Assembly: GCA_030444405.1 (NCBI GenBank)
Contig: JARFPM010000023.1
Coordinates: 1-56,030, forward strand
Direction of reading: 5' to 3'
Source: Nitrospira sp.
Lineage (GTDB): Bacteria; Nitrospirota; Nitrospiria; Nitrospirales; Nitrospiraceae
DNA: 56,030 nucleotides
Under the pieces are notes generated by a model. That model had not been told where the DNA came from, did not search any database, and saw only the letters and a list, made by a program, of their open reading frames with translations. A program made the position numbers and the translations under genes. How positions within the stretch are numbered: position 1 is the stretch's first letter; every line of letters begins with the position of its first letter. Of this stretch, positions 1 through 56,030 are shown piece after piece.

Positions 1-461
1 CGCGCGTTCCGCCATGTCAGCGCGAAACCTGGCGCGGACCCGACAGGGTTGGGCAAGACCGTAGCCCGTGACGGGATCAAAGCTTGCCGCAATTGTCCGC
101 GATTTGGTGTTCGCCCCCATTGAGCCAACCTGGCCCTCATGCTCTCGAACGCTTCCTTGCGGCGAGCCAGTCGGAAGCCGGTTACCGACGCGACGGCTTC
201 CCTGGTGCAGTCGTCAATCGTGGGACCCAGTCCTCCAGTCAGGATGACAATCCCGGCCCGACGGGAGGCTGTCGTCAGGACTCTGGCAATGTCCGACTGA
301 TCGTCTCCAACGATTGTCTTGAACCTGACTTCGACGCCGATCGCGGCCAAGACATCTGTGATAAACAGTGAATTGCTGTCGGATCGGCCTCCCACGAGCA
401 GCTCAGAACCAATCGCGATGGTTTCTGCCGTAGATGTAGATAGGGGGGCCGATGGCGTCAT
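1..461 (-). CDS. cinA: CinA-family protein, N-terminal part (cut by left edge of window)
   Basis: The minus strand is open from an ATG at 461 to the window edge, giving the first 153 residues of a CinA-type protein. Visible features are the start of the MoCF_BD (molybdopterin-binding-like) domain, with IAIGSELLVGG near residues 16-25 and the family signature TGGLGPTIDD at 75-84. In the family this domain hydrolyses ADP-ribose-type compounds, and a C-terminal domain, outside the window here, deamidates nicotinamide mononucleotide in pyridine nucleotide salvage. The start lies 9 bases after the stop of the upstream exported-protein gene, so the two are probably cotranscribed. The start is set by homology to the usual N-terminus; there is no strong Shine-Dalgarno. 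Confidence 0.9.
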   Translation of the reverse strand, partial: MTPSAPLSTSTAETIAIGSELLVGGRSDSNSLFITDVLAAIGVEVRFKTIVGDDQSDIARVLTTASRRAGIVILTGGLGPTIDDCTREAVASVTGFRLARRKEAFESMRARLAQWGRTPNRGQLRQALIPSRATVLPNPVGSAPGFALTWRNA

Positions 462-470
462 GGGGATACG

Positions 471-1067
471 CTACTCAATTTCGGCAAAGTTAATCGCAAA
501 GTGAACCTCTCCGCCGCTCGCGGGAAATACCGTGATGGTCGTCTGCACGTGTGGATCGAAATCGCTGTATCTAAACATAGCTATGACTCTAGCCTGAAAT
601 TTTGGCGATTTTGGCCAGGCCGAACTTCGGCTAGCTTCGCCATCGACCCGCACCGTGGCAGGCGTGACGACCCTTCCCCCTTGATCGAGCACCATATAAC
701 TGTTTACAGCAAATGAAGGACTCTCCCCAAGGATCACTGCGCTCAAGAGCATCGTCGGGGACTCAGTCACTTGTGCAATATCGGCTGCGCTCGGTTCAAG
801 CCCCCGTAAGGCCATGTGTGTTGCCATGACCGACAATCCCCCGAGTTTCGTGACAAGAAACCCACCGGGACGCAGATCGTCGCCGTTTCCGAATCGAGCA
901 TAAAACGTCTCGGGTGGATGATGCTGGGCTGCCGCTTGCTTCCCCCGGTCGAGTGCGGTCTGGATTTGTGTCTGAGTCGGATCGACCTCAATCGCAGCGG
1001 AGGGACACACAGTACCCAATAGAGACGCAACAGCAAACCCCACAGACCCATACAGAACGGACTTCAT
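471..1067 (-). CDS. Small exported protein of unknown function
   Basis: This encodes about 198 residues. An upstream in-frame ATG at 1103 exists, but the ATG at 1067 gives a proper signal peptide: a lysine, a hydrophobic core around residues 4-20 and a likely cleavage after SAA near residue 25. The mature part has no motif I recognise; it contains a GDDLRPGGFLVTKLGGLSV segment and ends with beta-rich sequence. The gene lies directly upstream of cinA, 9 bases apart, and diverges from the heme-protein gene at 1209. Function cannot be assigned; a periplasmic or outer-membrane-associated role is inferred only from the signal peptide. Confidence 0.7.
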   Translation of the reverse strand: MKSVLYGSVGFAVASLLGTVCPSAAIEVDPTQTQIQTALDRGKQAAAQHHPPETFYARFGNGDDLRPGGFLVTKLGGLSVMATHMALRGLEPSAADIAQVTESPTMLLSAVILGESPSFAVNSYMVLDQGGRVVTPATVRVDGEASRSSAWPKSPKFQARVIAMFRYSDFDPHVQTTITVFPASGGEVHFAINFAEIE

Positions 1068-1130
1068 AGGACTGCGACTAACAGAACACTGGTGGCCTGT
1101 CAATGAATACTCTCCTACCTGGCTCTCCCG

Positions 1131-1160
1131 TTGACAAGACTCAAGGGGAAATGCTAAACG
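1131..1160 (+). promoter_or_regulatory. Candidate sigma-70 promoter of the chlorite-dismutase-like gene
   Basis: A perfect -35 hexamer TTGACA (1131-1136) is followed after 18 bases by TAAACG (1155-1160), a weak -10. The predicted start of transcription is about 40 bases before the gene start at 1209, and an AAAGGAG Shine-Dalgarno lies just upstream of the ATG. The -35 is convincing; the -10 matches consensus at only three positions. Confidence 0.45.
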
Positions 1161-1208
1161 AAAGAAAAAAGAGGACGTGTTTCTTTTAATCTACTAAAGG
1201 AGCTTTGA

Positions 1209-1931
1209 ATGTCGACCCCGGATACTCCTGCTGTCACACCGGCGCCTCGGCGCCAGTATGTAAACTTTGTTTTTTATAAAGTCGATCCAGCCTGGCGGCG
1301 CCTCCCAGAGGATGTACGCACCCAGGGTAAGCAGGAGTTTCTGCGAGCCGTGGAAGACTTCAACGGCAAGGTGATGGTCGTCCCCTATTCGACCGTCGGC
1401 ATCCGTGGAGACTGCGACTTCATGCTGTGGCGCATCAGCTACGACCTTGACCTGTTCCAGGACATGGGCGCCAAGATCCTCGCCTCTGGCCTCGGGCAGT
1501 ATCTCTCCACCCCCTATTCTTACTTGGCGCTGACCAAACGGTCCGTCTATGTCGATCACCACTCACACGCGGGACAGGAAGGGAAACGCCTGACGGTGGT
1601 GCCGGGAAAAGGTAAGTACATTTTTGTGTACCCCTTTCTCAAGACACGAGAGTGGTTTCTGCTGACGAAGGCCGCGCGTCAGGGCATGATGGACGAGCAC
1701 ATCGAAGTTGGGCATCGGTTTCCGTCCGTGAAGCTGAACACGACGTATTCGTTTGGTTTGGACGATCAGGAATGGGTCGTGGCGTTTGAAAGCGACAAGC
1801 CGGAGGATTTTCTTGACTTGGTGATGGCACTGCGGGAGACGGAGGGATCGCGGTACACCCTGCGGGACACCCCGATCTTTACCTGTATCCGCCGCAGCCT
1901 CAAAGAAACCCTCGACACCCTCGGCGGCTAG
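1209..1931 (+). CDS. Chlorite dismutase-superfamily heme protein (HemQ-like)
   Basis: The product has 240 residues, no signal peptide, and is full length for the family. The C-terminal heme domain is clear: a proximal-histidine region MMDEHIEVGHRF (H164 is the best candidate ligand) followed by SFGLDDQEWVVAFE at 181-194. Family members are chlorite dismutases, coproheme decarboxylases (HemQ/ChdC) or proteins of unknown activity. The residue aligning, by my reading, with the distal Arg of true chlorite dismutases or the Gln of firmicute HemQ is Leu176 (VKLNTTY), which argues against strong chlorite dismutation. A cytoplasmic heme-biosynthesis or heme-sensing role is more plausible than chlorite detoxification. 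The gene is monocistronic between its own promoter and a strong terminator. Confidence 0.85.
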   Translation: MSTPDTPAVTPAPRRQYVNFVFYKVDPAWRRLPEDVRTQGKQEFLRAVEDFNGKVMVVPYSTVGIRGDCDFMLWRISYDLDLFQDMGAKILASGLGQYLSTPYSYLALTKRSVYVDHHSHAGQEGKRLTVVPGKGKYIFVYPFLKTREWFLLTKAARQGMMDEHIEVGHRFPSVKLNTTYSFGLDDQEWVVAFESDKPEDFLDLVMALRETEGSRYTLRDTPIFTCIRRSLKETLDTLGG

Positions 1932-1953
1932 AGTTCCGGATCAGAGTAATACT

Positions 1954-1992
1954 AGGGTCTTCGGTTGTGACGACCGAAGACCCTTTGTTTTT
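1954..1992 (+). terminator. Rho-independent terminator after the heme-protein gene
   Basis: A perfect 12-bp stem (AGGGTCTTCGGT at 1954-1965, ACCGAAGACCCT at 1973-1984) with a 7-base loop is followed by TTGTTTTT. It begins 23 bases after the stop of the chlorite-dismutase-like gene. Confidence 0.92.
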
Positions 1993-2096
1993 ATCGGCAA
2001 TGAACTCATGGAGTAACACACCTGCCGCGTTTCTCCGCGGCTTTGACAGTCTGACGAGGCCTGTGTTACCTCTACAAGGTATTCGCTGGGGTATCA

Positions 2097-2315
2097 ATGG
2101 CTGACACCACCGCTCTCTACGCCCTGCGCTTTCCCGATGGCTCGGTCAGCCTGTATATCGATGAACTCTACGCCCAAGATCGAGGTATTGATCCTTCCCA
2201 ACTTGTGCGGGTAGAAATCCCACGAGAAATGTTCGTCAGCGGCACCATACAGGACATTCGTGAATATGTGGCGCTTCGGCTCGAACAACATCAACAACAT
2301 GCCGGTAACGCGTAA
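2097..2315 (+). CDS. Small protein of unknown function (72 aa)
   Basis: This 72-residue ORF starts MADTTALYALRF. It has no signal peptide, no cysteines and a mixed alpha/beta pattern (FPDGSVSLYIDELY, then RVEIPREMF and a C-terminal helix). GGGG lies 5 bases before the ATG. It is read in the same direction as the 393-residue unknown 87 bases downstream, and both follow the terminator at 1954, so they may form a two-gene unit. No family is recognised. A minus-strand ORF of similar size overlaps it; the plus reading is preferred because of context and residue composition. Confidence 0.55.
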   Translation: MADTTALYALRFPDGSVSLYIDELYAQDRGIDPSQLVRVEIPREMFVSGTIQDIREYVALRLEQHQQHAGNA

Positions 2316-2402
2316 CGCATGCCGGTGAAGACACGGCACGACACATAGCAATGAGTCCACGCTCCATCCAAATCTTGACTTTCAGTATCTGACCAAAACC
2401 CC

Positions 2403-3584
2403 ATGGCACAAGCACTGGAGACATCGTCCCTGACAACCGAGATGATCGAAGAAGTGATCGCCGGCCTGTCGATCCAAGGCCGCATCATCCTGCGGCTCCT
2501 GCTGATTCAGTACCTGGACATCACTCATGAGGAAATCCTCTACATGGTGTCGGACAGACCGGACCCTCGATGTGTGTCCGGCAAGAAACCGGTCACGACG
2601 ATGACACAGGAATCGATCATGGCGATGATCGAGCGCCGGAATGAATACCGGCGGCGCGCGCGACTTCGCCGAGAACGAACATGGCTTCAGTGTGTCGCAC
2701 TGAACAATCAGGCTCGTATGGCGAGCGCGCTGGCCACACGGGCTGCCGCACTGCTGACTGCGCGTGGAGTGTCCTCAGAAACCATGGAACGGCTCACAGG
2801 GCAAGCTCGTTCCACCGTCCCATCGACGACGTTGCGGCTACTGGAGGAACGTTGGGACAAGAATGAGATCCCTGCAGAGGAATATCAGAAGCATCGGTTA
2901 GTCGTTGAGATGCAGACGCAACTTCGCTTTGCCGAGCGGTTCACGAAACGTCTGGACCTGGCACAGCGTGAGCGGGAAACATCGGATCGTACAACCTTGC
3001 ACGATCATGAGATCGGCCATATCTGGGGCATCCCGGCCGGTACCTTGGCGGCCCGCAAGGTGAAGTTCTTGGCACAGTATCTCACCCTCCTCCAAACTAA
3101 ATGCTCCGGCGTTGCGGCAGGACCGGGGGACAGACTCTCCCTTGATCTCTGGAATGAAACCATGCGGGTTCTCTCGCACACTCCCATCGAACGATCGATC
3201 GCCACCTACGATGGTCTCGAGCGGACTGAGTCGGCCTTGCTCGAAAAACTGGCGACCTATGCCCTGATTCGAATACCGGAGGCTGCTGAAACGAAATTTT
3301 GGAATTCTCTCGTGTATGGAGCCAGTTCCAACGCCATGCACAGTGAAACGACCCGAACATTGTTCGGACTCCAGCGGCTGGTCTCCATACAAAGAGATTT
3401 GGACGCCGGCGACGAGGCGCTGGATGAAGAACTCCTCACACGCACGACGCCGATTTCGAAAGAGCCTGAGTCGCTCGCAACACAGCACGAATCCGGCCCC
3501 TCCGAACTGACGGAACTGCAGCAGCACATTCTCCACACCTTCATCGGAGAGGATGTCAGTGGTCGGGCCTCCGACAAGTGGTAA
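2403..3584 (+). CDS. Conserved-looking protein of unknown function (393 aa)
   Basis: This is a long, clean ORF of 393 residues, arginine-rich and largely helical by eye. There is no signal peptide or membrane segment. The N-terminal region (about 10-55: LTTEMIEEVIAGLSIQGRII and LDITHEEILYMV) resembles a small helical regulatory module but no named domain is recognisable. A segment around residues 195-225 (DHEIGHIWGIPAGTLAARKVKF) looks like a helix-turn-helix of the kind seen in sigma or LuxR-type proteins, so a DNA-binding role is possible but unproven. A 297-residue minus-strand ORF lies opposite and is taken as a shadow. Confidence 0.7.
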   Translation: MAQALETSSLTTEMIEEVIAGLSIQGRIILRLLLIQYLDITHEEILYMVSDRPDPRCVSGKKPVTTMTQESIMAMIERRNEYRRRARLRRERTWLQCVALNNQARMASALATRAAALLTARGVSSETMERLTGQARSTVPSTTLRLLEERWDKNEIPAEEYQKHRLVVEMQTQLRFAERFTKRLDLAQRERETSDRTTLHDHEIGHIWGIPAGTLAARKVKFLAQYLTLLQTKCSGVAAGPGDRLSLDLWNETMRVLSHTPIERSIATYDGLERTESALLEKLATYALIRIPEAAETKFWNSLVYGASSNAMHSETTRTLFGLQRLVSIQRDLDAGDEALDEELLTRTTPISKEPESLATQHESGPSELTELQQHILHTFIGEDVSGRASDKW

Positions 3585-3634
3585 ACTTTCATGGTTGCCA
3601 ATGACCGGCAGTTCGGTATAATTGATCAGGAACG

Positions 3635-4081
3635 ATGACAATACGGCCTGCCATCCAACGAACCTTTTTTGCATGGGCGATTGTCTTTTTTCTCCTCCTC
3701 CTCCCCATCTGTCCGCTACCCTCCGCGTCACTTGGTGGTGCCGCTCCGGCTGCGGCTGCCGGCCTGATCGAGATTGCAGAACTTCTGGCACATCCAGAGC
3801 TGTACGACCATCAAGACGTCGTCGTCACAGGAAAGGTGATGAACGTGCAGTTGGCAACCAATCGTCAGGGTCAGCCCGCCTATGGATTCTTACTTCAGGA
3901 CCAAGCCGGCACTCTGAAAGTTGTGAGCCTTGGGCAGCTGGAAGTCCACGAAGGTGATCAAGTGATTGTCGAGGGTGTCTTCAGTCGCCTCCGCCAAGTC
4001 GGCCGCACGGTCGTCTACAATGAGATCAAGGCCCTTTCTGTAAAACCTTTGACTCGCCTCAACCCGGATCTTGTCGGCTGA
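3635..4081 (+). CDS. Exported OB-fold protein
   Basis: The product is 148 residues with a clear signal peptide: basic start, a hydrophobic run FFAWAIVFFLLLLP and an alanine-rich cleavage region near residue 42. The mature part fits a small OB-fold: DVVVTGKV, GFLLQDQAGTLKVV, then EGDQVIVEGVF, the pattern of a five-strand barrel seen in periplasmic BOF/CcmE/tOB-type domains. It probably binds a small ligand or partner in the cell envelope; the ligand is unknown. It lies 50 bases after the 393-residue unknown gene, the same way round. Confidence 0.75.
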   Translation: MTIRPAIQRTFFAWAIVFFLLLLPICPLPSASLGGAAPAAAAGLIEIAELLAHPELYDHQDVVVTGKVMNVQLATNRQGQPAYGFLLQDQAGTLKVVSLGQLEVHEGDQVIVEGVFSRLRQVGRTVVYNEIKALSVKPLTRLNPDLVG

Positions 4082-4219
4082 CCACTCCCTGTCTCTTCAG
4101 GTTTTTCATCGAACAGCGTACTGTATCAGGCTGTTGCTTTTCCACCGCTCGCCGTCAACAATGATCGACGGGTCATGGCACGACCTTGGTATCGGAGTGG
4201 CTAAACCAACCGCAGCCGG

Positions 4220-5083
4220 TCAATGAGGCAATTTGAGGATCGCAGTCAACAACTTGTCAGAGATCCGGTCGGGAAGAAGTTTCACCATAAGCGCACGAAG
4301 CTTGGCATCGGTTCCAACCAAATACCGGGTTTTTGGAACGGGCGCCGTCAAGGCGTCTTCTACAACCTTTGCCACGGCATCAGGAGAGATCGCGCGTGTC
4401 GCCACTTGCTCCACAACTCGTCGTACTGCAGCCACTGTCGGCTCATACAACCTTCGAAGCTCATCCTCTATTGCCGCTTCTCGTCTTGCAGCATCGCTGG
4501 CGGACTTATCCCAAATTGGCGTTGCAATCGCACCAGGCTCGACAATCGAGACATGAATGCCCCATTGCTGCACCTCTAATCGTAAGGCATCCGTAATCGC
4601 CTCAAGCGCAAACTTCGATGCTGAATAGGGACCCATCAGCGGCATCGCCGCACGCCCTGCAATGGAACCCATATTGACGATTCGCCCCCGTGCCTTCCGG
4701 ATCAGCGGAAGAAATGCTTGAGTCACCGCCACCTGTCCGATGACATTGACCTCCAGTTGCCGCCGGAGGTCAGGAATGGGTATGGCTTCAATTGGTGCAG
4801 GCACTGCTATGCCGGCATTGTTAATGAGTCCAAATACTCCGCGCTCTTTCGTCGCTTCCAACACGACTGCGTGAGATTTCTGAATGGTGGTGAGATCCGT
4901 TACATCGAGTTCCACTGGCACCAGCCTATCAGAACTGGCCCTTTGAAGGGCCACCCCGTCTTCCGATTTCCGTACCCCTGCAAACACGGCGAACCCTAAT
5001 CCATCAAGATGCAGCGCACAGGTCGCTCCAATTCCAGTGGACGCTCCCGTGATGACCACCGCACGATTGTCTCCGATCGACAT
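4220..5083 (-). CDS. Short-chain dehydrogenase/reductase (classical SDR)
   Basis: The start is taken at the ATG at 5083, which has AAAGGGAG about 5 bases upstream, instead of an in-frame ATG at 5116. The product has 287 residues. Classical SDR marks are all present: cofactor loop TGASTGIG (12-19), D60 of the LDVTD segment, NNAG (88-91), catalytic Ser140, and YSASK with Tyr153 and Lys157. The PGAIATPIWDK segment follows the usual PG motif. It is an NAD(P)-dependent oxidoreductase acting on an unknown carbonyl or hydroxyl substrate; the C-terminal extension resembles lipid- or steroid-type SDRs. It stands alone, upstream of and divergent from the tRNA. Confidence 0.9.
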   Translation of the reverse strand: MSIGDNRAVVITGASTGIGATCALHLDGLGFAVFAGVRKSEDGVALQRASSDRLVPVELDVTDLTTIQKSHAVVLEATKERGVFGLINNAGIAVPAPIEAIPIPDLRRQLEVNVIGQVAVTQAFLPLIRKARGRIVNMGSIAGRAAMPLMGPYSASKFALEAITDALRLEVQQWGIHVSIVEPGAIATPIWDKSASDAARREAAIEDELRRLYEPTVAAVRRVVEQVATRAISPDAVAKVVEDALTAPVPKTRYLVGTDAKLRALMVKLLPDRISDKLLTAILKLPH

Positions 5084-5172
5084 CTCGCTCCCTTTTTGTG
5101 CCGGCCGGAGGACCATACCAGGTTTTGAACAACTTCATCCAGACATGGCCTGGTTGTGCGATCTTCAGTCGG

Positions 5173-5202
5173 TGGACAGTGACCGTACTCTTCGGCTATC
5201 AT
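5173..5202 (+). promoter_or_regulatory. Candidate promoter of the tRNA
   Basis: TGGACA (5173-5178) and TATCAT (5197-5202) are separated by 18 bases and lie 25 bases before the first base of the tRNA, a good fit to a sigma-70 promoter. Confidence 0.5.
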
Positions 5203-5226
5203 CTGCTTTCTTCAAAGTAGCGTTGT

Positions 5227-5302
5227 GGCGGTGTAGCTCAGTTGGCAGAGCAGCGGACTCATAAGCCGCGGGTCCCCCGTTCAATCCGGGGCACCGCCAC
5301 CA
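5227..5302 (+). tRNA. tRNA with CAT anticodon (tRNA-Met, or tRNA-Ile2)
   Basis: A complete cloverleaf is visible. The acceptor arms 5227-5233 and 5292-5298 pair fully, the D arm is GCTC/GAGC, the anticodon loop CTCATAA has CAT at 5260-5262, and the T arm CCCCG/CGGGG closes a TTCAATC loop. The CCA end (5300-5302) is encoded. The base pair closing the anticodon loop is an A-G mismatch (5257 with 5265). A CAT anticodon can mean elongator or initiator Met, or an Ile tRNA whose C34 is modified to lysidine. The first acceptor pair is a normal G-C, which argues against the initiator. Confidence 0.95.
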
Positions 5303-5499
5303 TACCAAGCTTGCTCGTACCAACCGCTCATTATCGCTTTATCGTGATTATCACGGTCGGATACGCACCTCTTCCGGTATCTCCTATCCAGACCAAGCTC
5401 ACTCGTGCTGCCACCTCGCCGCCATGCCGTTGGCATCCTGGTTTCTCATCCCTTCCTACGATACAGTGATAGAGGTTACATCCTCTCTGGAAGAAACAC

Positions 5500-5859
5500 A
5501 TGCACCCCATTCTCCGACAGGCCTATGATGCAGAAATGACGGCGGCGATGAATCACTACAGTGTCGGCAACTTCCAGCACGCCTTTCCCCATCTTGAGCG
5601 GGCACACATTTTGGGACAATCGTTTCCAATTGAACATGCAAAATCTCATTGGTGGATGCTGAAGGTTGGCTGGCGACGCCGAGATGTCTTAGAAATCACC
5701 GGTCAAATCCCAAGGATCGTAGGGGCGCTGCTTTTCTCACGAATTTGGATACCGTCCGGAAATACCGGTGGCGCACACGTGCCTCCCTTCAAATCCATGC
5801 CGATCCCTGCAGACCTTCAATGCCTGCTGGAGAAATACGGACGCGGCGCCAAGGCATGA
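5500..5859 (+). CDS. DUF3703 family protein
   Basis: The product is 119 residues and matches the DUF3703 pattern throughout: an N-terminal helix pair with HLERAHILGQ (about 32-41), then HAKSHWWMLKVGWRRRD (46-62), the hydrophobic stretch IVGALLFSRIWIPSGNTGG and the ending MPIPADLQCLLEKY. The family has no established biochemical role; members often sit near metal-resistance genes in other bacteria, but nothing of that sort is nearby here. The start ATG has TGGAAG at normal distance. It converges on the ABC permease gene, 21 bases apart. Confidence 0.88.
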   Translation: MHPILRQAYDAEMTAAMNHYSVGNFQHAFPHLERAHILGQSFPIEHAKSHWWMLKVGWRRRDVLEITGQIPRIVGALLFSRIWIPSGNTGGAHVPPFKSMPIPADLQCLLEKYGRGAKA

Positions 5860-5880
5860 GCCCTGTCAAGGTGTCAGTCC

Positions 5881-8496
5881 CTATTCTTCCCGTAACCCGT
5901 CTACGACCGGTTGCCGCGCCGCCCAGCGGGCGGGAAAATAGCCAGCCACCAAGGTCGCAATGACTGCCAGCACCACAGCCTGAACAAGTGCCCCGACCGG
6001 AATGATCATCTGGATCGTCCACCCGAACGATTGTTTGTTGATCACCTTGATCAGCAACAGTGACAGGAACCCGCCTCCAATGAGACCCAAGCCGATCCCG
6101 ACCACGCCGAGATAGGCTGCCTCCCATAGAACGAGCTGTTGAATTTGTTCAGAACCACCGCCGATGGCTCGAAGGGTCGCAAATTCCCGGCGCCGTTCAA
6201 GGACAGAGGTCACCAGCGTGTTGACGATTCCGAGCATGGCAATCACGACCGCGATGGCCTCCAGAACGTAGGTGAGAAGAAATGTGCGATCGAAGATGTC
6301 GAGAATTTCTTTCCGTAACTCCGTGTTACTGATCACGAGCGGCGGAAGCCCTCCCCCGACTGCATCGCTCAGTTGTTCGATGATCCGCTCTCTCACAGGA
6401 TCGAGGCTCGCCCCGGCGCTCAAGTACACGGGGAAGACCGTGACCAGATCATCGTGCCAGAGCGACTGATAGAGTGCCCGATCCATGAGCAGCTTGCCCC
6501 CGTCCGTCGAATAGTCATAGAACACGGCTACGATCGGGAATTGTGCGGGACCGCTCGGCGTCAGAATTTCAAGTGTCGATCCCTCCTCCACGCCGAGCCG
6601 ATTGGCTAACACCTCAGAGACGAGGAGACCACGGGTATCGGCCGCCCGTATGAGCTGTTCCGAAGAATCGCCCTTGCGCACGAGATACCGGCTCCATTGG
6701 GCATGCAGCCGCAGATCCCGCGAGACGACAGCCACCCGTTGGCCGTTTACCTCCACCCTTACGTCGCGATAGCTGTCGACCGCCGCCACTTCAGGGATAG
6801 AGGACAGGACGTGTAACCACGTGGGCGGGAGACTCCGGCCGACGCCCCCGATCTCCGTGCCCCGCAGCCACATTGAGGGGGCGACGACCAGATCGGCCAG
6901 GACGGTATCGGTGACCCATAGTTCGACCGTATGTCGAAAACTTCGCACCATGACCAGCACGCCGATCATAATCGCCAATCCCACCATCAAGGCGGAGACG
7001 GTGACTCCGTTTCGGCCGGGACTGCGGGATGCATGTTCTACGGCAATCCCCCTCATGACTCCGTGCATTCCCCCTTCAAGTCCCATGTATTGGCGGCGGC
7101 GAGGCCATCGGGTCACACAGATCGGGGCCAAACAGGCTAACCCTGCCAGCAGCGATAACGTCGCCGCATAGCCCGAGACAGGAACCCCACCTATAGGCCC
7201 CGGTAGACTCAACAGCCCCGTGACAACGAGCAAGCTCACCCCCATCACGGCAAGCATCCCCACACGTAGCTGCTGGCTCGCTTCATAGTCACCGGGCGCC
7301 AACGCACGCACAGTTGCCGTACGGCTGGCATCCAGGCTCGGACCGACGGCACCGAGCATGGACACGACGCACCCAATCACAATTCCTTCGAGCGTGATTC
7401 TCCAAAATTGGCCGGTCCAGAGTAGCCCGCCCTCGCCGGCACTGACTGGAGCGTAGAGATCCGAAATCGTTCGACTGAGCAGCGCCACAAGCTCTTGAGC
7501 GAGCACCACCCCTGCTGCACTTCCGGCGATTCCCCCCAAGAATCCGAATAACCCGGCTTCCATCAGGAACAGAGCCGCTACCCGAGACTGAGTCATCCCG
7601 ATGGCTCGATAAATTCCGATTTGCCGTCTCCTCTGGGCGACGGCAAATGCCATCGTGTTGTAAATCAGGAACATCCCCACCAACAGGCCGACCCAGCTCA
7701 ACACCGTCAGATTGAGGCGGAAGGCCCGCACCATTTGCTCAACCTGTCTCGTCCGATTGGCCGGCCGCTCCACCGTCATATGGGGCGGCAGAACAGTCCG
7801 TAGGCCTTGTGCCACGTCTTCGACGGTCTTTTTTTCGTCGGTCACGATATCGATTCGATCCAGCTTCCCAACCATCCCAAACGCAATTTGTGCGGCAGCA
7901 ATATCCATGACGGCCATGCGTTCCCACGATGAGGGTCGGTCCGACTCATTCCGCAGAATCCCTGCAACCCGGCAGATAAGACGCCTGGATCCCATCAGGA
8001 GATCGACCTGGTCATCAACCGACAGATTCCACTCAGTGGCCAATTTGGCTCCCAAGAACACCGCCTCCGGCCGGATCATACTCATCAGCCGACTCTCCGT
8101 CGCCGGTTGGCTCAAGCGAAACCCACGTGTATTGAACTCGGCCAGAAGATCCAGACCCACCACTTGTACAGCTTGGTCGACTTGTTCTCCCGTCATACGA
8201 ACAGCCGTCTGTAGAATCACCGGCGATACGGACGTCACCCCGGCGATGGTTCGTAGCCGTGCAATGATTTGTTCATCAAACCCGGTCTCCCCTCCCGACA
8301 CTTCCAAGGTGGTCGGTCCGGCCACCGTCATGACCGCCTGTTCAAAGGACCGCAGCACATCGACATTGGCAGTCCGTACAGCTACGGAGGCCGACACTCC
8401 GAGAGCCACCCCGATGATCGTCAGCAGGGTGCGTAACGGCCATTGCCGGACATGAGAGGTGAGAAGAAGGAAGAGCACCCTTAAAAAGGCAGGCAT
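5881..8496 (-). CDS. FtsX-like ABC transporter permease (two FtsX modules)
   Basis: The product is 871 residues. An N-terminal membrane anchor (about 15-38) is followed by a MacB-type periplasmic domain, a first FtsX core of membrane segments around 255-400 containing AVAQRRRQIGIYRAIGM, further membrane spans near 405-460, a second periplasmic domain, and a C-terminal FtsX core (about 745-870) with VLERRREFATLRAIGG. This double architecture is that of the large DUF214/FtsX permeases that work with a LolD/MacB-type ATPase, often in lipoprotein, lipid or peptide export. The likely ATPase is the gene at 9847-10545, but pyrD and a LuxR gene lie between. It is on the minus strand, downstream of pyrD. 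Confidence 0.9.
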   Translation of the reverse strand: MPAFLRVLFLLLTSHVRQWPLRTLLTIIGVALGVSASVAVRTANVDVLRSFEQAVMTVAGPTTLEVSGGETGFDEQIIARLRTIAGVTSVSPVILQTAVRMTGEQVDQAVQVVGLDLLAEFNTRGFRLSQPATESRLMSMIRPEAVFLGAKLATEWNLSVDDQVDLLMGSRRLICRVAGILRNESDRPSSWERMAVMDIAAAQIAFGMVGKLDRIDIVTDEKKTVEDVAQGLRTVLPPHMTVERPANRTRQVEQMVRAFRLNLTVLSWVGLLVGMFLIYNTMAFAVAQRRRQIGIYRAIGMTQSRVAALFLMEAGLFGFLGGIAGSAAGVVLAQELVALLSRTISDLYAPVSAGEGGLLWTGQFWRITLEGIVIGCVVSMLGAVGPSLDASRTATVRALAPGDYEASQQLRVGMLAVMGVSLLVVTGLLSLPGPIGGVPVSGYAATLSLLAGLACLAPICVTRWPRRRQYMGLEGGMHGVMRGIAVEHASRSPGRNGVTVSALMVGLAIMIGVLVMVRSFRHTVELWVTDTVLADLVVAPSMWLRGTEIGGVGRSLPPTWLHVLSSIPEVAAVDSYRDVRVEVNGQRVAVVSRDLRLHAQWSRYLVRKGDSSEQLIRAADTRGLLVSEVLANRLGVEEGSTLEILTPSGPAQFPIVAVFYDYSTDGGKLLMDRALYQSLWHDDLVTVFPVYLSAGASLDPVRERIIEQLSDAVGGGLPPLVISNTELRKEILDIFDRTFLLTYVLEAIAVVIAMLGIVNTLVTSVLERRREFATLRAIGGGSEQIQQLVLWEAAYLGVVGIGLGLIGGGFLSLLLIKVINKQSFGWTIQMIIPVGALVQAVVLAVIATLVAGYFPARWAARQPVVDGLREE

Positions 8497-8639
8497 TTAG
8501 CGTGAGAGGGACTTCCAACCGGAAGAGGGCTTGTCAGACCCCATCTGCGTGTTCGTATGCTCGGCATATATCAGTAGTTTCGTTTACACCTTTCCGGTCG
8601 TTTGCTAGACTGATCCCAGAACTTCTGAGAGGAGTACAG

Positions 8640-8918
8640 ATGGCAAGAAACAAAAATACCGCCGCGCTTCCGCTCCAACGAAGGGAACATCGTCCCAAAC
8701 CTTCTCTGCATATTACGCCCCGCCAACGTGAGATCCTCCGATTGGTCGCGCTGGGCCATACCAATCGTGAAATCGCCGCGTCATTGGATATCAGCGTCCG
8801 GACGGTCGAAGTCCATCGTTTCAACTTGATGCGCCGGCTCAATGTTCGGAACGTTGCCCAACTCCTGCGTCAGGCCCTGCAACAAAACTTGTTGCCTCGC
8901 AACTTCGGCAATAAATAG
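8640..8918 (+). CDS. Small LuxR-type (GerE) helix-turn-helix regulator
   Basis: The start is the ATG at 8640, supported by GAGAGGAG about 6 bases upstream; an in-frame start at 8502 would add an unlikely leader. The 92-residue product is almost only a LuxR C-terminal DNA-binding domain: LTPRQREILRLVALGHTNRE-like sequence (here ITPRQREILRLVA), then IAASLDISVRTVEVHRFNLM as the turn and recognition helix, and a dimerisation helix. There is no receiver or ligand domain, so it is a stand-alone regulator. It diverges from the ABC permease gene, sharing a roughly 140-base control region, and converges on pyrD with only 2 bases between stops. Confidence 0.9.
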   Translation: MARNKNTAALPLQRREHRPKPSLHITPRQREILRLVALGHTNREIAASLDISVRTVEVHRFNLMRRLNVRNVAQLLRQALQQNLLPRNFGNK

Positions 8919-8920
8919 GC

Positions 8921-9850
8921 TTACAACTCCTTGAGCCGTCCCCGGCATTCCAGAATCGACCGGTATGCCTTCTTAGTCAAGACCGCGGTCAATTCCGCTT
9001 CCAGTCGGCCGAACACATCCAGCCCTTCCTCCACCAACACCGTCCCGATCTGAACCGCCGAAGCCCCGCAGAGAAAATGTTCGAACACATCGATCCCCTC
9101 GATAATTCCTCCGGTTCCGATGATCGGCATTTTCCCGTCAAAAAACTTGTAGAAGGCGCGGACGTTCGCCAATGCCACCGGCTTGATCAGTCGCCCGCCC
9201 AACCCGCCAAATCCTCCTTTAGGTTTAATGACGACGGTTTCCCGTTCCGGATCGACAACCAGACCGTTGCCCACTGAATTGATCATATTGAGAAAGTCGA
9301 CTCCGCAACGTCCGACTACCTTCCCCATGGCCTCGTGATGCGCCGGATCGAAATACGGCGGCAGCTTCACTCCCATCGGAACCGATACCTTGGGGCGAAC
9401 TTTCTTCAGGACCCGCTCGGAAGTTTCCGGATCGTAGCCGATTTGGGGCTTCCCTGGAATATTCGGGCAAGACAGATTGACCTCAATGAGATCCGGCTTG
9501 GCTGCGTTGATCGCTTCCGCGATGGTCGGAAAGTCTTCCTCCCCGAGTCCGGCCACGCTGGCTATGATGGGCTTTCCGAACCGCTTGAGGTGAGGGATCA
9601 ATTCGGCATAGGCTTTATAACCGAGGTTGGGAAGTCCCATCGAATTGATCGACCCTCCGGGAAATCCGTAATACCGTGGCGTAGGGTTGCCTTGACGTGA
9701 CTCAATCGTCATCGATTTCGTAACGATCGCCCCTGCACCGGATTTCCCCAGAGCCTCAAGTTCGTCTCGTGTGACACAGAGGGCTCCCGACGCATTCATG
9801 AAACAGCTGGGAAAGGTCACGCCGGCGATCGTGGTGGAGAGGTCGATCAC
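8921..9850 (-). CDS. pyrD: Dihydroorotate dehydrogenase, class 1 (1A-like)
   Basis: The product is 309 residues and oxidises dihydroorotate to orotate in pyrimidine synthesis using FMN. The catalytic-loop motif NLSCPNIPGKPQIGYD (about 124-139) carries the cysteine base of class 1 enzymes, and its PGKPQ sequence is the form typical of the fumarate-dependent class 1A group; SINSMGLPNLG near 67-77 agrees. FMN-binding GTGGI appears near 245. No pyrK is beside it, again consistent with 1A. The start codon is GTG and overlaps the TGA of the upstream ATPase gene by 4 bases, so the two are translationally coupled. Confidence 0.93.
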   Translation of the reverse strand: MIDLSTTIAGVTFPSCFMNASGALCVTRDELEALGKSGAGAIVTKSMTIESRQGNPTPRYYGFPGGSINSMGLPNLGYKAYAELIPHLKRFGKPIIASVAGLGEEDFPTIAEAINAAKPDLIEVNLSCPNIPGKPQIGYDPETSERVLKKVRPKVSVPMGVKLPPYFDPAHHEAMGKVVGRCGVDFLNMINSVGNGLVVDPERETVVIKPKGGFGGLGGRLIKPVALANVRAFYKFFDGKMPIIGTGGIIEGIDVFEHFLCGASAVQIGTVLVEEGLDVFGRLEAELTAVLTKKAYRSILECRGRLKEL

Positions 9851-10545
9851 GAAGTCACCACCTCGGTCATACGTTCAGTGCGTGAAACCAGCTGTCCGTC
9901 TCGCATGGTCCACACGTAGTCGGCGGCTTGCGCCGCCTGCACACTGTGGGTAACCAGCAGTACGGTCTGACCTCCGGATGTCGCAAGCTCACGAATAAGC
10001 GCCATAATACCCGCCCCTTGATGAGAATCGATATTTCCCGTCGGCTCATCGGCCAAGAGGAGACGAGGTCCATGTGCCAACGCCCGTGCGATCGCGATTC
10101 TTTGTTGCTCACCACCGGATAATTCGGCTGGTCGATGTCGGCGACGGTGTTTCATCCCCACCCGGTCCAGCATTTCATCTACCCGTTTTGCGATCTCCCG
10201 CCCGTTTTCCCCGCGCAACATCAGGGGCAACGCAATATTCTCCTCCGCCGTCAAACCATGAACCAAATGGAAGGCTTGGAAGACGATCCCAATCGTTTCA
10301 CGCCTGATTTTCGTCCATTCAGCGCTGGTCAGGTTTTGGGTGGATCGCCCATCCAACACGATCTCTCCCGAGGTAGGCAGGTCCAAACCCGCCACGAGGT
10401 GCAGAAGGGTACTTTTCCCGCAGCCACTGGGACCTACGAACGCGCAGAATTCGCCGGGCTTAATCTCTAAATTCACATCGCGCAAAGCCGCGACCATGGC
10501 GTCTCCGCGTGAATAGGTTTTCGAGAGTTGTCTCAATGTCACCAT
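9847..10545 (-). CDS. ABC transporter ATP-binding protein (LolD/MacB type)
   Basis: The product is 232 residues with Walker A GPSGCGKST (38-46), Q-loop in VFQAFHLVHGLTAEEN, signature LSGGEQQR (about 139-146) and Walker [11 protein letters not shown]. This is the class of ATPase that energises FtsX/MacB-type permeases by a mechanotransmission mechanism instead of classical import or export. The likely partner is the 871-residue FtsX permease at 5881-8496, on the same strand but separated by pyrD. It overlaps pyrD by 4 bases. Confidence 0.93.
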   Translation of the reverse strand: MVTLRQLSKTYSRGDAMVAALRDVNLEIKPGEFCAFVGPSGCGKSTLLHLVAGLDLPTSGEIVLDGRSTQNLTSAEWTKIRRETIGIVFQAFHLVHGLTAEENIALPLMLRGENGREIAKRVDEMLDRVGMKHRRRHRPAELSGGEQQRIAIARALAHGPRLLLADEPTGNIDSHQGAGIMALIRELATSGGQTVLLVTHSVQAAQAADYVWTMRDGQLVSRTERMTEVVTS

Positions 10546-10665
10546 CGGCGGCCCGCTCTCTCCGGCGACTGATCACCTGGGACCTGTCACATCTTATTCG
10601 TATAGCACAATAATTCTGAACCCGACAACCTTGACACTGGCAGGCTCGTCGCCATAAAGAAAGGT

Positions 10666-11493
10666 GTGACAGGTAAAGATCACGGGCTGTCAATGGCCAC
10701 ATATGTTACAGAATTGGTCCCAGGTTTCCTGCGCCGTGCGATCAGGTTTTTTCTTCCTGTTCATTGTTCAAGCTGCAGCTCGCTTCTAGCAGATGATCCG
10801 ATTCCCCATTTTTGCTCTGACTGCTGGAGCACAATTTCTCTCATGCCTGACGCTCGATGCTCCCGTTGTGACCGCCCCTTCCCCTCTTCCATCGCCACGA
10901 CCTACAGCCCAAACTATGTCTGCCAACCCTGCGCTGAACGTGCGCCGTCGTATACAAAAGCCTGGACTCTGTACCCCTATATGCCTCCCCTCCAGCAGGC
11001 AATCCGCCTCTTTAAGTACCAGGGCAAAGTTTCACTGGCGGCTCCACTTGCCGCCCTCATGATCGCCCGACTTCCTCCCCTCGATTTGATTGATATGATC
11101 ATGCCGGTGCCCTTGCACATTGAGAGACTCCGTCAACGAGAATTCAACCAGTCTCTACTTCTTGCCGATCACATCGGGCATAGCCTCGATATTCCCGTGG
11201 TGTATACCAATTTGGTCCGAACCGTCCCTACGCCGGCCCAGACCACCTTGTCCCGCAAAAGCCGTCAAAAAAACCTCCGTCGAGCGTTTGCCGTCCGACG
11301 CCCCGATGCGATCGTCAATAGGCGCATTCTTCTGATCGACGACGTTTTCACAACCGGTACCACGGTGAATGAGTGCGCAAAGGCCCTGCGCAAGGCTGGA
11401 TCTGCCGACGTATTCGCCCTGACTTTAGGACGAACCGTGGGTCCCGATATCGTCCCAGATCGAATCCTGGCTCAACATCCGTACGCTTTTTGA
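10666..11493 (+). CDS. ComF family phosphoribosyltransferase-like protein
   Basis: The product is 275 residues (GTG at 10666; an ATG at 10693 is an alternative start). An N-terminal zinc-finger-like region has paired cysteines CSSC, CSDC, CSRC and CQPC between about residues 34 and 87. The phosphoribosyltransferase domain contains IMPVPLH, the RxFNQ segment (REFNQSLLLA) and the PRPP loop ILLIDDVFTTGTT (about 220-232). ComF proteins act in DNA uptake during competence in some bacteria; their enzymatic activity is not settled. It diverges from the ATPase gene and is followed 21 bases later by an FmdB-family gene. Confidence 0.9.
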   Translation: MTGKDHGLSMATYVTELVPGFLRRAIRFFLPVHCSSCSSLLADDPIPHFCSDCWSTISLMPDARCSRCDRPFPSSIATTYSPNYVCQPCAERAPSYTKAWTLYPYMPPLQQAIRLFKYQGKVSLAAPLAALMIARLPPLDLIDMIMPVPLHIERLRQREFNQSLLLADHIGHSLDIPVVYTNLVRTVPTPAQTTLSRKSRQKNLRRAFAVRRPDAIVNRRILLIDDVFTTGTTVNECAKALRKAGSADVFALTLGRTVGPDIVPDRILAQHPYAF

Positions 11494-11514
11494 AATGTTT
11501 GGAGGATTACATCC

Positions 11515-11856
11515 ATGCCGATTTACGAGTATCTGTGTCAGGAATGCCACAGGCGAAGTTCATTCCTGATCATGAACCCCCGGCAGCCTAGTTCGATTGT
11601 CTGTCGGCACTGCGGCAGCTCGAAGTTGGAGCGTCTGCTATCACGATTCGCCGTTCCCACGTCGGAAGAGTCCAGGCTCGAATCACTTGCGGACCCCGCC
11701 AACCTGGGCGGACTTGATGAGTCTGATCCTCGGAGTGTCGCCCGTCTCATGAAGAAAATGGGTGAAGAGATGGGCGAAGACGTGAGCGACGTGGAAGCCA
11801 TGTTGGACCAACCCGGCGATGATGAAGGCGCAATAGACCATAGCGACAGTTTCTGA
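11515..11856 (+). CDS. FmdB-family zinc-ribbon protein
   Basis: The product is 113 residues. The N-terminal 45 residues form the FmdB/CxxC zinc ribbon: MPIYEYLCQEC (C8, C11) and later CRHCGSSKLERL (C30, C33). The remainder is acidic and low in complexity (KKMGEEMGEDVSDVEAML), as often seen in this family. The role is regulatory or unknown; the name comes from a gene near formamidase. TTGGAGGA gives a strong Shine-Dalgarno. It is probably cotranscribed with comF-like gene upstream. Confidence 0.9.
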   Translation: MPIYEYLCQECHRRSSFLIMNPRQPSSIVCRHCGSSKLERLLSRFAVPTSEESRLESLADPANLGGLDESDPRSVARLMKKMGEEMGEDVSDVEAMLDQPGDDEGAIDHSDSF

Positions 11857-11879
11857 CATGTCATGTCATATATTTTCAC

Positions 11880-11907
11880 TTGACATTCTTATCGCGGTCT
11901 CTAGAAT
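11880..11907 (+). promoter_or_regulatory. Promoter of the HTH-mraZ pair
   Basis: TTGACA (11880-11885) and TAGAAT (11902-11907) are separated by 16 bases, close to the sigma-70 consensus. Transcription would begin near 11914, about 45 bases before the HTH gene. Confidence 0.75.
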
Positions 11908-11959
11908 AGCCGGAGTACTGGGGGTGGTATGAGTATTGGCTCTGGTAGTAGGTGGAGTG

Positions 11960-12157
11960 ATGAGCAGGACCCCGAAGACCGAACTCATGACAGCGACAGA
12001 AACATGTCGGTATCTCAAGATCACTCAACGTACCCTCTATCGCTATCTTCGGAGTCGGCAGATTCCCGCCTTCAAGCTGGGAAAGGAATGGCGATTTGTA
12101 CGTTCGGATCTCGAGCAATGGATCCGCGACCGAACCAGAACCGCCGTGAATTCCTAA
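11960..12157 (+). CDS. Excisionase-type helix-turn-helix protein
   Basis: The start is taken at the ATG at 11960, which has GTGGAG just upstream; an in-frame GTG/ATG region at 11936 is less likely. The product is 65 residues. TATETCRYLKITQRTLYRYL and IPAFKLGKEWRFVRSDLEQWI are the MerR/excisionase winged-helix pattern used by many small phage and plasmid regulators and by chromosomal BldC-like proteins. It lies 15 bases upstream of mraZ in what looks like a two-gene operon, so it may regulate itself and mraZ. Confidence 0.88.
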   Translation: MSRTPKTELMTATETCRYLKITQRTLYRYLRSRQIPAFKLGKEWRFVRSDLEQWIRDRTRTAVNS

Positions 12158-12172
12158 ACACAGGATCTCGCA

Positions 12173-12613
12173 ATGTTTGCCGGTGAATACCTTTGCAAGG
12201 TTGATGAGAAAGGGCGATTCATCGTCCCCTCACCAATCCGGGAACAGATCGAAGCCGACGGCCAGACGGTGATGTTCCTGAAAGGTCCGGAACAGTCTTT
12301 GTTGATCTATTCCACGAGAGAATGGGAGAAGGTCCTTGAACGGACCAGGACGTCTCTGGACGAAGACCAAAGTCGCCTGTTCATGCACTTTGTCGTTTCC
12401 GAGGCCGGCTCATCGGACATCGATAAGACCGGGCGGATCCTGATTCCTGGTCGTTTGCGAAAACTGGTTCCGGTCGATGAAGATCAAGAGGTCATACTCG
12501 TCGGCCTTTATCACCGAATGGAAATTTGGAATCCAAGCGAATGGCGTCGGTATCTTGCCCGTACGGAAGATCGCTTTGAACAGAATATGGCAAAGATCGT
12601 GAACCTCCTCTAG
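12173..12613 (+). CDS. mraZ: Transcriptional regulator MraZ
   Basis: The product is 146 residues with two SpoVT/AbrB-like half-domains, each with the MraZ core: VDEKGRFIVPS (about 10-20) and DKTGRILIPGRLR (about 83-95). MraZ forms a ring-shaped DNA-binding oligomer that represses the division and cell wall (dcw) cluster, which it usually heads. Here it is not followed by rsmH, ftsL or any dcw gene but by a RusA-like gene, and it is preceded by a small HTH gene. Length and motifs are normal. It may act in trans, or be a second copy. Confidence 0.92.
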   Translation: MFAGEYLCKVDEKGRFIVPSPIREQIEADGQTVMFLKGPEQSLLIYSTREWEKVLERTRTSLDEDQSRLFMHFVVSEAGSSDIDKTGRILIPGRLRKLVPVDEDQEVILVGLYHRMEIWNPSEWRRYLARTEDRFEQNMAKIVNLL

Positions 12614-12622
12614 TTCGGCTCC

Positions 12623-13219
12623 ATGCCATCCGCCCGACGCCGACACAATTTCCGTTCATCAAAATTTCGCCTTTCTGCAATGTCGCGCCGTGGCGATCCA
12701 ACCTGCTCATCCACATCGAAAAAGGTATTACGGATCAACGGTACAATTCTATCGCCGAAATCCGATCTTTCGAATCCAAAGGCGGCTCTTCGGACACCCT
12801 CGCATCCCCCAGTCGTCACAGCGGATGCATTCAGGGTCACTTTGCCCGTGCCTCCCAGCATCAACCATCAATATGCGACGGTCAATGGACGTCGTTTGCT
12901 TTCCTCTGCCGGACGTGCGTATAAGGTATTCGTTGGCCGGCAAGTATGGCTGGCATTGGCCCAGTCTCCTGCTCGATTCTCCTTGCGGGATCAACTTCAA
13001 TCTGGCCCGCTCGCGCTCACTATCCGATTCTTTTTTGCTTCCGCCTTACGACGCGACCTCGATGGCGGTCTGAAGATCGCCCAAGATGCAGTCTGCGAAG
13101 GGCTCGGCTTAAACGACAATCGCATCATCGAAACGCATCTGTACAAACAGGTCGACAAAGCCGACCCTCGCATCGAAGTCTCCCTCTCGTTCCTTCAGCC
13201 GCCTCATCACTCTGCTTGA
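12623..13219 (+). CDS. RusA-family Holliday junction resolvase-like nuclease
   Basis: The C-terminal 125 residues fit RusA: LPVPPSINHQYATVNGRRL (about 74-92), then RRDLDGGLKIAQDAVCEGLG (about 143-162) with the acidic residues and lysine that form the metal-dependent active site, and NDNRI. RusA-like enzymes cut four-way DNA junctions; most are phage-borne. The N-terminal 60 or so residues are serine- and arginine-rich and not conserved, so the true start may lie downstream of the ATG at 12623 (another ATG is at 12680). It starts 9 bases after mraZ. The phage-like pairing with an excisionase-like HTH gene is notable. Confidence 0.8.
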   Translation: MPSARRRHNFRSSKFRLSAMSRRGDPTCSSTSKKVLRINGTILSPKSDLSNPKAALRTPSHPPVVTADAFRVTLPVPPSINHQYATVNGRRLLSSAGRAYKVFVGRQVWLALAQSPARFSLRDQLQSGPLALTIRFFFASALRRDLDGGLKIAQDAVCEGLGLNDNRIIETHLYKQVDKADPRIEVSLSFLQPPHHSA

Positions 13220-13320
13220 CTACTCACCACAGCACTCACTCAGCTACAGTTATCTTCCGTTCGTACCGATACCTGAGGAAGCTCTTTCTGCAGCCCTGAT
13301 TACTAGTAGACGGACCTCCG

Positions 13321-14520
13321 ATGGCGACAACCCGTATCTCCGTCAGTGAGCTTCAGATCGGAATGTACGTCGCCCGTCTGGACCTTTCGTGGTTCCGCTC
13401 CCCCTTCCTCCGCCATTCATTTGTGATCGAACATCCTTCGCAGATTGAAAAATTGGTGCGCGCAGGGGTGAAGATGGTCGACATCGATCTCGATCGGGGA
13501 ATCGCTTCTCAGCCGCATCAAGTATCGGATACAACGCATTCTGCAACCGACGCCGCACCTATTTGGAGTATTAAGCAGCCGAAGCCTTTGGCCCAGCTGA
13601 ACGAAGAATATGTCCAGGCGAAGCTTGCCAAGCGACAGATGGATCAAGCCGTCCAATCCGTATTTTCGACCATCACCAAAACAGGGACGGTCAACCCGCA
13701 ACAGGCGGCCGAAGCGGTCCAAGAAATCACGATCGCTATGAGAACTCTTACCGACACCGCTATTTTCATGGCATTGAGTCAAAACCGGGCCGGCGACTCC
13801 ACTCTCAGCAGACATGCACTGGCTACCTGCACGTTGTCACTGGTCTTAGGACAGGCCTTCCAATTCAACCCCCTGGAATTGCAGGAGCTTGCGACCGCCG
13901 CGCTCTTACATGACATCGGGCTCTTGCAGATCCGGCCCGCCGTTGTCCGCTATGCTTACGCGGCTCCAGGCTTGTCCAAAGCCGACCGACATGAATTGGA
14001 AACCCATCCCCATCGCGCGGTTCTTATGTTGGAACGACAAGGGAGGATTGAGGCTTCCATACTCCATCTCATCGCGAATCATCATGTCTACCTTGATGAC
14101 AGCGGCTATCCGAAAGACGCACGCGGGGAGTTTACGTCTGATCGCACCCGCATCTTAATGGTCGTTGATCGATACGATGAATTGATCACTGGATTTGGCG
14201 GGACTGCTCCGCTTACTCCCCACCCAACATTTCAACGCTTGTACCAAGAAGCTCAGCAAGGCAAGCTCGATCAACGAATCTTGTCGTCATTCATCGCGAG
14301 AGTCGGTATCTATCCCGTCCATAGTCATGTTCGACTGAACACGCAGGAGTTGGCCGTCGTCACGGAGCTTCATCAGGAGAAACTGCATCAACCGATCGTC
14401 ACCATCACCCACCAACCAGGAGGTACCGAGTACCTCACGCCGTTTGTCGTCGACCTCGCACACCAAGCCGACGAACCTCAAACACGGGCCATTGAAACGA
14501 TCATCACGATGGATCCTTGA
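13321..14520 (+). CDS. DUF3391 / HD-GYP domain protein, variant active site
   Basis: The product is 399 residues. The N-terminal 65 or so residues are DUF3391 (ISVSELQIGMYVARLDLSW), followed by a linker and an HD-GYP domain (about 165-330). LLHDIGLLQIR supplies the HD pair, ETHPHRAVLML and IANHHVYLDDSGYP supply later metal ligands and the GYP motif. HD-GYP proteins hydrolyse cyclic di-GMP. The usual HDIGK lysine is leucine here and the usual HHERxDGxGYP loop is HHVYLDDSGYP, so activity may be reduced or altered. No membrane segment is seen. It stands alone, converging on the macB-like gene. Confidence 0.88.
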   Translation: MATTRISVSELQIGMYVARLDLSWFRSPFLRHSFVIEHPSQIEKLVRAGVKMVDIDLDRGIASQPHQVSDTTHSATDAAPIWSIKQPKPLAQLNEEYVQAKLAKRQMDQAVQSVFSTITKTGTVNPQQAAEAVQEITIAMRTLTDTAIFMALSQNRAGDSTLSRHALATCTLSLVLGQAFQFNPLELQELATAALLHDIGLLQIRPAVVRYAYAAPGLSKADRHELETHPHRAVLMLERQGRIEASILHLIANHHVYLDDSGYPKDARGEFTSDRTRILMVVDRYDELITGFGGTAPLTPHPTFQRLYQEAQQGKLDQRILSSFIARVGIYPVHSHVRLNTQELAVVTELHQEKLHQPIVTITHQPGGTEYLTPFVVDLAHQADEPQTRAIETIITMDP

Positions 14521-14545
14521 AGAACCAACGCGGACGATTGCAGCT

Positions 14546-15781
14546 CTACTCGTAGCGCAACGCTTCGATGGGATTGAGCCGAGCGGCCTTATTGGCTGGA
14601 TAGAGGCCAAAAACTAATCCCACCCCTACCGAAAAAACAAATGCGATCGCAACGGTCTGGGTCGCAATAACAGTCGGCCATCCGGCAATCACGGTCGTTA
14701 AGCGGGCTGCAAAAACCCCAAACAGGATACCGACGCAGCCCCCGATTACACTGAGGGTCATAGCTTCGATCAAGAACTGCGTCAAAATATGCAGCCGCTT
14801 AGCCCCTACCGCCATGCGCACCCCGATCTCCCTTGTCCGTTCGGTTACAGACACAAGGAGAATATTCATGATCCCAATCCCACCGACAAGCAGCGAGACG
14901 GATGCGATCACCATCAACATGACCGTCAAGGTCTCACTCGTCCCTTCCTGTACCTTTCCAATATCAACCTGCGTGCGAATCACGAAATCATCCGGCTGCT
15001 CACCCTGTAAATGATGACGAGATCTCATGACCTGGCGAATTTGCTCTACAGCATCGGCCAAGTCCTCGACTCGATCCGTGGATGCAACTACGGCTACGAC
15101 CGATCCGAGGAACAGCGTTCCAAAAACCTTTCGCTCAGCGGTATTGAAGGGGATAAACACAATATCGTCCTGATCGGAACCCGAAGCAGATTGCCCCTTA
15201 GGGGATAAGACTCCGATTACGCGGAACGGGACGTTCTTAATACGAATCAAAGAACCGACCGGTTCTTCCCCCGGATCAAAGAGGTTTTCCACCACTGTCT
15301 GTCCGAGAAGCGCCACGCGGGCTGCGTTGTCCAATTCAGCCTGGGTAAATGGACCTCCGCTGCTGAAGGCCCAGTCTCGGATAGTGAGGACGCTGGGAGA
15401 CGCTCCATAGGTGTAGGAGTTCCAATTACGGTTGCCATTCACGATCTGCGTCGAGGATTTATTGTACCAGCCCGTATCAGATAGAAGAGGAATCTTCTTC
15501 TTCAGGTCCAGTGCGTCTGCGACGGTCAGTGTAACAGCACCACCTTGTGCGCCACGTACACCGCCCGCGGTAGTAGAACCCGGCCAGATGAAGATGACGT
15601 TCGTGCCCATTGTGGCTATTTGTTTCTGCACGGCCTGTTTCGCCCCCTCGCCGATACTGACCATGGCGATGACTGCGCCGACACCGATGACGATCCCCAG
15701 CACGGTTAAACCGGCGCGCAGCCGGTTTCGCCCTAGGATTCGCAGCGCCGTCAGCACCGTAAGCCACACAAACGCCGGCAT
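14546..15781 (-). CDS. macB: MacB-like ABC transporter permease
   Basis: The product is 411 residues: an N-terminal membrane helix (about 20-42: LRAGLTVLGIVIGVGAVIAMV), the MacB periplasmic domain, and a C-terminal FtsX core with three membrane helices including SLLVGGIGIMNILLVSVTERTREIGVRMAVGA-type sequence (quoted in part: NILLVSVTERTREIG). It couples to the ATPase gene whose TAA stop directly abuts this ATG. With the adaptor upstream it makes a MacAB-type tripartite efflux pump or exporter; MacAB pumps move macrolides, siderophores or peptides, but the substrate here is unknown. No TolC gene is nearby. Confidence 0.93.
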   Translation of the reverse strand: MPAFVWLTVLTALRILGRNRLRAGLTVLGIVIGVGAVIAMVSIGEGAKQAVQKQIATMGTNVIFIWPGSTTAGGVRGAQGGAVTLTVADALDLKKKIPLLSDTGWYNKSSTQIVNGNRNWNSYTYGASPSVLTIRDWAFSSGGPFTQAELDNAARVALLGQTVVENLFDPGEEPVGSLIRIKNVPFRVIGVLSPKGQSASGSDQDDIVFIPFNTAERKVFGTLFLGSVVAVVASTDRVEDLADAVEQIRQVMRSRHHLQGEQPDDFVIRTQVDIGKVQEGTSETLTVMLMVIASVSLLVGGIGIMNILLVSVTERTREIGVRMAVGAKRLHILTQFLIEAMTLSVIGGCVGILFGVFAARLTTVIAGWPTVIATQTVAIAFVFSVGVGLVFGLYPANKAARLNPIEALRYE

Positions 15782-16492
15782 TTACACTCCCACCACATGC
15801 GGCCGCCCCTTGGTCGCTCGATCGCTCAGGATCTGACCATCCTTGATGACAATTTCGCGCGAAGCATAGGCGGCAATATCGATTTCGTGCGTCACGAGGA
15901 TGACGGTAATCCCATCCCGATTCAATCCTTCAAGAATTCCCATGATTTCCCGGCTGGACTGGGTATCAAGATTCCCTGTCGGCTCATCAGCCAGCAGCAA
16001 GGAGGGAGAGGTCACCAGAGCCCGAGCGATCGCCACCCGTTGCTGTTGCCCACCTGAAAGTTGTGTCGGGGCATGATGTTCACGCCCCCTCAATCCGACA
16101 CGTTGAAGCGCGGCGGATGCAAGAGCCCGCTGCTCTTTCAGAGAAAGTCCTCGATAGAACAGCGGCAACTGGGCATTTTCCAGGGCGCTGGTGCGGGGAA
16201 TGAGGTTGAAGCTCTGGAACACAAACCCGATTTGCTGATTCCGGATCTCCGCCAACTGGTCGGGCCGCAAACATCCGACTTCGACGCCGTTCAGCCGGTA
16301 TTGTCCCCTGGTCGGCGGATCCAGGCAACCGAGAATGTTCATCAGCGTGGACTTACCTGAGCCGCTTGATCCCATGATGGCGACGAACTCACCCTGCTCG
16401 ATGGTAAGACTCAACCCCCGCAGCGCCAGTACCTCGACATCGCCGACTCGATAGACCTTCCAAATATCTTCGCAGATAATCAATGGATTCAC
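15782..16492 (-). CDS. MacB-like ABC transporter ATPase
   Basis: The product is 236 residues with Walker [11 protein letters not shown] (about 41-50), signature [15 protein letters not shown], Walker [13 protein letters not shown] and a switch histidine in [13 protein letters not shown]. It is separate from its permease, whereas E. coli MacB fuses the two. Permease and ATPase genes are contiguous (TAAATG junction), and the adaptor gene lies 122 bases upstream on the same strand. Confidence 0.94.
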
Positions 16493-16614
16493 GGACCTAT
16501 CTCGTCATGCGTGATGTGCACAGCGAATAATGAGGGCAGAATGATACAGGTGAGCGATGCATCGTTCGTCAAGGAACAGCTTTCAAGCAATGCGCTCCAC
16601 GCATGTCAGATGCC

Positions 16615-17868
16615 TCAGCGAGAGCGAGGACGCTGCTGGTTCCCGAACCCTGGCGGTAAGTCGCTACCCTTTCTTTCTCCGAACGGCGTTTCGATACCGA
16701 CAACAACAACATCGCCTTCTACCAGGCCACCAGATAGTATTTCCGTGGCAAACCCATCCGAGATACCAGTTTGGATGGACATCGCAGTGAGTTCTCCGCT
16801 CTCTGTCGGTTTCCAGACAGTTCTCGCCAGCATCGTTCCAGAATCTATCTTGACCAGGCGGCCTCCATTTCCTTTTGCAGATTGTCCATCGCTTCCCTGG
16901 CGATTTCCCTCACCCTTTGGAGGTATAAATCGGAGTGCCGCGTTAGGGACCTTGAGGACTTGATCTCTTTGAGCCACGACGATCGATACATTCGCGGTCA
17001 TGCCAGGCTTTAGCCGCAAATCCTGGTTATCCACGCCAACCACTACATTGTAGGTAACGACATTCTGCACGTTGGTGGGTGCAAGCCGCACTTGCTTGAT
17101 GCTGCCAGAGAACGACACTCCCGGATAGGCATCCACCGTAAACACCGCTTCCTTCCCTTCCGTCATCCCGCCGATATCCGACTCGCTCACGTTGGTATCG
17201 ACCTGCATCTTGGTCAGATCGAGGGCAATCATAAACAGATTCGGCGTAGCGAAGCTGGATGCCACCGTCTGACCGACTTCTATGTTGCGTGCCACCACGA
17301 TGCCGTCGACGGGCGACCGAATCACCGTATATTTCAATTCCAGCTCGGCCACATTCAACGCCGCCTCTGCTTGCTTGACCTGCGCCTCAGCGACCTGCAG
17401 CTGGGCCTCCGCGCTTTGGTAATTCGTGAGTGCGACATCGACGTCGTTTTGTGAGACAAACTGCTGAGGCAACAACGATTGCACACGGTCGAGTTCGCGC
17501 TTCCGCTGAGCCAGGTCGGCCTTGGATCGTGCGACGTTTGACCGCGCCATCACTAGATTGCTGGCGGCCTGTTCTCGGCGAGCCTTGACCGGTTCGGGGT
17601 CAATGACCGCAACCGTATCTCCGGCCTTCACCCGAGAATTAAAATCCGCATGGAGACTCTTGACCATCCCCGACACTTGCGTACCTACCTGGACCAACAC
17701 AACGGGATTGATTGTCCCAGTTGCGCTGACGATAGAAATCACCTGCCCACGCTCAACCGTAGCCGTTCGGTACCGGACGGGCACTTTGCGCTCCCCGTTG
17801 AAAAACACATACCCACCGACTGCAATTGCGATGGCCGCGATACTTATGATGAAGCCAATACGTTTCAT
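16615..17868 (-). CDS. macA: MacA-like periplasmic adaptor (membrane fusion protein)
   Basis: The product is 417 residues with an N-terminal membrane anchor (5-24), a split lipoyl domain (VVLVQVGTQVSGMV and YTVIRSPVDGIVVARNI), a long helical hairpin (about 95-175, Ala/Gln-rich) and beta-barrel and membrane-proximal domains (VRLAPTNVQNVVTYNVVV, LKPGMTANVSIVV). A glycine/lysine-rich insert (PKGEGNRQGSDGQSAKGNGG) interrupts the C-terminal domain. It bridges the inner-membrane ATPase/permease to an outer-membrane TolC-like channel, which must be encoded elsewhere. Confidence 0.94.
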   Translation of the reverse strand: MKRIGFIISIAAIAIAVGGYVFFNGERKVPVRYRTATVERGQVISIVSATGTINPVVLVQVGTQVSGMVKSLHADFNSRVKAGDTVAVIDPEPVKARREQAASNLVMARSNVARSKADLAQRKRELDRVQSLLPQQFVSQNDVDVALTNYQSAEAQLQVAEAQVKQAEAALNVAELELKYTVIRSPVDGIVVARNIEVGQTVASSFATPNLFMIALDLTKMQVDTNVSESDIGGMTEGKEAVFTVDAYPGVSFSGSIKQVRLAPTNVQNVVTYNVVVGVDNQDLRLKPGMTANVSIVVAQRDQVLKVPNAALRFIPPKGEGNRQGSDGQSAKGNGGRLVKIDSGTMLARTVWKPTESGELTAMSIQTGISDGFATEILSGGLVEGDVVVVGIETPFGERKGSDLPPGFGNQQRPRSR

Positions 17869-18074
17869 ACATTAGGCGCTCGATCCAAAAAGCGCATACC
17901 TACCCTCTCACAGGAAACCACCGGGGATTCACCTCTCTCCCCGCACGAACCATCGTTTTCCTTCTAAAACACCTTGTTCAGCTTAACATGAGTCCAGCCG
18001 CATACCAAGGACTGAAATTTTCTAGTGGAGAGAACGCTGTAAAGACAGTTACTTGGGAGGGAAGACTCGTGAGC

Positions 18075-19415
18075 TTATCCTGTCAAGAACCGATCCAAGA
18101 ACGTCGTCGACACGTGGCCCTTCTGAAAGTCAGGATCATCAAGGATCCGACGGTGAAGCGGGATGGTGGTCTTGATTCCCTCGATGATGAACTCGCCAAG
18201 AGCGCGTTTCATGCGAGCCATTGATTCCTGTCGATCACGGCCATGGGTGATCAGCTTGGCAATCATCGAATCGTAGTAAGGAACGACCACCGAGCCTGAC
18301 TCCATGGCGGAGTCAACCCGGACTCCGAACCCTCCCGGCGGGCTGTATTTGGTGATCACTCCTGGAGACGGCGTAAACTTTTCCGGATCTTCGGCATTAA
18401 TACGACACTCTAAGCTGTGCCCAGTGAGGATCACATCCTGTTGCCGAATAGAGAGCGGATGACCGGCGGCCAGACGAATCTGTTCCTTAATCAAATCAAT
18501 GCCTGTCACCATTTCGGTGATTGGGTGTTCCACCTGGATACGGGTATTGACCTCCATAAAATAAAACTGGCGGTCTTTATCCAGCAGAAATTCGACGGTT
18601 CCGACATTTCGGTAATGGGCAGCCTTTACAGCCTCCACAGCCACCCGACCAATTTCCCGACGCAATTTGTCATCGACCACAGGGGACGGAGTTTCTTCGA
18701 CGAGTTTTTGATGCCGTCTTTGAATCGAACAGTCCCGTTCCCCGAGATGAACCACCCGACCATGTTGATCAGCTAAGATCTGCACTTCGATATGACGCGG
18801 TTCTAGAAAGTACCGCTCGAGGTACACACCGTCGTTGCCGAAGGTCGATTTCGCTTCAGCTTGCGCAGCCTGAAAGGCTCGGCCAAGGTCTTCGGCCTTG
18901 TTGACGACACGCATGCCTCGCCCTCCCCCTCCAGCAGTAGCTTTAATAATGACGGGAAAGCCGATCTTCTGCGCCGCCTGCAACGCATCCTCCTCGCTGC
19001 GCAATTCGCCTGGACTTCCAGGTGTTACCGGAAGGCCTCGCTTCGCCACGATCTCACGTGCCTTCGCCTTATCCCCCATCATGGCGATATTTTCCGAGCT
19101 CGGTCCAATGAACTTTATGCCGATTGACTCGCAGACTTCAGCAAAATGGGCGTTCTCCGAGAGAAATCCGTACCCAGGATGAATAGCGTCGACACCCGTA
19201 ATCTCTGCGGCACTCAAGACATTGGGAATATTTCGGTAGCTCAACGCCGATTCGGCCGGCCCCACACACACCTTTTCGTCCGCCGCTCGAACGTGCAGTG
19301 CAAGCGCATCCGCTTCAGAATGAATGGCCACAGTCTTGATGCCAAGTTCCTTACAAGCGCGGATCACTCGCAACGCGATTTCTCCGCGATTAGCAACCAG
19401 AACTTTCTTAAACAC
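18075..19415 (-). CDS. accC: Acetyl-CoA carboxylase, biotin carboxylase subunit
   Basis: The product is 446 residues, normal for AccC, starting at a GTG with GGAG 9 bases upstream. ATP-grasp features are clear: the glycine-rich lid [10 protein letters not shown] (about 163-172), [24 protein letters not shown] and the active-site [14 protein letters not shown]. It carboxylates biotin carried on BCCP, the first step of fatty acid synthesis. It lies 43 bases after accB on the same strand and is the last gene of the long minus-strand block. Confidence 0.97.
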
Positions 19416-19458
19416 GTCTCGGCTCCGATACGACGGCGAGGACAGTTTTTAGAATAGC

Positions 19459-20022
19459 CTACGAAGCGGCTTTGGGATCGATAAGAAACAGCGCCTGACC
19501 ATATTCCACTGACTTTGTGCTCTCCACCAAGATCTTGACAAGACGACCGTCCACTTCCGATTCAATTTCGTTCATGAGTTTCATCGCTTCGACGATGCAC
19601 AGCACTTGGCCCTTTTTCACAGACTCCCCCTCTTCAACATATGGATCGGCGTCGGGTGAAGGAGATCGGTAAAACGTGCCGACGATGGGGGAAGTGACAG
19701 TCACAAAACCTGTGCTTGCGTCCGATACTGATGTCGCAGCTGAAGCGGAATGCATCGGTTGTTGAGGCGGGGTTGGGACAGAGTCCTGCGCTGAAGTCGC
19801 GAGAGGTCTGGCTAAGAGTTCATGACGGACGCGGATGCGGATGCCTTGTCGTTCAAACTCAAGCTCGGTTAAATTATTCTGCCTAAGCAGATCGATGAGT
19901 TCTTGAATTTGTTTAGCGGATCCACCTGTGAGCGATGCCTCATGGACCGGCTCGTCACCGGCATCCGGCAGGACAATCCGTCGAGTCCTGGATTTTGAAG
20001 GAACAGATCGACGACGGCTCAC
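19459..20022 (-). CDS. accB: Acetyl-CoA carboxylase, biotin carboxyl carrier protein
   Basis: The product is 187 residues. The C-terminal biotinyl domain has the thumb-like VGTFYRSPSPDADPYVEEG and the biotinylation site VEAMKLMNEIE. The N-terminal helix region IQELIDLLRQNNLTELEFE is typical, but it is preceded by about 35 extra residues that are first strongly basic. The start GTG overlaps the efp stop by 4 bases (GTGA), which supports the long form. No better internal start codon with a Shine-Dalgarno is seen. Confidence 0.95.
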   Translation of the reverse strand: MSRRRSVPSKSRTRRIVLPDAGDEPVHEASLTGGSAKQIQELIDLLRQNNLTELEFERQGIRIRVRHELLARPLATSAQDSVPTPPQQPMHSASAATSVSDASTGFVTVTSPIVGTFYRSPSPDADPYVEEGESVKKGQVLCIVEAMKLMNEIESEVDGRLVKILVESTKSVEYGQALFLIDPKAAS

Positions 20023-20579
20023 CGAACACGCTCCACGTAGGATCTGGTGCGAGTATCGATCCGAATGACGGTGCCGACCTCCAGATAGAGCGGAACTTTA
20101 ATCGTGGCTCCGGTTTCCACCACCGCCGGCTTGGTGCCTCCGGACGCGGTATCCCCACGCACACCGGGCTCCGCATCGACGACCTTGAGTTCAATAAAGT
20201 TGGGCAACTCGACGGCGATCGGGCGATGTTCATAGATGAGGATCTTGACGATCATATTTTCTTTCAACAAATCGGCGTTCTCTCCCAACTGACTTCTCTC
20301 AAACGTCAATTGCTCGTATGTCTCAGTATCCATCAGAGTATAGGAATCTCCGGATGCGTAAAGGAACTGCATGTCGCGCTCTTCCAAATCGGGCTCTTCA
20401 AACCGTTCTCCTGACCGAAACGTTCGGTCCAACACATTTCCAGAGAGATAGCTTTTCAACTTCGTCCGTACGAAGGCACCGCCTTTGCCAGGCTTTACGT
20501 GTTGGAACTCGACGATATAAAAAGGCTCGCCTTCGACCATTAAGCGTACCCCGCTACGAAAATCAACCGTGGAAATCAC
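20019..20579 (-). CDS. efp: Translation elongation factor P
   Basis: The product is 186 residues with the three EF-P beta-barrel domains. The tip loop VKPGKGGAF places Lys32 where EF-P is post-translationally modified in many bacteria; the C-terminal signature GTVIRIDTRTRSYVERV is present. EF-P relieves ribosome stalling at proline runs. The start is GTG with AAGGGAG 6 bases upstream. It is coupled to accB by a 4-base overlap. Confidence 0.97.
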   Translation of the reverse strand: MISTVDFRSGVRLMVEGEPFYIVEFQHVKPGKGGAFVRTKLKSYLSGNVLDRTFRSGERFEEPDLEERDMQFLYASGDSYTLMDTETYEQLTFERSQLGENADLLKENMIVKILIYEHRPIAVELPNFIELKVVDAEPGVRGDTASGGTKPAVVETGATIKVPLYLEVGTVIRIDTRTRSYVERVR

Positions 20580-20624
20580 TCACAACTCCCTTCTATTTTT
20601 GGAAAAGCGACCGGCCTGGTAATG

Positions 20625-21128
20625 TCACCAGTGCGCGCTTGTCTTCGCTCCGCTTACTGAGGTACTCCCTCCAGAAGAACTCTTCGATCCGGTAGCAGAT
20701 ATTTCCTCGCACAATCCTCGCAAGGCCAACAAATATCCGCTGGCACCGAACCCGGAGATCTGTGCCAATGCGACTCCCGACACGTATGAATGCCGCCTGA
20801 ATTCTTCTCGCCGATAGATGTTTGACAGATGGACCTCGATGGTAGGCAAATCTACGGCGGCCAAGGCATCACGTATCGCGACGCTGGTGTGAGTATAGGC
20901 CGCCGGATTGATGATAATGCCGTGATAGCCGCGTCGCGCTTCTTGAATCCAGTTCACCAATTCCCCCTCAAGATTCGACTGACGAATAACAAGTTCGGCT
21001 CCAAGTTGACCACCCAGCTTTATCAGCGCGGCGTCGATCATTTCAAGAGTCGCCGTCCCATAAATGGATTCTTCGCGATTACCCAACAGATTCAGATTAG
21101 GACCGTGAAGGACCAGGATGCGCAGCAT
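20625..21128 (-). CDS. aroQ: 3-dehydroquinate dehydratase, type II
   Basis: The start is taken at the ATG at 21128 ([16 protein letters not shown]), the usual family N-terminus; an in-frame start at 21164 is possible. The product is 167 residues. Type II marks are [11 protein letters not shown], the catalytic tyrosine in [21 protein letters not shown], and [18 protein letters not shown]. It converts 3-dehydroquinate to 3-dehydroshikimate in the shikimate pathway. A Ser/Gly-rich tail of about 20 residues extends past the usual C-terminus. It is followed 45 bases later by efp. Confidence 0.95.
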
Positions 21129-21230
21129 GTCGCGTGCGATACCTCCCACTATAAACTGCCCCACCCCACCAAGGGCGGCATTCTAGCAGTCCCCTCTCAG
21201 AGGGTCAAACCGTTGAAGTCATAAGGAAGC

Positions 21231-21983
21231 TCAGGGGTGGGGCCGAGAAGAAACTTGGGGATTTCGTCGACGCGCCTGAACCGAGTTGAGCCACTGCGCA
21301 AGCTGTGCGATCACTATGCCTCGAGGTTTCTGAGAGGCTTCGGCCGTGGAACCGGCTGTAGGAACAGGTCTTTCTTCTGAACGGAGCACGCTACTCAATA
21401 ACCTGTTAGTTTCATCTTTCGTTGCGAGCGTTGCATCGCCTAGGGAGGATGTCGTGCCCTCGCCGCGAAGGTGGTCCGAGTCAAAGCTTGCGTTCTTTAC
21501 CGGTTTCTCATGCAATGGTCCTTGCGATTGTGCCGCTCCATGAGCCGTCGGCACGTCGAGCCCGGCACGAAGAGACAAGGCTTCTTGGTCGTGTGGGTTA
21601 ACGGATAAAATAACGTTGCACGACCGGACGGCCGCTTCTTTGGCCCCTTGAGCCGCGTAGAGCTTGGCCAATGTTCGATGCGCACGAAGATTATCAGGGC
21701 TCAATTTTATAGCTTCTTCGAGAATGGCCTTGGCCTTGACTGCTTGGTTCAACTGCTCATATGCACGACCTAAGGCAACCATGGCCGTGATAAAACCTGG
21801 ATAGATCTTCAGCCCATCCTCAAGAACAGCAACGGCCTCTTCCCACATACCGGCTTTGCCGTATTCTTCTGCCAGAGGGACAAACACCTTGGACCCCGGC
21901 TCTTTAGCAAAGGCCAAGGCCAGCCGATCAATTTCAGCGGCATTACCCGTTTTTTTTGAACTGGACGCCATAGCTCTGCTCAC
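21231..21983 (-). CDS. Tetratricopeptide repeat protein
   Basis: The product is up to 250 residues (GTG at 21983 overlapping the coaBC stop by 4 bases; an ATG at 21971 is an alternative). Residues about 15-150 form four TPR-like helical pairs (FVPLAEEYGKAGMWEEAVAV, AMVALGRAYEQLNQAVKAKA, LRAHRTLAKLYAAQGAKEAA). The C-terminal 100 residues are low in complexity. No signal peptide. It is likely a cytoplasmic scaffold; the operon position between coaBC and aroQ gives no clear function. Confidence 0.85.
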   Translation of the reverse strand: MSRAMASSSKKTGNAAEIDRLALAFAKEPGSKVFVPLAEEYGKAGMWEEAVAVLEDGLKIYPGFITAMVALGRAYEQLNQAVKAKAILEEAIKLSPDNLRAHRTLAKLYAAQGAKEAAVRSCNVILSVNPHDQEALSLRAGLDVPTAHGAAQSQGPLHEKPVKNASFDSDHLRGEGTTSSLGDATLATKDETNRLLSSVLRSEERPVPTAGSTAEASQKPRGIVIAQLAQWLNSVQARRRNPQVSSRPHP

Positions 21984-23224
21984 TCCACCAAGGACTCACG
22001 ACGAGGTGAGATCAGACACAGTTCGCGCACGGCAGTCAGAATTTCGTCGGCCAGACGGCGCTTGGACATCAGTCCCAAGGTCTTCTGTTCGCCCGTGGCC
22101 GAGAGAATGATAACCGCATTGTCGTCACTGCCAAACCCACCTCCCCCTTGCGCGACATCGTTAGCAACGATGAGATCCAAGCCTTTCCCTCTCAACTTGT
22201 CTTTCGCATGAGACAGCACTTGTTCGGTTTCCGCCGCGAAACCGACCACAATTTGCGTTGTCCGACGCGCGGACAGCATCGAGAGAATGTCCGGAGTGGC
22301 TTCAAGCTCGAGTACGAGTTCAGATTTGCCCTGTTTCTTGAGTTTCTGCCCAGCCGGCATTTTGGGCCGAAAGTCCGCGACCGCTGCCGCCATGATCAGA
22401 ACCGTAGCGGAAGGGAAATGCCGACTCAATGCGTCGCTCATCTCGCCCGCTGTGTTGACCGAAACAGTAGTTATCCCCTGAGGAGGCGTCAGGGAGGAAG
22501 GCCCTGTAACCAAGATAACCTCCGCTCCTCGATCCCGTGCAGCTTCTGCAATTGCATATCCCATCTTCCCGGAGGAACGGTTGGAAATAAAACGAACCGG
22601 ATCAATGGGTTCTTGAGTCGGGCCCGCGGATACCAGCACCCGCTGCCCTCGCCAATCCCGCTGTGGGATCAGCGCCGCATGTATGGCATCCAAGATTCTT
22701 GACTCAGCTGGGAGCCTCCCTTGTGCAACTTGTCCTGATGCCAGCGGACCCACTTCAGGATCAAGCACGACGACACCACGGGCGCGGAGCAGCTGAACAT
22801 GTTGAACGACCGTGGGATGTGTCCACATATCCCCGTCCATGGCAGGAGCGACAATCACGGGGCACCGAGCATTCAACAGCATCGTGCTCAACAGATCATC
22901 TGCTAGACCAAGCGCCGCCTTTGCCAGAAAATTTGCCGTAGCCGGCGCCACGATAATCGCATGGGCTTGTTCTGGGAGAACAAGATGAGCCATCTCCTCG
23001 TGAGATTCAAAAATGTCCGTCGCTACCCGCCTTCCGGAGAGGACTTCAAACGTGAGGGATGTCACAAATTTGGTGGCAGCCTGAGTCATGACCACCGACA
23101 CTGTGGCACCTTCACGCGCAAGAGCTCGAAGCAAGCCGACCGCTTTGTACGCGGCGATGCTGCCGGTTACTCCAAGGGCAAGACGCTTGCCCCACAGATG
23201 TGGCGGCGATTGTGCTTCTTCCAA
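21980..23224 (-). CDS. coaBC: Bifunctional phosphopantothenoylcysteine decarboxylase / synthetase
   Basis: The product is 414 residues and makes 4-phosphopantetheine in coenzyme A synthesis. The N-terminal flavoprotein CoaC domain has [16 protein letters not shown] and [16 protein letters not shown]-type motifs; the C-terminal CoaB domain has [27 protein letters not shown] and later K-rich KLKKQGK. The start is TTG, supported by GAGGAG that overlaps the last codons of rpoZ. It is tightly linked to rpoZ upstream and the TPR gene downstream. Confidence 0.96.
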
Positions 23225-23227
23225 TGG

Positions 23228-23587
23228 TTACTCCTCAGCCGAGGCCACCGTCGGCTGTACCGTATCATCGACGTACACACTAAGCTCCTTCTTGATTTCG
23301 CGGGCGTCCTCTCCGGTCATCATTGCTATCCGCTCGGTTTCACCCTCTTTTCCTCGTTTAGCTTCCTTCATCGCATCGCGGGCCTCCTTGCCGGTCAAAT
23401 ACTTGACATGACCTCTCAGCACCTCGTCAAGTGCGATGGTGGTTTCTTTTGTGAAGCGAGAGAACCCGGCTGGTTTAGCACCTTGAGTCAAGTGCTTCGC
23501 CCGCTGTGAGGCGACGATCACCAATCGATGACGGGAATCAAATTCGTTTGACGTGTATTGCGGCAACAAACTCAGCATGTCGATCAT
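23228..23587 (-). CDS. rpoZ: RNA polymerase omega subunit
   Basis: The start is taken at the ATG at 23587 (MIDMLSLLPQYT); GGGAG lies about 13 bases upstream. The product is 119 residues: the RpoZ core (RHRLVIVASQRAKHLTQG, then TTIALDEVLRGHV) plus an acidic/basic C-terminal extension of about 45 residues. Omega helps assemble RNA polymerase. It lies just after gmk, as in many bacteria. The open frame continues upstream to 23674 but that part overlaps gmk and is not conserved. Confidence 0.93.
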   Translation of the reverse strand: MIDMLSLLPQYTSNEFDSRHRLVIVASQRAKHLTQGAKPAGFSRFTKETTIALDEVLRGHVKYLTGKEARDAMKEAKRGKEGETERIAMMTGEDAREIKKELSVYVDDTVQPTVASAEE

Positions 23588-23606
23588 AATTGATCTTGCT
23601 CCCTTG

Positions 23607-24323
23607 CTATAAAGTGGACGTCGTTTCCCTTTCCGCCAATTTTGCATCTTTCTCAAGAATAAAGCTTTGCTCAAGCCAATGCATGTCCATCCGCTGGGTC
23701 TTCAGGCGTTCCGCAAGAAAAATGCTTTGCAGTTCACGGAGAGATTGCGTCAAATCATCGTTGCGAACAATGTAATAATACTCCCTGAAACACCAGACCT
23801 CTTCTTTCACCTTTTGCAATCGGCGGACAATCTCTTCCTGAGAGTCTGATCCCCGGCTTTGGAGTCGAGCACGCAGAATGTCCATCGAGGGAGGGAGAAT
23901 GAAGATATAGACGGCATCGCCAAATTTCTTTTTAATCTGGAGCGCACCTTGGACATCGATCTCCAGCAAAACATCGATGCCCTGCTCCATCATATCCATT
24001 AAAGGCTTCCTCGGTGTTCCGTACCAGTGGGAATACACGTGGGCGTACTCCAAAAACTCATTTCTCGCAACCATCTCGTGAAATACGTTCTCTTCGATAA
24101 AGAAGTACTCACGTCCGTGTTCTTCTCCTGGGCGCGGTTTTCTTGTCGTGAAGGACACCGAATGCCACAGCCCGGAGACCGACGTCACAACTTGTTTGCA
24201 CAAGGTCGTCTTCCCTGCTCCTGAAGGGGCTGAAATGATGTACAGGATTCCCCGACGTTGAGGAACTTGCTGATTCTCCGTAACACCTGGAGGGCGGTTA
24301 CTTGTGGTAATCGCAGTGCTCAT
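23607..24323 (-). CDS. gmk: Guanylate kinase
   Basis: The product is 238 residues, with about 20 extra N-terminal residues before the P-loop SAPSGAGKTT. The GMP-binding region SFTTRKPRPGEEHGREYFF and LLEIDVQGALQ are present. It phosphorylates GMP to GDP. The ATG overlaps the yicC stop by 4 bases (ATGA). A C-terminal tail follows the usual end. Confidence 0.96.
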   Translation of the reverse strand: MSTAITTSNRPPGVTENQQVPQRRGILYIISAPSGAGKTTLCKQVVTSVSGLWHSVSFTTRKPRPGEEHGREYFFIEENVFHEMVARNEFLEYAHVYSHWYGTPRKPLMDMMEQGIDVLLEIDVQGALQIKKKFGDAVYIFILPPSMDILRARLQSRGSDSQEEIVRRLQKVKEEVWCFREYYYIVRNDDLTQSLRELQSIFLAERLKTQRMDMHWLEQSFILEKDAKLAERETTSTL

Positions 24324-25198
24324 TCGACATTCTGTATCTGTTCGCGCATACGCTCAAGCTCGGCCTTCATTCGCACCACGTCGGCCCTGATCGCCGCGTC
24401 GTTGGCTTTTGATCCAATGGTATTGACTTCCCGGCCCATTTCCTGAAGAAGAAAATCCAGGGTCTTGCCCACCGGCTCGGTGCCTTGGAGCGCACGCTCA
24501 AACTGTATCATATGCGTGTCTAGTCTGACCAATTCTTCTGTAATGTCGCACCGGTCGGCATAAAGGGCCAACTCCTGATTGAGCCGAGGGAGGTCTGGGA
24601 TAGAGTCTGTCAACAACTTCTCCACGCGCTGCTTCATACGGTCGAAGGTTTCCTGCGCAATGTGGGGAGCACGGGACGATACTGCGCTTCTGCATTCACG
24701 CACTTGATCAAGTCGAGCCAGGATATCCTGTGCAAGCAAGCCCCCCTCTTTCTCCCGCATCTTCGCCATATCCGACACCGCGAGTAGCCCAAGTTTCTCC
24801 ACCATTTTTGTGAGCTTAGGATCATCGGTCGGCTGTTCAGAAAGCGCGATGATATCGCGGAACCCTGCCATCAGTCCGATGTCAATGGAACCCTTAAGTT
24901 TCAGTGTGCGCTGGAGTGTACGAAGAGCTTGATGGTACTGTTTCGCTAGTTCAACGTCAAGTTGCACCGCGCGAGCGCTTCCTCGACTGCCCTGTAGCAA
25001 CACCGTAAGATCGACTCTTCCACGCATACAATGTTGTTGGATCGTCTTCTTGAAGCGTTCTTCTAGCCCGCTCATCGACTTCGGCAGACGAATGGATGTT
25101 TCAAGGAAACGATGGTTAACCGATCGTACTTCAACGCTGACCGTCCCATCGGACCATGACTCCTGTCGCCGGCCAAATCCTGTCATGCTCTTAATCAT
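24320..25198 (-). CDS. YicC family endoribonuclease
   Basis: The start is the ATG at 25198, which overlaps the nth stop by 4 bases (ATGA); the frame is open further upstream but only inside nth. The product is 292 residues beginning MIKSMTGFGR, the YicC signature, with EVRSVNHRFLE and the C-terminal DUF1732 region LDFLLQEMGREVNTIGSKAND. In E. coli YicC is an RNase with a role in small RNA turnover. It sits upstream of gmk, as in many genomes. Confidence 0.94.
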   Translation of the reverse strand: MIKSMTGFGRRQESWSDGTVSVEVRSVNHRFLETSIRLPKSMSGLEERFKKTIQQHCMRGRVDLTVLLQGSRGSARAVQLDVELAKQYHQALRTLQRTLKLKGSIDIGLMAGFRDIIALSEQPTDDPKLTKMVEKLGLLAVSDMAKMREKEGGLLAQDILARLDQVRECRSAVSSRAPHIAQETFDRMKQRVEKLLTDSIPDLPRLNQELALYADRCDITEELVRLDTHMIQFERALQGTEPVGKTLDFLLQEMGREVNTIGSKANDAAIRADVVRMKAELERMREQIQNVE

Positions 25199-25860
25199 TT
25201 CCGGAGTTTTCCTTCCCACTCGCAAACATCGTAAGTCGGACAAACAAGGCAGCGCGGCTTCCGTGCAAGGCACACATACCGGCCATGAAGAAGCAACCGT
25301 TGAGACACATTCGTCCACTGGGTTTGCGGATACGCTGACTGCAGATCGCACTCGATTTGCTCGGGATCCCTTGAATGGGTCAGGGCCAGTCGGTTAGCCA
25401 CCCGCCTTACATGTGTATCAACCACAACAGCTGGTTTTCCAAATACGGCTCCAAGAAGTACATTGGCTGTTTTTCGCCCGACACCAGGTAGCGATGTGAG
25501 TTCTTCCATTCTGTCGGGGACTTGCCCCTTGAACCGCGCGGTAATGACCTGAGCACAGCCGATCAAGTTTTTCGCCTTGCTCTTATAAAAGCCGGTTGAT
25601 CTGATCAATGCCTCCAGATTGGTCGGCATCGCCTTTGCCATGACTTGCGGTGTTGGATATTGCTTGAATAGGCTCGGCGTCACCTGATTCACACGCTGGT
25701 CCGTGCACTGTGCCGATAGAATTGTGGCGACCAGAAGCTCCCACGGAGAACGATGCGCTAATTCCACTCGCGCCACCGGCATGGCGTGACGGAGCCTCGT
25801 GGCGATCTGCGCTGGACGGTCGAGAGCCGACTGTACTCTCATGCGTTCGGCTTTCTTCAT
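25195..25860 (-). CDS. nth: Endonuclease III
   Basis: The product is 221 residues. The helix-hairpin-helix LPGVGRKTANVLL carries the catalytic lysine, VVVDTHVRRVANRL the catalytic aspartate, and the C-terminal cluster C-X6-C-X2-C-X5-C (CLARKPRCLVCPTYDVC) binds a 4Fe-4S cluster. It removes oxidised pyrimidines from DNA and cuts abasic sites. It lies between hflX and yicC with close spacing. Confidence 0.97.
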   Translation of the reverse strand: MKKAERMRVQSALDRPAQIATRLRHAMPVARVELAHRSPWELLVATILSAQCTDQRVNQVTPSLFKQYPTPQVMAKAMPTNLEALIRSTGFYKSKAKNLIGCAQVITARFKGQVPDRMEELTSLPGVGRKTANVLLGAVFGKPAVVVDTHVRRVANRLALTHSRDPEQIECDLQSAYPQTQWTNVSQRLLLHGRYVCLARKPRCLVCPTYDVCEWEGKLRK

Positions 25861-25881
25861 GGCGGCCCGATTGTGCAGAGC

Positions 25882-27576
25882 TTACCGACGAGATGCAAGC
25901 ACCAGCGCGTCGTCCTGCAGCGGCGCGCGGACGGTCTGATGCTCACCGGTGGGCAGAGCTCTCACGTGGGCTTCCAGTCGAGCGAGGAGAGGGCGAAGTG
26001 TGATCGGCTGGAGCGCCGAAATGCCGATGGCTCCGTAACGTCGGCAGAGCAACTCGACGCGCGATGGAGAAATCTGGTCACACTTATTAAACACGAGCAA
26101 TCTCGGTATCGCATTCAAATGCAGGTCCTCAAGAATGGCGACGACAGCCGTTATCTGAATGTCGATGTCTGCGGCGCTGCCGTCGACAAGATGCAGCAGG
26201 AGATCGGCCTCCCGTAGTTCTTCGAGCGTTGTCCGAAAGGCGCCGACCAGTTCTTGCGGAAGATCCCGAATAAATCCTACAGTGTCGGTGATGATGACTT
26301 CGCGATCCTCCGGGAACCGCAGGCGTCGGCTCGTCGTGTCCAGGGTTTCGAACAATCGGTTTTGAGCTGACACCTGACTGTTCGTCAACACGTTGAGCAA
26401 TGTCGACTTACCGGCGTTTGTATAGCCCACGAGAGAAACGATGGGAAGGCCGTGCCGACCTCGTCTGGATCGACGTTGGTCCTGCTGGCGTCCAAACTGG
26501 GTCAGTTCCCGTTCTAAATGCGTAATGCGGTCGCGCACGCGGCGACGATCAGTTTCCAGTTTGGTTTCGCCCGGTCCTCGAGTACCGATCCCGCCACCCA
26601 GGCGCGAGAGTTGGGCACCTTTTCCAGACAATCGTGGAAGCAGGTACCGTAACTGCGCTAGCTCCACCTGCACTTTACCTTCACGACTGTGGGCTCGGCG
26701 AGCAAAGATGTCCAGGATCAGTTGCGTCCGGTCAATCACCTTAATATCAGTCATCTCTGAAATTGCCCGCAGTTGAGCCGGCGACAACGTTTGATCAAAA
26801 ATCACCATCTCGGCACCACGATGGAGCGCCTGAATCAGAACATCCTTCATCTTGCCACTTCCTAAGAGATACCGCTGATGCCCGTCCGGCGTTCGTTGTA
26901 CCACACGGTCGACCACTGTGACGGCGGCGGAGTTCGCCAGTTCCGCCAATTCGGCTAAACGCTCTTCCTGCTCAGACCGACTTTTGACAGAGGCACTGAC
27001 AAGTATCGCCGATTCCTTACCGCTCTCAACCGCATAGTGCGCTCGAGCCTGCTGAAGGTCTGCATCGAGCTCTTCAATGAACTGGTCGAACATCATTGTC
27101 AGATGGTGGAAAGGGACAGCCTTGAGCACTTTGAACAATTGACCAGTCGAATTGGGAGCCAGCAGATGAGCTAAGTACAGATTGCCTAGACGGCCATCCT
27201 CGGTGATGGAAAGGAGGCCGATAAGATCAAGTCGCAAGAAGGCGAGGTCGGTGAGCACCTCTTGATTTAGAGGCTGATCGTGCAGCTGTGTGCGAATGAA
27301 CCTCAAACCACGGAGCGATCGTGCACCCGCACGGAACAAGGTCAACGTTGTTGAAGACAACGTCAAATCCGTTCCCACAATCACTTCCTGAACTTGTCCT
27401 CGCCTGGTCAAGAGTACGCCGATCGGGCGACGGAGCTCAATGGTCAGCTGGGCCATTGTCTTCGCCAGCTCCGGAGTAATGACCTTGTCGGGTGGCACAC
27501 GACGTCGGTAGAGTCGTTCAACCGACGCAACTTGGCTGGCGCGTAGTCCTGTGATCTGACCTCGGATGTCAGGAAT
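25882..27576 (-). CDS. hflX: GTPase HflX, probable ATT start codon
   Basis: The first conventional start (GTG at 27498) would cut off a conserved N-terminal segment: in-frame codons upstream encode GLRASQVASVERLYRRRVPP, matching the family N-terminus. The frame is closed by a TAA a little further up, and no ATG, GTG or TTG occurs between. ATT at 27576-27574 has GGAG 7 bases upstream, so it is the best start, giving 564 residues. The G domain has VGYTNAGKSTLLN, DTVGFIRDLP and NKCD; the HflX-specific GGGIGTRGPGETKLETDRR precedes it. HflX splits stalled ribosomes. Confidence 0.93.
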   Translation of the reverse strand: MPDIRGQITGLRASQVASVERLYRRRVPPDKVITPELAKTMAQLTIELRRPIGVLLTRRGQVQEVIVGTDLTLSSTTLTLFRAGARSLRGLRFIRTQLHDQPLNQEVLTDLAFLRLDLIGLLSITEDGRLGNLYLAHLLAPNSTGQLFKVLKAVPFHHLTMMFDQFIEELDADLQQARAHYAVESGKESAILVSASVKSRSEQEERLAELAELANSAAVTVVDRVVQRTPDGHQRYLLGSGKMKDVLIQALHRGAEMVIFDQTLSPAQLRAISEMTDIKVIDRTQLILDIFARRAHSREGKVQVELAQLRYLLPRLSGKGAQLSRLGGGIGTRGPGETKLETDRRRVRDRITHLERELTQFGRQQDQRRSRRGRHGLPIVSLVGYTNAGKSTLLNVLTNSQVSAQNRLFETLDTTSRRLRFPEDREVIITDTVGFIRDLPQELVGAFRTTLEELREADLLLHLVDGSAADIDIQITAVVAILEDLHLNAIPRLLVFNKCDQISPSRVELLCRRYGAIGISALQPITLRPLLARLEAHVRALPTGEHQTVRAPLQDDALVLASRR

Positions 27577-27614
27577 TGCCTTTCTCCTTATCCCTTAGAG
27601 AAACCGATACTTGC

Positions 27615-28691
27615 TCAATTCTCTTCATGAATCGCCACGAATCTCTCAGCTGGGCTGATATCGAGATCGGAATGTGGTCGTTCTCCGTTCATCAGCAACC
27701 GGCGCCCCGCTGAGGCAATCATGGCAGCGTTGTCGGTACAATAGTCGATAGGCGGCAGCGATAGGCGAATGCCTTCACGTGCCGCGCGTTCGCTCAGTAT
27801 GGCTCTCAACCGTGAATTTGCTGAGACCCCTCCTACGACAGCGAGTGCAGTCAAGCTCGACTGCTTGAGGGCAGCGAAGGCCTTTGCGGCCAAGACCTGC
27901 ACAATAGCCTCTTGGTAGCAGGCCGCTAAGTCGGCAGTTTGATGAGATTGTAGAGGACCATCCATTTCTCGTAACCTATACAACAACGCCGTCTTGAGGC
28001 CACTGAAGCTGAACTCAAGACTGTTCTGTGCCCGGTGGAATCGAGGAAATCGAATGACCTGTGAATCACCCGAACGTGCGATTCGATCAACGGCTGGTCC
28101 ACCTGGATACCCCAATCCCAGCATCTGGGCTCCCTTGTCGAACGCCTCACCGGCGGCGTCGTCGCGAGTACGTCCCAGTAAGATACACCGACCACCGACT
28201 TCATGGCGATAGAGATGGGTGTGGCCACCCGATACAACCAGCACAATGCAGGACGGCGGGAACATGGGATCGGCGAGCCATGCGGAAGCGATGTGGCCCT
28301 GCAGGTGATTGACCCCGATGATCGGAACGCCCAAGCCGTAGCTCAAGGCTTTGGCGTAATTAACTCCCACCAAAAGCGCCCCAGCCAATCCTGGTCCTTG
28401 GGTGACGGCCACGGCACCGAGAGTATGTTTCGCGACTTGGGCAGTCGCCAAGGCTTCTCGGACCACTAAATCGATCTTCCCAAGGTGAGCTCGTGCGGCT
28501 AATTCCGGAACGACGCCACCGAACTTTTCATGGACGGTCACTTGTGAAGACACTACGTTGGAAAGCACCTCTCCGTCCCGACTAAGTACGGCTGCAGCCG
28601 TTTCATCGCATGAAGACTCGATTCCAAGGACCGGGCCCGGAAACCATTGAGCCCCAGGTGGAAATTCGGACCGATTGGGGTAGGAACACAT
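27615..28691 (-). CDS. tsaD: tRNA threonylcarbamoyladenosine synthase subunit TsaD
   Basis: The product is 358 residues with about 18 unusual N-terminal residues before VLGIESSCDETAAAV. ASKHA-fold marks are present: metal-binding histidines in NHLQGHIASA, SGGHTHLYR, FDKGAQMLGLGYPGGP and the late VVGGVSANSRLR. With TsaB/C/E it makes the t6A37 modification of ANN-decoding tRNAs. No better start codon than ATG 28691 is available, though its Shine-Dalgarno is weak. It heads the run leading to hflX and nth. Confidence 0.96.
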   Translation of the reverse strand: MCSYPNRSEFPPGAQWFPGPVLGIESSCDETAAAVLSRDGEVLSNVVSSQVTVHEKFGGVVPELAARAHLGKIDLVVREALATAQVAKHTLGAVAVTQGPGLAGALLVGVNYAKALSYGLGVPIIGVNHLQGHIASAWLADPMFPPSCIVLVVSGGHTHLYRHEVGGRCILLGRTRDDAAGEAFDKGAQMLGLGYPGGPAVDRIARSGDSQVIRFPRFHRAQNSLEFSFSGLKTALLYRLREMDGPLQSHQTADLAACYQEAIVQVLAAKAFAALKQSSLTALAVVGGVSANSRLRAILSERAAREGIRLSLPPIDYCTDNAAMIASAGRRLLMNGERPHSDLDISPAERFVAIHEEN

Positions 28692-28729
28692 CTCGTTACG
28701 AGCGGGCCAGATGGTATTGAATAATAAGA

Positions 28730-28760
28730 CGGCCCCTGCAGCAATCAGCCACAGGGGCCG
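28730..28760 (-). terminator. Probable terminator of clpC
   Basis: A 9-bp GC-rich stem (28730-28738 with 28752-28760) closes a 13-base loop about 40 bases after the clpC stop. On the minus strand it is followed by TCTTATTATT, a rather poor uridine tract. Confidence 0.6.
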
Positions 28761-28799
28761 CTAGGAATTGTATGGGGACCTTAAGGATCACAAAGGGCA

Positions 28800-31226
28800 C
28801 TATACTCCGGCCATCGCCTCCTGCTCGATGAAGGTCGGAGCTCCGTCCCGCAGAACCACCTTCACCTTGCGGCTATCTTTAAAACGTCCCCTGATGAGCT
28901 CATCGGAGAGCGGGTCTCCGATGGCACGCTGAATAGCCCGCCGCATCGGCCTCGCTCCGTACAAAGGCTCATAGCCTTCTTTGATGAGCCACTGTTTGAC
29001 TTCGTCGTCGACATCAATCTCAATCCCTTTATCCAATAGACGGAGATTCAACTCACGGAGCAGAATATCCAAGATGCTATAGAGCTGCTCTTTGTCCAGT
29101 TGATGGAAAATCACGATTTCATCGATCCGGTTCAGGAACTCCGGACTAAACGATTTCCGAAGCTCTCCGAGTACTTCCTCCTTCTTCCGACGCGCGGCTT
29201 CGCCTTCCGTACTCTGGAAACCGAGGGAAACACCCTTCTGAATCATTTTCGTCCCGATATTGGACGTCATAATGACGACCGTATTCTTGAAATCAACCTT
29301 TCGTCCGAGACTATCAGTCAACACTCCGTCGTCCAACACCTGGAGCAGGACATTGAACACATCCGGATGTGCCTTCTCGATTTCATCGAACAACACGACG
29401 GAATAAGGCCGACGGCGGACCTTCTCGGTCAACTGACCACCTTCTTCATATCCTACATAACCAGGAGGGGCTCCAAAGAGCCGAGAACTCGTAAACTTCT
29501 CCTGGTATTCGGACATATCGACACGAATCAGCGCATCTTCACTGTTGAACAGAAACTCAGCCAATGTCCTGGCCAGTTCTGTCTTGCCCACGCCGGTCGG
29601 CCCTAAGAAGATAAACGAGCCGATCGGTTTCCGAGCTTCCTTCAAGCCGGCACGAGAGCGGCGGATGGCACGGGCGACCGCGGAGATCGCCTCATTTTGA
29701 CCGACCACTCGTTTATGGAGAAACTCTTCCATACGCAAGAGCTTGTTGGACTCTTCTTCCTCCAGCTTAAAGAGAGGAATACCGGTCATTTTTGAGACGA
29801 CGTAGGCGACATCCTCTTTACCGATCACGGGCTTGTTCTTTTCCTGACTCTTTTTCCATTCTCGCTTGGATTCGTCGAGCAGCTTGCGCAGCCGCTCTTC
29901 TTCCTCACGATGCCGTACGGCCTCCTCGAAATTCTGCATGGATATTGAAAGTTCCTTCTCTCGCGAAACCTTCTTCAGCTCTTGCTCCATCGCTTTCAAT
30001 TCAGAGGGGAGCGCATAGGTCTGGAGCTTCGCCCGTGACCCGGTTTCGTCGATCAGATCGATCGCCTTGTCCGGGAGGAACCGATCGGTGATGTACCGAT
30101 CGGACAACTTCACGGCCTCAACAATGGCGTCTTCCGTGATTTCCACTCCGTGATGTTCTTCGTATCGGTCCCGAAGCCCTTGAATGATGCGGACAGTTTC
30201 GTCGAGATTGGGCGGCTGAACGTGGATCGGCTGGAAACGCCGTTTCAACGCACCGTCTTTTTCAATATGCTTTCGGTACTCATCCAACGTCGTGGCCCCA
30301 ATGCATTGGATCTCACCGCGCGACAAGGCCGGCTTCAACATATTGGAGGCGTCGATGGATCCCTCTGCAGCTCCTGCTCCAACCAGCGTATGGAGCTCAT
30401 CGATGAAAATGATGATATTGCCGGCTTGGACAATCTCCTTCATCACGACCTTGAGACGCTCTTCGAACTGCCCGCGGTATTTGGTACCGGCGACTAGAGA
30501 TCCCAGATCCAAGGCGATGACCCGACGAGAGAGCAGATTGTCGGGAACTTCAGATTGAACAATCCGTTGAGCAAGTCCTTCGACGATGGCGGTTTTCCCG
30601 ACACCGGATTCGCCGATCAGCACAGGATTATTCTTGCTCCTTCGACTGAGAATCTGCAGGACGCGCTCAATTTCATCGGCCCTGCCGATCACCGGATCCA
30701 GTTGACCTTCTTGAGCCAACTGGGTCAAATCACGGCCGAATTCGTCGAGAGCCGGAGTATTACTCTTCCGATCCCGCTCGCGCGGAGCGGACTTTCGCAG
30801 AAATGTCACGGTTAACTGCCGTGCAGTCAGAAGGTTAGCGCCCAAACTGCGAAGGATTTTTCCCCCTATCCCTTCTTCTTCACGAAGGAGGCCGAGGAGA
30901 AGATGCTCGCTGCCGATGTGATTATGGCCCAGAAGGCGAGCTTCTTCGACTCCGTATTCAATGACCTTCTTCACGCGTGGGCTGAAAGGAATCTCCCCGA
31001 ACGTCATGGTGGTCCCTCCACCAGGCAGATTTCGTTCGATTTCCAACCTGATCTGCTCTGTAGAGAGCCCCATCTTTTTCAGAATCATAAGGGCAATGCC
31101 GTCGGACTCACGAAGTATGGCCAAGACGAGATGCTCAGTCCCTAGATAGTCGTTTTGGTGCCGCTCGGCCTCCTCGCGCGCGAGGATGATGATCTTTCGA
31201 CCTTTGTCAGTGAATCGTTCGAACAT
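28800..31226 (-). CDS. clpC: ATP-dependent Clp protease ATP-binding subunit ClpC
   Basis: The product is 808 residues with the full ClpC layout: two N-terminal Clp-N repeats (about 5-140), first AAA domain with GESGVGKT (about 205-212) and Walker B IIFIDELH, a middle domain with a UVR motif ([18 protein letters not shown]), second AAA domain with GPTGVGKT and [12 protein letters not shown], and the D2-small domain. It unfolds proteins for ClpP and acts in stress and quality control. A strong AAGGAGG Shine-Dalgarno lies before the ATG. It has its own promoter and terminator. Confidence 0.97.
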
Positions 31227-31295
31227 CCTGCCTCCTTACTAGTGAGTACGAATCCTGGCCGCGTTCGAGCAAACCCCTTGAAAAACCTTGGCCTA

Positions 31296-31324
31296 ATTCT
31301 AACCACAGTATTCTTGAGAGTCAA
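31296..31324 (-). promoter_or_regulatory. Promoter of clpC
   Basis: On the minus strand TTGACT (31319-31324) and TAGAAT (31296-31301) are spaced by exactly 17 bases, nearly consensus for sigma-70. It lies about 70 bases before the clpC start. No CtsR or CIRCE-type operator is seen. Confidence 0.8.
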
Positions 31325-31351
31325 GGTTGAGCGGATAACCCTAATCTCCGG

Positions 31352-32622
31352 CTAAGTCGGGCTCAGCGCCAAGATTGTGCTTCGTGCAAAGGCCACGAGG
31401 GCCTGCTGGGCGGCAACCATAAGCCGTAACAGCATCCGACGGGCATGCTGCACGACCTTTCCGACCGTGTTGCACACCAGAAACCGGAGCCGCTTCGGCC
31501 GAGCGTCCGACAAATCTCCGGGTAAAGCCAAGCGCTTCAGCGCGCTGAGCAGATTGGAGGTCAGGATGTTGAGGCGGAACCACGCGGCGTTGGCGCCGAA
31601 CTTCCCACTGGGCAGGGCCTCGGCGGCCAATTCATTCTTCAGCACATGATGGACATGCTCGACGGTGCCCGCTTTCTCCCGATGCCAGCGAATGCGTGTC
31701 AGGCCATCCCCCTCTCGGTTCGTCACAATCGCGACATGTTTCACCGTGCGGCCATCCGCAAACAGCTCGCCTTGGCGGCGACGAATCCGTACGGCGAGAT
31801 AGCGGCGGACCCAAGGCCGACCCTTTCGATGATCGCCGTCGTCCGGCACATACGGGACCTCAGCCCACTCGCGAATCACGATCTCGGTGTGCAGCTGCGG
31901 ACTCATATCGGCACTGATGGCATAGCCGATGCCGCGTGCTGGGGCCTCGCACCACGCTAGCACCGCCGGTTCCTACAGGGCGCTGTCGCCGCGGACGAAG
32001 GTCTGCGTGATGCCCGGTGGCAGCCTTGCGACAGCTCGCTCCAGAATCCGCACATTGCCGCACCCAGCCGGGACCTGGCCGTCACGGAATTCATCGTGGA
32101 CAAGCAGGTCCTGCTCAGCCCAGACGGCCACGACCGGTTGATACCCCCGCGTGCCCTCGTCGGTCACGGGCGCGGTGTGTTTGTGGGCTTCCAGGATTGT
32201 CGCATCCACGTCCAGCGTGGCGGTTCGCTGTGGCGCGTGCTGCTGCACGGCAGCCAGGATGCGCCGGTTTGCAGCTCCCGCACCCGCTAAGGGCGCGGAC
32301 TCTTCCGGGATGGCGGCCTTCTCACCCGCACGCCACAATGGAGGATCCTCCACATGACACGTCTCCCGAAAGTCCCGCATCGTCGGGGTGGCTGGCAGCT
32401 CATCGCCCAGTAAGGTGGCCAACGCCGCATCGGCCCGCAAGGTCTGCAGGTCTTGGCAGCGCTCTCCCCCCGCGACCCACAGCGCGATCAGCGTCTCGAC
32501 CAACTGGGCCGCCGTCAAGCCCCGCTGCCGCTGTTCCCGGCATGCGCGGTGAGGAGGGTCGGATCAATCTGGTCATCGATGTCGAACGGCAGTCGGACGT
32601 TCGCAGACGGTGTCTCAGGCAT
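31352..32622 (-). pseudogene. IS1380-type transposase, broken copy 1
   Basis: The minus strand carries most of a DDE transposase of the IS1380 kind: RQRGLTAAQLVETL, CHVEDPPLWRAGEKAAIPEE, TATLDVDATILEAH, GYQPVVAVWAEQDLLVHDE, and the C-terminal KAGTVEHVHHVLKNELA. Three lesions are visible. The first 30 or so residues (ATG at 32622, MPETPSANVRLPF) are in another frame. An in-frame TAG interrupts GDSAL near 31972, where copy 2 has a tyrosine. A segment after SPQLHTEI is missing compared with copy 2. It cannot make a full transposase. The transcription direction is the same as copy 2. Confidence 0.85.
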
Positions 32623-32645
32623 CAGGCTCCGCCTTGGTTGCTCAG

Positions 32646-33596
32646 TCACCCATTGGGTGATTCATCAAGCAATGCGGATGCCATCCGGAGGGCCGCGCCA
32701 CAGGCGGTCAGGCACGATCGTGGGCTGAGCGCTAGGATGTGGCTTCGGGCCAGAGCCACGAGAGCCTGCTGCGCGGCCGTCGTGAGGCGTAACAGTGTGC
32801 ATCGGGCATGCTGGATGACGGTGCCCACGGTGTTGAACACCAGAAACCCCAACCGCTTCGGCCGTGCCTCCGACAATTCTCCGGGTAAGGCCACGCGCTT
32901 CAACGCACTCAGCAGATTGCAGGTCAGTACATTGAGCCGGACCCAGGCGGCGTTGACGCCAAACTTCCCACTCGGGAGGGCCGCGGCCGCCAACTCATTC
33001 TTGAGCACGTGATGCGTGTGTTCCACCGTCCCCGCCTTCTCCCGGTGCCAGCGAATGAGTGTCAGGCCATCCCCCTCTCGGTTCGTCACGATCGCGAAAT
33101 GCTTCACCGTGCTGCAGTCGGCAAACCGCTCCCCTTGGCACGGCCGGATACGGATCGCCAGATAGCGGCGCACACAGGGCCGATCTTTTCGATGGTCGCC
33201 ATCCTCGGGCACATAAGACACCTCGGCCGACTCGGGGATTGCGCCGTGGTCGGCCCGCTCTCGCTGCCAAGCGCTCTCCGGCAGTCGCCCGATCTTCGCC
33301 CGCAACGGCGGAGTCATGTCCGAACTGATGGCGTAGCCGATGCCGTGCTCTGGCTGCTCAAAACAGGCGAGCACCTCCTGTTCATACAACGCACTGTCGC
33401 CTTGGACGAAGATCTGCGTGACCCCCGGTGGCAGGCTCGCGACGGTGCGCTCCAGAAAGCGCACATTGCCACAGCCCGCGGGGACGTTGCCATCCGGGAA
33501 TTCGTCGTGGACGATCAGGTCCGATTCAGCCTAGACCTCGAGGACGGGTTGATAGCCTCGCGGGCCTGCGTACGTCACCGCGGACGTGTGAAATAT
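32646..33596 (-). pseudogene. IS1380-type transposase, broken copy 2
   Basis: This copy resembles copy 1 over its length but is clearly diverged from it. The frame from 33464 to 32646 encodes 272 residues covering the C-terminal half (FVQGDSALYEQEVLACFEQ, KAGTVEHTHHVLKNELAA). Upstream the same frame continues as GPRGYQPVLEV, an in-frame TAG at about 33532 where copy 1 has tryptophan, then AESDLIVHDEF. The match ends near 33596, where the ISL3 relic begins, so the N-terminal third is missing. Confidence 0.85.
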
Positions 33597-33602
33597 CTTG
33601 TT

Positions 33603-34083
33603 GAGAATGGGCCCCGAAGAAGACGGCCCGGATTCGGTTGGCCGTGATGGACATGTGGAGGGCCTTCCGCAACTCGGTGCGCACCCATGCCTCTCAGGCT
33701 CAGATTCTGTTCGATACGCTCCATGTGCTGCGCCATCTGGCCGATGCGATGGGTCAAGTTCCCCGCGCCGAGTACAAGCGGATCGCCGCGAAGGACCGGG
33801 CCTTCATCAAGGGCCAGCGCTACACGCTGCTCTCTCACCGCGCCAATCTCACGCTGGAGGCCCGCCGCTCGCTCCGGAAGCCGCTGCGGGCCAACAAGCG
33901 CCTCGCCACCGCCTATCTCCTCAAGGAGGAGTTCGGTCAACTCTGGTCGTATCGTCGGGCAGGCTGGGCTTCATTGAAGGCCTGAACAACAAGATTCGCG
34001 TGCTTCAACGGCGCGTTTACAGCTATCGGGATGAGGAGTACATGCGGCTCAAGATTCTCACGGCCTTCCTGCCTAAGAAATGA
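33603..34083 (+). pseudogene. ISL3-type transposase remnant, truncated and internally deleted
   Basis: From about 33603 the plus strand reads KKTARIRLAVMDMWRAFRN, then ILFDTLHVLRHLADAMG, RAFIKGQRYTLLSHRANLTL and LLKEEFGQLWSYRRAG, the central-to-late part of an ISL3-family DDE transposase. Near 33965 the frame breaks and continues one frame over as LGFIEGLNNKIRVLQRRVYS to a stop at 34083. By comparison with the family, roughly 40 residues are missing at the break. The N-terminal part is absent at the junction with IS1380 copy 2. Confidence 0.85.
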
Positions 34084-34401
34084 GCAGAATTGACCCACAC
34101 GAATCTGCGTTGAGCCAGATACAAAATATGATTTGCTTCAAAATTGATAAGCATAAAACATAAAGCATTACTTTATATGTACATCCAGGAAATATGAAAA
34201 CTTTCCTTATACATCCAGGAGACCCTTCTTCAAAACGCGCTATTTCGGACGGTTGTCAGTAAAACCATAAAAATCCTCTTCGTTTGAGCCTCCACTAGTC
34301 AAAACCATTTTTCCTATTCGCAAATGGCACCTAACTTGCTCATGCCTCCTAGCCTAGTGCGACCCACAGGTCGCAATGTATTTCCATGGAGGATGCCGAC
34401 A
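34084..34401. other. AT-rich intergenic leader upstream of the BACON gene
   Basis: This stretch has no gene. Its first half is markedly richer in A and T than its neighbours. It holds a pair of direct repeats (34171-34220) and, nearer the gene, a perfect small hairpin, GCGACC-CACA-GGTCGC at 34359-34374, just before the GGAGG Shine-Dalgarno at 34388-34392. I see no confident -35/-10 pair. Confidence 0.6.
34171..34220 (+). repeat. Pair of 20-base direct repeats in the BACON gene leader
   Basis: CTTTATATGTACATCCAGGA (34171-34190) and CTTTCCTTATACATCCAGGA (34201-34220) match at 16 of 20 positions, with the last ten identical, and start exactly 30 bases apart. The spacing of about three helical turns would suit a regulator binding site, but they could also be IS debris. 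Confidence 0.55.
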
Positions 34402-35499
34402 ATGCGCCAGAAGATTAAGCGATTGTTTTTCCTCTCGGCCGGTATGAGCACGCTTCTGTTCGCTTGTGAGCCGGTGATTCCATTGATACAGCCGGCATTA
34501 GCGGCGAGCGGTCTGGAGAAGGATAGCTCCTCTCTCCTCGGGTCTACTTCTCCAACTTCCAAAGCGCTGGCTGCACCGCTGGCTAGTCCGATGCAAACCC
34601 GACCGCCGACAGCTTTCATGCGCAGGCTCATGTCTGAAATGCCGGAACTGAGACAACTTGCTGCGCCGTCCCTGACAATCACTGCCCCCTCGACGACTGT
34701 TGCGCTTAGTCCGTCATCGTTGGTGTTCTCGGGGGTTCAGGGAGGGGCGAATCCGGCGAGCCAGGCCGTGACGGTCAATTCGAACGGCAATTGGACAGCC
34801 AGTAGCAGCGCCACTTGGCTCACTCTCAGTCCATCGTCAGGCAACGGCAGCGGATCCATCGCAGCCAACGCTGCCCTGTCAGCCGCCGCTGTCGGCACGA
34901 ACAACGCTACGATCACCGTGACGAGCGGCGGAGTGGCGAGAACGATTGCCGTCACGCTCACTGTATCAGCCGCCTCCTTGACGGCGTCCCCCAACAGCGT
35001 GACCTACACGGCAACGCAGGGCGCGGCCAACCCTTCCCCTCAGACCATCACCATCAGCTCAAACGGAACGTGGGCGGTAAGTAGTGGTGCCTCCTGGCTA
35101 TCGCTTAGTCCGACATCCGGCTCTCATAATGGAACCATCACAGCAAGCGTGAATACGGCTACCGCGACCCAGGGAACTAAATCAACCGCCATCACTGTGA
35201 CGAGTGGCGGCATTACCAGAACCGTAAATGTCACCTTGACGCTGAACCCTCCATCCAGTTCATCCGTCACGTTGACTTGGAATGCAAATACCGAGAGCGA
35301 TCTAGCGGGATATAGAGTGTATCGAGCAACTTCATCGGGAACCTATGGAGCCCCCATTGCGACGATCCAAGGTAAGACGACCAGCTACATTGCAACAGGA
35401 CTCCAATTAGGCACGACGTATTTCTTTGTCGTGACGGCCTATGACATCGCGGGGAATGAAAGCGCTTATTCAAACGAGGTCAGCAAAAGTATTTTCTGA
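34402..35499 (+). CDS. Secreted protein with two BACON-type repeats and a fibronectin III domain
   Basis: The start is the ATG at 34402, 9 bases after GGAGG. The 365-residue product has a signal peptide (MRQKIKRLFFLSAGMS..., likely cleaved after PALA). Two beta-sandwich repeats of about 88 residues follow, each with a VxGANPxxQxVTxxSNGxW core (SNGNWTASSSATWLTLSPSSG and SNGTWAVSSGASWLSLSPTSG in part), the BACON-domain pattern. The C-terminus is a fibronectin type III domain with WNANTESDLAGYRVYR and TTYFFVVTAYD. Such proteins are extracellular or surface-bound and often bind carbohydrate. It precedes the secretion operon and may be its cargo (inference). Confidence 0.88.
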   Translation: MRQKIKRLFFLSAGMSTLLFACEPVIPLIQPALAASGLEKDSSSLLGSTSPTSKALAAPLASPMQTRPPTAFMRRLMSEMPELRQLAAPSLTITAPSTTVALSPSSLVFSGVQGGANPASQAVTVNSNGNWTASSSATWLTLSPSSGNGSGSIAANAALSAAAVGTNNATITVTSGGVARTIAVTLTVSAASLTASPNSVTYTATQGAANPSPQTITISSNGTWAVSSGASWLSLSPTSGSHNGTITASVNTATATQGTKSTAITVTSGGITRTVNVTLTLNPPSSSSVTLTWNANTESDLAGYRVYRATSSGTYGAPIATIQGKTTSYIATGLQLGTTYFFVVTAYDIAGNESAYSNEVSKSIF

Positions 35500-35607
35500 T
35501 CCAGGCGAGGAATGACGAGAGCCTCTACGCTCCCCGCAAGCGTAGGTATCGGCTGAGGAGAGTGTTCTGACAGATGACGGGAGCCTCTTCCCTAAGCAGT
35601 GCTTAAT

Positions 35608-35712
35608 CAGCAGGATGTTGAAAGGTCAGTCAGCTTCTTCTCACGTCGCTCAGAGGCTCACTATACAGCCCCAGACTATGTCTTGCTTCTTTGCTCGCTG
35701 CAGCCTTGCCTG
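35608..35712 (+). repeat. Truncated copy of the 130-bp inverted-repeat element
   Basis: This sequence matches the reverse complement of the element at 51821-51950 in several blocks: CAGGATG, GTC-G-CAGC, TCGCTCAGA-GCTCA, CCCAGA and GCTCGCTG--GCCTTGC, in the same order and spacing. The right-hand inverted repeat is not recognisable; after 35712 the sequence becomes unrelated GC-rich palindromic DNA. Confidence 0.65.
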
Positions 35713-36016
35713 TGGGAAGACGCGCGTCTTGACGCGCGGGGAGCTGAGCGGGTGAGATACCAAGCCTTGAATCATCCTGCAACCCTCTCCAATTGGTTCG
35801 AGGCCTGTCAGTGATCTGCGTTGCTGACGGGGCAAAGATTTTTCAATAGCTCTGCTAGAGAAGAGAACGCCTCTTCGACCGTCCGGACGGCCTGATGTTA
35901 ACGCACTCATGCTCAGGTGGGCATACTTTTTCTGCTGCCGGAGTTGTCGTCGTACCCCATTAGCTTGTCGGTGTTTTCGGGGGAGACGTCACTCTCTCAT
36001 CTTCTAGGCTTTTCCT

Positions 36017-36044
36017 TTGAGCCTGTCTTGATCCGTAGTATAAG
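36017..36044 (+). promoter_or_regulatory. Candidate promoter of the secretion/pilus operon
   Basis: TTGAGC (36017-36022) and TATAAG (36039-36044) are spaced by 16 bases, placing a transcription start near 36051, before either possible start of the secretin gene. Confidence 0.5.
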
Positions 36045-36110
36045 AAAAATTGATGGCTGGCATGGGCAATGCTTCCAGGCCATAGGGAATGTTTGCAGGA
36101 AACAGATATT

Positions 36111-38456
36111 GTGGCTCGTCAGCTGAAGGCCTGTCTTCATAACAGAAGGATAGAAATCATCCAGGTCCTGGGAATCCTCGGGATGTCTGGTTGCGCCCTG
36201 TTGGTGTCTCCTGACGTCAAGCGCGGAGATCAGCATTTGGCTGCGGAACGTTGGGAAGAGGCCATCCTCGCTTACAAACAAGCGTTAAAAGACGATCCTT
36301 TCGATCCTTCTCTACAGGGTAAGTATGCGTTGGCTCGCGAGCGCGCCGCGGCGACGTATGCCGAGCGCGCTCGAACGTTTCTGAAGGAGAAACAGATCGA
36401 TCTTGCCCTTGAAGAATTCAAGCGGGCTTTGGCCATCGAACCCTCCAGCGCCGATTACCAAGCGGGTTTCGTAGAAGCCACTCGCGTGAAAGAATCCCGG
36501 TCTCAGTACCGCGAGGCAGAACGACTGGCTCAGCTGGGACGAACCGATGAGGCGATGAGCAGCTTTCAGCGGGCCGCGGAGCTCGACCCCACGTACCGAG
36601 ACCCGCTCGAAAGCATCAGCCGGCTTACTGAAGAACAACAGGCCCTCACGCGAGGTGATCGGCTGAAACAGCCTGTTACGCTTAAATTCAAGAATGCGGG
36701 CATTAAAGAAGTATTGGAGGGTGTGGCAAAGGTTGGTGGGTTTACGCTGGTTTTCGACAAGGATGTTCGGAACGACCCTATTTCTATTTCGATTCAGGAC
36801 ACGGCTTTGGAGGATGCCCTTCAACTGATTCTCAACAGCAACAGTTTATTTTCGCGTCAGATCTCTCCAGCCGTCCTGATCGTCAGCCCCGACACCAGGC
36901 AGAAGCAAGAGCAGTATCAGGATCTGATGATCCGAACCTTTTACCTTTCGAACGCCAAATCCAAGGACATGTTGTCGCTCCTGAAAAGCATGCTCGATTC
37001 AAAGCACATGCATGCCAATGAACAGTTGAACACGATCGTAATCCGTGATCAGCCTGAAAAAATCCAGATGGCCGAAAAAATCATCCTGGCCAATGACCGC
37101 CAAGAGGCGGAGGTGCTCTTTGACGTTGAAGTGCTGGAGGTCGATCGGACCGTCAATCAGACCTATGGACTGACCTATCCGAAAGAGGTCGCCTACGCCA
37201 TGGTTCCCCCAGGGTTTGCTGGCCTTATTGCCGGGACCGTTGCCCAACAGTTTACCTTGCGCCAGTTGACCAACTTAGGACCGGATAACTATATCTTCAA
37301 GCTCCCGACGAATGTCCAGCTGGATTTCTTCAAACAGATAACGGACGCGAAGACGCTGGCCGCGCCGAAGATCCGGGTCGTGAACAATAAGAAAGCGGAG
37401 ATCAATATCGGCGACAAACAGCCGATCCTCCTGTCTACGACGAACGTCCTGCCCGGTCAAGCCGCGACGGGCGCCGTGCCGACGACATCGACGGTGACCT
37501 CGGTTGAGTTTCGGGATACCGGCGTCAAACTGACGGTGGAACCTTCTATCAGGCTGGGGGGCGAGCTCGGATTGAAAATGAAGATCGAAGTGATTCGGCT
37601 GGGCGAGCGGGTCATTCTGCAGGCTTCTCCGCCCATCACGCAGTTCAAATTCGGCAATCGGTCTGCTGAGACGATGTTGAGCATCAAGGACGGGGAAACC
37701 GTTGTCCTGGGCGGGCTCTTGCAAGAGGAAGATCGGAAAACCAGAGTGACGATCCCGTGGCTCGGCGACCTCCCTTTGATCGGGAATCTCATCAGCTCGT
37801 TCAAGACAGAGCGAGTCACTACGGAAGTGATCTTAACGATCACGCCGCACATTGTGCAGAACATGACCCCTCCGACACTCAGTGCCCAAGCGTTCTGGTC
37901 CGGCACGGAATTTACCTATGCAACCGGGCCGAAGTATTCGATCCCTGCGCGGAAGGCATCCACGTTGTTGGGGACGGGGTACGGAGATCATCCCGTCGCA
38001 GACGGCAGTGCGGCGAAAGGTGCCGGAGAAACGAACCCGGCCCGTTCCTTGGCTCAACTGGCTGTCCCCGATCCAGTGCTGGTCATCCGACCAGATGAAT
38101 CGGCCGTTCAAGCCGGTCGAGAAATCAAGTTGTCGATCGTGGATGGGCGGATCGGCACATCGGACCGCAACATATTTAAGTTCGAATATGACCCGGAGGT
38201 GCTTCAGTTCAAACGGCTCAGTGATGCGGAACTTGTCAGCCCATCGGACCTTCCTCCTGGAGATCAGGGAAAAGCCGTGGGAAGTATCGCGTTCCGGCTG
38301 GCCCGTCCGAACGAGCATGCTCCACGGTCTGCGTACATTGTCTTTGTCGCAAAGGCGCCCGGGGTGTCGCCGGTTCGCGTTGAACTGACTGATTCTGGTA
38401 GTGCCGCTCAGGCATCACCCGGAATAATTGGGACAGGGGTGGTGAGAGTGCGGTGA
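36111..38456 (+). CDS. Lipoprotein secretin with N-terminal TPRs and C-terminal cohesin-like domain
   Basis: The start is taken at GTG 36111 (AGGA upstream); an in-frame ATG at 36069 lacks a Shine-Dalgarno. The 781-residue product has a lipoprotein signal (LGILGMSGC), three TPR units (to about residue 175), a secretin N0/STN domain (VTLKFKNAGIKEVLEGVAKV), an N1-like domain (IRTFYLSNAKSKDMLSLLKS), the secretin beta-barrel domain (LAAPKIRVVNNKKAEI, VVLGGLLQEEDRKTRVTIPW, LPLIGNLISS, VILTITPHIV) and a C-terminal cohesin-like module (about 655-775: PDESAVQAGREIKLSIVDGR, FKFEYDPEVLQF). It should form the outer-membrane channel of a GspD/PilQ-type machine. It heads the operon; its TGA overlaps the next GTG by 4 bases. 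Confidence 0.92.
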   Translation: MARQLKACLHNRRIEIIQVLGILGMSGCALLVSPDVKRGDQHLAAERWEEAILAYKQALKDDPFDPSLQGKYALARERAAATYAERARTFLKEKQIDLALEEFKRALAIEPSSADYQAGFVEATRVKESRSQYREAERLAQLGRTDEAMSSFQRAAELDPTYRDPLESISRLTEEQQALTRGDRLKQPVTLKFKNAGIKEVLEGVAKVGGFTLVFDKDVRNDPISISIQDTALEDALQLILNSNSLFSRQISPAVLIVSPDTRQKQEQYQDLMIRTFYLSNAKSKDMLSLLKSMLDSKHMHANEQLNTIVIRDQPEKIQMAEKIILANDRQEAEVLFDVEVLEVDRTVNQTYGLTYPKEVAYAMVPPGFAGLIAGTVAQQFTLRQLTNLGPDNYIFKLPTNVQLDFFKQITDAKTLAAPKIRVVNNKKAEINIGDKQPILLSTTNVLPGQAATGAVPTTSTVTSVEFRDTGVKLTVEPSIRLGGELGLKMKIEVIRLGERVILQASPPITQFKFGNRSAETMLSIKDGETVVLGGLLQEEDRKTRVTIPWLGDLPLIGNLISSFKTERVTTEVILTITPHIVQNMTPPTLSAQAFWSGTEFTYATGPKYSIPARKASTLLGTGYGDHPVADGSAAKGAGETNPARSLAQLAVPDPVLVIRPDESAVQAGREIKLSIVDGRIGTSDRNIFKFEYDPEVLQFKRLSDAELVSPSDLPPGDQGKAVGSIAFRLARPNEHAPRSAYIVFVAKAPGVSPVRVELTDSGSAAQASPGIIGTGVVRVR

Positions 38457-38959
38457 GGGAGGACGGGCTAACACTCATCGAGATCCTCGTCACCATGACC
38501 ATCATTGTGATCTTGGCCTCGGTCGTCATGCCTCTGAGCAAAGTGTCGACGAAACGCGCCCAAGAGATCGAACTGCGTCAACATCTTCGGACCATTCGTG
38601 GCGCGATCGATGTGTTCAAGCTGGAATGGAATCGTGATGGGGACGTCTTGCTTGGAGCGGTCTGTGTGAAGAATAGGTTGATGTGCCAGGAAGTCACCGG
38701 GCCGTACGGCTATCCGAAGTCTCTCGATGTGCTGTTGGGCGTCAAGCTGACGGGAGAAGAGGCGACGGTTCGAGGCACCACAGTTAGGCGGTATTTGCGG
38801 GTGATGCCGATCGACCCACTCACAGGCAAATCCGATTGGGCGTTGCGTTGTTACAAGGACCGTCCAAAGCCGTCTAGTTGGTGTGGTGAAGATGTCTATG
38901 ATGTGATGACGCAAAGCGAGGAGTCTGCACTCGATGGTACCAAGTACCAGGATTGGTAA
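38453..38959 (+). CDS. Type II secretion/type IV pilus pseudopilin (GspG-like)
   Basis: The product is 168 residues. A very short leader precedes GLTLIEILVTMTIIVILASV, the class III prepilin signature with Gly at -1 and Glu at +5, followed by a single long hydrophobic helix. The globular part has four cysteines, LRVMPIDPLTGKSDWALRCY and SSWCGEDVYDV, a GspG-like ending. GTG start overlaps the secretin stop. It needs a prepilin peptidase, not encoded in this window. Confidence 0.9.
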   Translation: MREDGLTLIEILVTMTIIVILASVVMPLSKVSTKRAQEIELRQHLRTIRGAIDVFKLEWNRDGDVLLGAVCVKNRLMCQEVTGPYGYPKSLDVLLGVKLTGEEATVRGTTVRRYLRVMPIDPLTGKSDWALRCYKDRPKPSSWCGEDVYDVMTQSEESALDGTKYQDW

Positions 38960-39335
38960 GGTGGGTGGATGGAATGCAAAGGGCTTTACACTGATTGAAC
39001 TCATGATCGTCGTGTCCATAGTCGGCATTTTGGCCACCATTGCCTTTCCGTCCTATCAGTCCTCATTGATTAAAGCTAGGGAGACGGTGTTGCGGCAAGA
39101 CCTTTTCACGCTGCGCGAGTTGTTGGACCATCACCGTGCGGACAAGGGGAAGTACCCTCCGTCCTTGGATGGTCTGGTAACGGCAGGATATCTACGGGCC
39201 CTTCCAAAAGACCCCTTTACGAACTCGCCGAGCTCTTGGCAACAGATCATTGAACCGACAGAGGGTGGTATCTTTGATGTGTATTCCGGATCGGACCTGG
39301 TTGGGACTAACGGGACTCCATATAACCAATGGTGA
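38934..39335 (+). CDS. Type II secretion/type IV pilus pseudopilin (GspG-like)
   Basis: The product is 133 residues with the prepilin signature KGFTLIELMIVVSIVGILAT (Gly then Phe, Glu +5) after a leader of about 16 residues. The C-terminal part contains DKGKYPPSLDGLVTAGYLRALPKDPFTN and FDVYSGSDLVGTNGTPYNQW, the GspG major-pseudopilin fold with its calcium-site region. It overlaps the previous gene by 26 bases and the next by 7. It is the best candidate for the main subunit of the pseudopilus. Confidence 0.92.
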   Translation: MVPSTRIGKVGGWNAKGFTLIELMIVVSIVGILATIAFPSYQSSLIKARETVLRQDLFTLRELLDHHRADKGKYPPSLDGLVTAGYLRALPKDPFTNSPSSWQQIIEPTEGGIFDVYSGSDLVGTNGTPYNQW

Positions 39336-40180
39336 ACAGGCGCGCGAGATTGGCTTGGAGTAGATTCTGCGCTGGGCACAACGTGTTTCGAGTGATGGAG
39401 GAATGGGGGGGTACGTCCATCGGAATCCTTCTGCTTGGACTGTCGGCCTGTAGTCCGCTCGAACCCATTATTATGGAGCCGGAGATGTCGGATCTCCAAC
39501 TCACGGTGGATACCCTCAAGACCTCATTGCGAGATGCCCAGCGAACGGTTGCCGAGCTGAGAGCAGAGGTCGACGCACGGCGCCAGGAATTGGCCGATGT
39601 GCAGATCGCCCGGGCGCAGCTCGAAGGGCGTATTCGGGAGGCGGAACGTCGGTTGACTGAAGCTCGCCATGTGATTGATCTCCAGCGGGAAGAGCTGGCT
39701 AGCTCGCGTTCCCAACGGGAACAGGTGGGGCGGTCCAAAGCCGCACTTCAGAATCAACTGAAGCAGGTTCAAAAACAGGTATCGAAAGTAGAGAAACAGG
39801 TGAAGGGAAATGTATCTCCCGCAGCTATGGTTTCTCCAAGAGATGAGCAATTGGAGTTGGCGACTGTCGCCCCTCAGCAGGATGCCCTGTTGGCCGCTGT
39901 GGAGAAGGGCACCAGGGTTATCCCTGGGCCAGCGAGCCAGGTGTCGGGAGCATCTTCGGTCGGCGAAGTACCGGTGGTCTCTCAGTCGGCAACTGTGCCC
40001 CGCCGCTTTCACGTGGTGGTCATGCCTGGGGACACGTTGTGGAGTATGGCACACCGATATCACACGTCTGTCAAACGCCTCATGGTTCTTAACACGCTTC
40101 CTAGTGACCGTATTCAAGTTGGTCAAGCTCTCTGGCTTACTGAGCCCACGACTGAAGAGCTCGAGCACGAACGAATGTAG
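39329..40180 (+). CDS. LysM-domain lipoprotein with coiled coil
   Basis: The product is up to 283 residues. A lipoprotein signal ends in LLLGLSAC (Cys at about 41 from the ATG at 39329; an internal ATG at 39395 would shorten the leader). A long coiled coil (about 50-155, rich in Glu, Gln, Arg) follows, then a flexible linker, and a C-terminal LysM domain (HVVVMPGDTLWSMAHRYHTS, LNTLPSDRIQVGQALWL) that binds peptidoglycan. In context it could anchor the secretin or pseudopilus to the cell wall, a role played in other systems by FimV or TsaP-like proteins. Confidence 0.88.
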   Translation: MVNRRARLAWSRFCAGHNVFRVMEEWGGTSIGILLLGLSACSPLEPIIMEPEMSDLQLTVDTLKTSLRDAQRTVAELRAEVDARRQELADVQIARAQLEGRIREAERRLTEARHVIDLQREELASSRSQREQVGRSKAALQNQLKQVQKQVSKVEKQVKGNVSPAAMVSPRDEQLELATVAPQQDALLAAVEKGTRVIPGPASQVSGASSVGEVPVVSQSATVPRRFHVVVMPGDTLWSMAHRYHTSVKRLMVLNTLPSDRIQVGQALWLTEPTTEELEHERM

Positions 40181-40224
40181 TGGCGCACGATGGGCTAAGC
40201 GGCAAGTCGTGAAGGTCTACATCT

Positions 40225-41439
40225 ATGGCAGTATTTGCGTATCGAGTCGCACGGCCTGATGGGTCCACAATCCAGGGGCATGTAGAAGGAGAGAATGAAT
40301 CGTTCGTTCGTGCCAGACTAGAGTCACAAGGATTGCTGGTTTTCAATCTTCACCGTCGAGGAATCACATCAGTCAAGACGGAGACGTCGTGGTCATGGGG
40401 CAAGCTTCCGCTGGGGCAGTTCTTGGTCTTCAACCAAGAACTGCTGGTTCTGGTCAAGTCCGGGTTACCCATTTTGCGCATCTGGGATCTTCTCATTGAA
40501 CGAGCCGGCCATGCTGGATTTCAGCTGACACTGCGTGATGTGCGGGAAGACATCCGAGGTGGAGCCTCCGCCTCAGACGCATTAGCTAAACACCCCGTCT
40601 ATTTCCCGGAACTGTATGTCGCCACGGTAAAGGCAGGGGAGCAATCGGGTAATCTTCCAGAGGTACTACAGAGGTACGTTGCGTATCTGAAGCTGATGGT
40701 CGGGCTTCGTCAGAAAGTGAAGAAGGCGATCTCCTATCCCATCGTTCTCATCGTTATCGGCCTGGCCGTGGTCGGTTTTCTATTGACCTATGTCATGCCG
40801 ACTTTCGTATCGGTCTATGGAGAGTCAGCGAAGACCTTGCCATGGGCGACTCAGGTCTTGCTCGATTTTGTCCTGCATGCTGAGTCATGGATAGTGCCCG
40901 CAGTCGTCGTCTTGATCGGCATCATGCTTGGGACGCATGCCTATTATGCCACCTCGGCGGGACAGTTGGCTATCGATCGTCTTGTGCTGAAACTCCCACT
41001 CGTGGGTCAGATTGCAATCAAGCACAATACCGTCCAGCTGATGCGAACACTCGGAACTATTCTTGCCGGAGGAACCCCGCTCGTTGATGCCTTGCAAGGC
41101 GCAAGAGGAGCCGTTTCAAACCGATGGATTTCACAAGAAATGATCGGGGCCGTCAATGAGATTCGCGAGGGGGCGACGCTGGCTGATGCGTTGGATCGTC
41201 CCAGAGTGCTTCCGAGACTCGCGATCGAAATGTTATCGGTAGGGGAGGAAACGGGTTCGCTGGATACGATGTTGCGGGACGTCGCGGAGTTTTATGAGGC
41301 TGACCTCGATACGAGGCTTACGCAGCTCACCACGTGGATAGAGCCGGTTCTGCTGCTCATAATGGGAGTGTTGGTCGGCGGGATCGTCATTGTGATGTAC
41401 CTGCCAGTATTCCAGATGGCGGGGACCGTCGGCGGCTAG
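40225..41439 (+). CDS. gspF: Inner-membrane platform protein, GspF/PilC family
   Basis: The product is 404 residues with two GspF domains (about 70-190 and 270-395). The N-terminus AYRVARPDGSTIQGHVEGEN is typical. Membrane helices are near 170-195 (PIVLIVIGLAVVGFLLTYVM), 215-240 and 375-398. Signature-like repeats FFAELYVATVKAGEQSGNLPEVL (here PELYVATVKAGEQSGNL) and LAIEMLSVGEETGSLDTML occur once per domain. It couples the cytoplasmic ATPase to pilin assembly. Confidence 0.95.
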   Translation: MAVFAYRVARPDGSTIQGHVEGENESFVRARLESQGLLVFNLHRRGITSVKTETSWSWGKLPLGQFLVFNQELLVLVKSGLPILRIWDLLIERAGHAGFQLTLRDVREDIRGGASASDALAKHPVYFPELYVATVKAGEQSGNLPEVLQRYVAYLKLMVGLRQKVKKAISYPIVLIVIGLAVVGFLLTYVMPTFVSVYGESAKTLPWATQVLLDFVLHAESWIVPAVVVLIGIMLGTHAYYATSAGQLAIDRLVLKLPLVGQIAIKHNTVQLMRTLGTILAGGTPLVDALQGARGAVSNRWISQEMIGAVNEIREGATLADALDRPRVLPRLAIEMLSVGEETGSLDTMLRDVAEFYEADLDTRLTQLTTWIEPVLLLIMGVLVGGIVIVMYLPVFQMAGTVGG

Positions 41440-41498
41440 AATTAGGAGTGACATGAGATCCAAGGTTGATGAAGATACAACCATGAGAGGGCCCGCGT

Positions 41499-43226
41499 AT
41501 GTCACGTAGCCTTACGAGGCCATCTCTGGCCGAGGTCTTGGTCGTCCAAGGAATGCTCACAAAGCACACGGTTGAGGATGTTCTGTGTCGATTGAATGGG
41601 GTGCCTGCCGCCTTAGGGCAAAAGCTGATCGGCGAAGGGCTCCTCTCGGAGGATCAATTGGCTCATGCACTAGCCGTTCAATACGGTCTTCCCTATGATC
41701 CGCTGACGGATTTTCGGATCGATCCGCGATATTACGAGACTATCTCGATCAAGTTGATGCAACGATTTCCCTTTGTGCCGATCACCGAGCGTTCCGGAAC
41801 ACTGACGATCGCCGTCGCCGACCCGCAAAATTTGCTCGGACTCGACGAACTGGAGCTCCTAATCGGAAAGCCGCTGGATCGAGTCGTCAGCTCCAAGAGC
41901 GCAATCCTGGCGGCGCTGGAACGCAGTGAAGGATCGAGTCAAGTGCTTCGTGAGCTGGAAGCGGAGTATCGGTCGATCCTGGTGAAAGAAGATGATCGAG
42001 GAGACGAAATTCTAACTCTCGATCATCCAGGGGAAGAACAAAGTCCTGCCGTGAAGCTGCTGGACACCATCCTGCTGAGTGCGATGCAGCGCCGCGCAAG
42101 TGACATCCACATCGAAGCGGCAGACCGCGCGACAAAGGTCAAACTTCGCGTCGACGGCATCCTGATTCCTGCCATGGAGCCGCTGGATATTCGATTACAT
42201 GCCCCGTTAGTCTCTCGTTTGAAGGTCATGTCGGAGCTTGATATTGCCGAGCGTCGGGTGCCTCAAGACGGAAGTTTCCGTATGAGGCTGGATCGAAAGA
42301 CCGTGGATTTTCGTGTCTCCATTCTGCCCAGCGTCTTCGGCGAGTCGGTCGTGATTCGAATATTGGACCAGGACTCGATTGCGACCGGAGTGTCGGCCTT
42401 GAATCTCGAACGGCTCGGGTTTAACCCGGAAGATCTGAAGCGATTCCGGAAAGCGATTACTCGTCCCTACGGCATGGTGTTGGTGACGGGGCCGACAGGA
42501 AGTGGGAAGACGACGACGCTGTATGCCGCGATATCGGAGATGAACACGCTTGAAGATAAGTTGATTACGATCGAAGATCCCGTTGAATACCAACTTTCGG
42601 GAGTGGTGCAGATTCCCGTCAATGAAAAGAAGGGGGTGACGTTTGCTCGCGGCCTTCGGTCCATACTCCGTCATGATCCGGACAAGATTATGGTCGGCGA
42701 AATTAGAGATCCCGAGACGGCGCAGATCGCGATCCAATCGGCCCTGACCGGCCATCTTGTGTTGACGACAGTGCATGCGAACAATGTGTTCGATGTCATT
42801 GGGCGGTTCGCGTCGATGGGGATCGACGCCTATAATTTTCTGGCCGCTCTCAACTGCGTGTTGGCACAGCGGCTGGTCCGAATTCTCTGTCCGTCATGTC
42901 GGACTCCAGTCAAAGGACAGCGGGCCCTTATTGAGGAATCAGGATTGGACTATGAGCAATACAAGGATACGGTGTTCTACGAAGGAAAAGGATGTCCACA
43001 ATGCCATGGTACCGGGTACCGAGGGAGAAAATGTATTACCGAATTCCTTAATTTGACGGATGAAATCAAAGAAATGATTCATGCCGAGCGACCGCTGTCA
43101 GAAATCCGGTATCGAGCCGTGACCGATGGAATGATTACGCTGCGGCAGTCGGCGCTAAATAAAGTATTGAATGGGGAGACGTCGCTGCGAGAGATCAATC
43201 GTGTGACATTCAGTGAGGAAGGGTAA
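41499..43226 (+). CDS. gspE: Assembly ATPase, GspE/PilB family
   Basis: The product is 575 residues. An N-terminal MshEN/GspE-N domain (about 1-150) is followed by the ATPase domain with Walker A GPTGSGKTT (about 331-339), Asp box, Walker B-region DKIMVGEIRDPETA, and a His box GHLVLTTVHAN. A four-cysteine zinc motif (CPSC near 464, CPQCHGTGYRGR near 498) is the usual GspE/PilB form. MshEN domains can bind cyclic di-GMP, and this one has the right position, but I cannot verify its motif by eye. It powers pseudopilus assembly. Confidence 0.96.
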   Translation: MSRSLTRPSLAEVLVVQGMLTKHTVEDVLCRLNGVPAALGQKLIGEGLLSEDQLAHALAVQYGLPYDPLTDFRIDPRYYETISIKLMQRFPFVPITERSGTLTIAVADPQNLLGLDELELLIGKPLDRVVSSKSAILAALERSEGSSQVLRELEAEYRSILVKEDDRGDEILTLDHPGEEQSPAVKLLDTILLSAMQRRASDIHIEAADRATKVKLRVDGILIPAMEPLDIRLHAPLVSRLKVMSELDIAERRVPQDGSFRMRLDRKTVDFRVSILPSVFGESVVIRILDQDSIATGVSALNLERLGFNPEDLKRFRKAITRPYGMVLVTGPTGSGKTTTLYAAISEMNTLEDKLITIEDPVEYQLSGVVQIPVNEKKGVTFARGLRSILRHDPDKIMVGEIRDPETAQIAIQSALTGHLVLTTVHANNVFDVIGRFASMGIDAYNFLAALNCVLAQRLVRILCPSCRTPVKGQRALIEESGLDYEQYKDTVFYEGKGCPQCHGTGYRGRKCITEFLNLTDEIKEMIHAERPLSEIRYRAVTDGMITLRQSALNKVLNGETSLREINRVTFSEEG

Positions 43227-43230
43227 TGCG

Positions 43231-44226
43231 ATGTGGGAATGGGCCAGTAGCCGACCACTGCGTTGCTTGAAGTTCGGAACCGACTCGATCGCGTGGGCCG
43301 AAACCGAGCGAAATTGGCGCGGACAGCGTCGACATCAGTGTGTCATGTCCCAGCTTTCCGATGGCATGATCAAGCCCTCTCCCACAGAGGAGAATCTATC
43401 CGATCCTTCAGCATTGGCAAATCGTATTCGTGCCCTGACGGGTTCTGCCTCGGATCACCGTGCTGTCAGGGGAGCAATCCTCTCTGATCGTCCTCGACGG
43501 ATTGCAGTGTTGCTGCCTGACACGGCGGTTAGAGCGACAGTTCTGCACCTTGAGCAGCTCCCTGTCAGGCGCGACGAACGCGATGCGCTGATCCGCTGGC
43601 GGCTTGGTCAAGAGCAACTGTTCCCGCTGAGCGGTGCGAAGGTGTTATTCCAAGTATTTCATGATCGATCAGGGGGCAAAGGGCCAGCGCATACTGTACT
43701 GACGGTGGCGGCCCAGGAATCGGTGCTGAAACAGTATGAATCTCTCTGTGAATCTGTCGGGTTGATCCCCCAAGAAGTGGGGATCACGAGCCTACGGATT
43801 TTTGATCTTTGGAGAAGAGCTTTGAGTGGATCTCATTGGCGAAGCCGAGACTGTCTATGGGTCAACTTATTGGATCGAGCCTTGACGACGATGATTTGGC
43901 AACAAGGGCGTTTACTGTTCTACCGATGCAAGCTTCTGGGGGCTGAGGCGGCTGAAGCGCTTACGAAAAGCGATATGCTGAACAAGATTCTTCAGGAATG
44001 CTGCGCGTCGTTGGAGGTCTGTCAACAGCAACATCCCTCAGCGGTCGTTAAGGAAGCCATTATTTGTGCAGACGGAGACCTTTCGGCCTTTCAAGAACTG
44101 ATTGAGGCAGAGCTCCGACTGTCTGTCGAACAACTAACTTGGGAATCGGTCGAAGTTCTCGGTCGGGTGGCCGAAGGGAGCCATCGAGGGATGACATCGT
44201 TGGCTGCGATGGCTGGGGTCCTCTAG
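43231..44226 (+). CDS. PilM/GspL-N-like cytoplasmic assembly protein
   Basis: The start is the ATG at 43231, with GAGGAAGGG about 8 bases upstream, 4 bases after the gspE stop. The 331-residue product is an ASKHA-like protein: RCLKFGTDSIAWAE at the N-terminus, AVLLPDTAVRATVLHLEQLP, and RRDERDALIRWRLGQEQLFP, the pattern of PilM/MshI/GspL cytoplasmic domains. No membrane helix is present, so it should pair with the PilN-like protein next to it. The match is by pattern, not strong identity. Confidence 0.8.
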   Translation: MWEWASSRPLRCLKFGTDSIAWAETERNWRGQRRHQCVMSQLSDGMIKPSPTEENLSDPSALANRIRALTGSASDHRAVRGAILSDRPRRIAVLLPDTAVRATVLHLEQLPVRRDERDALIRWRLGQEQLFPLSGAKVLFQVFHDRSGGKGPAHTVLTVAAQESVLKQYESLCESVGLIPQEVGITSLRIFDLWRRALSGSHWRSRDCLWVNLLDRALTTMIWQQGRLLFYRCKLLGAEAAEALTKSDMLNKILQECCASLEVCQQQHPSAVVKEAIICADGDLSAFQELIEAELRLSVEQLTWESVEVLGRVAEGSHRGMTSLAAMAGVL

Positions 44227-44227
44227 C

Positions 44228-44857
44228 ATGGCGATCATGAGTTCTGCAGTCGCTAGGTTCTACGCACTAGTCAAGTCAATGCCATTACTGCGCGGTGCCG
44301 ATGATCAGTTCCGGATAAACCTGAGCCGCCGTTATCGGCCGGTGGTCGTTCCGCTTCGATTGCTCTTGATCGTCAGCTGCGTCCTGCTTGTGGTAGGGAT
44401 TGGTTCGAACCTCAGGCAAGCGATCCTCACGCATCAAGAATCTTTGATCATCCAAGGAGAACTGGATCGAGTGCGGCAGCAGGACTTGGACTTGATCGCA
44501 GAGGCTCGGCAGGAAGGCATTGATTTGTCTGAAGAGGCGTTGAAGAGACTGCCTTCCGAGGTCGAGTTGGCCAATCGGCTGCTTGAAAAGAGAACATTTT
44601 CCTGGACAAAGTTTCTGACTGAATTGGAACAAGCGATCCCTTCACGCCTTGCGCTCAGCAGTGTTCGTCTTGATCAAGCCGGCACCATGGTTCGACTCAC
44701 GGGAACTGCTACGAGCCTCGAAGATATCACTGTCTTCACCGTCGGACTCCAGGATCACGCGACATTTAAGGACCCGATCTTGGGACAGCATCGTGTTGGG
44801 CCAAACGGGTTGGTGGAATTCGACGTCACATTGCAATACCGTTCAGAAGGAACTTGA
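44228..44857 (+). CDS. PilN-like inner-membrane assembly protein
   Basis: The product is 209 residues: about 40 cytoplasmic residues including FRINLSRRYRP (resembling the INLLPWR segment of PilN), one membrane helix (about 42-62, VVPLRLLLIVSCVLLVVGIG), a coiled coil and a small periplasmic domain (SRLALSSVRLDQAGTMVRLTGTA). This is the topology of PilN and of the C-terminal half of GspL. It starts 1 base after the PilM-like gene and joins PilO-like in a heterodimer. Confidence 0.82.
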   Translation: MAIMSSAVARFYALVKSMPLLRGADDQFRINLSRRYRPVVVPLRLLLIVSCVLLVVGIGSNLRQAILTHQESLIIQGELDRVRQQDLDLIAEARQEGIDLSEEALKRLPSEVELANRLLEKRTFSWTKFLTELEQAIPSRLALSSVRLDQAGTMVRLTGTATSLEDITVFTVGLQDHATFKDPILGQHRVGPNGLVEFDVTLQYRSEGT

Positions 44858-44860
44858 GTG

Positions 44861-45433
44861 ATGAAAGATCGCCTACTCGTTCTCTGGCAGCACCCCTTCG
44901 CACCGTTGCTTCCCTGGGCGGGAGTCGCTCTGAGTCTCCTTCTCATGCTGTTCCTCGTCCAGGCTCTCGGTGTGGCAGCCGTTCAAGCAACCCGAGAGCG
45001 TTTGGAGAACGAATGGGCTGCGACCCGACAGGCGTTGATGTATCACCGTGAAGCAAGAAAGGCGAAAAAAGACTTGAGCCGGGTATGGGCGGCGCTTCCC
45101 GCCGAGCGTGACTTTACGCCGTTAGCGCTGGGGATTTCAGATGAAGCGAAGCGTGATCGAGTCACCTTGTCGACGCTGTCTTACAAGACTGAACCCACTC
45201 TCGTTGCGAATACGAGCAAAGGGTTGTTACAGGGGCCGATGACCGGGCGATACGAGGATCTCCGCCGATTCATCTATGGTCTCGAGACGGCGGAAGAGTT
45301 GCTGTTCATCGAGGATCTTGAGCTGACTCGGTCCGGAGGCACGCAGGACGCACTGTTGACGTTCAATATTAGGATTGCGACATACCTTCGTGGCGACGCC
45401 GTGGAGTCAATCCAGCCGGGACCAGCGCAGTAG
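44861..45433 (+). CDS. PilO/GspM-like inner-membrane assembly protein
   Basis: The product is 190 residues from the ATG at 44861 (a GTG at 44858 is also possible). It has a short cytoplasmic start, one membrane helix (about 17-42, FAPLLPWAGVALSLLLMLFL), a coiled coil and a ferredoxin-like periplasmic domain with MTGRYEDLRRFIYGLETAEELLFIEDLEL, the most conserved PilO-like segment. It follows the PilN-like gene without a gap. Confidence 0.82.
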   Translation: MKDRLLVLWQHPFAPLLPWAGVALSLLLMLFLVQALGVAAVQATRERLENEWAATRQALMYHREARKAKKDLSRVWAALPAERDFTPLALGISDEAKRDRVTLSTLSYKTEPTLVANTSKGLLQGPMTGRYEDLRRFIYGLETAEELLFIEDLELTRSGGTQDALLTFNIRIATYLRGDAVESIQPGPAQ

Positions 45434-45435
45434 CC

Positions 45436-46032
45436 ATGGATGCGAAAAAGAAGACGATTCTTGCCGCCTCGCTTATCTTTCTGTGGGCAGGGCTGGCTGT
45501 GTGGCAATGGCAGCTGCTGCAGGAGCCTGTTCGTGTTCCGCTCACGAATGTCACTGGTCACGCGTCCGTGGGGCGATATGCGGAGAAGGGGAGAACAGGC
45601 TTGCACGTAAACCTCGATTTGCTTTCATCCACGGGTCTTCAACGCCAGGCGACCTTCACAATGCCTCGAAACATTTTTACCCTGCCCCGTCCCGATGGGA
45701 CGTTCGCAGCCGGGAATGCCCCATCTTCCGCGAACCAGCCTTCGGATTCAGCCGAGACCTTGAAGCAACAAGAGAATGCGTTGGAAATAGAGCCGTATCG
45801 ATACCTGGGGTTTCTTCGCGTGGGCGAGGAGCAGCGGAAAAATGGGGATATTGCGATACTCAGAAAAGACGATGAGGTGCTGATGCTCAAGGTTGGTGAT
45901 CATGTCGACGACCATCTGATTCTGAAGGCGATCAATTCTGAAAGCGTGACCATCCGAAACACCGGTACCCATACGGATCAAACGGTGCCGTTGTCGGAAG
46001 AATCGTCGGAAGAACCATCGGGTCAGGAGTGA
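45436..46032 (+). CDS. PilP/GspC-like periplasmic protein
   Basis: The product is 198 residues with an N-terminal membrane anchor (7-26, TILAASLIFLWAGLAVWQW), a linker, and a small beta domain (about 125-180: YRYLGFLRVGEEQRKNGDIA, VLMLKVGDHVDDHLILKAI, VTIRN) with the HR/PilP-like fold that links the inner-membrane subcomplex to the secretin N0 domain. It ends in an acidic tail. It starts 2 bases after the PilO-like stop. Confidence 0.8.
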   Translation: MDAKKKTILAASLIFLWAGLAVWQWQLLQEPVRVPLTNVTGHASVGRYAEKGRTGLHVNLDLLSSTGLQRQATFTMPRNIFTLPRPDGTFAAGNAPSSANQPSDSAETLKQQENALEIEPYRYLGFLRVGEEQRKNGDIAILRKDDEVLMLKVGDHVDDHLILKAINSESVTIRNTGTHTDQTVPLSEESSEEPSGQE

Positions 46033-46038
46033 TGGATA

Positions 46039-46746
46039 ATGAGGAGCCTCTTAGCGCAGCGGAGGCGGCAAGAAACAGGGTTCTCGTATCTCATGGTGAT
46101 GATTGCCATCACTCTTATGGGGCTTGCTATGACGGTGGCTGCTCGGCAGTGGAAGACGATGGTGCAACGCGAGCTCGAAGCCGATTTGCTGGCCAAGGGG
46201 ATAGAAATTCAAGCGGCCCTGGCACTCTACTCGGCCAGCGCAAAGGCTGGAAGGGTTGTACCTGGTGAGGTCTACCCGCAAACGCTCGCCGAACTCACGA
46301 GGCCGCCCAAGCCCTTTCTCAGGAAGGTCTATCTCGATCCGGTGGGGCGCGGTGAGTGGGAATTGCTGCGAGCGCCCACGGGAGGCATCATGGGAGTCCG
46401 AAGCAAGAGCAGGCACAAGCCCATCAAGCAAGGTAATTTCCCGCTCGCAGTGCGCCATTTTGAAGGAAAGCCGACTCACTACGATTGGGTATTCCAATAT
46501 CCGAATCCGTCCGTGGTTGCGGCAGCGGGGCCAGTCACCAGGCCGTCTATGGTTCCGGAACAGCCGGCCATACTTGACCAGCCGATAGTTCCAAGGGAAC
46601 CGGTGCTTCGAGGCCAATCGACGGCTCCCGAGTCCATTCCTGAAGATGATGCGATAGATTCAGCTGATTCATCTTCGTCAATGAATCCGGCCTTGCCGCC
46701 AGAATCTCCTAGGGAACCCGTCATTCCATCGGAAGCGATGCAATAG
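46039..46746 (+). CDS. Atypical pseudopilin with proline-rich tail
   Basis: The product is 235 residues. A basic leader ends in ETGFSYLMVMIAITLMGLAM, a prepilin-like cleavage site followed by a hydrophobic helix, but position +5 is not glutamate. LYSASAKAGRVVPGEVYPQT and RKVYLDPVGRGEWELL resemble a GspG-like globular domain with a Pro-rich loop. The C-terminal 75 residues are Pro/Glu/Ser-rich (PEQPAILDQPIVPREPVLRG). Minor pseudopilins lacking Glu5 occur at the tip of T2SS pseudopili. It is the last gene of the operon. Confidence 0.82.
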   Translation: MRSLLAQRRRQETGFSYLMVMIAITLMGLAMTVAARQWKTMVQRELEADLLAKGIEIQAALALYSASAKAGRVVPGEVYPQTLAELTRPPKPFLRKVYLDPVGRGEWELLRAPTGGIMGVRSKSRHKPIKQGNFPLAVRHFEGKPTHYDWVFQYPNPSVVAAAGPVTRPSMVPEQPAILDQPIVPREPVLRGQSTAPESIPEDDAIDSADSSSSMNPALPPESPREPVIPSEAMQ

Positions 46747-47042
46747 TTTAGTAGTCGAAATATTCGTTGATATTGGAAGGCATTTCTACGGAAGTTCTAC
46801 CTCTTCCTCACATGTGATCTGGACAGGTGGATTGTTTGCAACGATGGCTGCGTCGTGTCCAATTTCATCATACGGGCGCTTCATGGGAAACCGCTCACAA
46901 TGGACGGGGTGGTATCTAGGCGCGGATCTTGGACAATCAGGGCCGGAGTATTACGCCGCTCTTGTTGGGATCTTGACCTGTCTCGTAGCCGCACGGTATC
47001 GTGAGCTTTGTTCTTAAGCGAAAGGCTCAGTTGGTAAGAATC

Positions 47043-48353
47043 ATGGAATCCCTAGACCGAAGTACCTCTGATCGGATGATCGACGAATCCAAACCGTTGC
47101 CTGTTTTGAAGTATGTTTCGGAGCTGGTTTCAAAGGCCAAACAGGCGTCTAGGAGATTGGCGTCTCTGCCGACAGCGACCAAGGATCAAGCACTCCTTGC
47201 CATGGCGGAGGCCCTCGAGGCTAAGTCGGACGAACTCCTCGCAGCGAATGAGCAAGATTTGAAGGCGTTTGGAATGACGCCCGCAAAGAAGGCGATGGCA
47301 GATCGCTTGAAATTGACCGAGAACCGGATCGTTGAGATGGCTGCCGGTATTCGTGAAGTGGCGAAATTGCCGGACCCGGTTGGGACCATGTCTGCTATGT
47401 GGATGAGGCCCAACGGGATGCAAGTCGGGCGGGTACGTGTGCCCATTGGAGTGATCGGAATCATTTATGAGTCGCGTCCCAATGTGACGGCGGATTCAGC
47501 CGCCCTCTGTCTGAAATCCGGCAACGTATGTGTGTTGCGAGGCGGCAGCGAGGCGATTCAGTCCAATACGACGATCGCCGCTATTCTGTCTGAGGCATCG
47601 GCAAAAGCCGGTGTCCCGCCCGGTGCGATCACCTTCGTCGACCGTGCGGATCGTGAGGTGGTGCCGGTGTTGCTCAAACAGGATCGGTTCATCGACTTGA
47701 TCATTCCGCGTGGCGGGGAATCCCTGATGAAACTGATCGCGGAACACTCGACGATTCCGGTCGTGAAGCATGATGCGGGCGTGTGCCATATCTATGTCGA
47801 TGCCGACGCGGATTCGGCGATGGCGGAGGCCATTTGTGTCAACGCCAAAGCGCAGCGGCCGTCCACGTGCAACGCAATGGAAACTCTGCTGGTTCACCAG
47901 TCGGCGGCGCGGACTCTCTTGCCCAAGCTTGCGGCAAGCCTCAACACGGCCAAGGTCGAGATTCGGGGTTGTCCGAAGACCTGCCAATTGATTCCTGAGG
48001 CCAAGCCGGCAAGCGAACAAGATTACGGCAAAGAGTTTCTGGACCTGATTCTTGCCGTGAAAATCGTGAAGAACATGGATGACGCGATGGAACACATCGC
48101 ACAGTATGGATCGCGGCACACGGAAGCGATCGTGACGTCGGATTACGGACGCGCCATGCGGTTTCTCAAAGAAGTAGATGCCAGTGCCGTTCTTGTGAAT
48201 GCCTCCACCCGGCTCAACGACGGGTATCAGTTCGGTCTGGGTGCCGAAATCGGTATCAGTACCTCCCGCATTCACGCCCGGGGCCCCATGGGGTTGGAAG
48301 AGCTAACCTGCTCTAAATTCATTGTCTTGGGGAGCGGCCAACTCCGCGAGTGA
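47043..48353 (+). CDS. proA: Gamma-glutamyl phosphate reductase
   Basis: The product is 436 residues from the ATG at 47043; GTG 47001 and ATG 47076 are other possible starts. It reduces glutamyl-5-phosphate to the semialdehyde in proline synthesis. Family marks: VPIGVIGIIYESRPNVTADSAALCLKSGN, the catalytic cysteine in QRPSTCNAMETLLVH, and GAEIGISTSRIHARGPMGLEELT-type ending (quoted in part: ARGPMGLEELT). proB is not adjacent. Nothing is seen in the 296 bases upstream. Confidence 0.96.
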   Translation: MESLDRSTSDRMIDESKPLPVLKYVSELVSKAKQASRRLASLPTATKDQALLAMAEALEAKSDELLAANEQDLKAFGMTPAKKAMADRLKLTENRIVEMAAGIREVAKLPDPVGTMSAMWMRPNGMQVGRVRVPIGVIGIIYESRPNVTADSAALCLKSGNVCVLRGGSEAIQSNTTIAAILSEASAKAGVPPGAITFVDRADREVVPVLLKQDRFIDLIIPRGGESLMKLIAEHSTIPVVKHDAGVCHIYVDADADSAMAEAICVNAKAQRPSTCNAMETLLVHQSAARTLLPKLAASLNTAKVEIRGCPKTCQLIPEAKPASEQDYGKEFLDLILAVKIVKNMDDAMEHIAQYGSRHTEAIVTSDYGRAMRFLKEVDASAVLVNASTRLNDGYQFGLGAEIGISTSRIHARGPMGLEELTCSKFIVLGSGQLRE

Positions 48354-50147
48354 ATGTCCTCCGACGCCATTGCATTTGCCCTGAACACTCCCGGCCATCT
48401 CCGATTTCCTTCCACGCGTACACTCGCTGAGCGTTTCGACGAGGTCGGGGGTTACGTCGAAACTCTTCCCACCGGTCATCTCAACTTCTATCGACCTGAT
48501 GGACGACGATTTCTGGCAGCGGATCCGGTGGGCCATCCCTTGCATGAGTGCGAATGGGAGACGACCCCTGCGGGGAAGGTCTCGCTGACGCAAGCGCGAG
48601 TCCGACTGGATTGGGGGCGATGGATCGGGATTAGGCCCGGCGGGCTTGTGAACGAAACCAGGTTGAATCTTGTCGCTAAGCCAGATTGGCGGCGGATTAC
48701 TCCGGATGACCTGCGTGCTATGGCTGCCGGGGCGTTAGGAGTACCAATCGAGGAGGTGCGGTGCTTTTATCGTGATGAGGATTTTGCTATCGATCCCAAA
48801 GGGGTGGCGACGATTCGACAACGAAAAGATGCATTCTATGTTTTGGATGGCGGGGGATTTGAAACGATGCGCTTCATGGCCTGCATGGGAGCCATGCATT
48901 GGGACCAGATCGACTTTCTCCCGGTGGTCGAACTGTTCAAATCGTTGTTGCCGGGGACGGGCTCTGCCGTGTTCGAGCTGATACGCGGATTGTATGACGA
49001 TCAGAACAAGGGACACGCTGCTCCTCCGAGGGTCTTACGGTATCGCGGGATTCCTACGTATCCATCCGAAGCAGCCTTTCGCTTGTTCAGCGGCTTTTTC
49101 ACGCCTCAGCCGTTAGGTGGTGAGGATCCATTAACAGCTTTCATGGACCCCTCAAAATCTCACCTTATTGTATGGCTGCCTGCCCAACATCCCCCCATTC
49201 GGTATCTTGACGAGAGCCAAGGGTTCTGTCTGACCGTGAAAAACGGGAGTGTCCAAAAGGCTACGCTTGCTGAAGATCCGGCAGGCCTTCCATACGTCAG
49301 TTCGATCGGACGCCGTGTGCTCCCACTGGATCGCAGTCTCCGGGTCGAAGGGAGTCTGTTGATTTTGAAAGATCGTGAAACGAAATTCATCTTGCCGTTA
49401 AATCCGGGTCTCCTGGTGAGGCCGTCGCCGCCCGACGAATGTCCGGTCAGTCCGGTCGATTGGCGCACGGTATTTGTGCAAGGAGTTCCGAGGGTTTCCC
49501 CGGTCGAAGCCTTTGAGGCGGTGCCCGTATTTCCCGAAGACGACACAGAGATCAGCGAACTCGCTGCCCAACCCTTCGTTGCGGATTATTTGGATGATCT
49601 CGGCGAGCAGGACCGCGAAATCGGAAGGCTGCGGTCGCAGGCGAAGCGTGTGCTCATTGTCAATGGGGATGCCGTCATTTCGACTTGTATTCTCTTTGAC
49701 CGGCCACGCGACTACACAGCGAGTGTCTGCCACTTTGCCTATGCACAGCGTCAGGCTCAGCAGCTCTGGACTCAGTGCGCCGAGGTGCAACGATGGGATT
49801 GGCTGCAACGAATCCGAATGGTGGCCGCTGGTACGTGTGAAGAGTTCCTGGCAAGCGGCGGACCCTATGACCTGATTTATCAGTGGTTGCCGTATGACTC
49901 GTTTGATTCTTCGACGACTATGAGGATGATCGTCATGAGATTGAGTCAAATGTTACAGCGCGGTGGTGATGCTTTTGTCGTTGGCCCGGTTCAACTAGGA
50001 GAGTTGGTGACACAGGAGCGGTCGCGGTTGCTGGTGCATTGGGATGAATCAGTTGCATCGCTTCCGACCGTTCTCATGCATAAGACGATCTTGCCGAAGG
50101 CCCGAGTCAAGCCAGGTCTTACGTTGTTTCATGTCAGGCGATTGTAG
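48354..50147 (+). CDS. Large protein of unknown function (597 aa)
   Basis: The ATG directly follows the proA stop, so the two are likely cotranscribed. The 597-residue product has no signal peptide or membrane helix. The N-terminus TLAERFDEVGGYVETLPTGHLNFYRPDGRRF and the middle part have no domain I recognise. The C-terminal third (VLIVNGDAVISTCILFD, YDLIYQWLPYDSF, MRLSQMLQRGGDAFVVGP) has the spacing of strands 1, 4 and 5 of a class I methyltransferase fold, but the SAM-binding glycine loop is not evident. Function unknown; a degenerate methyltransferase-like domain is a guess. Confidence 0.75.
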   Translation: MSSDAIAFALNTPGHLRFPSTRTLAERFDEVGGYVETLPTGHLNFYRPDGRRFLAADPVGHPLHECEWETTPAGKVSLTQARVRLDWGRWIGIRPGGLVNETRLNLVAKPDWRRITPDDLRAMAAGALGVPIEEVRCFYRDEDFAIDPKGVATIRQRKDAFYVLDGGGFETMRFMACMGAMHWDQIDFLPVVELFKSLLPGTGSAVFELIRGLYDDQNKGHAAPPRVLRYRGIPTYPSEAAFRLFSGFFTPQPLGGEDPLTAFMDPSKSHLIVWLPAQHPPIRYLDESQGFCLTVKNGSVQKATLAEDPAGLPYVSSIGRRVLPLDRSLRVEGSLLILKDRETKFILPLNPGLLVRPSPPDECPVSPVDWRTVFVQGVPRVSPVEAFEAVPVFPEDDTEISELAAQPFVADYLDDLGEQDREIGRLRSQAKRVLIVNGDAVISTCILFDRPRDYTASVCHFAYAQRQAQQLWTQCAEVQRWDWLQRIRMVAAGTCEEFLASGGPYDLIYQWLPYDSFDSSTTMRMIVMRLSQMLQRGGDAFVVGPVQLGELVTQERSRLLVHWDESVASLPTVLMHKTILPKARVKPGLTLFHVRRL

Positions 50148-50315
50148 ACCTGCGCGCAGCAGTCGGATTGTATCGAGGGGTTTTGTCCCGTGCAGGAACT
50201 GGTTTGTATCTTGAGATTCCTATAGAATTTACGGGCTGCTGCCGCCTGGGAATCATGTCGTACAGGCAAAGGCGTGACCCGTCGGAGCCTAGTTTATCAA
50301 TCGGGGAGGAAAACT

Positions 50316-50492
50316 ATGCCAAGCGTGTTGGACCGAGTGATCGAGAGAGAATTACGGAAAGAACTGAAAGATGCATTGATTCGGTTTGAACAACAGCTGC
50401 GACAGGCTGGAGTCACGGAGGAAAACCTAAGAAATCGAATGCGTGGGGCAAAGCAATTTGTTGCCTTCTTGTATGGTCGATATCTCGGATAA
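50316..50492 (+). CDS. Small helical protein of unknown function (58 aa)
   Basis: The ATG at 50316 has an excellent Shine-Dalgarno (GGGGAGGAAA). The product, MPSVLDRVIERELRKELKDA and onward, is nearly all charged amphipathic helix with the end GAKQFVAFLYGRYLG. No cysteines, no membrane segment. Such a short, strongly translated helical protein could be a regulator or a ribosome- or nucleoid-associated factor, but nothing in the sequence decides. It is convergent with the membrane-protein gene at 50685. Confidence 0.65.
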   Translation: MPSVLDRVIERELRKELKDALIRFEQQLRQAGVTEENLRNRMRGAKQFVAFLYGRYLG

Positions 50493-50684
50493 CAGCCATA
50501 GGGTAGCGCCAGGGGGTGATGAATGGGGTGATGGTCGATCGGCCTGGGGCCGCACTCTGGGTGAACACCCACTCAGCCCATCATCATGACACCGCTCATT
50601 CGTGCAACAGCCTGCCAACTTCCCCACGGGTCACTCTGCACGCTGTTGCATGAGTGAGCCGATAAGGTGCGCGCAAGGTGCTGA

Positions 50685-51251
50685 TCAATCTCCCGGTGCT
50701 TGCTTCACAGCAGATTGAGTCGATCGTCTATGTTGTAGCCCACAAATGATGAAGAACCATGCTACGGTTGGGAGCCAGATCCATTTCACCTCGCTGGCAA
50801 GCACGCGAAAAGCATCCTCGCTAAAAAATGCGCTGATGCCGATCGGAGATACGGCAACCGGGCGAGCCGAGAAAAAATATCGGTTCGTATCGAACGGGGA
50901 GAAGAAGGCCACACCGAGTCCGCCATCGGTCAGTGCATCGAGCACACCATGAGATGCGGTGCAGAGGAAAAGATAGAAGAATAGGCGCACCTGTGCTGCC
51001 GTTGATTTCTGCCGGTACCAGACACCCGTGAGAAGGGCACTCAGGAGGATGGCGAAGAAGAGTGAGTGGGTTATGCCACGATGACCCCACAGACCACCGT
51101 ATTGAATCCCGAAGGAAAAGCCGATGACGTCCAGATCTGGGACAATCGAACAGGCGATGCCGAGGAACAAGACCGGCCAGGTGAACAGTGAATGTTGGGG
51201 AGCCTTGCCGAGTGCAAGGGCAAGGAACGCGTGGGAGAATGCCGAGGCCAT
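50685..51251 (-). CDS. DUF457/YdjM-type membrane-bound metal-dependent hydrolase
   Basis: The start is the ATG at 51251 (AAAGG upstream) rather than 51302. The 188-residue product has four to five membrane helices and the family histidine/aspartate pattern: SHAFLALALG (about 4-13), VPDLDVIGF, GHRGITHSLFF and ASHGVLDALTDGG. The family is thought to be metal-dependent hydrolases of unknown substrate in the inner membrane; E. coli YdjM is SOS-regulated. It is followed on the same strand, upstream, by trmL. Confidence 0.87.
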   Translation of the reverse strand: MASAFSHAFLALALGKAPQHSLFTWPVLFLGIACSIVPDLDVIGFSFGIQYGGLWGHRGITHSLFFAILLSALLTGVWYRQKSTAAQVRLFFYLFLCTASHGVLDALTDGGLGVAFFSPFDTNRYFFSARPVAVSPIGISAFFSEDAFRVLASEVKWIWLPTVAWFFIICGLQHRRSTQSAVKQAPGD

Positions 51252-51279
51252 GTAGCTGCCTTTGCGAAACGAACGAACT

Positions 51280-51744
51280 TCAGACCCCCTGCTCAAACCC
51301 AATCTGCCGCCAGGCTTCGTAGACCACTACTGCGACGGCGTTCGAGAGATTGAGGCTGCGACTCTCTGGTCGCATCGGTACACGGATGCGCCGGTCCTCT
51401 GAAAACGATTCGAGGAGTGTGGGTGGGAGACCGCGTGTCTCCGGGCCGAACAGAAATACGGTGTCTCGAGTGTAGGCGACCTGGTCATAGCGTCTAGTTC
51501 CCCTTGTGGAGACAGCGAACAAGTGGCGATCCTTGAAGCGCTCCCCACATTCAGCCCAGTCGTCGTAGATGCTGATCGTCGCAAATTCATGATAGTCCAA
51601 CCCGGCCCGCACTAATTGTTTATCATCCATGGAAAAGCCAAGCGGTTTCACGAGGTGAAGCCGAACGCCGGTATTGGCGCAGAGGCGGATAATATTGCCG
51701 GTATTCGGGGGGATTTCCGGTTGGTAGAGGATGACGTCGAACAT
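51280..51744 (-). CDS. trmL: tRNA (cytidine/uridine-2'-O-)-methyltransferase TrmL
   Basis: The product is 154 residues, a minimal SPOUT methyltransferase. Motifs are PEIPPNTGNIIRLCANTG (about 9-26), VFLFGPETRGLPP and RVPMRPESRSLNLSNAVAVV, which form the knotted SAM site. TrmL methylates the ribose of the wobble base of Leu tRNAs. Length and motifs are normal. It lies just upstream of the DUF457-type gene on the minus strand. Confidence 0.95.
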   Translation of the reverse strand: MFDVILYQPEIPPNTGNIIRLCANTGVRLHLVKPLGFSMDDKQLVRAGLDYHEFATISIYDDWAECGERFKDRHLFAVSTRGTRRYDQVAYTRDTVFLFGPETRGLPPTLLESFSEDRRIRVPMRPESRSLNLSNAVAVVVYEAWRQIGFEQGV

Positions 51745-51820
51745 CTGAAGGGCAGTGTATCATGACACTTGCGCGCTGCACGATGAGCGTGCGGTACGGC
51801 GGAGCGCCATAGGTATGGCT

Positions 51821-51950
51821 TAACAGGATGCGCAAAAAGGCCGTCCAGCAAGGCCACAGCGAGCGAAGAGGTGAAGCGTACTCTGGGCCGTACGTTGAGC
51901 TTCTGAGCGATGCGAGAACGCCGCTGGCGGACTTTCTCCGCATCCTGTTA
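51821..51950. repeat. MITE-like element with 28-base terminal inverted repeats
   Basis: TAACAGGATGCG at 51821 and CGCATCCTGTTA ending at 51950 are perfect inverted ends; the similarity continues to about 28 bases per end with four or five mismatches (AAAGGCCGTCCAGC against AAAGTCCGCCAGC). The 130-bp element has no coding capacity. A diverged, truncated relative lies at 35608-35712. No clear target duplication is seen. The right-hand end overlaps the last three bases of galE. Confidence 0.85.
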
Positions 51951-52982
51951 GGTCGCTGGGCGGGGAGGATTGTATCCCTGAGGATTGAGGTTCTGCCACC
52001 GCCAAGCGTCGGCGCACATGTCGGCGAGGCTGCGTTCAGCCCGCCAGCCGAGAAGGGCAGTCGCCTTGCTGGGATCAGCGTAACAGGCTGCGACGTCGCC
52101 GGGCCGACGAGGCGCGACCCTGTAAGCCACCCGCTTGCGGCAGGCTTGCTCGAAGGCCCGCACAATCTCCAGCACGCTATACCCGGTCCCGGTTCCGAGA
52201 TTGACCGTGAGGCATTCTGCCTGGGGTATTGATCCTCCGAGCGCGTCCAATGCTTTGAGATGTCCTATGGCCAGATCCACGACATGGATGTAGTCGCGCA
52301 CACCGGTGCCGTCCGGGGTTGGGTAGTCATCCCCGAACACGTTCAGATGCGGGCGGAGGCCGACTGCCACTTGTGCCACAAAGGGCATAAGGTTGTTCGG
52401 CGTGCCCTGCGGATCTTCGCCGATCAATCCGCTCGCATGCGCACCGACTGGGTTGAAGTAGCGGAGAATGCCGATTCGCCATGAAGTATCGCTTCGCTGC
52501 AAATCCCGCAGTATCTGTTCCACGGTCAGTTTCGTTTGTCCGTAGGGATTGGTGGCGGAGAGCGGATGATCTTCTGTCAGCGGCAGCCGCTGCGGATCGC
52601 CATAGACCGTGGCAGAAGAGCTGAACACCAACTGCTTCACGCCGCATTCACCCATCGCCTCCAGCAGACACAACGAACCAACCACGTTGTTGTCATAGTA
52701 GGAGAGGGGCTTCTGTACAGATTCGCCGACCGCCTTCAGGCCGGCAAAATGAATCACCGATTGCGCGCCGCTTGCTCGCAGTGCCGTCGCCAGCGATGCC
52801 CGGTCGCGGATGTCGCCGCGGATGAAGCGGAGCCGTTTCCTGGTAATCCGTTGTACACGTTCTAGCGATTCAGGATGGCTGTTGCAGAAATTATCGAAGA
52901 CGGTAATCTCTTGTCCCGCCTGGAGCAACTCGACACAGGTGTGAGAACCAATATATCCAGCACCACCGGTGACCAGAATCAT
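51948..52982 (-). CDS. galE: UDP-glucose 4-epimerase
   Basis: The product is 344 residues, normal for GalE. NAD-binding [10 protein letters not shown] (5-14), the active-site [11 protein letters not shown] segment, NPYGQTK with the catalytic tyrosine and lysine, [10 protein letters not shown] and [14 protein letters not shown] are all present. It interconverts UDP-glucose and UDP-galactose for surface polysaccharides. Its TAA stop (51950-51948) is supplied by the terminal bases of the adjoining inverted-repeat element, so the original C-terminus may have been slightly different. Confidence 0.96.
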
Positions 52983-53178
52983 GCCTCATCTCCAGTAGAA
53001 CTTTCTTGCGGGGTTTCGTCTAAAGCCAGAGTAGCGGGATGATGAGGGCAGGTCAAGAAAGGGAATGAAACAGAGTGCGTGATTCGTGAGAGGCCGTCCG
53101 GCTGAAGCCCCGCCTGATATACTCTTCCTGCTTCTTGGTATAGTTAGATACACGCGCAGTGGAGTGCGAAACGGAAAC

Positions 53179-54954
53179 ATGATTGCACCATCCAATAGGC
53201 AAGACTCTGTCGATCGGCGACGACCTCGTGCCGGAGCCGTTCTTGTGATGCTATCGCTCACGCTTGTTCTGATGGCTGATCCCTGTGCCGCTGCAGATGA
53301 TGGGCCGAGGCCACCGGCTGAACAAGGAGCCGAACAAGCCAAAGCCGCTTGGGACCGTGGGGCGGTCACGACGGCGCTGGAGATTCTTGATCACGGTCTG
53401 AGCGTTCATCCGGAAGCGGTCACTCTCCACAAAGTACGTGGCGACATCCTTTCTACGTTTCGCAATCCTCAAGAGGCCGTTCAAGCCTATGACCGAGTGC
53501 TCGCCGCTCAGCCCGCTGCACTGGATGTCCGCTGGGCGAAATGGGGGCTGCTGGTCCGGTGGGGACAGGAAGAGGAGGCGATTGCAGAATTGTACAACAT
53601 TGCGCGGATTGATGCGAAGAATCCGCTCATTCCCTGGCGGCTGGCGCAAGAACTGCGAAAGCTCGATCGCTTGGAGGAATCGCTGGAAGCCTACAAACGG
53701 GCGGTGGAACGTAAGCCGGAGTTACTTGGCTGGCGGCTGGCTTTGGCACGGGCACGCTTTGACGTATTGGATTACCAGGGAGCCGATGCCGACCTTCATT
53801 ATGTGCTGGACCATGCCGCTCCTGGCTCTCCGGTCGAGGTTCCGGCGAGGAACCAGCTGGCACAACTGTATGAATCCATGGAGCGGGGACGGCGATTCAC
53901 GCCGACGCTGACGCCTGATGCCACCGCATCTCAACTGAAGGAATGGGCCGCCATTCGTTCGGATGCCTGGAAACTGTTCGAGGCTGGTCGGTATCAAGAG
54001 GCCGAACCGATGTACCGTAAGTTGTTGGCCCTCAATCCCAATGACCCCATCGCTACTCACCAGTTGGGACTGACTCTCGTGCAGCTTGGACGGTGCGAGG
54101 ATGCGCTCACTGTGTTCGGGAAATTGTCGAACCTCAACCCAAGCGAGGAAGACTTCGCGGATACGACCTATCGGATGGGGCAGTGTTACGTGGAGTTGGA
54201 ACGCTGGGAAGAAGCCTTCATTCACTTTCAGATCCTCTATGACACGGCCGTCGAATTTGAACAGGCCAATAAGGATGTTCCTCTTCCAGCCGGTACGCGC
54301 ATCCTGGCCAAAGAGAAGATTGCTCGCTGGCTTGAAAAGGTACGGCCCCACGTTCCTGAGCTGGCGAAGCTCAAGGAGGATGAGGCGAAGGCGGAAAAAG
54401 AGTCAGGCAACACGACTCCTGAATTGCCAGAAGAATCTCTGTATGCGAAGGCTGTTGGAAGGCTGAAGCCGCAGAAGACGCTGGATACCGGAGCGGCGAT
54501 CGCGGGTCGGGATGCGGATTTCAGCTGGTTTCGGTTTGTGATTCCAGCGACCAAGGTCGTGCGGGATGACTTTCCGACCGGGGCTCACGAGTTCATCCCG
54601 TTGTATCCGGGCGATACATTTCCCGCCACACAACCGGAAATCTACTTGGTCTTTAAGCTGGTGTCCGATTCGTTCGATGCCGTGCCGCTGACCGCACGAT
54701 GTGGACCGGAAACATCTGACATGACTGAAGACCCACAGATGGCGGTACAAGATCGCGTCATGACTGCTACGAACGATCGATCCGGCTATTTTCTCCTCAC
54801 CCCTCCGAAATCCGGATGGGCGTCCGGGTACTACCGTTGCGGCCTCTTTGCTGGAGAACAGACCTCCGCCTACTCCTATGTCGATGAAGTCCGCTTCCGG
54901 ATCGTCGACCCCACTACCGTCCGGGGTAATGATCCGGACAGGGCTGTCCACTAG
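53179..54954 (+). CDS. Exported tetratricopeptide repeat protein
   Basis: The start is taken at the ATG at 53179; the frame is open to 53086 but that part looks non-coding. The 591-residue product has a signal peptide (AGAVLVMLSLTLVLMADPCAA), then TPR-like helical pairs across about residues 50-300 (AVQAYDRVLAAQPAALDVRW, EESLEAYKRAVERKPELLGW, AEPMYRKLLALNPNDPIATHQLG). The C-terminal 180 residues are a beta-rich domain (RFVIPATKVVRDDFPTGAHE, ASGYYRCGLFAGEQTSAYSY) of no family I recognise. It probably works in the periplasm. It diverges from galE. Confidence 0.85.
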   Translation: MIAPSNRQDSVDRRRPRAGAVLVMLSLTLVLMADPCAAADDGPRPPAEQGAEQAKAAWDRGAVTTALEILDHGLSVHPEAVTLHKVRGDILSTFRNPQEAVQAYDRVLAAQPAALDVRWAKWGLLVRWGQEEEAIAELYNIARIDAKNPLIPWRLAQELRKLDRLEESLEAYKRAVERKPELLGWRLALARARFDVLDYQGADADLHYVLDHAAPGSPVEVPARNQLAQLYESMERGRRFTPTLTPDATASQLKEWAAIRSDAWKLFEAGRYQEAEPMYRKLLALNPNDPIATHQLGLTLVQLGRCEDALTVFGKLSNLNPSEEDFADTTYRMGQCYVELERWEEAFIHFQILYDTAVEFEQANKDVPLPAGTRILAKEKIARWLEKVRPHVPELAKLKEDEAKAEKESGNTTPELPEESLYAKAVGRLKPQKTLDTGAAIAGRDADFSWFRFVIPATKVVRDDFPTGAHEFIPLYPGDTFPATQPEIYLVFKLVSDSFDAVPLTARCGPETSDMTEDPQMAVQDRVMTATNDRSGYFLLTPPKSGWASGYYRCGLFAGEQTSAYSYVDEVRFRIVDPTTVRGNDPDRAVH

Positions 54955-54999
54955 GTGCAATTGAACTCTCTGTCTGCGTGGATGTAGACTGAAAAACTA

Positions 55000-55227
55000 A
55001 TGCCTCTCAGAACCCCGTCAACAGATAATTGGTGGCTTAGGGGTGTCATCGCGCGATCCGTCGGAATCATCACCATTGCCCTCGGGTTCGTCCTCGGAAT
55101 GTACGGACTCGATCATCCTGCCTCACATTGGCTGCAGACCGCACTGGGGTTACTCGTGACCGGGATGGTGGCCCAAGGGTATGCGCTCTACTGCTCGATC
55201 AAACGCATGCAGCAACGAAACTCTTGA
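55000..55227 (+). CDS. Small membrane protein (75 aa)
   Basis: The product has two predicted membrane helices (about 18-36, IARSVGIITIALGFVLGMYG, and 43-65, WLQTALGLLVTGMVAQGYAL) and a short basic tail. No motif is recognised. The Shine-Dalgarno is weak. It lies 45 bases after the TPR protein gene, in the same direction. Confidence 0.6.
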   Translation: MPLRTPSTDNWWLRGVIARSVGIITIALGFVLGMYGLDHPASHWLQTALGLLVTGMVAQGYALYCSIKRMQQRNS

Positions 55228-55927
55228 TCATGCTTCCCTCGGCTCGCGTGACAACCTCCCATACCACCAGCATCAGCCATCACTGACCAGCTCGTGATGG
55301 ACGTCGATACAAAAGACATCAGGTACTTTCTATCTGACTACACGGCCCACCAAATCAAGCTTGCACTGGTACAGTGCGCAACAATCACATCAGGCAGCTT
55401 GATTTCAGTGGACCACTACAAACGGTTGGTGGCCAGGCACGGGTGCTTATCTACTTTGGCCTAGGTATGCAGCCTATTGAACAGTCTGTTTCAAGCAACT
55501 GCGCATTCGGTGGACATTGTACTTTTGGTTTTACAGGTACGCACAAGAAACTAGCTTCGGTATGTTCACGATCGTCGGACAGGGTCCATCCCGCGCCGCA
55601 CAATTGTGCAGATAATTTCGCCTTTGCTGCCATTTCAACCTTGCCTTTGTCCCCTCGTTCCCTTGGAATGCCGGTAATTTCTGGACACATTGGTAACAAT
55701 AGATGCGATTGTGAGCAATTGAGCGCATAGTTTCATAACCTATCCTCTTTGCGTATCTTACATCTAGCAACTATTGATTAGACCGACCAGTGTATCCAAG
55801 TCCTCCGGCCCACGATTTCCTTAGACACACATTTGGGGCATACTGCCCCTCATTGATGGAGGTGTTCATGGCGAAATTGAAGGCAGAGCGAGGCGATGAA
55901 GATCTTGTGGGTAATAGGCAGAGAAGT
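55228..55927. other. Gene-poor stretch near the right edge
   Basis: I see no convincing gene in these 700 bases; the base composition is more AT-rich than the rest. Open frames of 70-118 codons on both strands have non-protein-like content. Two short starts have good Shine-Dalgarno sequences: a 33-codon frame on the minus strand (55736-55635, after AGAGGAT) and a plus-strand ATG at 55869 after GGAGG that stays open to the window end but conflicts with the better-supported minus-strand gene tail. It may be decayed coding sequence. Confidence 0.5.
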
Positions 55928-56030
55928 TCAGGGTTTCTTTGCCACCACCTTGCCGTTTTCCCACACATAGATCGGCGTCCCATATATCTTGGCAGTTTTC
56001 CGAGCCGCCTTGGCAGCTCGGCGGAGTGCG
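55928..56030 (-). CDS. C-terminal end of a small basic protein (cut by right edge)
   Basis: The minus strand enters the window in frame and stops at 55928, giving 33 residues. They form an Ala/Arg/Lys-rich helix (ALRRAAKAARKTAKIYG), then a beta hairpin (TPIYVWENGKVVAKKP). This ending resembles small proteins often found in toxin-antitoxin or phage-defence neighbourhoods, but the match is to a general pattern only. Confidence 0.5.
   Translation of the reverse strand, partial: ALRRAAKAARKTAKIYGTPIYVWENGKVVAKKP

Follow-up and report, generated by a model that had tools for sequence, protein, structure and literature searches.

A conserved non-canonical start codon of N-terminally extended HflX in Nitrospira and several other phyla

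The hflX locus and its start codon

The window, that is, the whole 56,030-nucleotide stretch of Nitrospira DNA analysed here, contains an hflX gene of the N-terminally extended ('long') type. The gene and all features described in this section lie on the minus strand. The coding sequence spans positions 25882–27576 (564 codons plus a stop codon) within a stop-to-stop frame of 570 codons (25882–27594). It opens with ATT, a very rare start codon, at 27574–27576, preceded at a distance of seven bases (27583–27577) by the Shine–Dalgarno (SD) sequence AAGGAG at 27584–27589, and an in-frame TAA at 27595–27597 closes the frame upstream. The first standard start codon in the frame is a GTG at codon 27 (27496–27498). 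The upstream neighbour (27615–28691), which we take to be tsaD, starts at ATG and ends 38 bases before the ATT; the downstream neighbour (25195–25860), which we take to be an nth-like gene, has an ATG or GTG start. Both neighbours served as negative controls. RNA structure over the hflX start was no more stable than in shuffled sequences (z = 0.37), as judged from the window sequence alone and without an alignment-based fold.

Translation from the ATT gives a protein of 564 residues, which would begin Met-Pro-Asp-Ile if fMet is used at this codon. Residues 190–537 (25966–27009) form the HflX core, comprising the N and middle regions and the G domain, and match the NCBIfam profile TIGR03156 (GTPase HflX) with 438.9 bits, above the cut-off of 216.75. 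That this protein splits 70S ribosomes is inferred from its family, without activity data. Residues 1–183 (27028–27576) constitute the N-terminal extension, whose predicted fold may resemble JAB/MPN and which lacks the metal motif here.

We compared the start region across 79 Nitrospira genomes, one per species (group A); the near relatives among named records are likewise mostly Nitrospira. Six genomes (G034, G044, G048, G057, G058 and G074) with only weak or short-type matches were dropped before counting, leaving 73 usable hflX orthologs. The start column holds ATT in 62 of the 73 loci and ATC in the remaining 11, while ATG, GTG or TTG, the finding that would have spoken against an ATT start, occurs there in none of the 73. 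The SD is conserved from −12 to −8, with A −12, G −10, A −9 and G −8 nearly fixed (69–72 of 73 loci) and G −11 less so (55/73). A match of at least four bases at a spacing of 5–9 was present in all 73 loci, compared with 21% at random positions inside genes. Coding periodicity sets in at the ATT: nucleotide diversity at the three codon positions is 0.67/0.67/0.66 upstream (−45 to −19) versus 0.20/0.07/0.56 in codons 2–26, and the synonymous share of codon differences is 0.07 upstream versus 0.58 downstream.

An alternative is that the real start lies elsewhere in the frame, either at GTG codon 27 or at a canonical codon upstream, and that the ATT is an internal Ile codon. In its favour, the interval from the upstream stop to the ATT contains a canonical codon in 26 of the 73 genus loci; it contains none in the other 47. 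Against it, no coding signature is seen upstream of the ATT, and purifying selection is evident from codon 2. Every genus locus has an upstream in-frame stop, 2 to 67 codons above the ATT, and in three loci (L025, L027 and L071) this stop lies just two codons above. A canonical start further upstream is excluded by in-frame stops in many loci. The first downstream standard start varies between codons 4 and 67, and the codon-27 column is GTG in only 27 of the 73 loci. Residues G6, G10, L11 and R25 are invariant in 26 aligned HflX proteins, and codons 1–26 also encode helix 13–24 of the confidently predicted domain, which a start at GTG-27 would delete. Codon periodicity, the lack of conservation and the loss of conserved codons 1–26 rule out GTG-27. 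A start elsewhere is therefore very unlikely.

The first-pass annotation, made from sequence alone, had placed the hflX start at ATT 27576, with GGAG at seven bases and a TAA just above, as the only plausible start, and had located a conserved HflX N-terminus of about 26 residues upstream of the first standard start. The coordinates are correct, and both claims held: the four invariant residues and the low diversity of codons 2–26 confirm the conserved N-terminus, and comparison strongly supports initiation at the ATT. The position of the start, its non-canonical nature and the strong SD are shown by these data. A start at ATT 27576–27574 is all but certain; it is established by comparison, without an N-terminal peptide.

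A sequencing or assembly error at 27574–27576, a possibility raised at first pass, is all but excluded. The window does come from a 170-contig assembly, but the 73 genus genomes all agree; each represents a different species, and several (G001, G003, G040 and G064) are single-contig. The ATT is not an error because every genus locus carries ATT or ATC and because periodicity begins exactly there, behind the conserved AAGGAG; no raw reads were involved in this check. Translational coupling, with re-initiation after termination at the upstream gene, could in principle make the identity of the codon unimportant, and the 38-base distance in the window is compatible with such coupling. We regard this explanation as unlikely, since an SD of at least four bases is present in every genus locus; gene order was not compared in other phyla.

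Start codons of long-type hflX across phyla

The pattern proved wider than the first-pass annotation could see, extending to several phyla. Beyond the genus but within its phylum, Nitrospirota, we analysed 60 hand-picked loci (group B), which represent 34 genera and 13 families and are not a random sample. Groups C to F were best-match samples around named loci, not surveys, and their related sequences are not independent. They comprised 70 loci of 99 genomes (group C, around a Syntrophobacteraceae record, L139; NCBI phylum Thermodesulfobacteriota), 30 of 77 (group D, around L146, whose phylum is unidentified), 30 of 60 (group E, around L141; Ca. Hydrogenedentota) and 30 of 149 (group F, around L148; Lachnospiraceae, Bacillota). 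One group E locus (L336) was lost at a contig edge, leaving 29 loci, and nine group F loci lacked the long N-terminus, leaving 21. An additional sample around a Deferribacteraceae record (L144; Deferribacterota) comprised 30 of 40 genomes. The phylum names of groups C, E and F and of the Deferribacterota sample are those in the NCBI lineage of the seed record, and the samples were drawn by GTDB groups. The rule for calling starts gave precedence to any canonical codon backed by an SD, and 11 loci without a match to the GLK motif were recovered by projection.

The start column of group B is non-canonical in 57 of 60 loci (ATT 39, ATC 14, ATA 4). The exceptions are an ATG (L188), a TTG (L191) and one unclear locus (L193), for which the calling rule gives ATT at column −6, counted in codons from the GLK motif; we regard this call as uncertain, and the same applies to the two further calls at column −6, which are in group C. 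By the rule, starts are non-canonical in 73/73 loci of group A, 58/60 of B, 55/70 of C, 23/30 of D, 26/29 of E and 8/21 of F, and in 27/30 of the Deferribacterota sample. Over all 313 loci, 270 have a non-canonical start (ATT, ATC, ATA or CTG), 40 a canonical one and three neither. Canonical starts account for 37 of the 283 loci of groups A–F, 12 of them among the 21 of group F, and for three of the 30 Deferribacterota loci. Nine of the 21 long-type genes in group F have an ATG with an SD, so agreement in Bacillota is only partial. The persistence of the non-canonical class in several phyla is shown by these counts.

The stretch from the upstream in-frame stop to the GLK motif contains no ATG, GTG or TTG in 150 of the 283 loci of groups A–F, and 147 of these 150 were called non-canonical. 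In 89 of the 283 loci, the called start follows an in-frame stop by no more than 10 codons, without any canonical codon in the interval, which again argues against a start elsewhere in the frame.

Codon and position vary within this class. The 243 non-canonical calls of groups A–F divide into ATT 140, ATC 69, ATA 22 and CTG 12, each one base away from ATG, and the Deferribacterota sample mostly uses ATA (20/30). Group E has 18 loci with ATT, ATC or ATA at column −8, eight codons ahead of the GLK motif, and another eight with CTG at column −7. ATT, ATC and ATA alone would also be expected at a conserved internal Ile codon; against this reading stand the upstream stops, the point at which periodicity begins, the SD and the CTG cases, among them those at the shifted column in the Hydrogenedentota sample.

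Parsimony on a 280-row FastTree phylogeny gave 46 changes among ATT, ATC, ATA and CTG versus 21 between canonical and non-canonical starts; the lowest count of the latter in 100 label shuffles was 31. The respective numbers are 10 and 2 in groups A and B combined, 21 and 8 in C, and 6 and 2 in E, while D (5 and 5) and F (3 and 3) do not contribute to the contrast. Since the codon and sometimes its position change while the class persists, it is likely that the non-canonical start class, rather than one codon or position, is under selection.

The SD differs between the two kinds of start. An SD of at least four bases is missing from 14 of the 25 canonical-start loci in groups A–E versus 3 of the 235 non-canonical ones, a contrast that depends partly on the calling order. 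Canonical long-type hflX genes often lack an SD (L188, L255, L275, L316, L323, L329 and L330 among others), as if codon and SD trade off.

The N-terminal extension that defines the long type had no Pfam match in any of 26 members. A predicted structure model of residues 1–185 of the window protein has a mean pLDDT of 90.8. Its best VIA-align match is Pyrococcus furiosus JAMM1 (Z 6.9, r.m.s.d. 3.8, 112 aligned), and nearly all of the 50 listed rows are JAB/MPN; no row reached Z 8, and values below 8 may mean merely a common arrangement. The best Foldseek E value was 4.1e-3, with none below 0.001. The metal motif HxH-x(5-8)-[ST]xxD occurs in 0 of 73 loci in the genus Nitrospira; beyond the genus, 133 of the 210 long hflX loci have it, including 20 of 21 in the Bacillota sample. 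Given the weak fold matches, it is no more than possible that the extension is a metalloprotease-type (JAB/MPN, JAMM-like) domain fused to a ribosome splitter. No paper linking HflX with JAMM, JAB or MPN was found in the portion of the open-access literature we looked at, which is no proof of absence.

Start codons of infC, neighbouring genes and short-type HflX

The first-pass annotation had likened the hflX start to that of infC, and the analogy is apt: infC of this genome (L225) starts at ATC after GAGGTG. Within the genus, where 72 genomes have an infC match, all 35 loci examined start at ATC (34) or ATT (one), so that the use of the same start class by infC in the genus is shown. In 30 loci of the Deferribacterota sample, infC calls were ATA 19, ATC 2, ATT 2, canonical 2 and uncalled 5; in 30 loci of the Hydrogenedentota sample, they were ATC 15, ATA 7, ATT 1, CTG 1, canonical 5 and uncalled 1. 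Some canonical infC calls in these two samples are doubtful, because the SD match behind them is short and lies within the gene, and we use both sets of calls merely as background. As a side observation, infC and hflX of Deferribacterota both favour ATA (19/30 and 20/30, the hflX loci being another 30-locus set), and codon choice may shift together by clade.

It might be argued that AUU and AUC starts are widespread in these bacteria and that hflX is nothing special. The comparison is limited to the window region and a few genes and does not cover whole genomes, which leaves some room for this view. The genes compared speak against it. For tsaD, 27 of 30 genus loci have ATG at the aligned column, and the other three have an in-frame ATG 2–4 codons upstream. 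For nth, ATG or GTG was found in 29 of 30 genus loci, the alignment of the last (L026) having begun too late to read. The short-type HflX paralog begins at a conserved ATG in 19 of 20 genus loci (L393–L412); the remaining locus is masked at this point.

For a further 23 frames of the window, we compared up to five syntenic regions. In 20 of these frames, a canonical codon near the frame start (window codon 1–39) is common to the window and every relative compared. The script missed three frames: tsaD and nth, which are canonical by separate alignment, and 24320–25393, which aligned poorly around its start and carries a conserved ATG at codon 66. For hflX, the first canonical codon shared with relatives is frame codon 71, inside conserved sequence. 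The neighbours and the short paralog are shown to start canonically; neither genome-wide laxness, which we consider very unlikely, nor HflX in general explains the AUU, because these genes begin at canonical codons. Among the HflX types here, only the N-terminally extended one has a non-canonical start in the loci sampled.

Two further observations came from these comparisons. A short-type second HflX is present in many genus genomes; the assembly of the window shows only weak other matches (for example, G000:C8) and may lack the paralog. In the conserved frame 21980–23227 (minus strand), a TTG occupies the second codon in the window and in each of the five relatives compared; this start is canonical and conserved, although weak.

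A proposed link to IF3 and comparison with known systems

Non-canonical starts are repressed by IF3, a mechanism through which infC is autoregulated (PMC5472188). Codons that pair weakly at the third base are excluded by IF3, which accepts nothing but Watson–Crick pairs at the first two positions (PMC10158994). HflX, as described for E. coli, splits 70S ribosomes, and 30S subunits are kept from re-associating by IF3, the anti-association factor (PMC9067457). We propose that the AUU at 27576–27574 would be read by initiator tRNA, presumably fMet-tRNA, with a third-position mismatch, and that the good SD would rescue this weak codon. AUU is one of the start codons that IF3 discriminates against and by which infC senses its own product, so IF3 may hold HflX low. 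When free IF3 falls relative to 30S subunits, HflX synthesis would be predicted to rise in step with IF3 itself, and one sensor would set both the 70S-splitting factor, HflX, and the 30S anti-association factor, IF3.

We consider it likely that this explanation holds as a whole, with a weak, IF3-discriminated AUU start keeping HflX low and tied to free IF3. Its IF3 sensitivity and regulatory use are inferred from the codon class and from infC, without expression or IF3 data. The suggestion made at first pass that the start may be regulated therefore stays an inference, with weak tuning in the absence of any regulation still a serious rival.

In that rival reading, a weak codon combined with a good SD simply keeps HflX scarce, as proposed for pcnB, and changes in IF3 have no physiological role. 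In support, canonical-start loci of groups A–E often lack an SD (14/25 versus 3/235 non-canonical), as if output were held low either way; because of this difference, the level, rather than the response to IF3, may be what is selected. AUU and AUA starts in S. aureus give ~10% of AUG expression, and up to 30% for one of them in rich medium (PMC13009471). Against passive tuning, GUG, UUG or weak SDs would suffice for a low level, yet the class persists through 46 codon changes, and infC of the same genus has the same start class. We lean away from passive tuning but cannot exclude it, and prefer the IF3-linked explanation.

A bolder version of the IF3-linked explanation is that an ancient IF3–HflX circuit exists: in much of Bacteria, extended HflX would start at IF3-rejected codons, with the ratio of free IF3 to 30S subunits as the one sensor. 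The evidence leaves us close to evenly balanced on this version, leaning slightly against it. If it is true, hflX would be the second gene after infC with a non-canonical start kept across phyla. A start kept across several phyla in a ribosome-splitting factor suggests that IF3 abundance may be read out by more than infC, and the question of what else is under IF3 start-codon control becomes directly testable. Gene callers limited to ATG, GTG and TTG would be expected to misplace the start of this conserved HflX; this is inferred, as we have seen no annotation of these genomes.

Apart from infC, few genes are known to conserve a non-canonical start, and the examples in the papers cited here concern a single species, one genus, or S. 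aureus and B. subtilis. We found no report of hflX with a non-canonical start in the open-access literature searched, and the term HflX is absent from the main text of PMC13009471. E. coli hflX starts at ATG. Its product, of the short type (PDB 5ady and 7yla), shares the GTPase core, with 44% identity over the aligned stretch in a fold search, and leaves residues 1–187 of the window HflX unmatched.

A close parallel is infC, the textbook example of control by IF3, which encodes IF3 and is autoregulated from an AUU in E. coli and an ATC in Streptomyces (PMC5472188); like hflX, it has an AUU, AUC or AUA start after a strong SD. The hflX product differs in being a ribosome-splitting GTPase and not IF3, so any control would be cross-regulation, and the IF3 dependence of hflX is inferred. 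The Streptomyces stress factor gene sigR, whose GTC start is repressed by IF3 (PMC5472188), resembles hflX in having a conserved non-canonical start behind an extended SD. For sigR, IF3 repression has been shown experimentally and the start is reported from Streptomyces alone, whereas the hflX start spans several phyla and is AUH or CUG. The starts of ccpN (AUA) and cvfC1 (AUU) in S. aureus (PMC13009471) and of pcnB (AUU) in E. coli (cited in PMC1780047) are likewise conserved or inefficient non-canonical starts that lower expression; their reported range is narrower, and their products are not ribosome factors. Non-canonical starts that are conserved or inefficient are thus a known kind, represented by infC, sigR, pcnB, ccpN and cvfC1, and hflX is apparently a new case, unusual in its breadth and in its product.

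Follow-up and report, generated by a model that had tools for sequence, protein, structure and literature searches.

The secretin gene of the Nitrospira sp. contig studied here raises the question of what a channel protein does with a lipobox and TPRs at one end and a cohesin-like module at the other, and which partner the latter would bind. The window, i.e. the whole stretch of DNA that was analysed, is 56,030 nucleotides long. The gene lies in a reading frame (36069-38456, plus strand) that is open throughout and codes for 795 residues from the first ATG. The GTG at position 36111 (residue 15 in ATG numbering) was preferred over this ATG because three relatives of the genus (L003-L005) display an in-frame TAG just upstream of the GTG, and because a Shine-Dalgarno motif, AGGAAA, precedes the GTG by about 10 nt in the window and is found before it in most of the close relatives shown. 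The ATG start at 36069 was therefore dropped. The GTG is also the start that had been chosen in a first-pass annotation of the locus, and the signal peptide is kept from it. Residue numbers of domains are given in ATG numbering.

Starting from the GTG, the protein begins with MARQLKACLHNRRIEIIQVLGILGMSGC, a basic and hydrophobic signal peptide with a lipobox at its end. The lipobox (MSGC) corresponds to residues 39-42, its cysteine being residue 42 in ATG numbering and 28 from the GTG. This cysteine forms an invariant column of the homologue alignment and is shared by all 29 homologues extending into the region. A PROSITE-type lipobox pattern fitted 74 of 79 named loci; of the five others, four have the cysteine but depart from the pattern, and the fifth is a truncated ORF. 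None of the pattern-matching loci has Asp at position +2. According to the Lol rule of E. coli, sorting to the outer membrane is therefore expected. The pattern also fits the LGMSGC site that the first-pass annotation had pointed out for lipidation, so that a type II signal peptide with a lipobox cysteine, as in self-piloting (lipoprotein) secretins, is predicted and the protein is probably a lipoprotein. Secretins which are lipoproteins themselves are an already described class and do without pilotins (PMC4471445). The earlier proposal that this secretin is its own lipoprotein and needs no separate pilotin is thereby supported, as far as a lipobox pattern can indicate lipidation.

Table 1. 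Features of the secretin gene and of the operon that follows it (positions in the window; residues in ATG numbering)
Feature	Position	Strand	Evidence
Lipoprotein signal peptide, GTG start (MARQLKACLHNRRIEIIQVLGILGMSG)	36111..36191	+	basic n-region, hydrophobic core, AGGAAA ~10 nt upstream
Lipobox MSGC with predicted lipidated Cys	36183..36194	+	PROSITE-type pattern; Cys conservation
TPR region, ~3-4 repeats	36222..36602	+	Pfam TPR_2 1.9e-14, TPR_11 4.8e-13; residues ~52-178
N0/STN-like secretin N domain	36666..36893	+	Pfam STN and GspD_N0, weak in window; match at residues 205-260
N1 / Secretin_N domain	36933..37109	+	PF03958 7.5e-10; residues 289-347
Secretin barrel domain	37332..37859	+	PF00263 E 7.9e-35; residues 422-597
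Post-barrel tail with FWSGTE motif (37893-37910)	37860..37943	+	conservation; short helix in model
Variable, disordered linker	37944..38078	+	pLDDT <50; ~19-41% identity
C-terminal cohesin-fold beta-sandwich	38079..38453	+	family Pfam matches, PDB profile match, Foldseek, VIA-align
Pseudopilin 1	38453..38959	+	N_methyl, GspG-like N-terminus; conserved beside secretin
Pseudopilin 2 (GspG-like)	38934..39335	+	N_methyl 9e-9, T2SSG
Coiled-coil LysM protein, likely lipobox, candidate peptidoglycan tether	39329..40180	+	LysM 2.2e-12; conserved in operon
GspF/PilC platform protein	40225..41439	+	PF00482 1.7e-56
GspE/PilB assembly ATPase with MshEN domain	41499..43226	+	PF00437 1.1e-130, PF05157 1.5e-16
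PilM/GspL-like	43213..44226	+	TIGR01175 1.6e-5, below its cut-off
PilN-like	44228..44857	+	PF05137 7.7e-7
PilO-like	44858..45433	+	PF04350 8e-6
GspC/PilP-like periplasmic protein	45436..46032	+	weak PF11356 0.027; conserved position
Conserved pilin-like protein, operon end	46039..46746	+	no Pfam match; conserved position

The domain order lipobox, TPRs, N0/N1 and secretin barrel, as read in the first pass, agreed with the Pfam matches and with the lipobox pattern (Table 1). The TPR region was modelled as all-helical with pLDDT values mostly between 80 and 95, and the STN match was recovered in 18 of 20 family members. The PF00263 barrel together with the N-terminal secretin domains places the protein in the Secretin superfamily. 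Secretin and N1 domains are shared with GspD (T2SS), PilQ (T4aP) and MshL (MSHA), whereas the Nitrospira protein adds the TPR and cohesin-fold modules and has no predicted S-domain. Scores far below the cut-offs of TIGR02517 (GspD, 154 vs 351 bits), TIGR02515 (PilQ, 129 vs 284) and TIGR02519 (MshL, 92.5 vs 250) put it outside these named subfamilies, and it is thus described as T2SS/T4P-like and not as GspD. In the full-length model (pTM 0.29, a low value that is expected for a single subunit of a ring), about seven helices make up the TPRs; they are followed by the secretin strands, a short helix at FWSGTE, a disordered segment and the sandwich at the C-terminus. No S-domain was predicted after the barrel in this model, the short helix at FWSGTE being found instead. 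Within the tail, WSGT is invariant in 20 sequences and the whole FWSGTE motif also occurs in a Betaproteobacterial homologue. The linker between the barrel and the C-terminal module has a length of about 45-60 residues. Three other secretins were identified in the same genome on contigs C129, C169 and C49; two of them could be read out (ORFs of 488 and 529 aa); they stop a short way past the barrel and lack a cohesin-like module.

Identification of the C-terminal module needed the family, since neither the full protein of the window nor its own C-terminus produced a Cohesin match in Pfam or NCBIfam. PF00963 (Cohesin) was matched by 17 of 20 homologous C-termini at E<=1, with a best E-value of 1.8e-11, and its curated cut-off was passed by secretin orthologues in ten genomes. 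A family profile run against PDB retrieved cellulosomal cohesins (best 4ums, 5.2e-6), and a phmmer search of PDB with one distant homologue gave no cohesin match. The module was modelled over 135 residues with middling confidence (pLDDT 75, pTM 0.70) as ten beta strands, in agreement with the jelly-roll beta-sandwich of Cohesin (PF00963). Foldseek returned cohesins as best matches (2vn6 and 3ul4, E 6e-6 to 1e-5), and VIA-align superimposed the module on the cohesin-like module 2jh2 of C. perfringens with a Z of 10.9 over 116 residues at 3.4 A. As unrelated Ig-like sandwiches come next with a Z of ~9, the fold alone would not settle the identity of the module; the sequence profile does. Cellulosomal and Clostridium perfringens cohesins (2jh2, 2w1n, 2vo8, 1aoh, 4ums) share with the module the fold and a distant sequence similarity (11-22% identity in structural alignments), but they bind dockerins or lie in glycosidases, whereas no dockerin was found in the genome studied here.

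From profile and model, the module is accordingly predicted to be a cohesin fold and not a secretin S-domain, and the cohesin-like C-terminus suspected in the first pass was confirmed at the level of the family, including by the structure prediction that had been suggested as a check. The possibility of an ordinary S-domain mistaken for a cohesin draws on the place of the module, C-terminal to the barrel, where S-domains usually stand. S-domains are short helical tails (PMC6532946), however, while the model shows ten strands and none of the S-domain helices, and the cohesin matches come from both sequence and fold. This possibility is considered extremely slight.

A true cohesin fold and profile would suit the idea, also taken from the first pass, that the channel holds dockerin-borne cargo or a surface layer, and dockerins do occur in some Nitrospirota genomes. 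The search for dockerin-type partners that had been proposed turned out against it: in the organism's own genome (99.6% complete) no dockerin was found over the Pfam cut-off of 22.9 bits or at E<=0.1, the best candidate being a partial match of 13.2 bits. Eight other genomes sampled from the genus and family did not give any dockerin at E<=0.1 either. Across 61 genomes, ten carry a secretin-borne cohesin over the Pfam cut-off, and an above-cut-off dockerin is present in only one of these (G015), where it adjoins a different cohesin on another contig than the secretin. With no credible dockerin in the same organism and almost no co-occurrence across the phylum, the reading is already nearly refuted for canonical dockerins, and binding of dockerin-bearing cargo or surface-layer proteins in general is judged quite improbable. 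In another Nitrospirota genome (G017, C14, 63642-65590; L116, L120), a cohesin match over the cut-off lies away from any secretin, with dockerin-like matches below the cut-off both inside the same 623-aa frame and beside it.

The secretin gene heads a conserved operon coding for two pseudopilins, a LysM lipoprotein, F, E, M, N and O proteins, a C-like and a pilin-like protein, with proA often next. Prepilin peptidases are present in the genome. The gene just upstream of the secretin gene (34324-35499) codes for a secreted protein that combines a signal peptide with BACON-type repeats and a fibronectin III domain. This protein is a possible substrate; a role as fixed partner is not supported, for its gene is not consistently located upstream in relatives. 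Also upstream (31341-33940) are overlapping pieces of transposase-like proteins that resemble one another and have the appearance of insertion-sequence copies in decay.

The domain arrangement is found again across Nitrospirota as well as in Betaproteobacteria. The C-terminal module was kept in 79 of 80 Nitrospirota loci from named genomes, the exception (L109) being cut by the end of its contig. In the genus sample, the barrel (85% identity to the window) and the TPRs (79%) are better conserved than the linker (41%) and the cohesin-like part (49%), and the barrel is 85% identical within both the genus and the family samples. Module and linker are diverging far more quickly than the barrel, which would suit a domain that faces a partner; the fast divergence of the module may also reflect mere relaxed constraint. 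Nitrospira-group secretins of the same kind but only ~43-45% identical to the query family were observed (L101, L102, L103, L110), and three genomes (G094, G112, G127) harbour two secretin copies each, indicating that in some genomes the system exists twice, the second copy having diverged.

The anatomy, the homology to cohesins, the operon with its conservation and the absence of canonical dockerins are best accounted for if the gene product serves a type IV filament/T2SS-like machine as its outer-membrane secretin, pilots itself and carries a cohesin-fold docking domain in the periplasm for a ligand other than dockerin. We consider this explanation probable. It supposes that the protein is lipidated and sorted by Lol, that its TPRs play a pilotin-like role, and that the module finds its partner in the periplasm. 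Solved T2SS secretins contact the membrane through their top rim only, and periplasmic, inner-leaflet pilotins bind to their post-barrel S-domain (PMC6532946). Since the module stands behind the post-barrel tail, known secretin topology suggests that it is located in the periplasm at the outer wall of the barrel, neither inside the lumen nor at the outer mouth. The earlier assumption of a C-terminal domain facing outward or into the channel mouth disagrees with this topology (PMC6532946) and is not supported.

Regarding assembly, the lipid anchor and the TPRs would form a built-in pilotin, in effect fused to the channel, with the TPRs behind the anchor occupying the place that separate TPR lipoprotein pilotins (PilF, TadD) have in other systems. 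The conserved FWSGTE tail would stand in for the usual S-domain. The pilotin of the Tad system, TadD, is a TPR lipoprotein that folds like PilF and binds the final residues of the secretin RcpA in its groove (PMC10499894). PilF and TadD, acting with PilQ and RcpA, resemble the front of the Nitrospira secretin in being lipoproteins with TPRs that aid secretin assembly (PMC10499894), but they are separate polypeptides with five or more repeats, whereas three to four repeats are fused here to the secretin and lack a specific sequence match. Indeed, the secretin had no match to TIGR02521 (TPR lipoprotein pilotin) at E<=0.01 in the NCBIfam scan, and no pilotin, neither PilF nor TadD nor another, was among the PDB matches of the TPR region, the best of which were designed and eukaryotic TPRs. 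The similarity of the TPRs is generic and not specific for pilotins, and many other TPR proteins of the same genome could act as a separate pilotin. The link between TPRs and pilotins is consequently proposed by arrangement and not by sequence.

At the other end, the disordered linker would tether the cohesin-fold sandwich, so that docking modules would encircle the barrel in the periplasm as a ring. Each module would grip a fast-changing partner, which might be a substrate, the LysM lipoprotein of the operon or another envelope protein, and most likely not a dockerin. The complete scheme, in which the TPRs act as a pilotin in cis whose groove grips FWSGTE, either within one subunit or on its neighbour, as in TadD-RcpA, and in which the cohesin-fold collar docks substrates or envelope proteins independently of dockerins, is put forward as a tentative one. 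Alternatively, the sandwich could be a structural brace on the barrel wall or on ring neighbours, which stabilises the multimer in the S-domain's stead and has no partner. The lack of a predicted conventional S-domain and the retention of the module in nearly all loci despite sequence drift speak for such a brace; the disordered and poorly conserved linker fits a module on a tether more readily than one that is packed, and the brace is regarded as rather unlikely.

Lipoprotein secretins are also known from other type IV filament systems, e.g. HxcQ and BfpB, which are not known to have TPRs or a cohesin-fold C-terminus. GSU1778, a Geobacter T2SS secretin annotated as a lipoprotein, was considered as a possible close relative. 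With the class of lipoprotein secretins (PMC4471445), the Nitrospira protein has in common an N-terminal lipid anchor on the secretin itself, by which a separate pilotin is unneeded. These secretins are already known, as is the RefSeq annotation of relatives as 'cohesin domain-containing protein', the name given to the Betaproteobacterial homologues. A paper on a cohesin-bearing secretin or on the whole combination was not found in the literature searched, which covered few subscription papers.

The Betaproteobacterial secretins WP_070257939.1 (Janthinobacterium lividum) and WP_301260250.1 (Eleftheria terrae) show the same order of lipobox, TPR, STN/N1, secretin, tail and Cohesin, the tail motif being FWSGTE in the former and FESGTE in the latter. 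Their C-termini pass the Pfam Cohesin cut-off (39.4 and 38.0 vs 24.1 bits), whereas that of the window does not. The J. lividum protein and that of a close Nitrospira relative are ~34% identical over a stretch that extends through FWSGTE. A tblastn search of plasmids with the isolated C-terminus gave no match, and a full-length distant homologue was needed as query. The Betaproteobacterial genes are located on plasmids in operons with pilins, F and E, and with small proteins upstream or downstream, in a gene order somewhat different from that of Nitrospira.

In Nitrospira, which are important nitrifiers, and in some Betaproteobacteria, a conserved channel thus seems to have absorbed a pilotin-like part and a docking domain in one chain. 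If the module docks substrates, this would be a non-cellulosomal use of a cohesin at a secretion pore and would offer a handle on the exports of little-studied machines. In that case, the Gene Ontology label that RefSeq attaches to the homologues from the Cohesin match (polysaccharide catabolism) is probably misleading. A candidate substrate is encoded downstream of the cohesin-secretin operon of Janthinobacterium (L140, from 21284 to its end), namely a very large protein with FG-GAP repeats.
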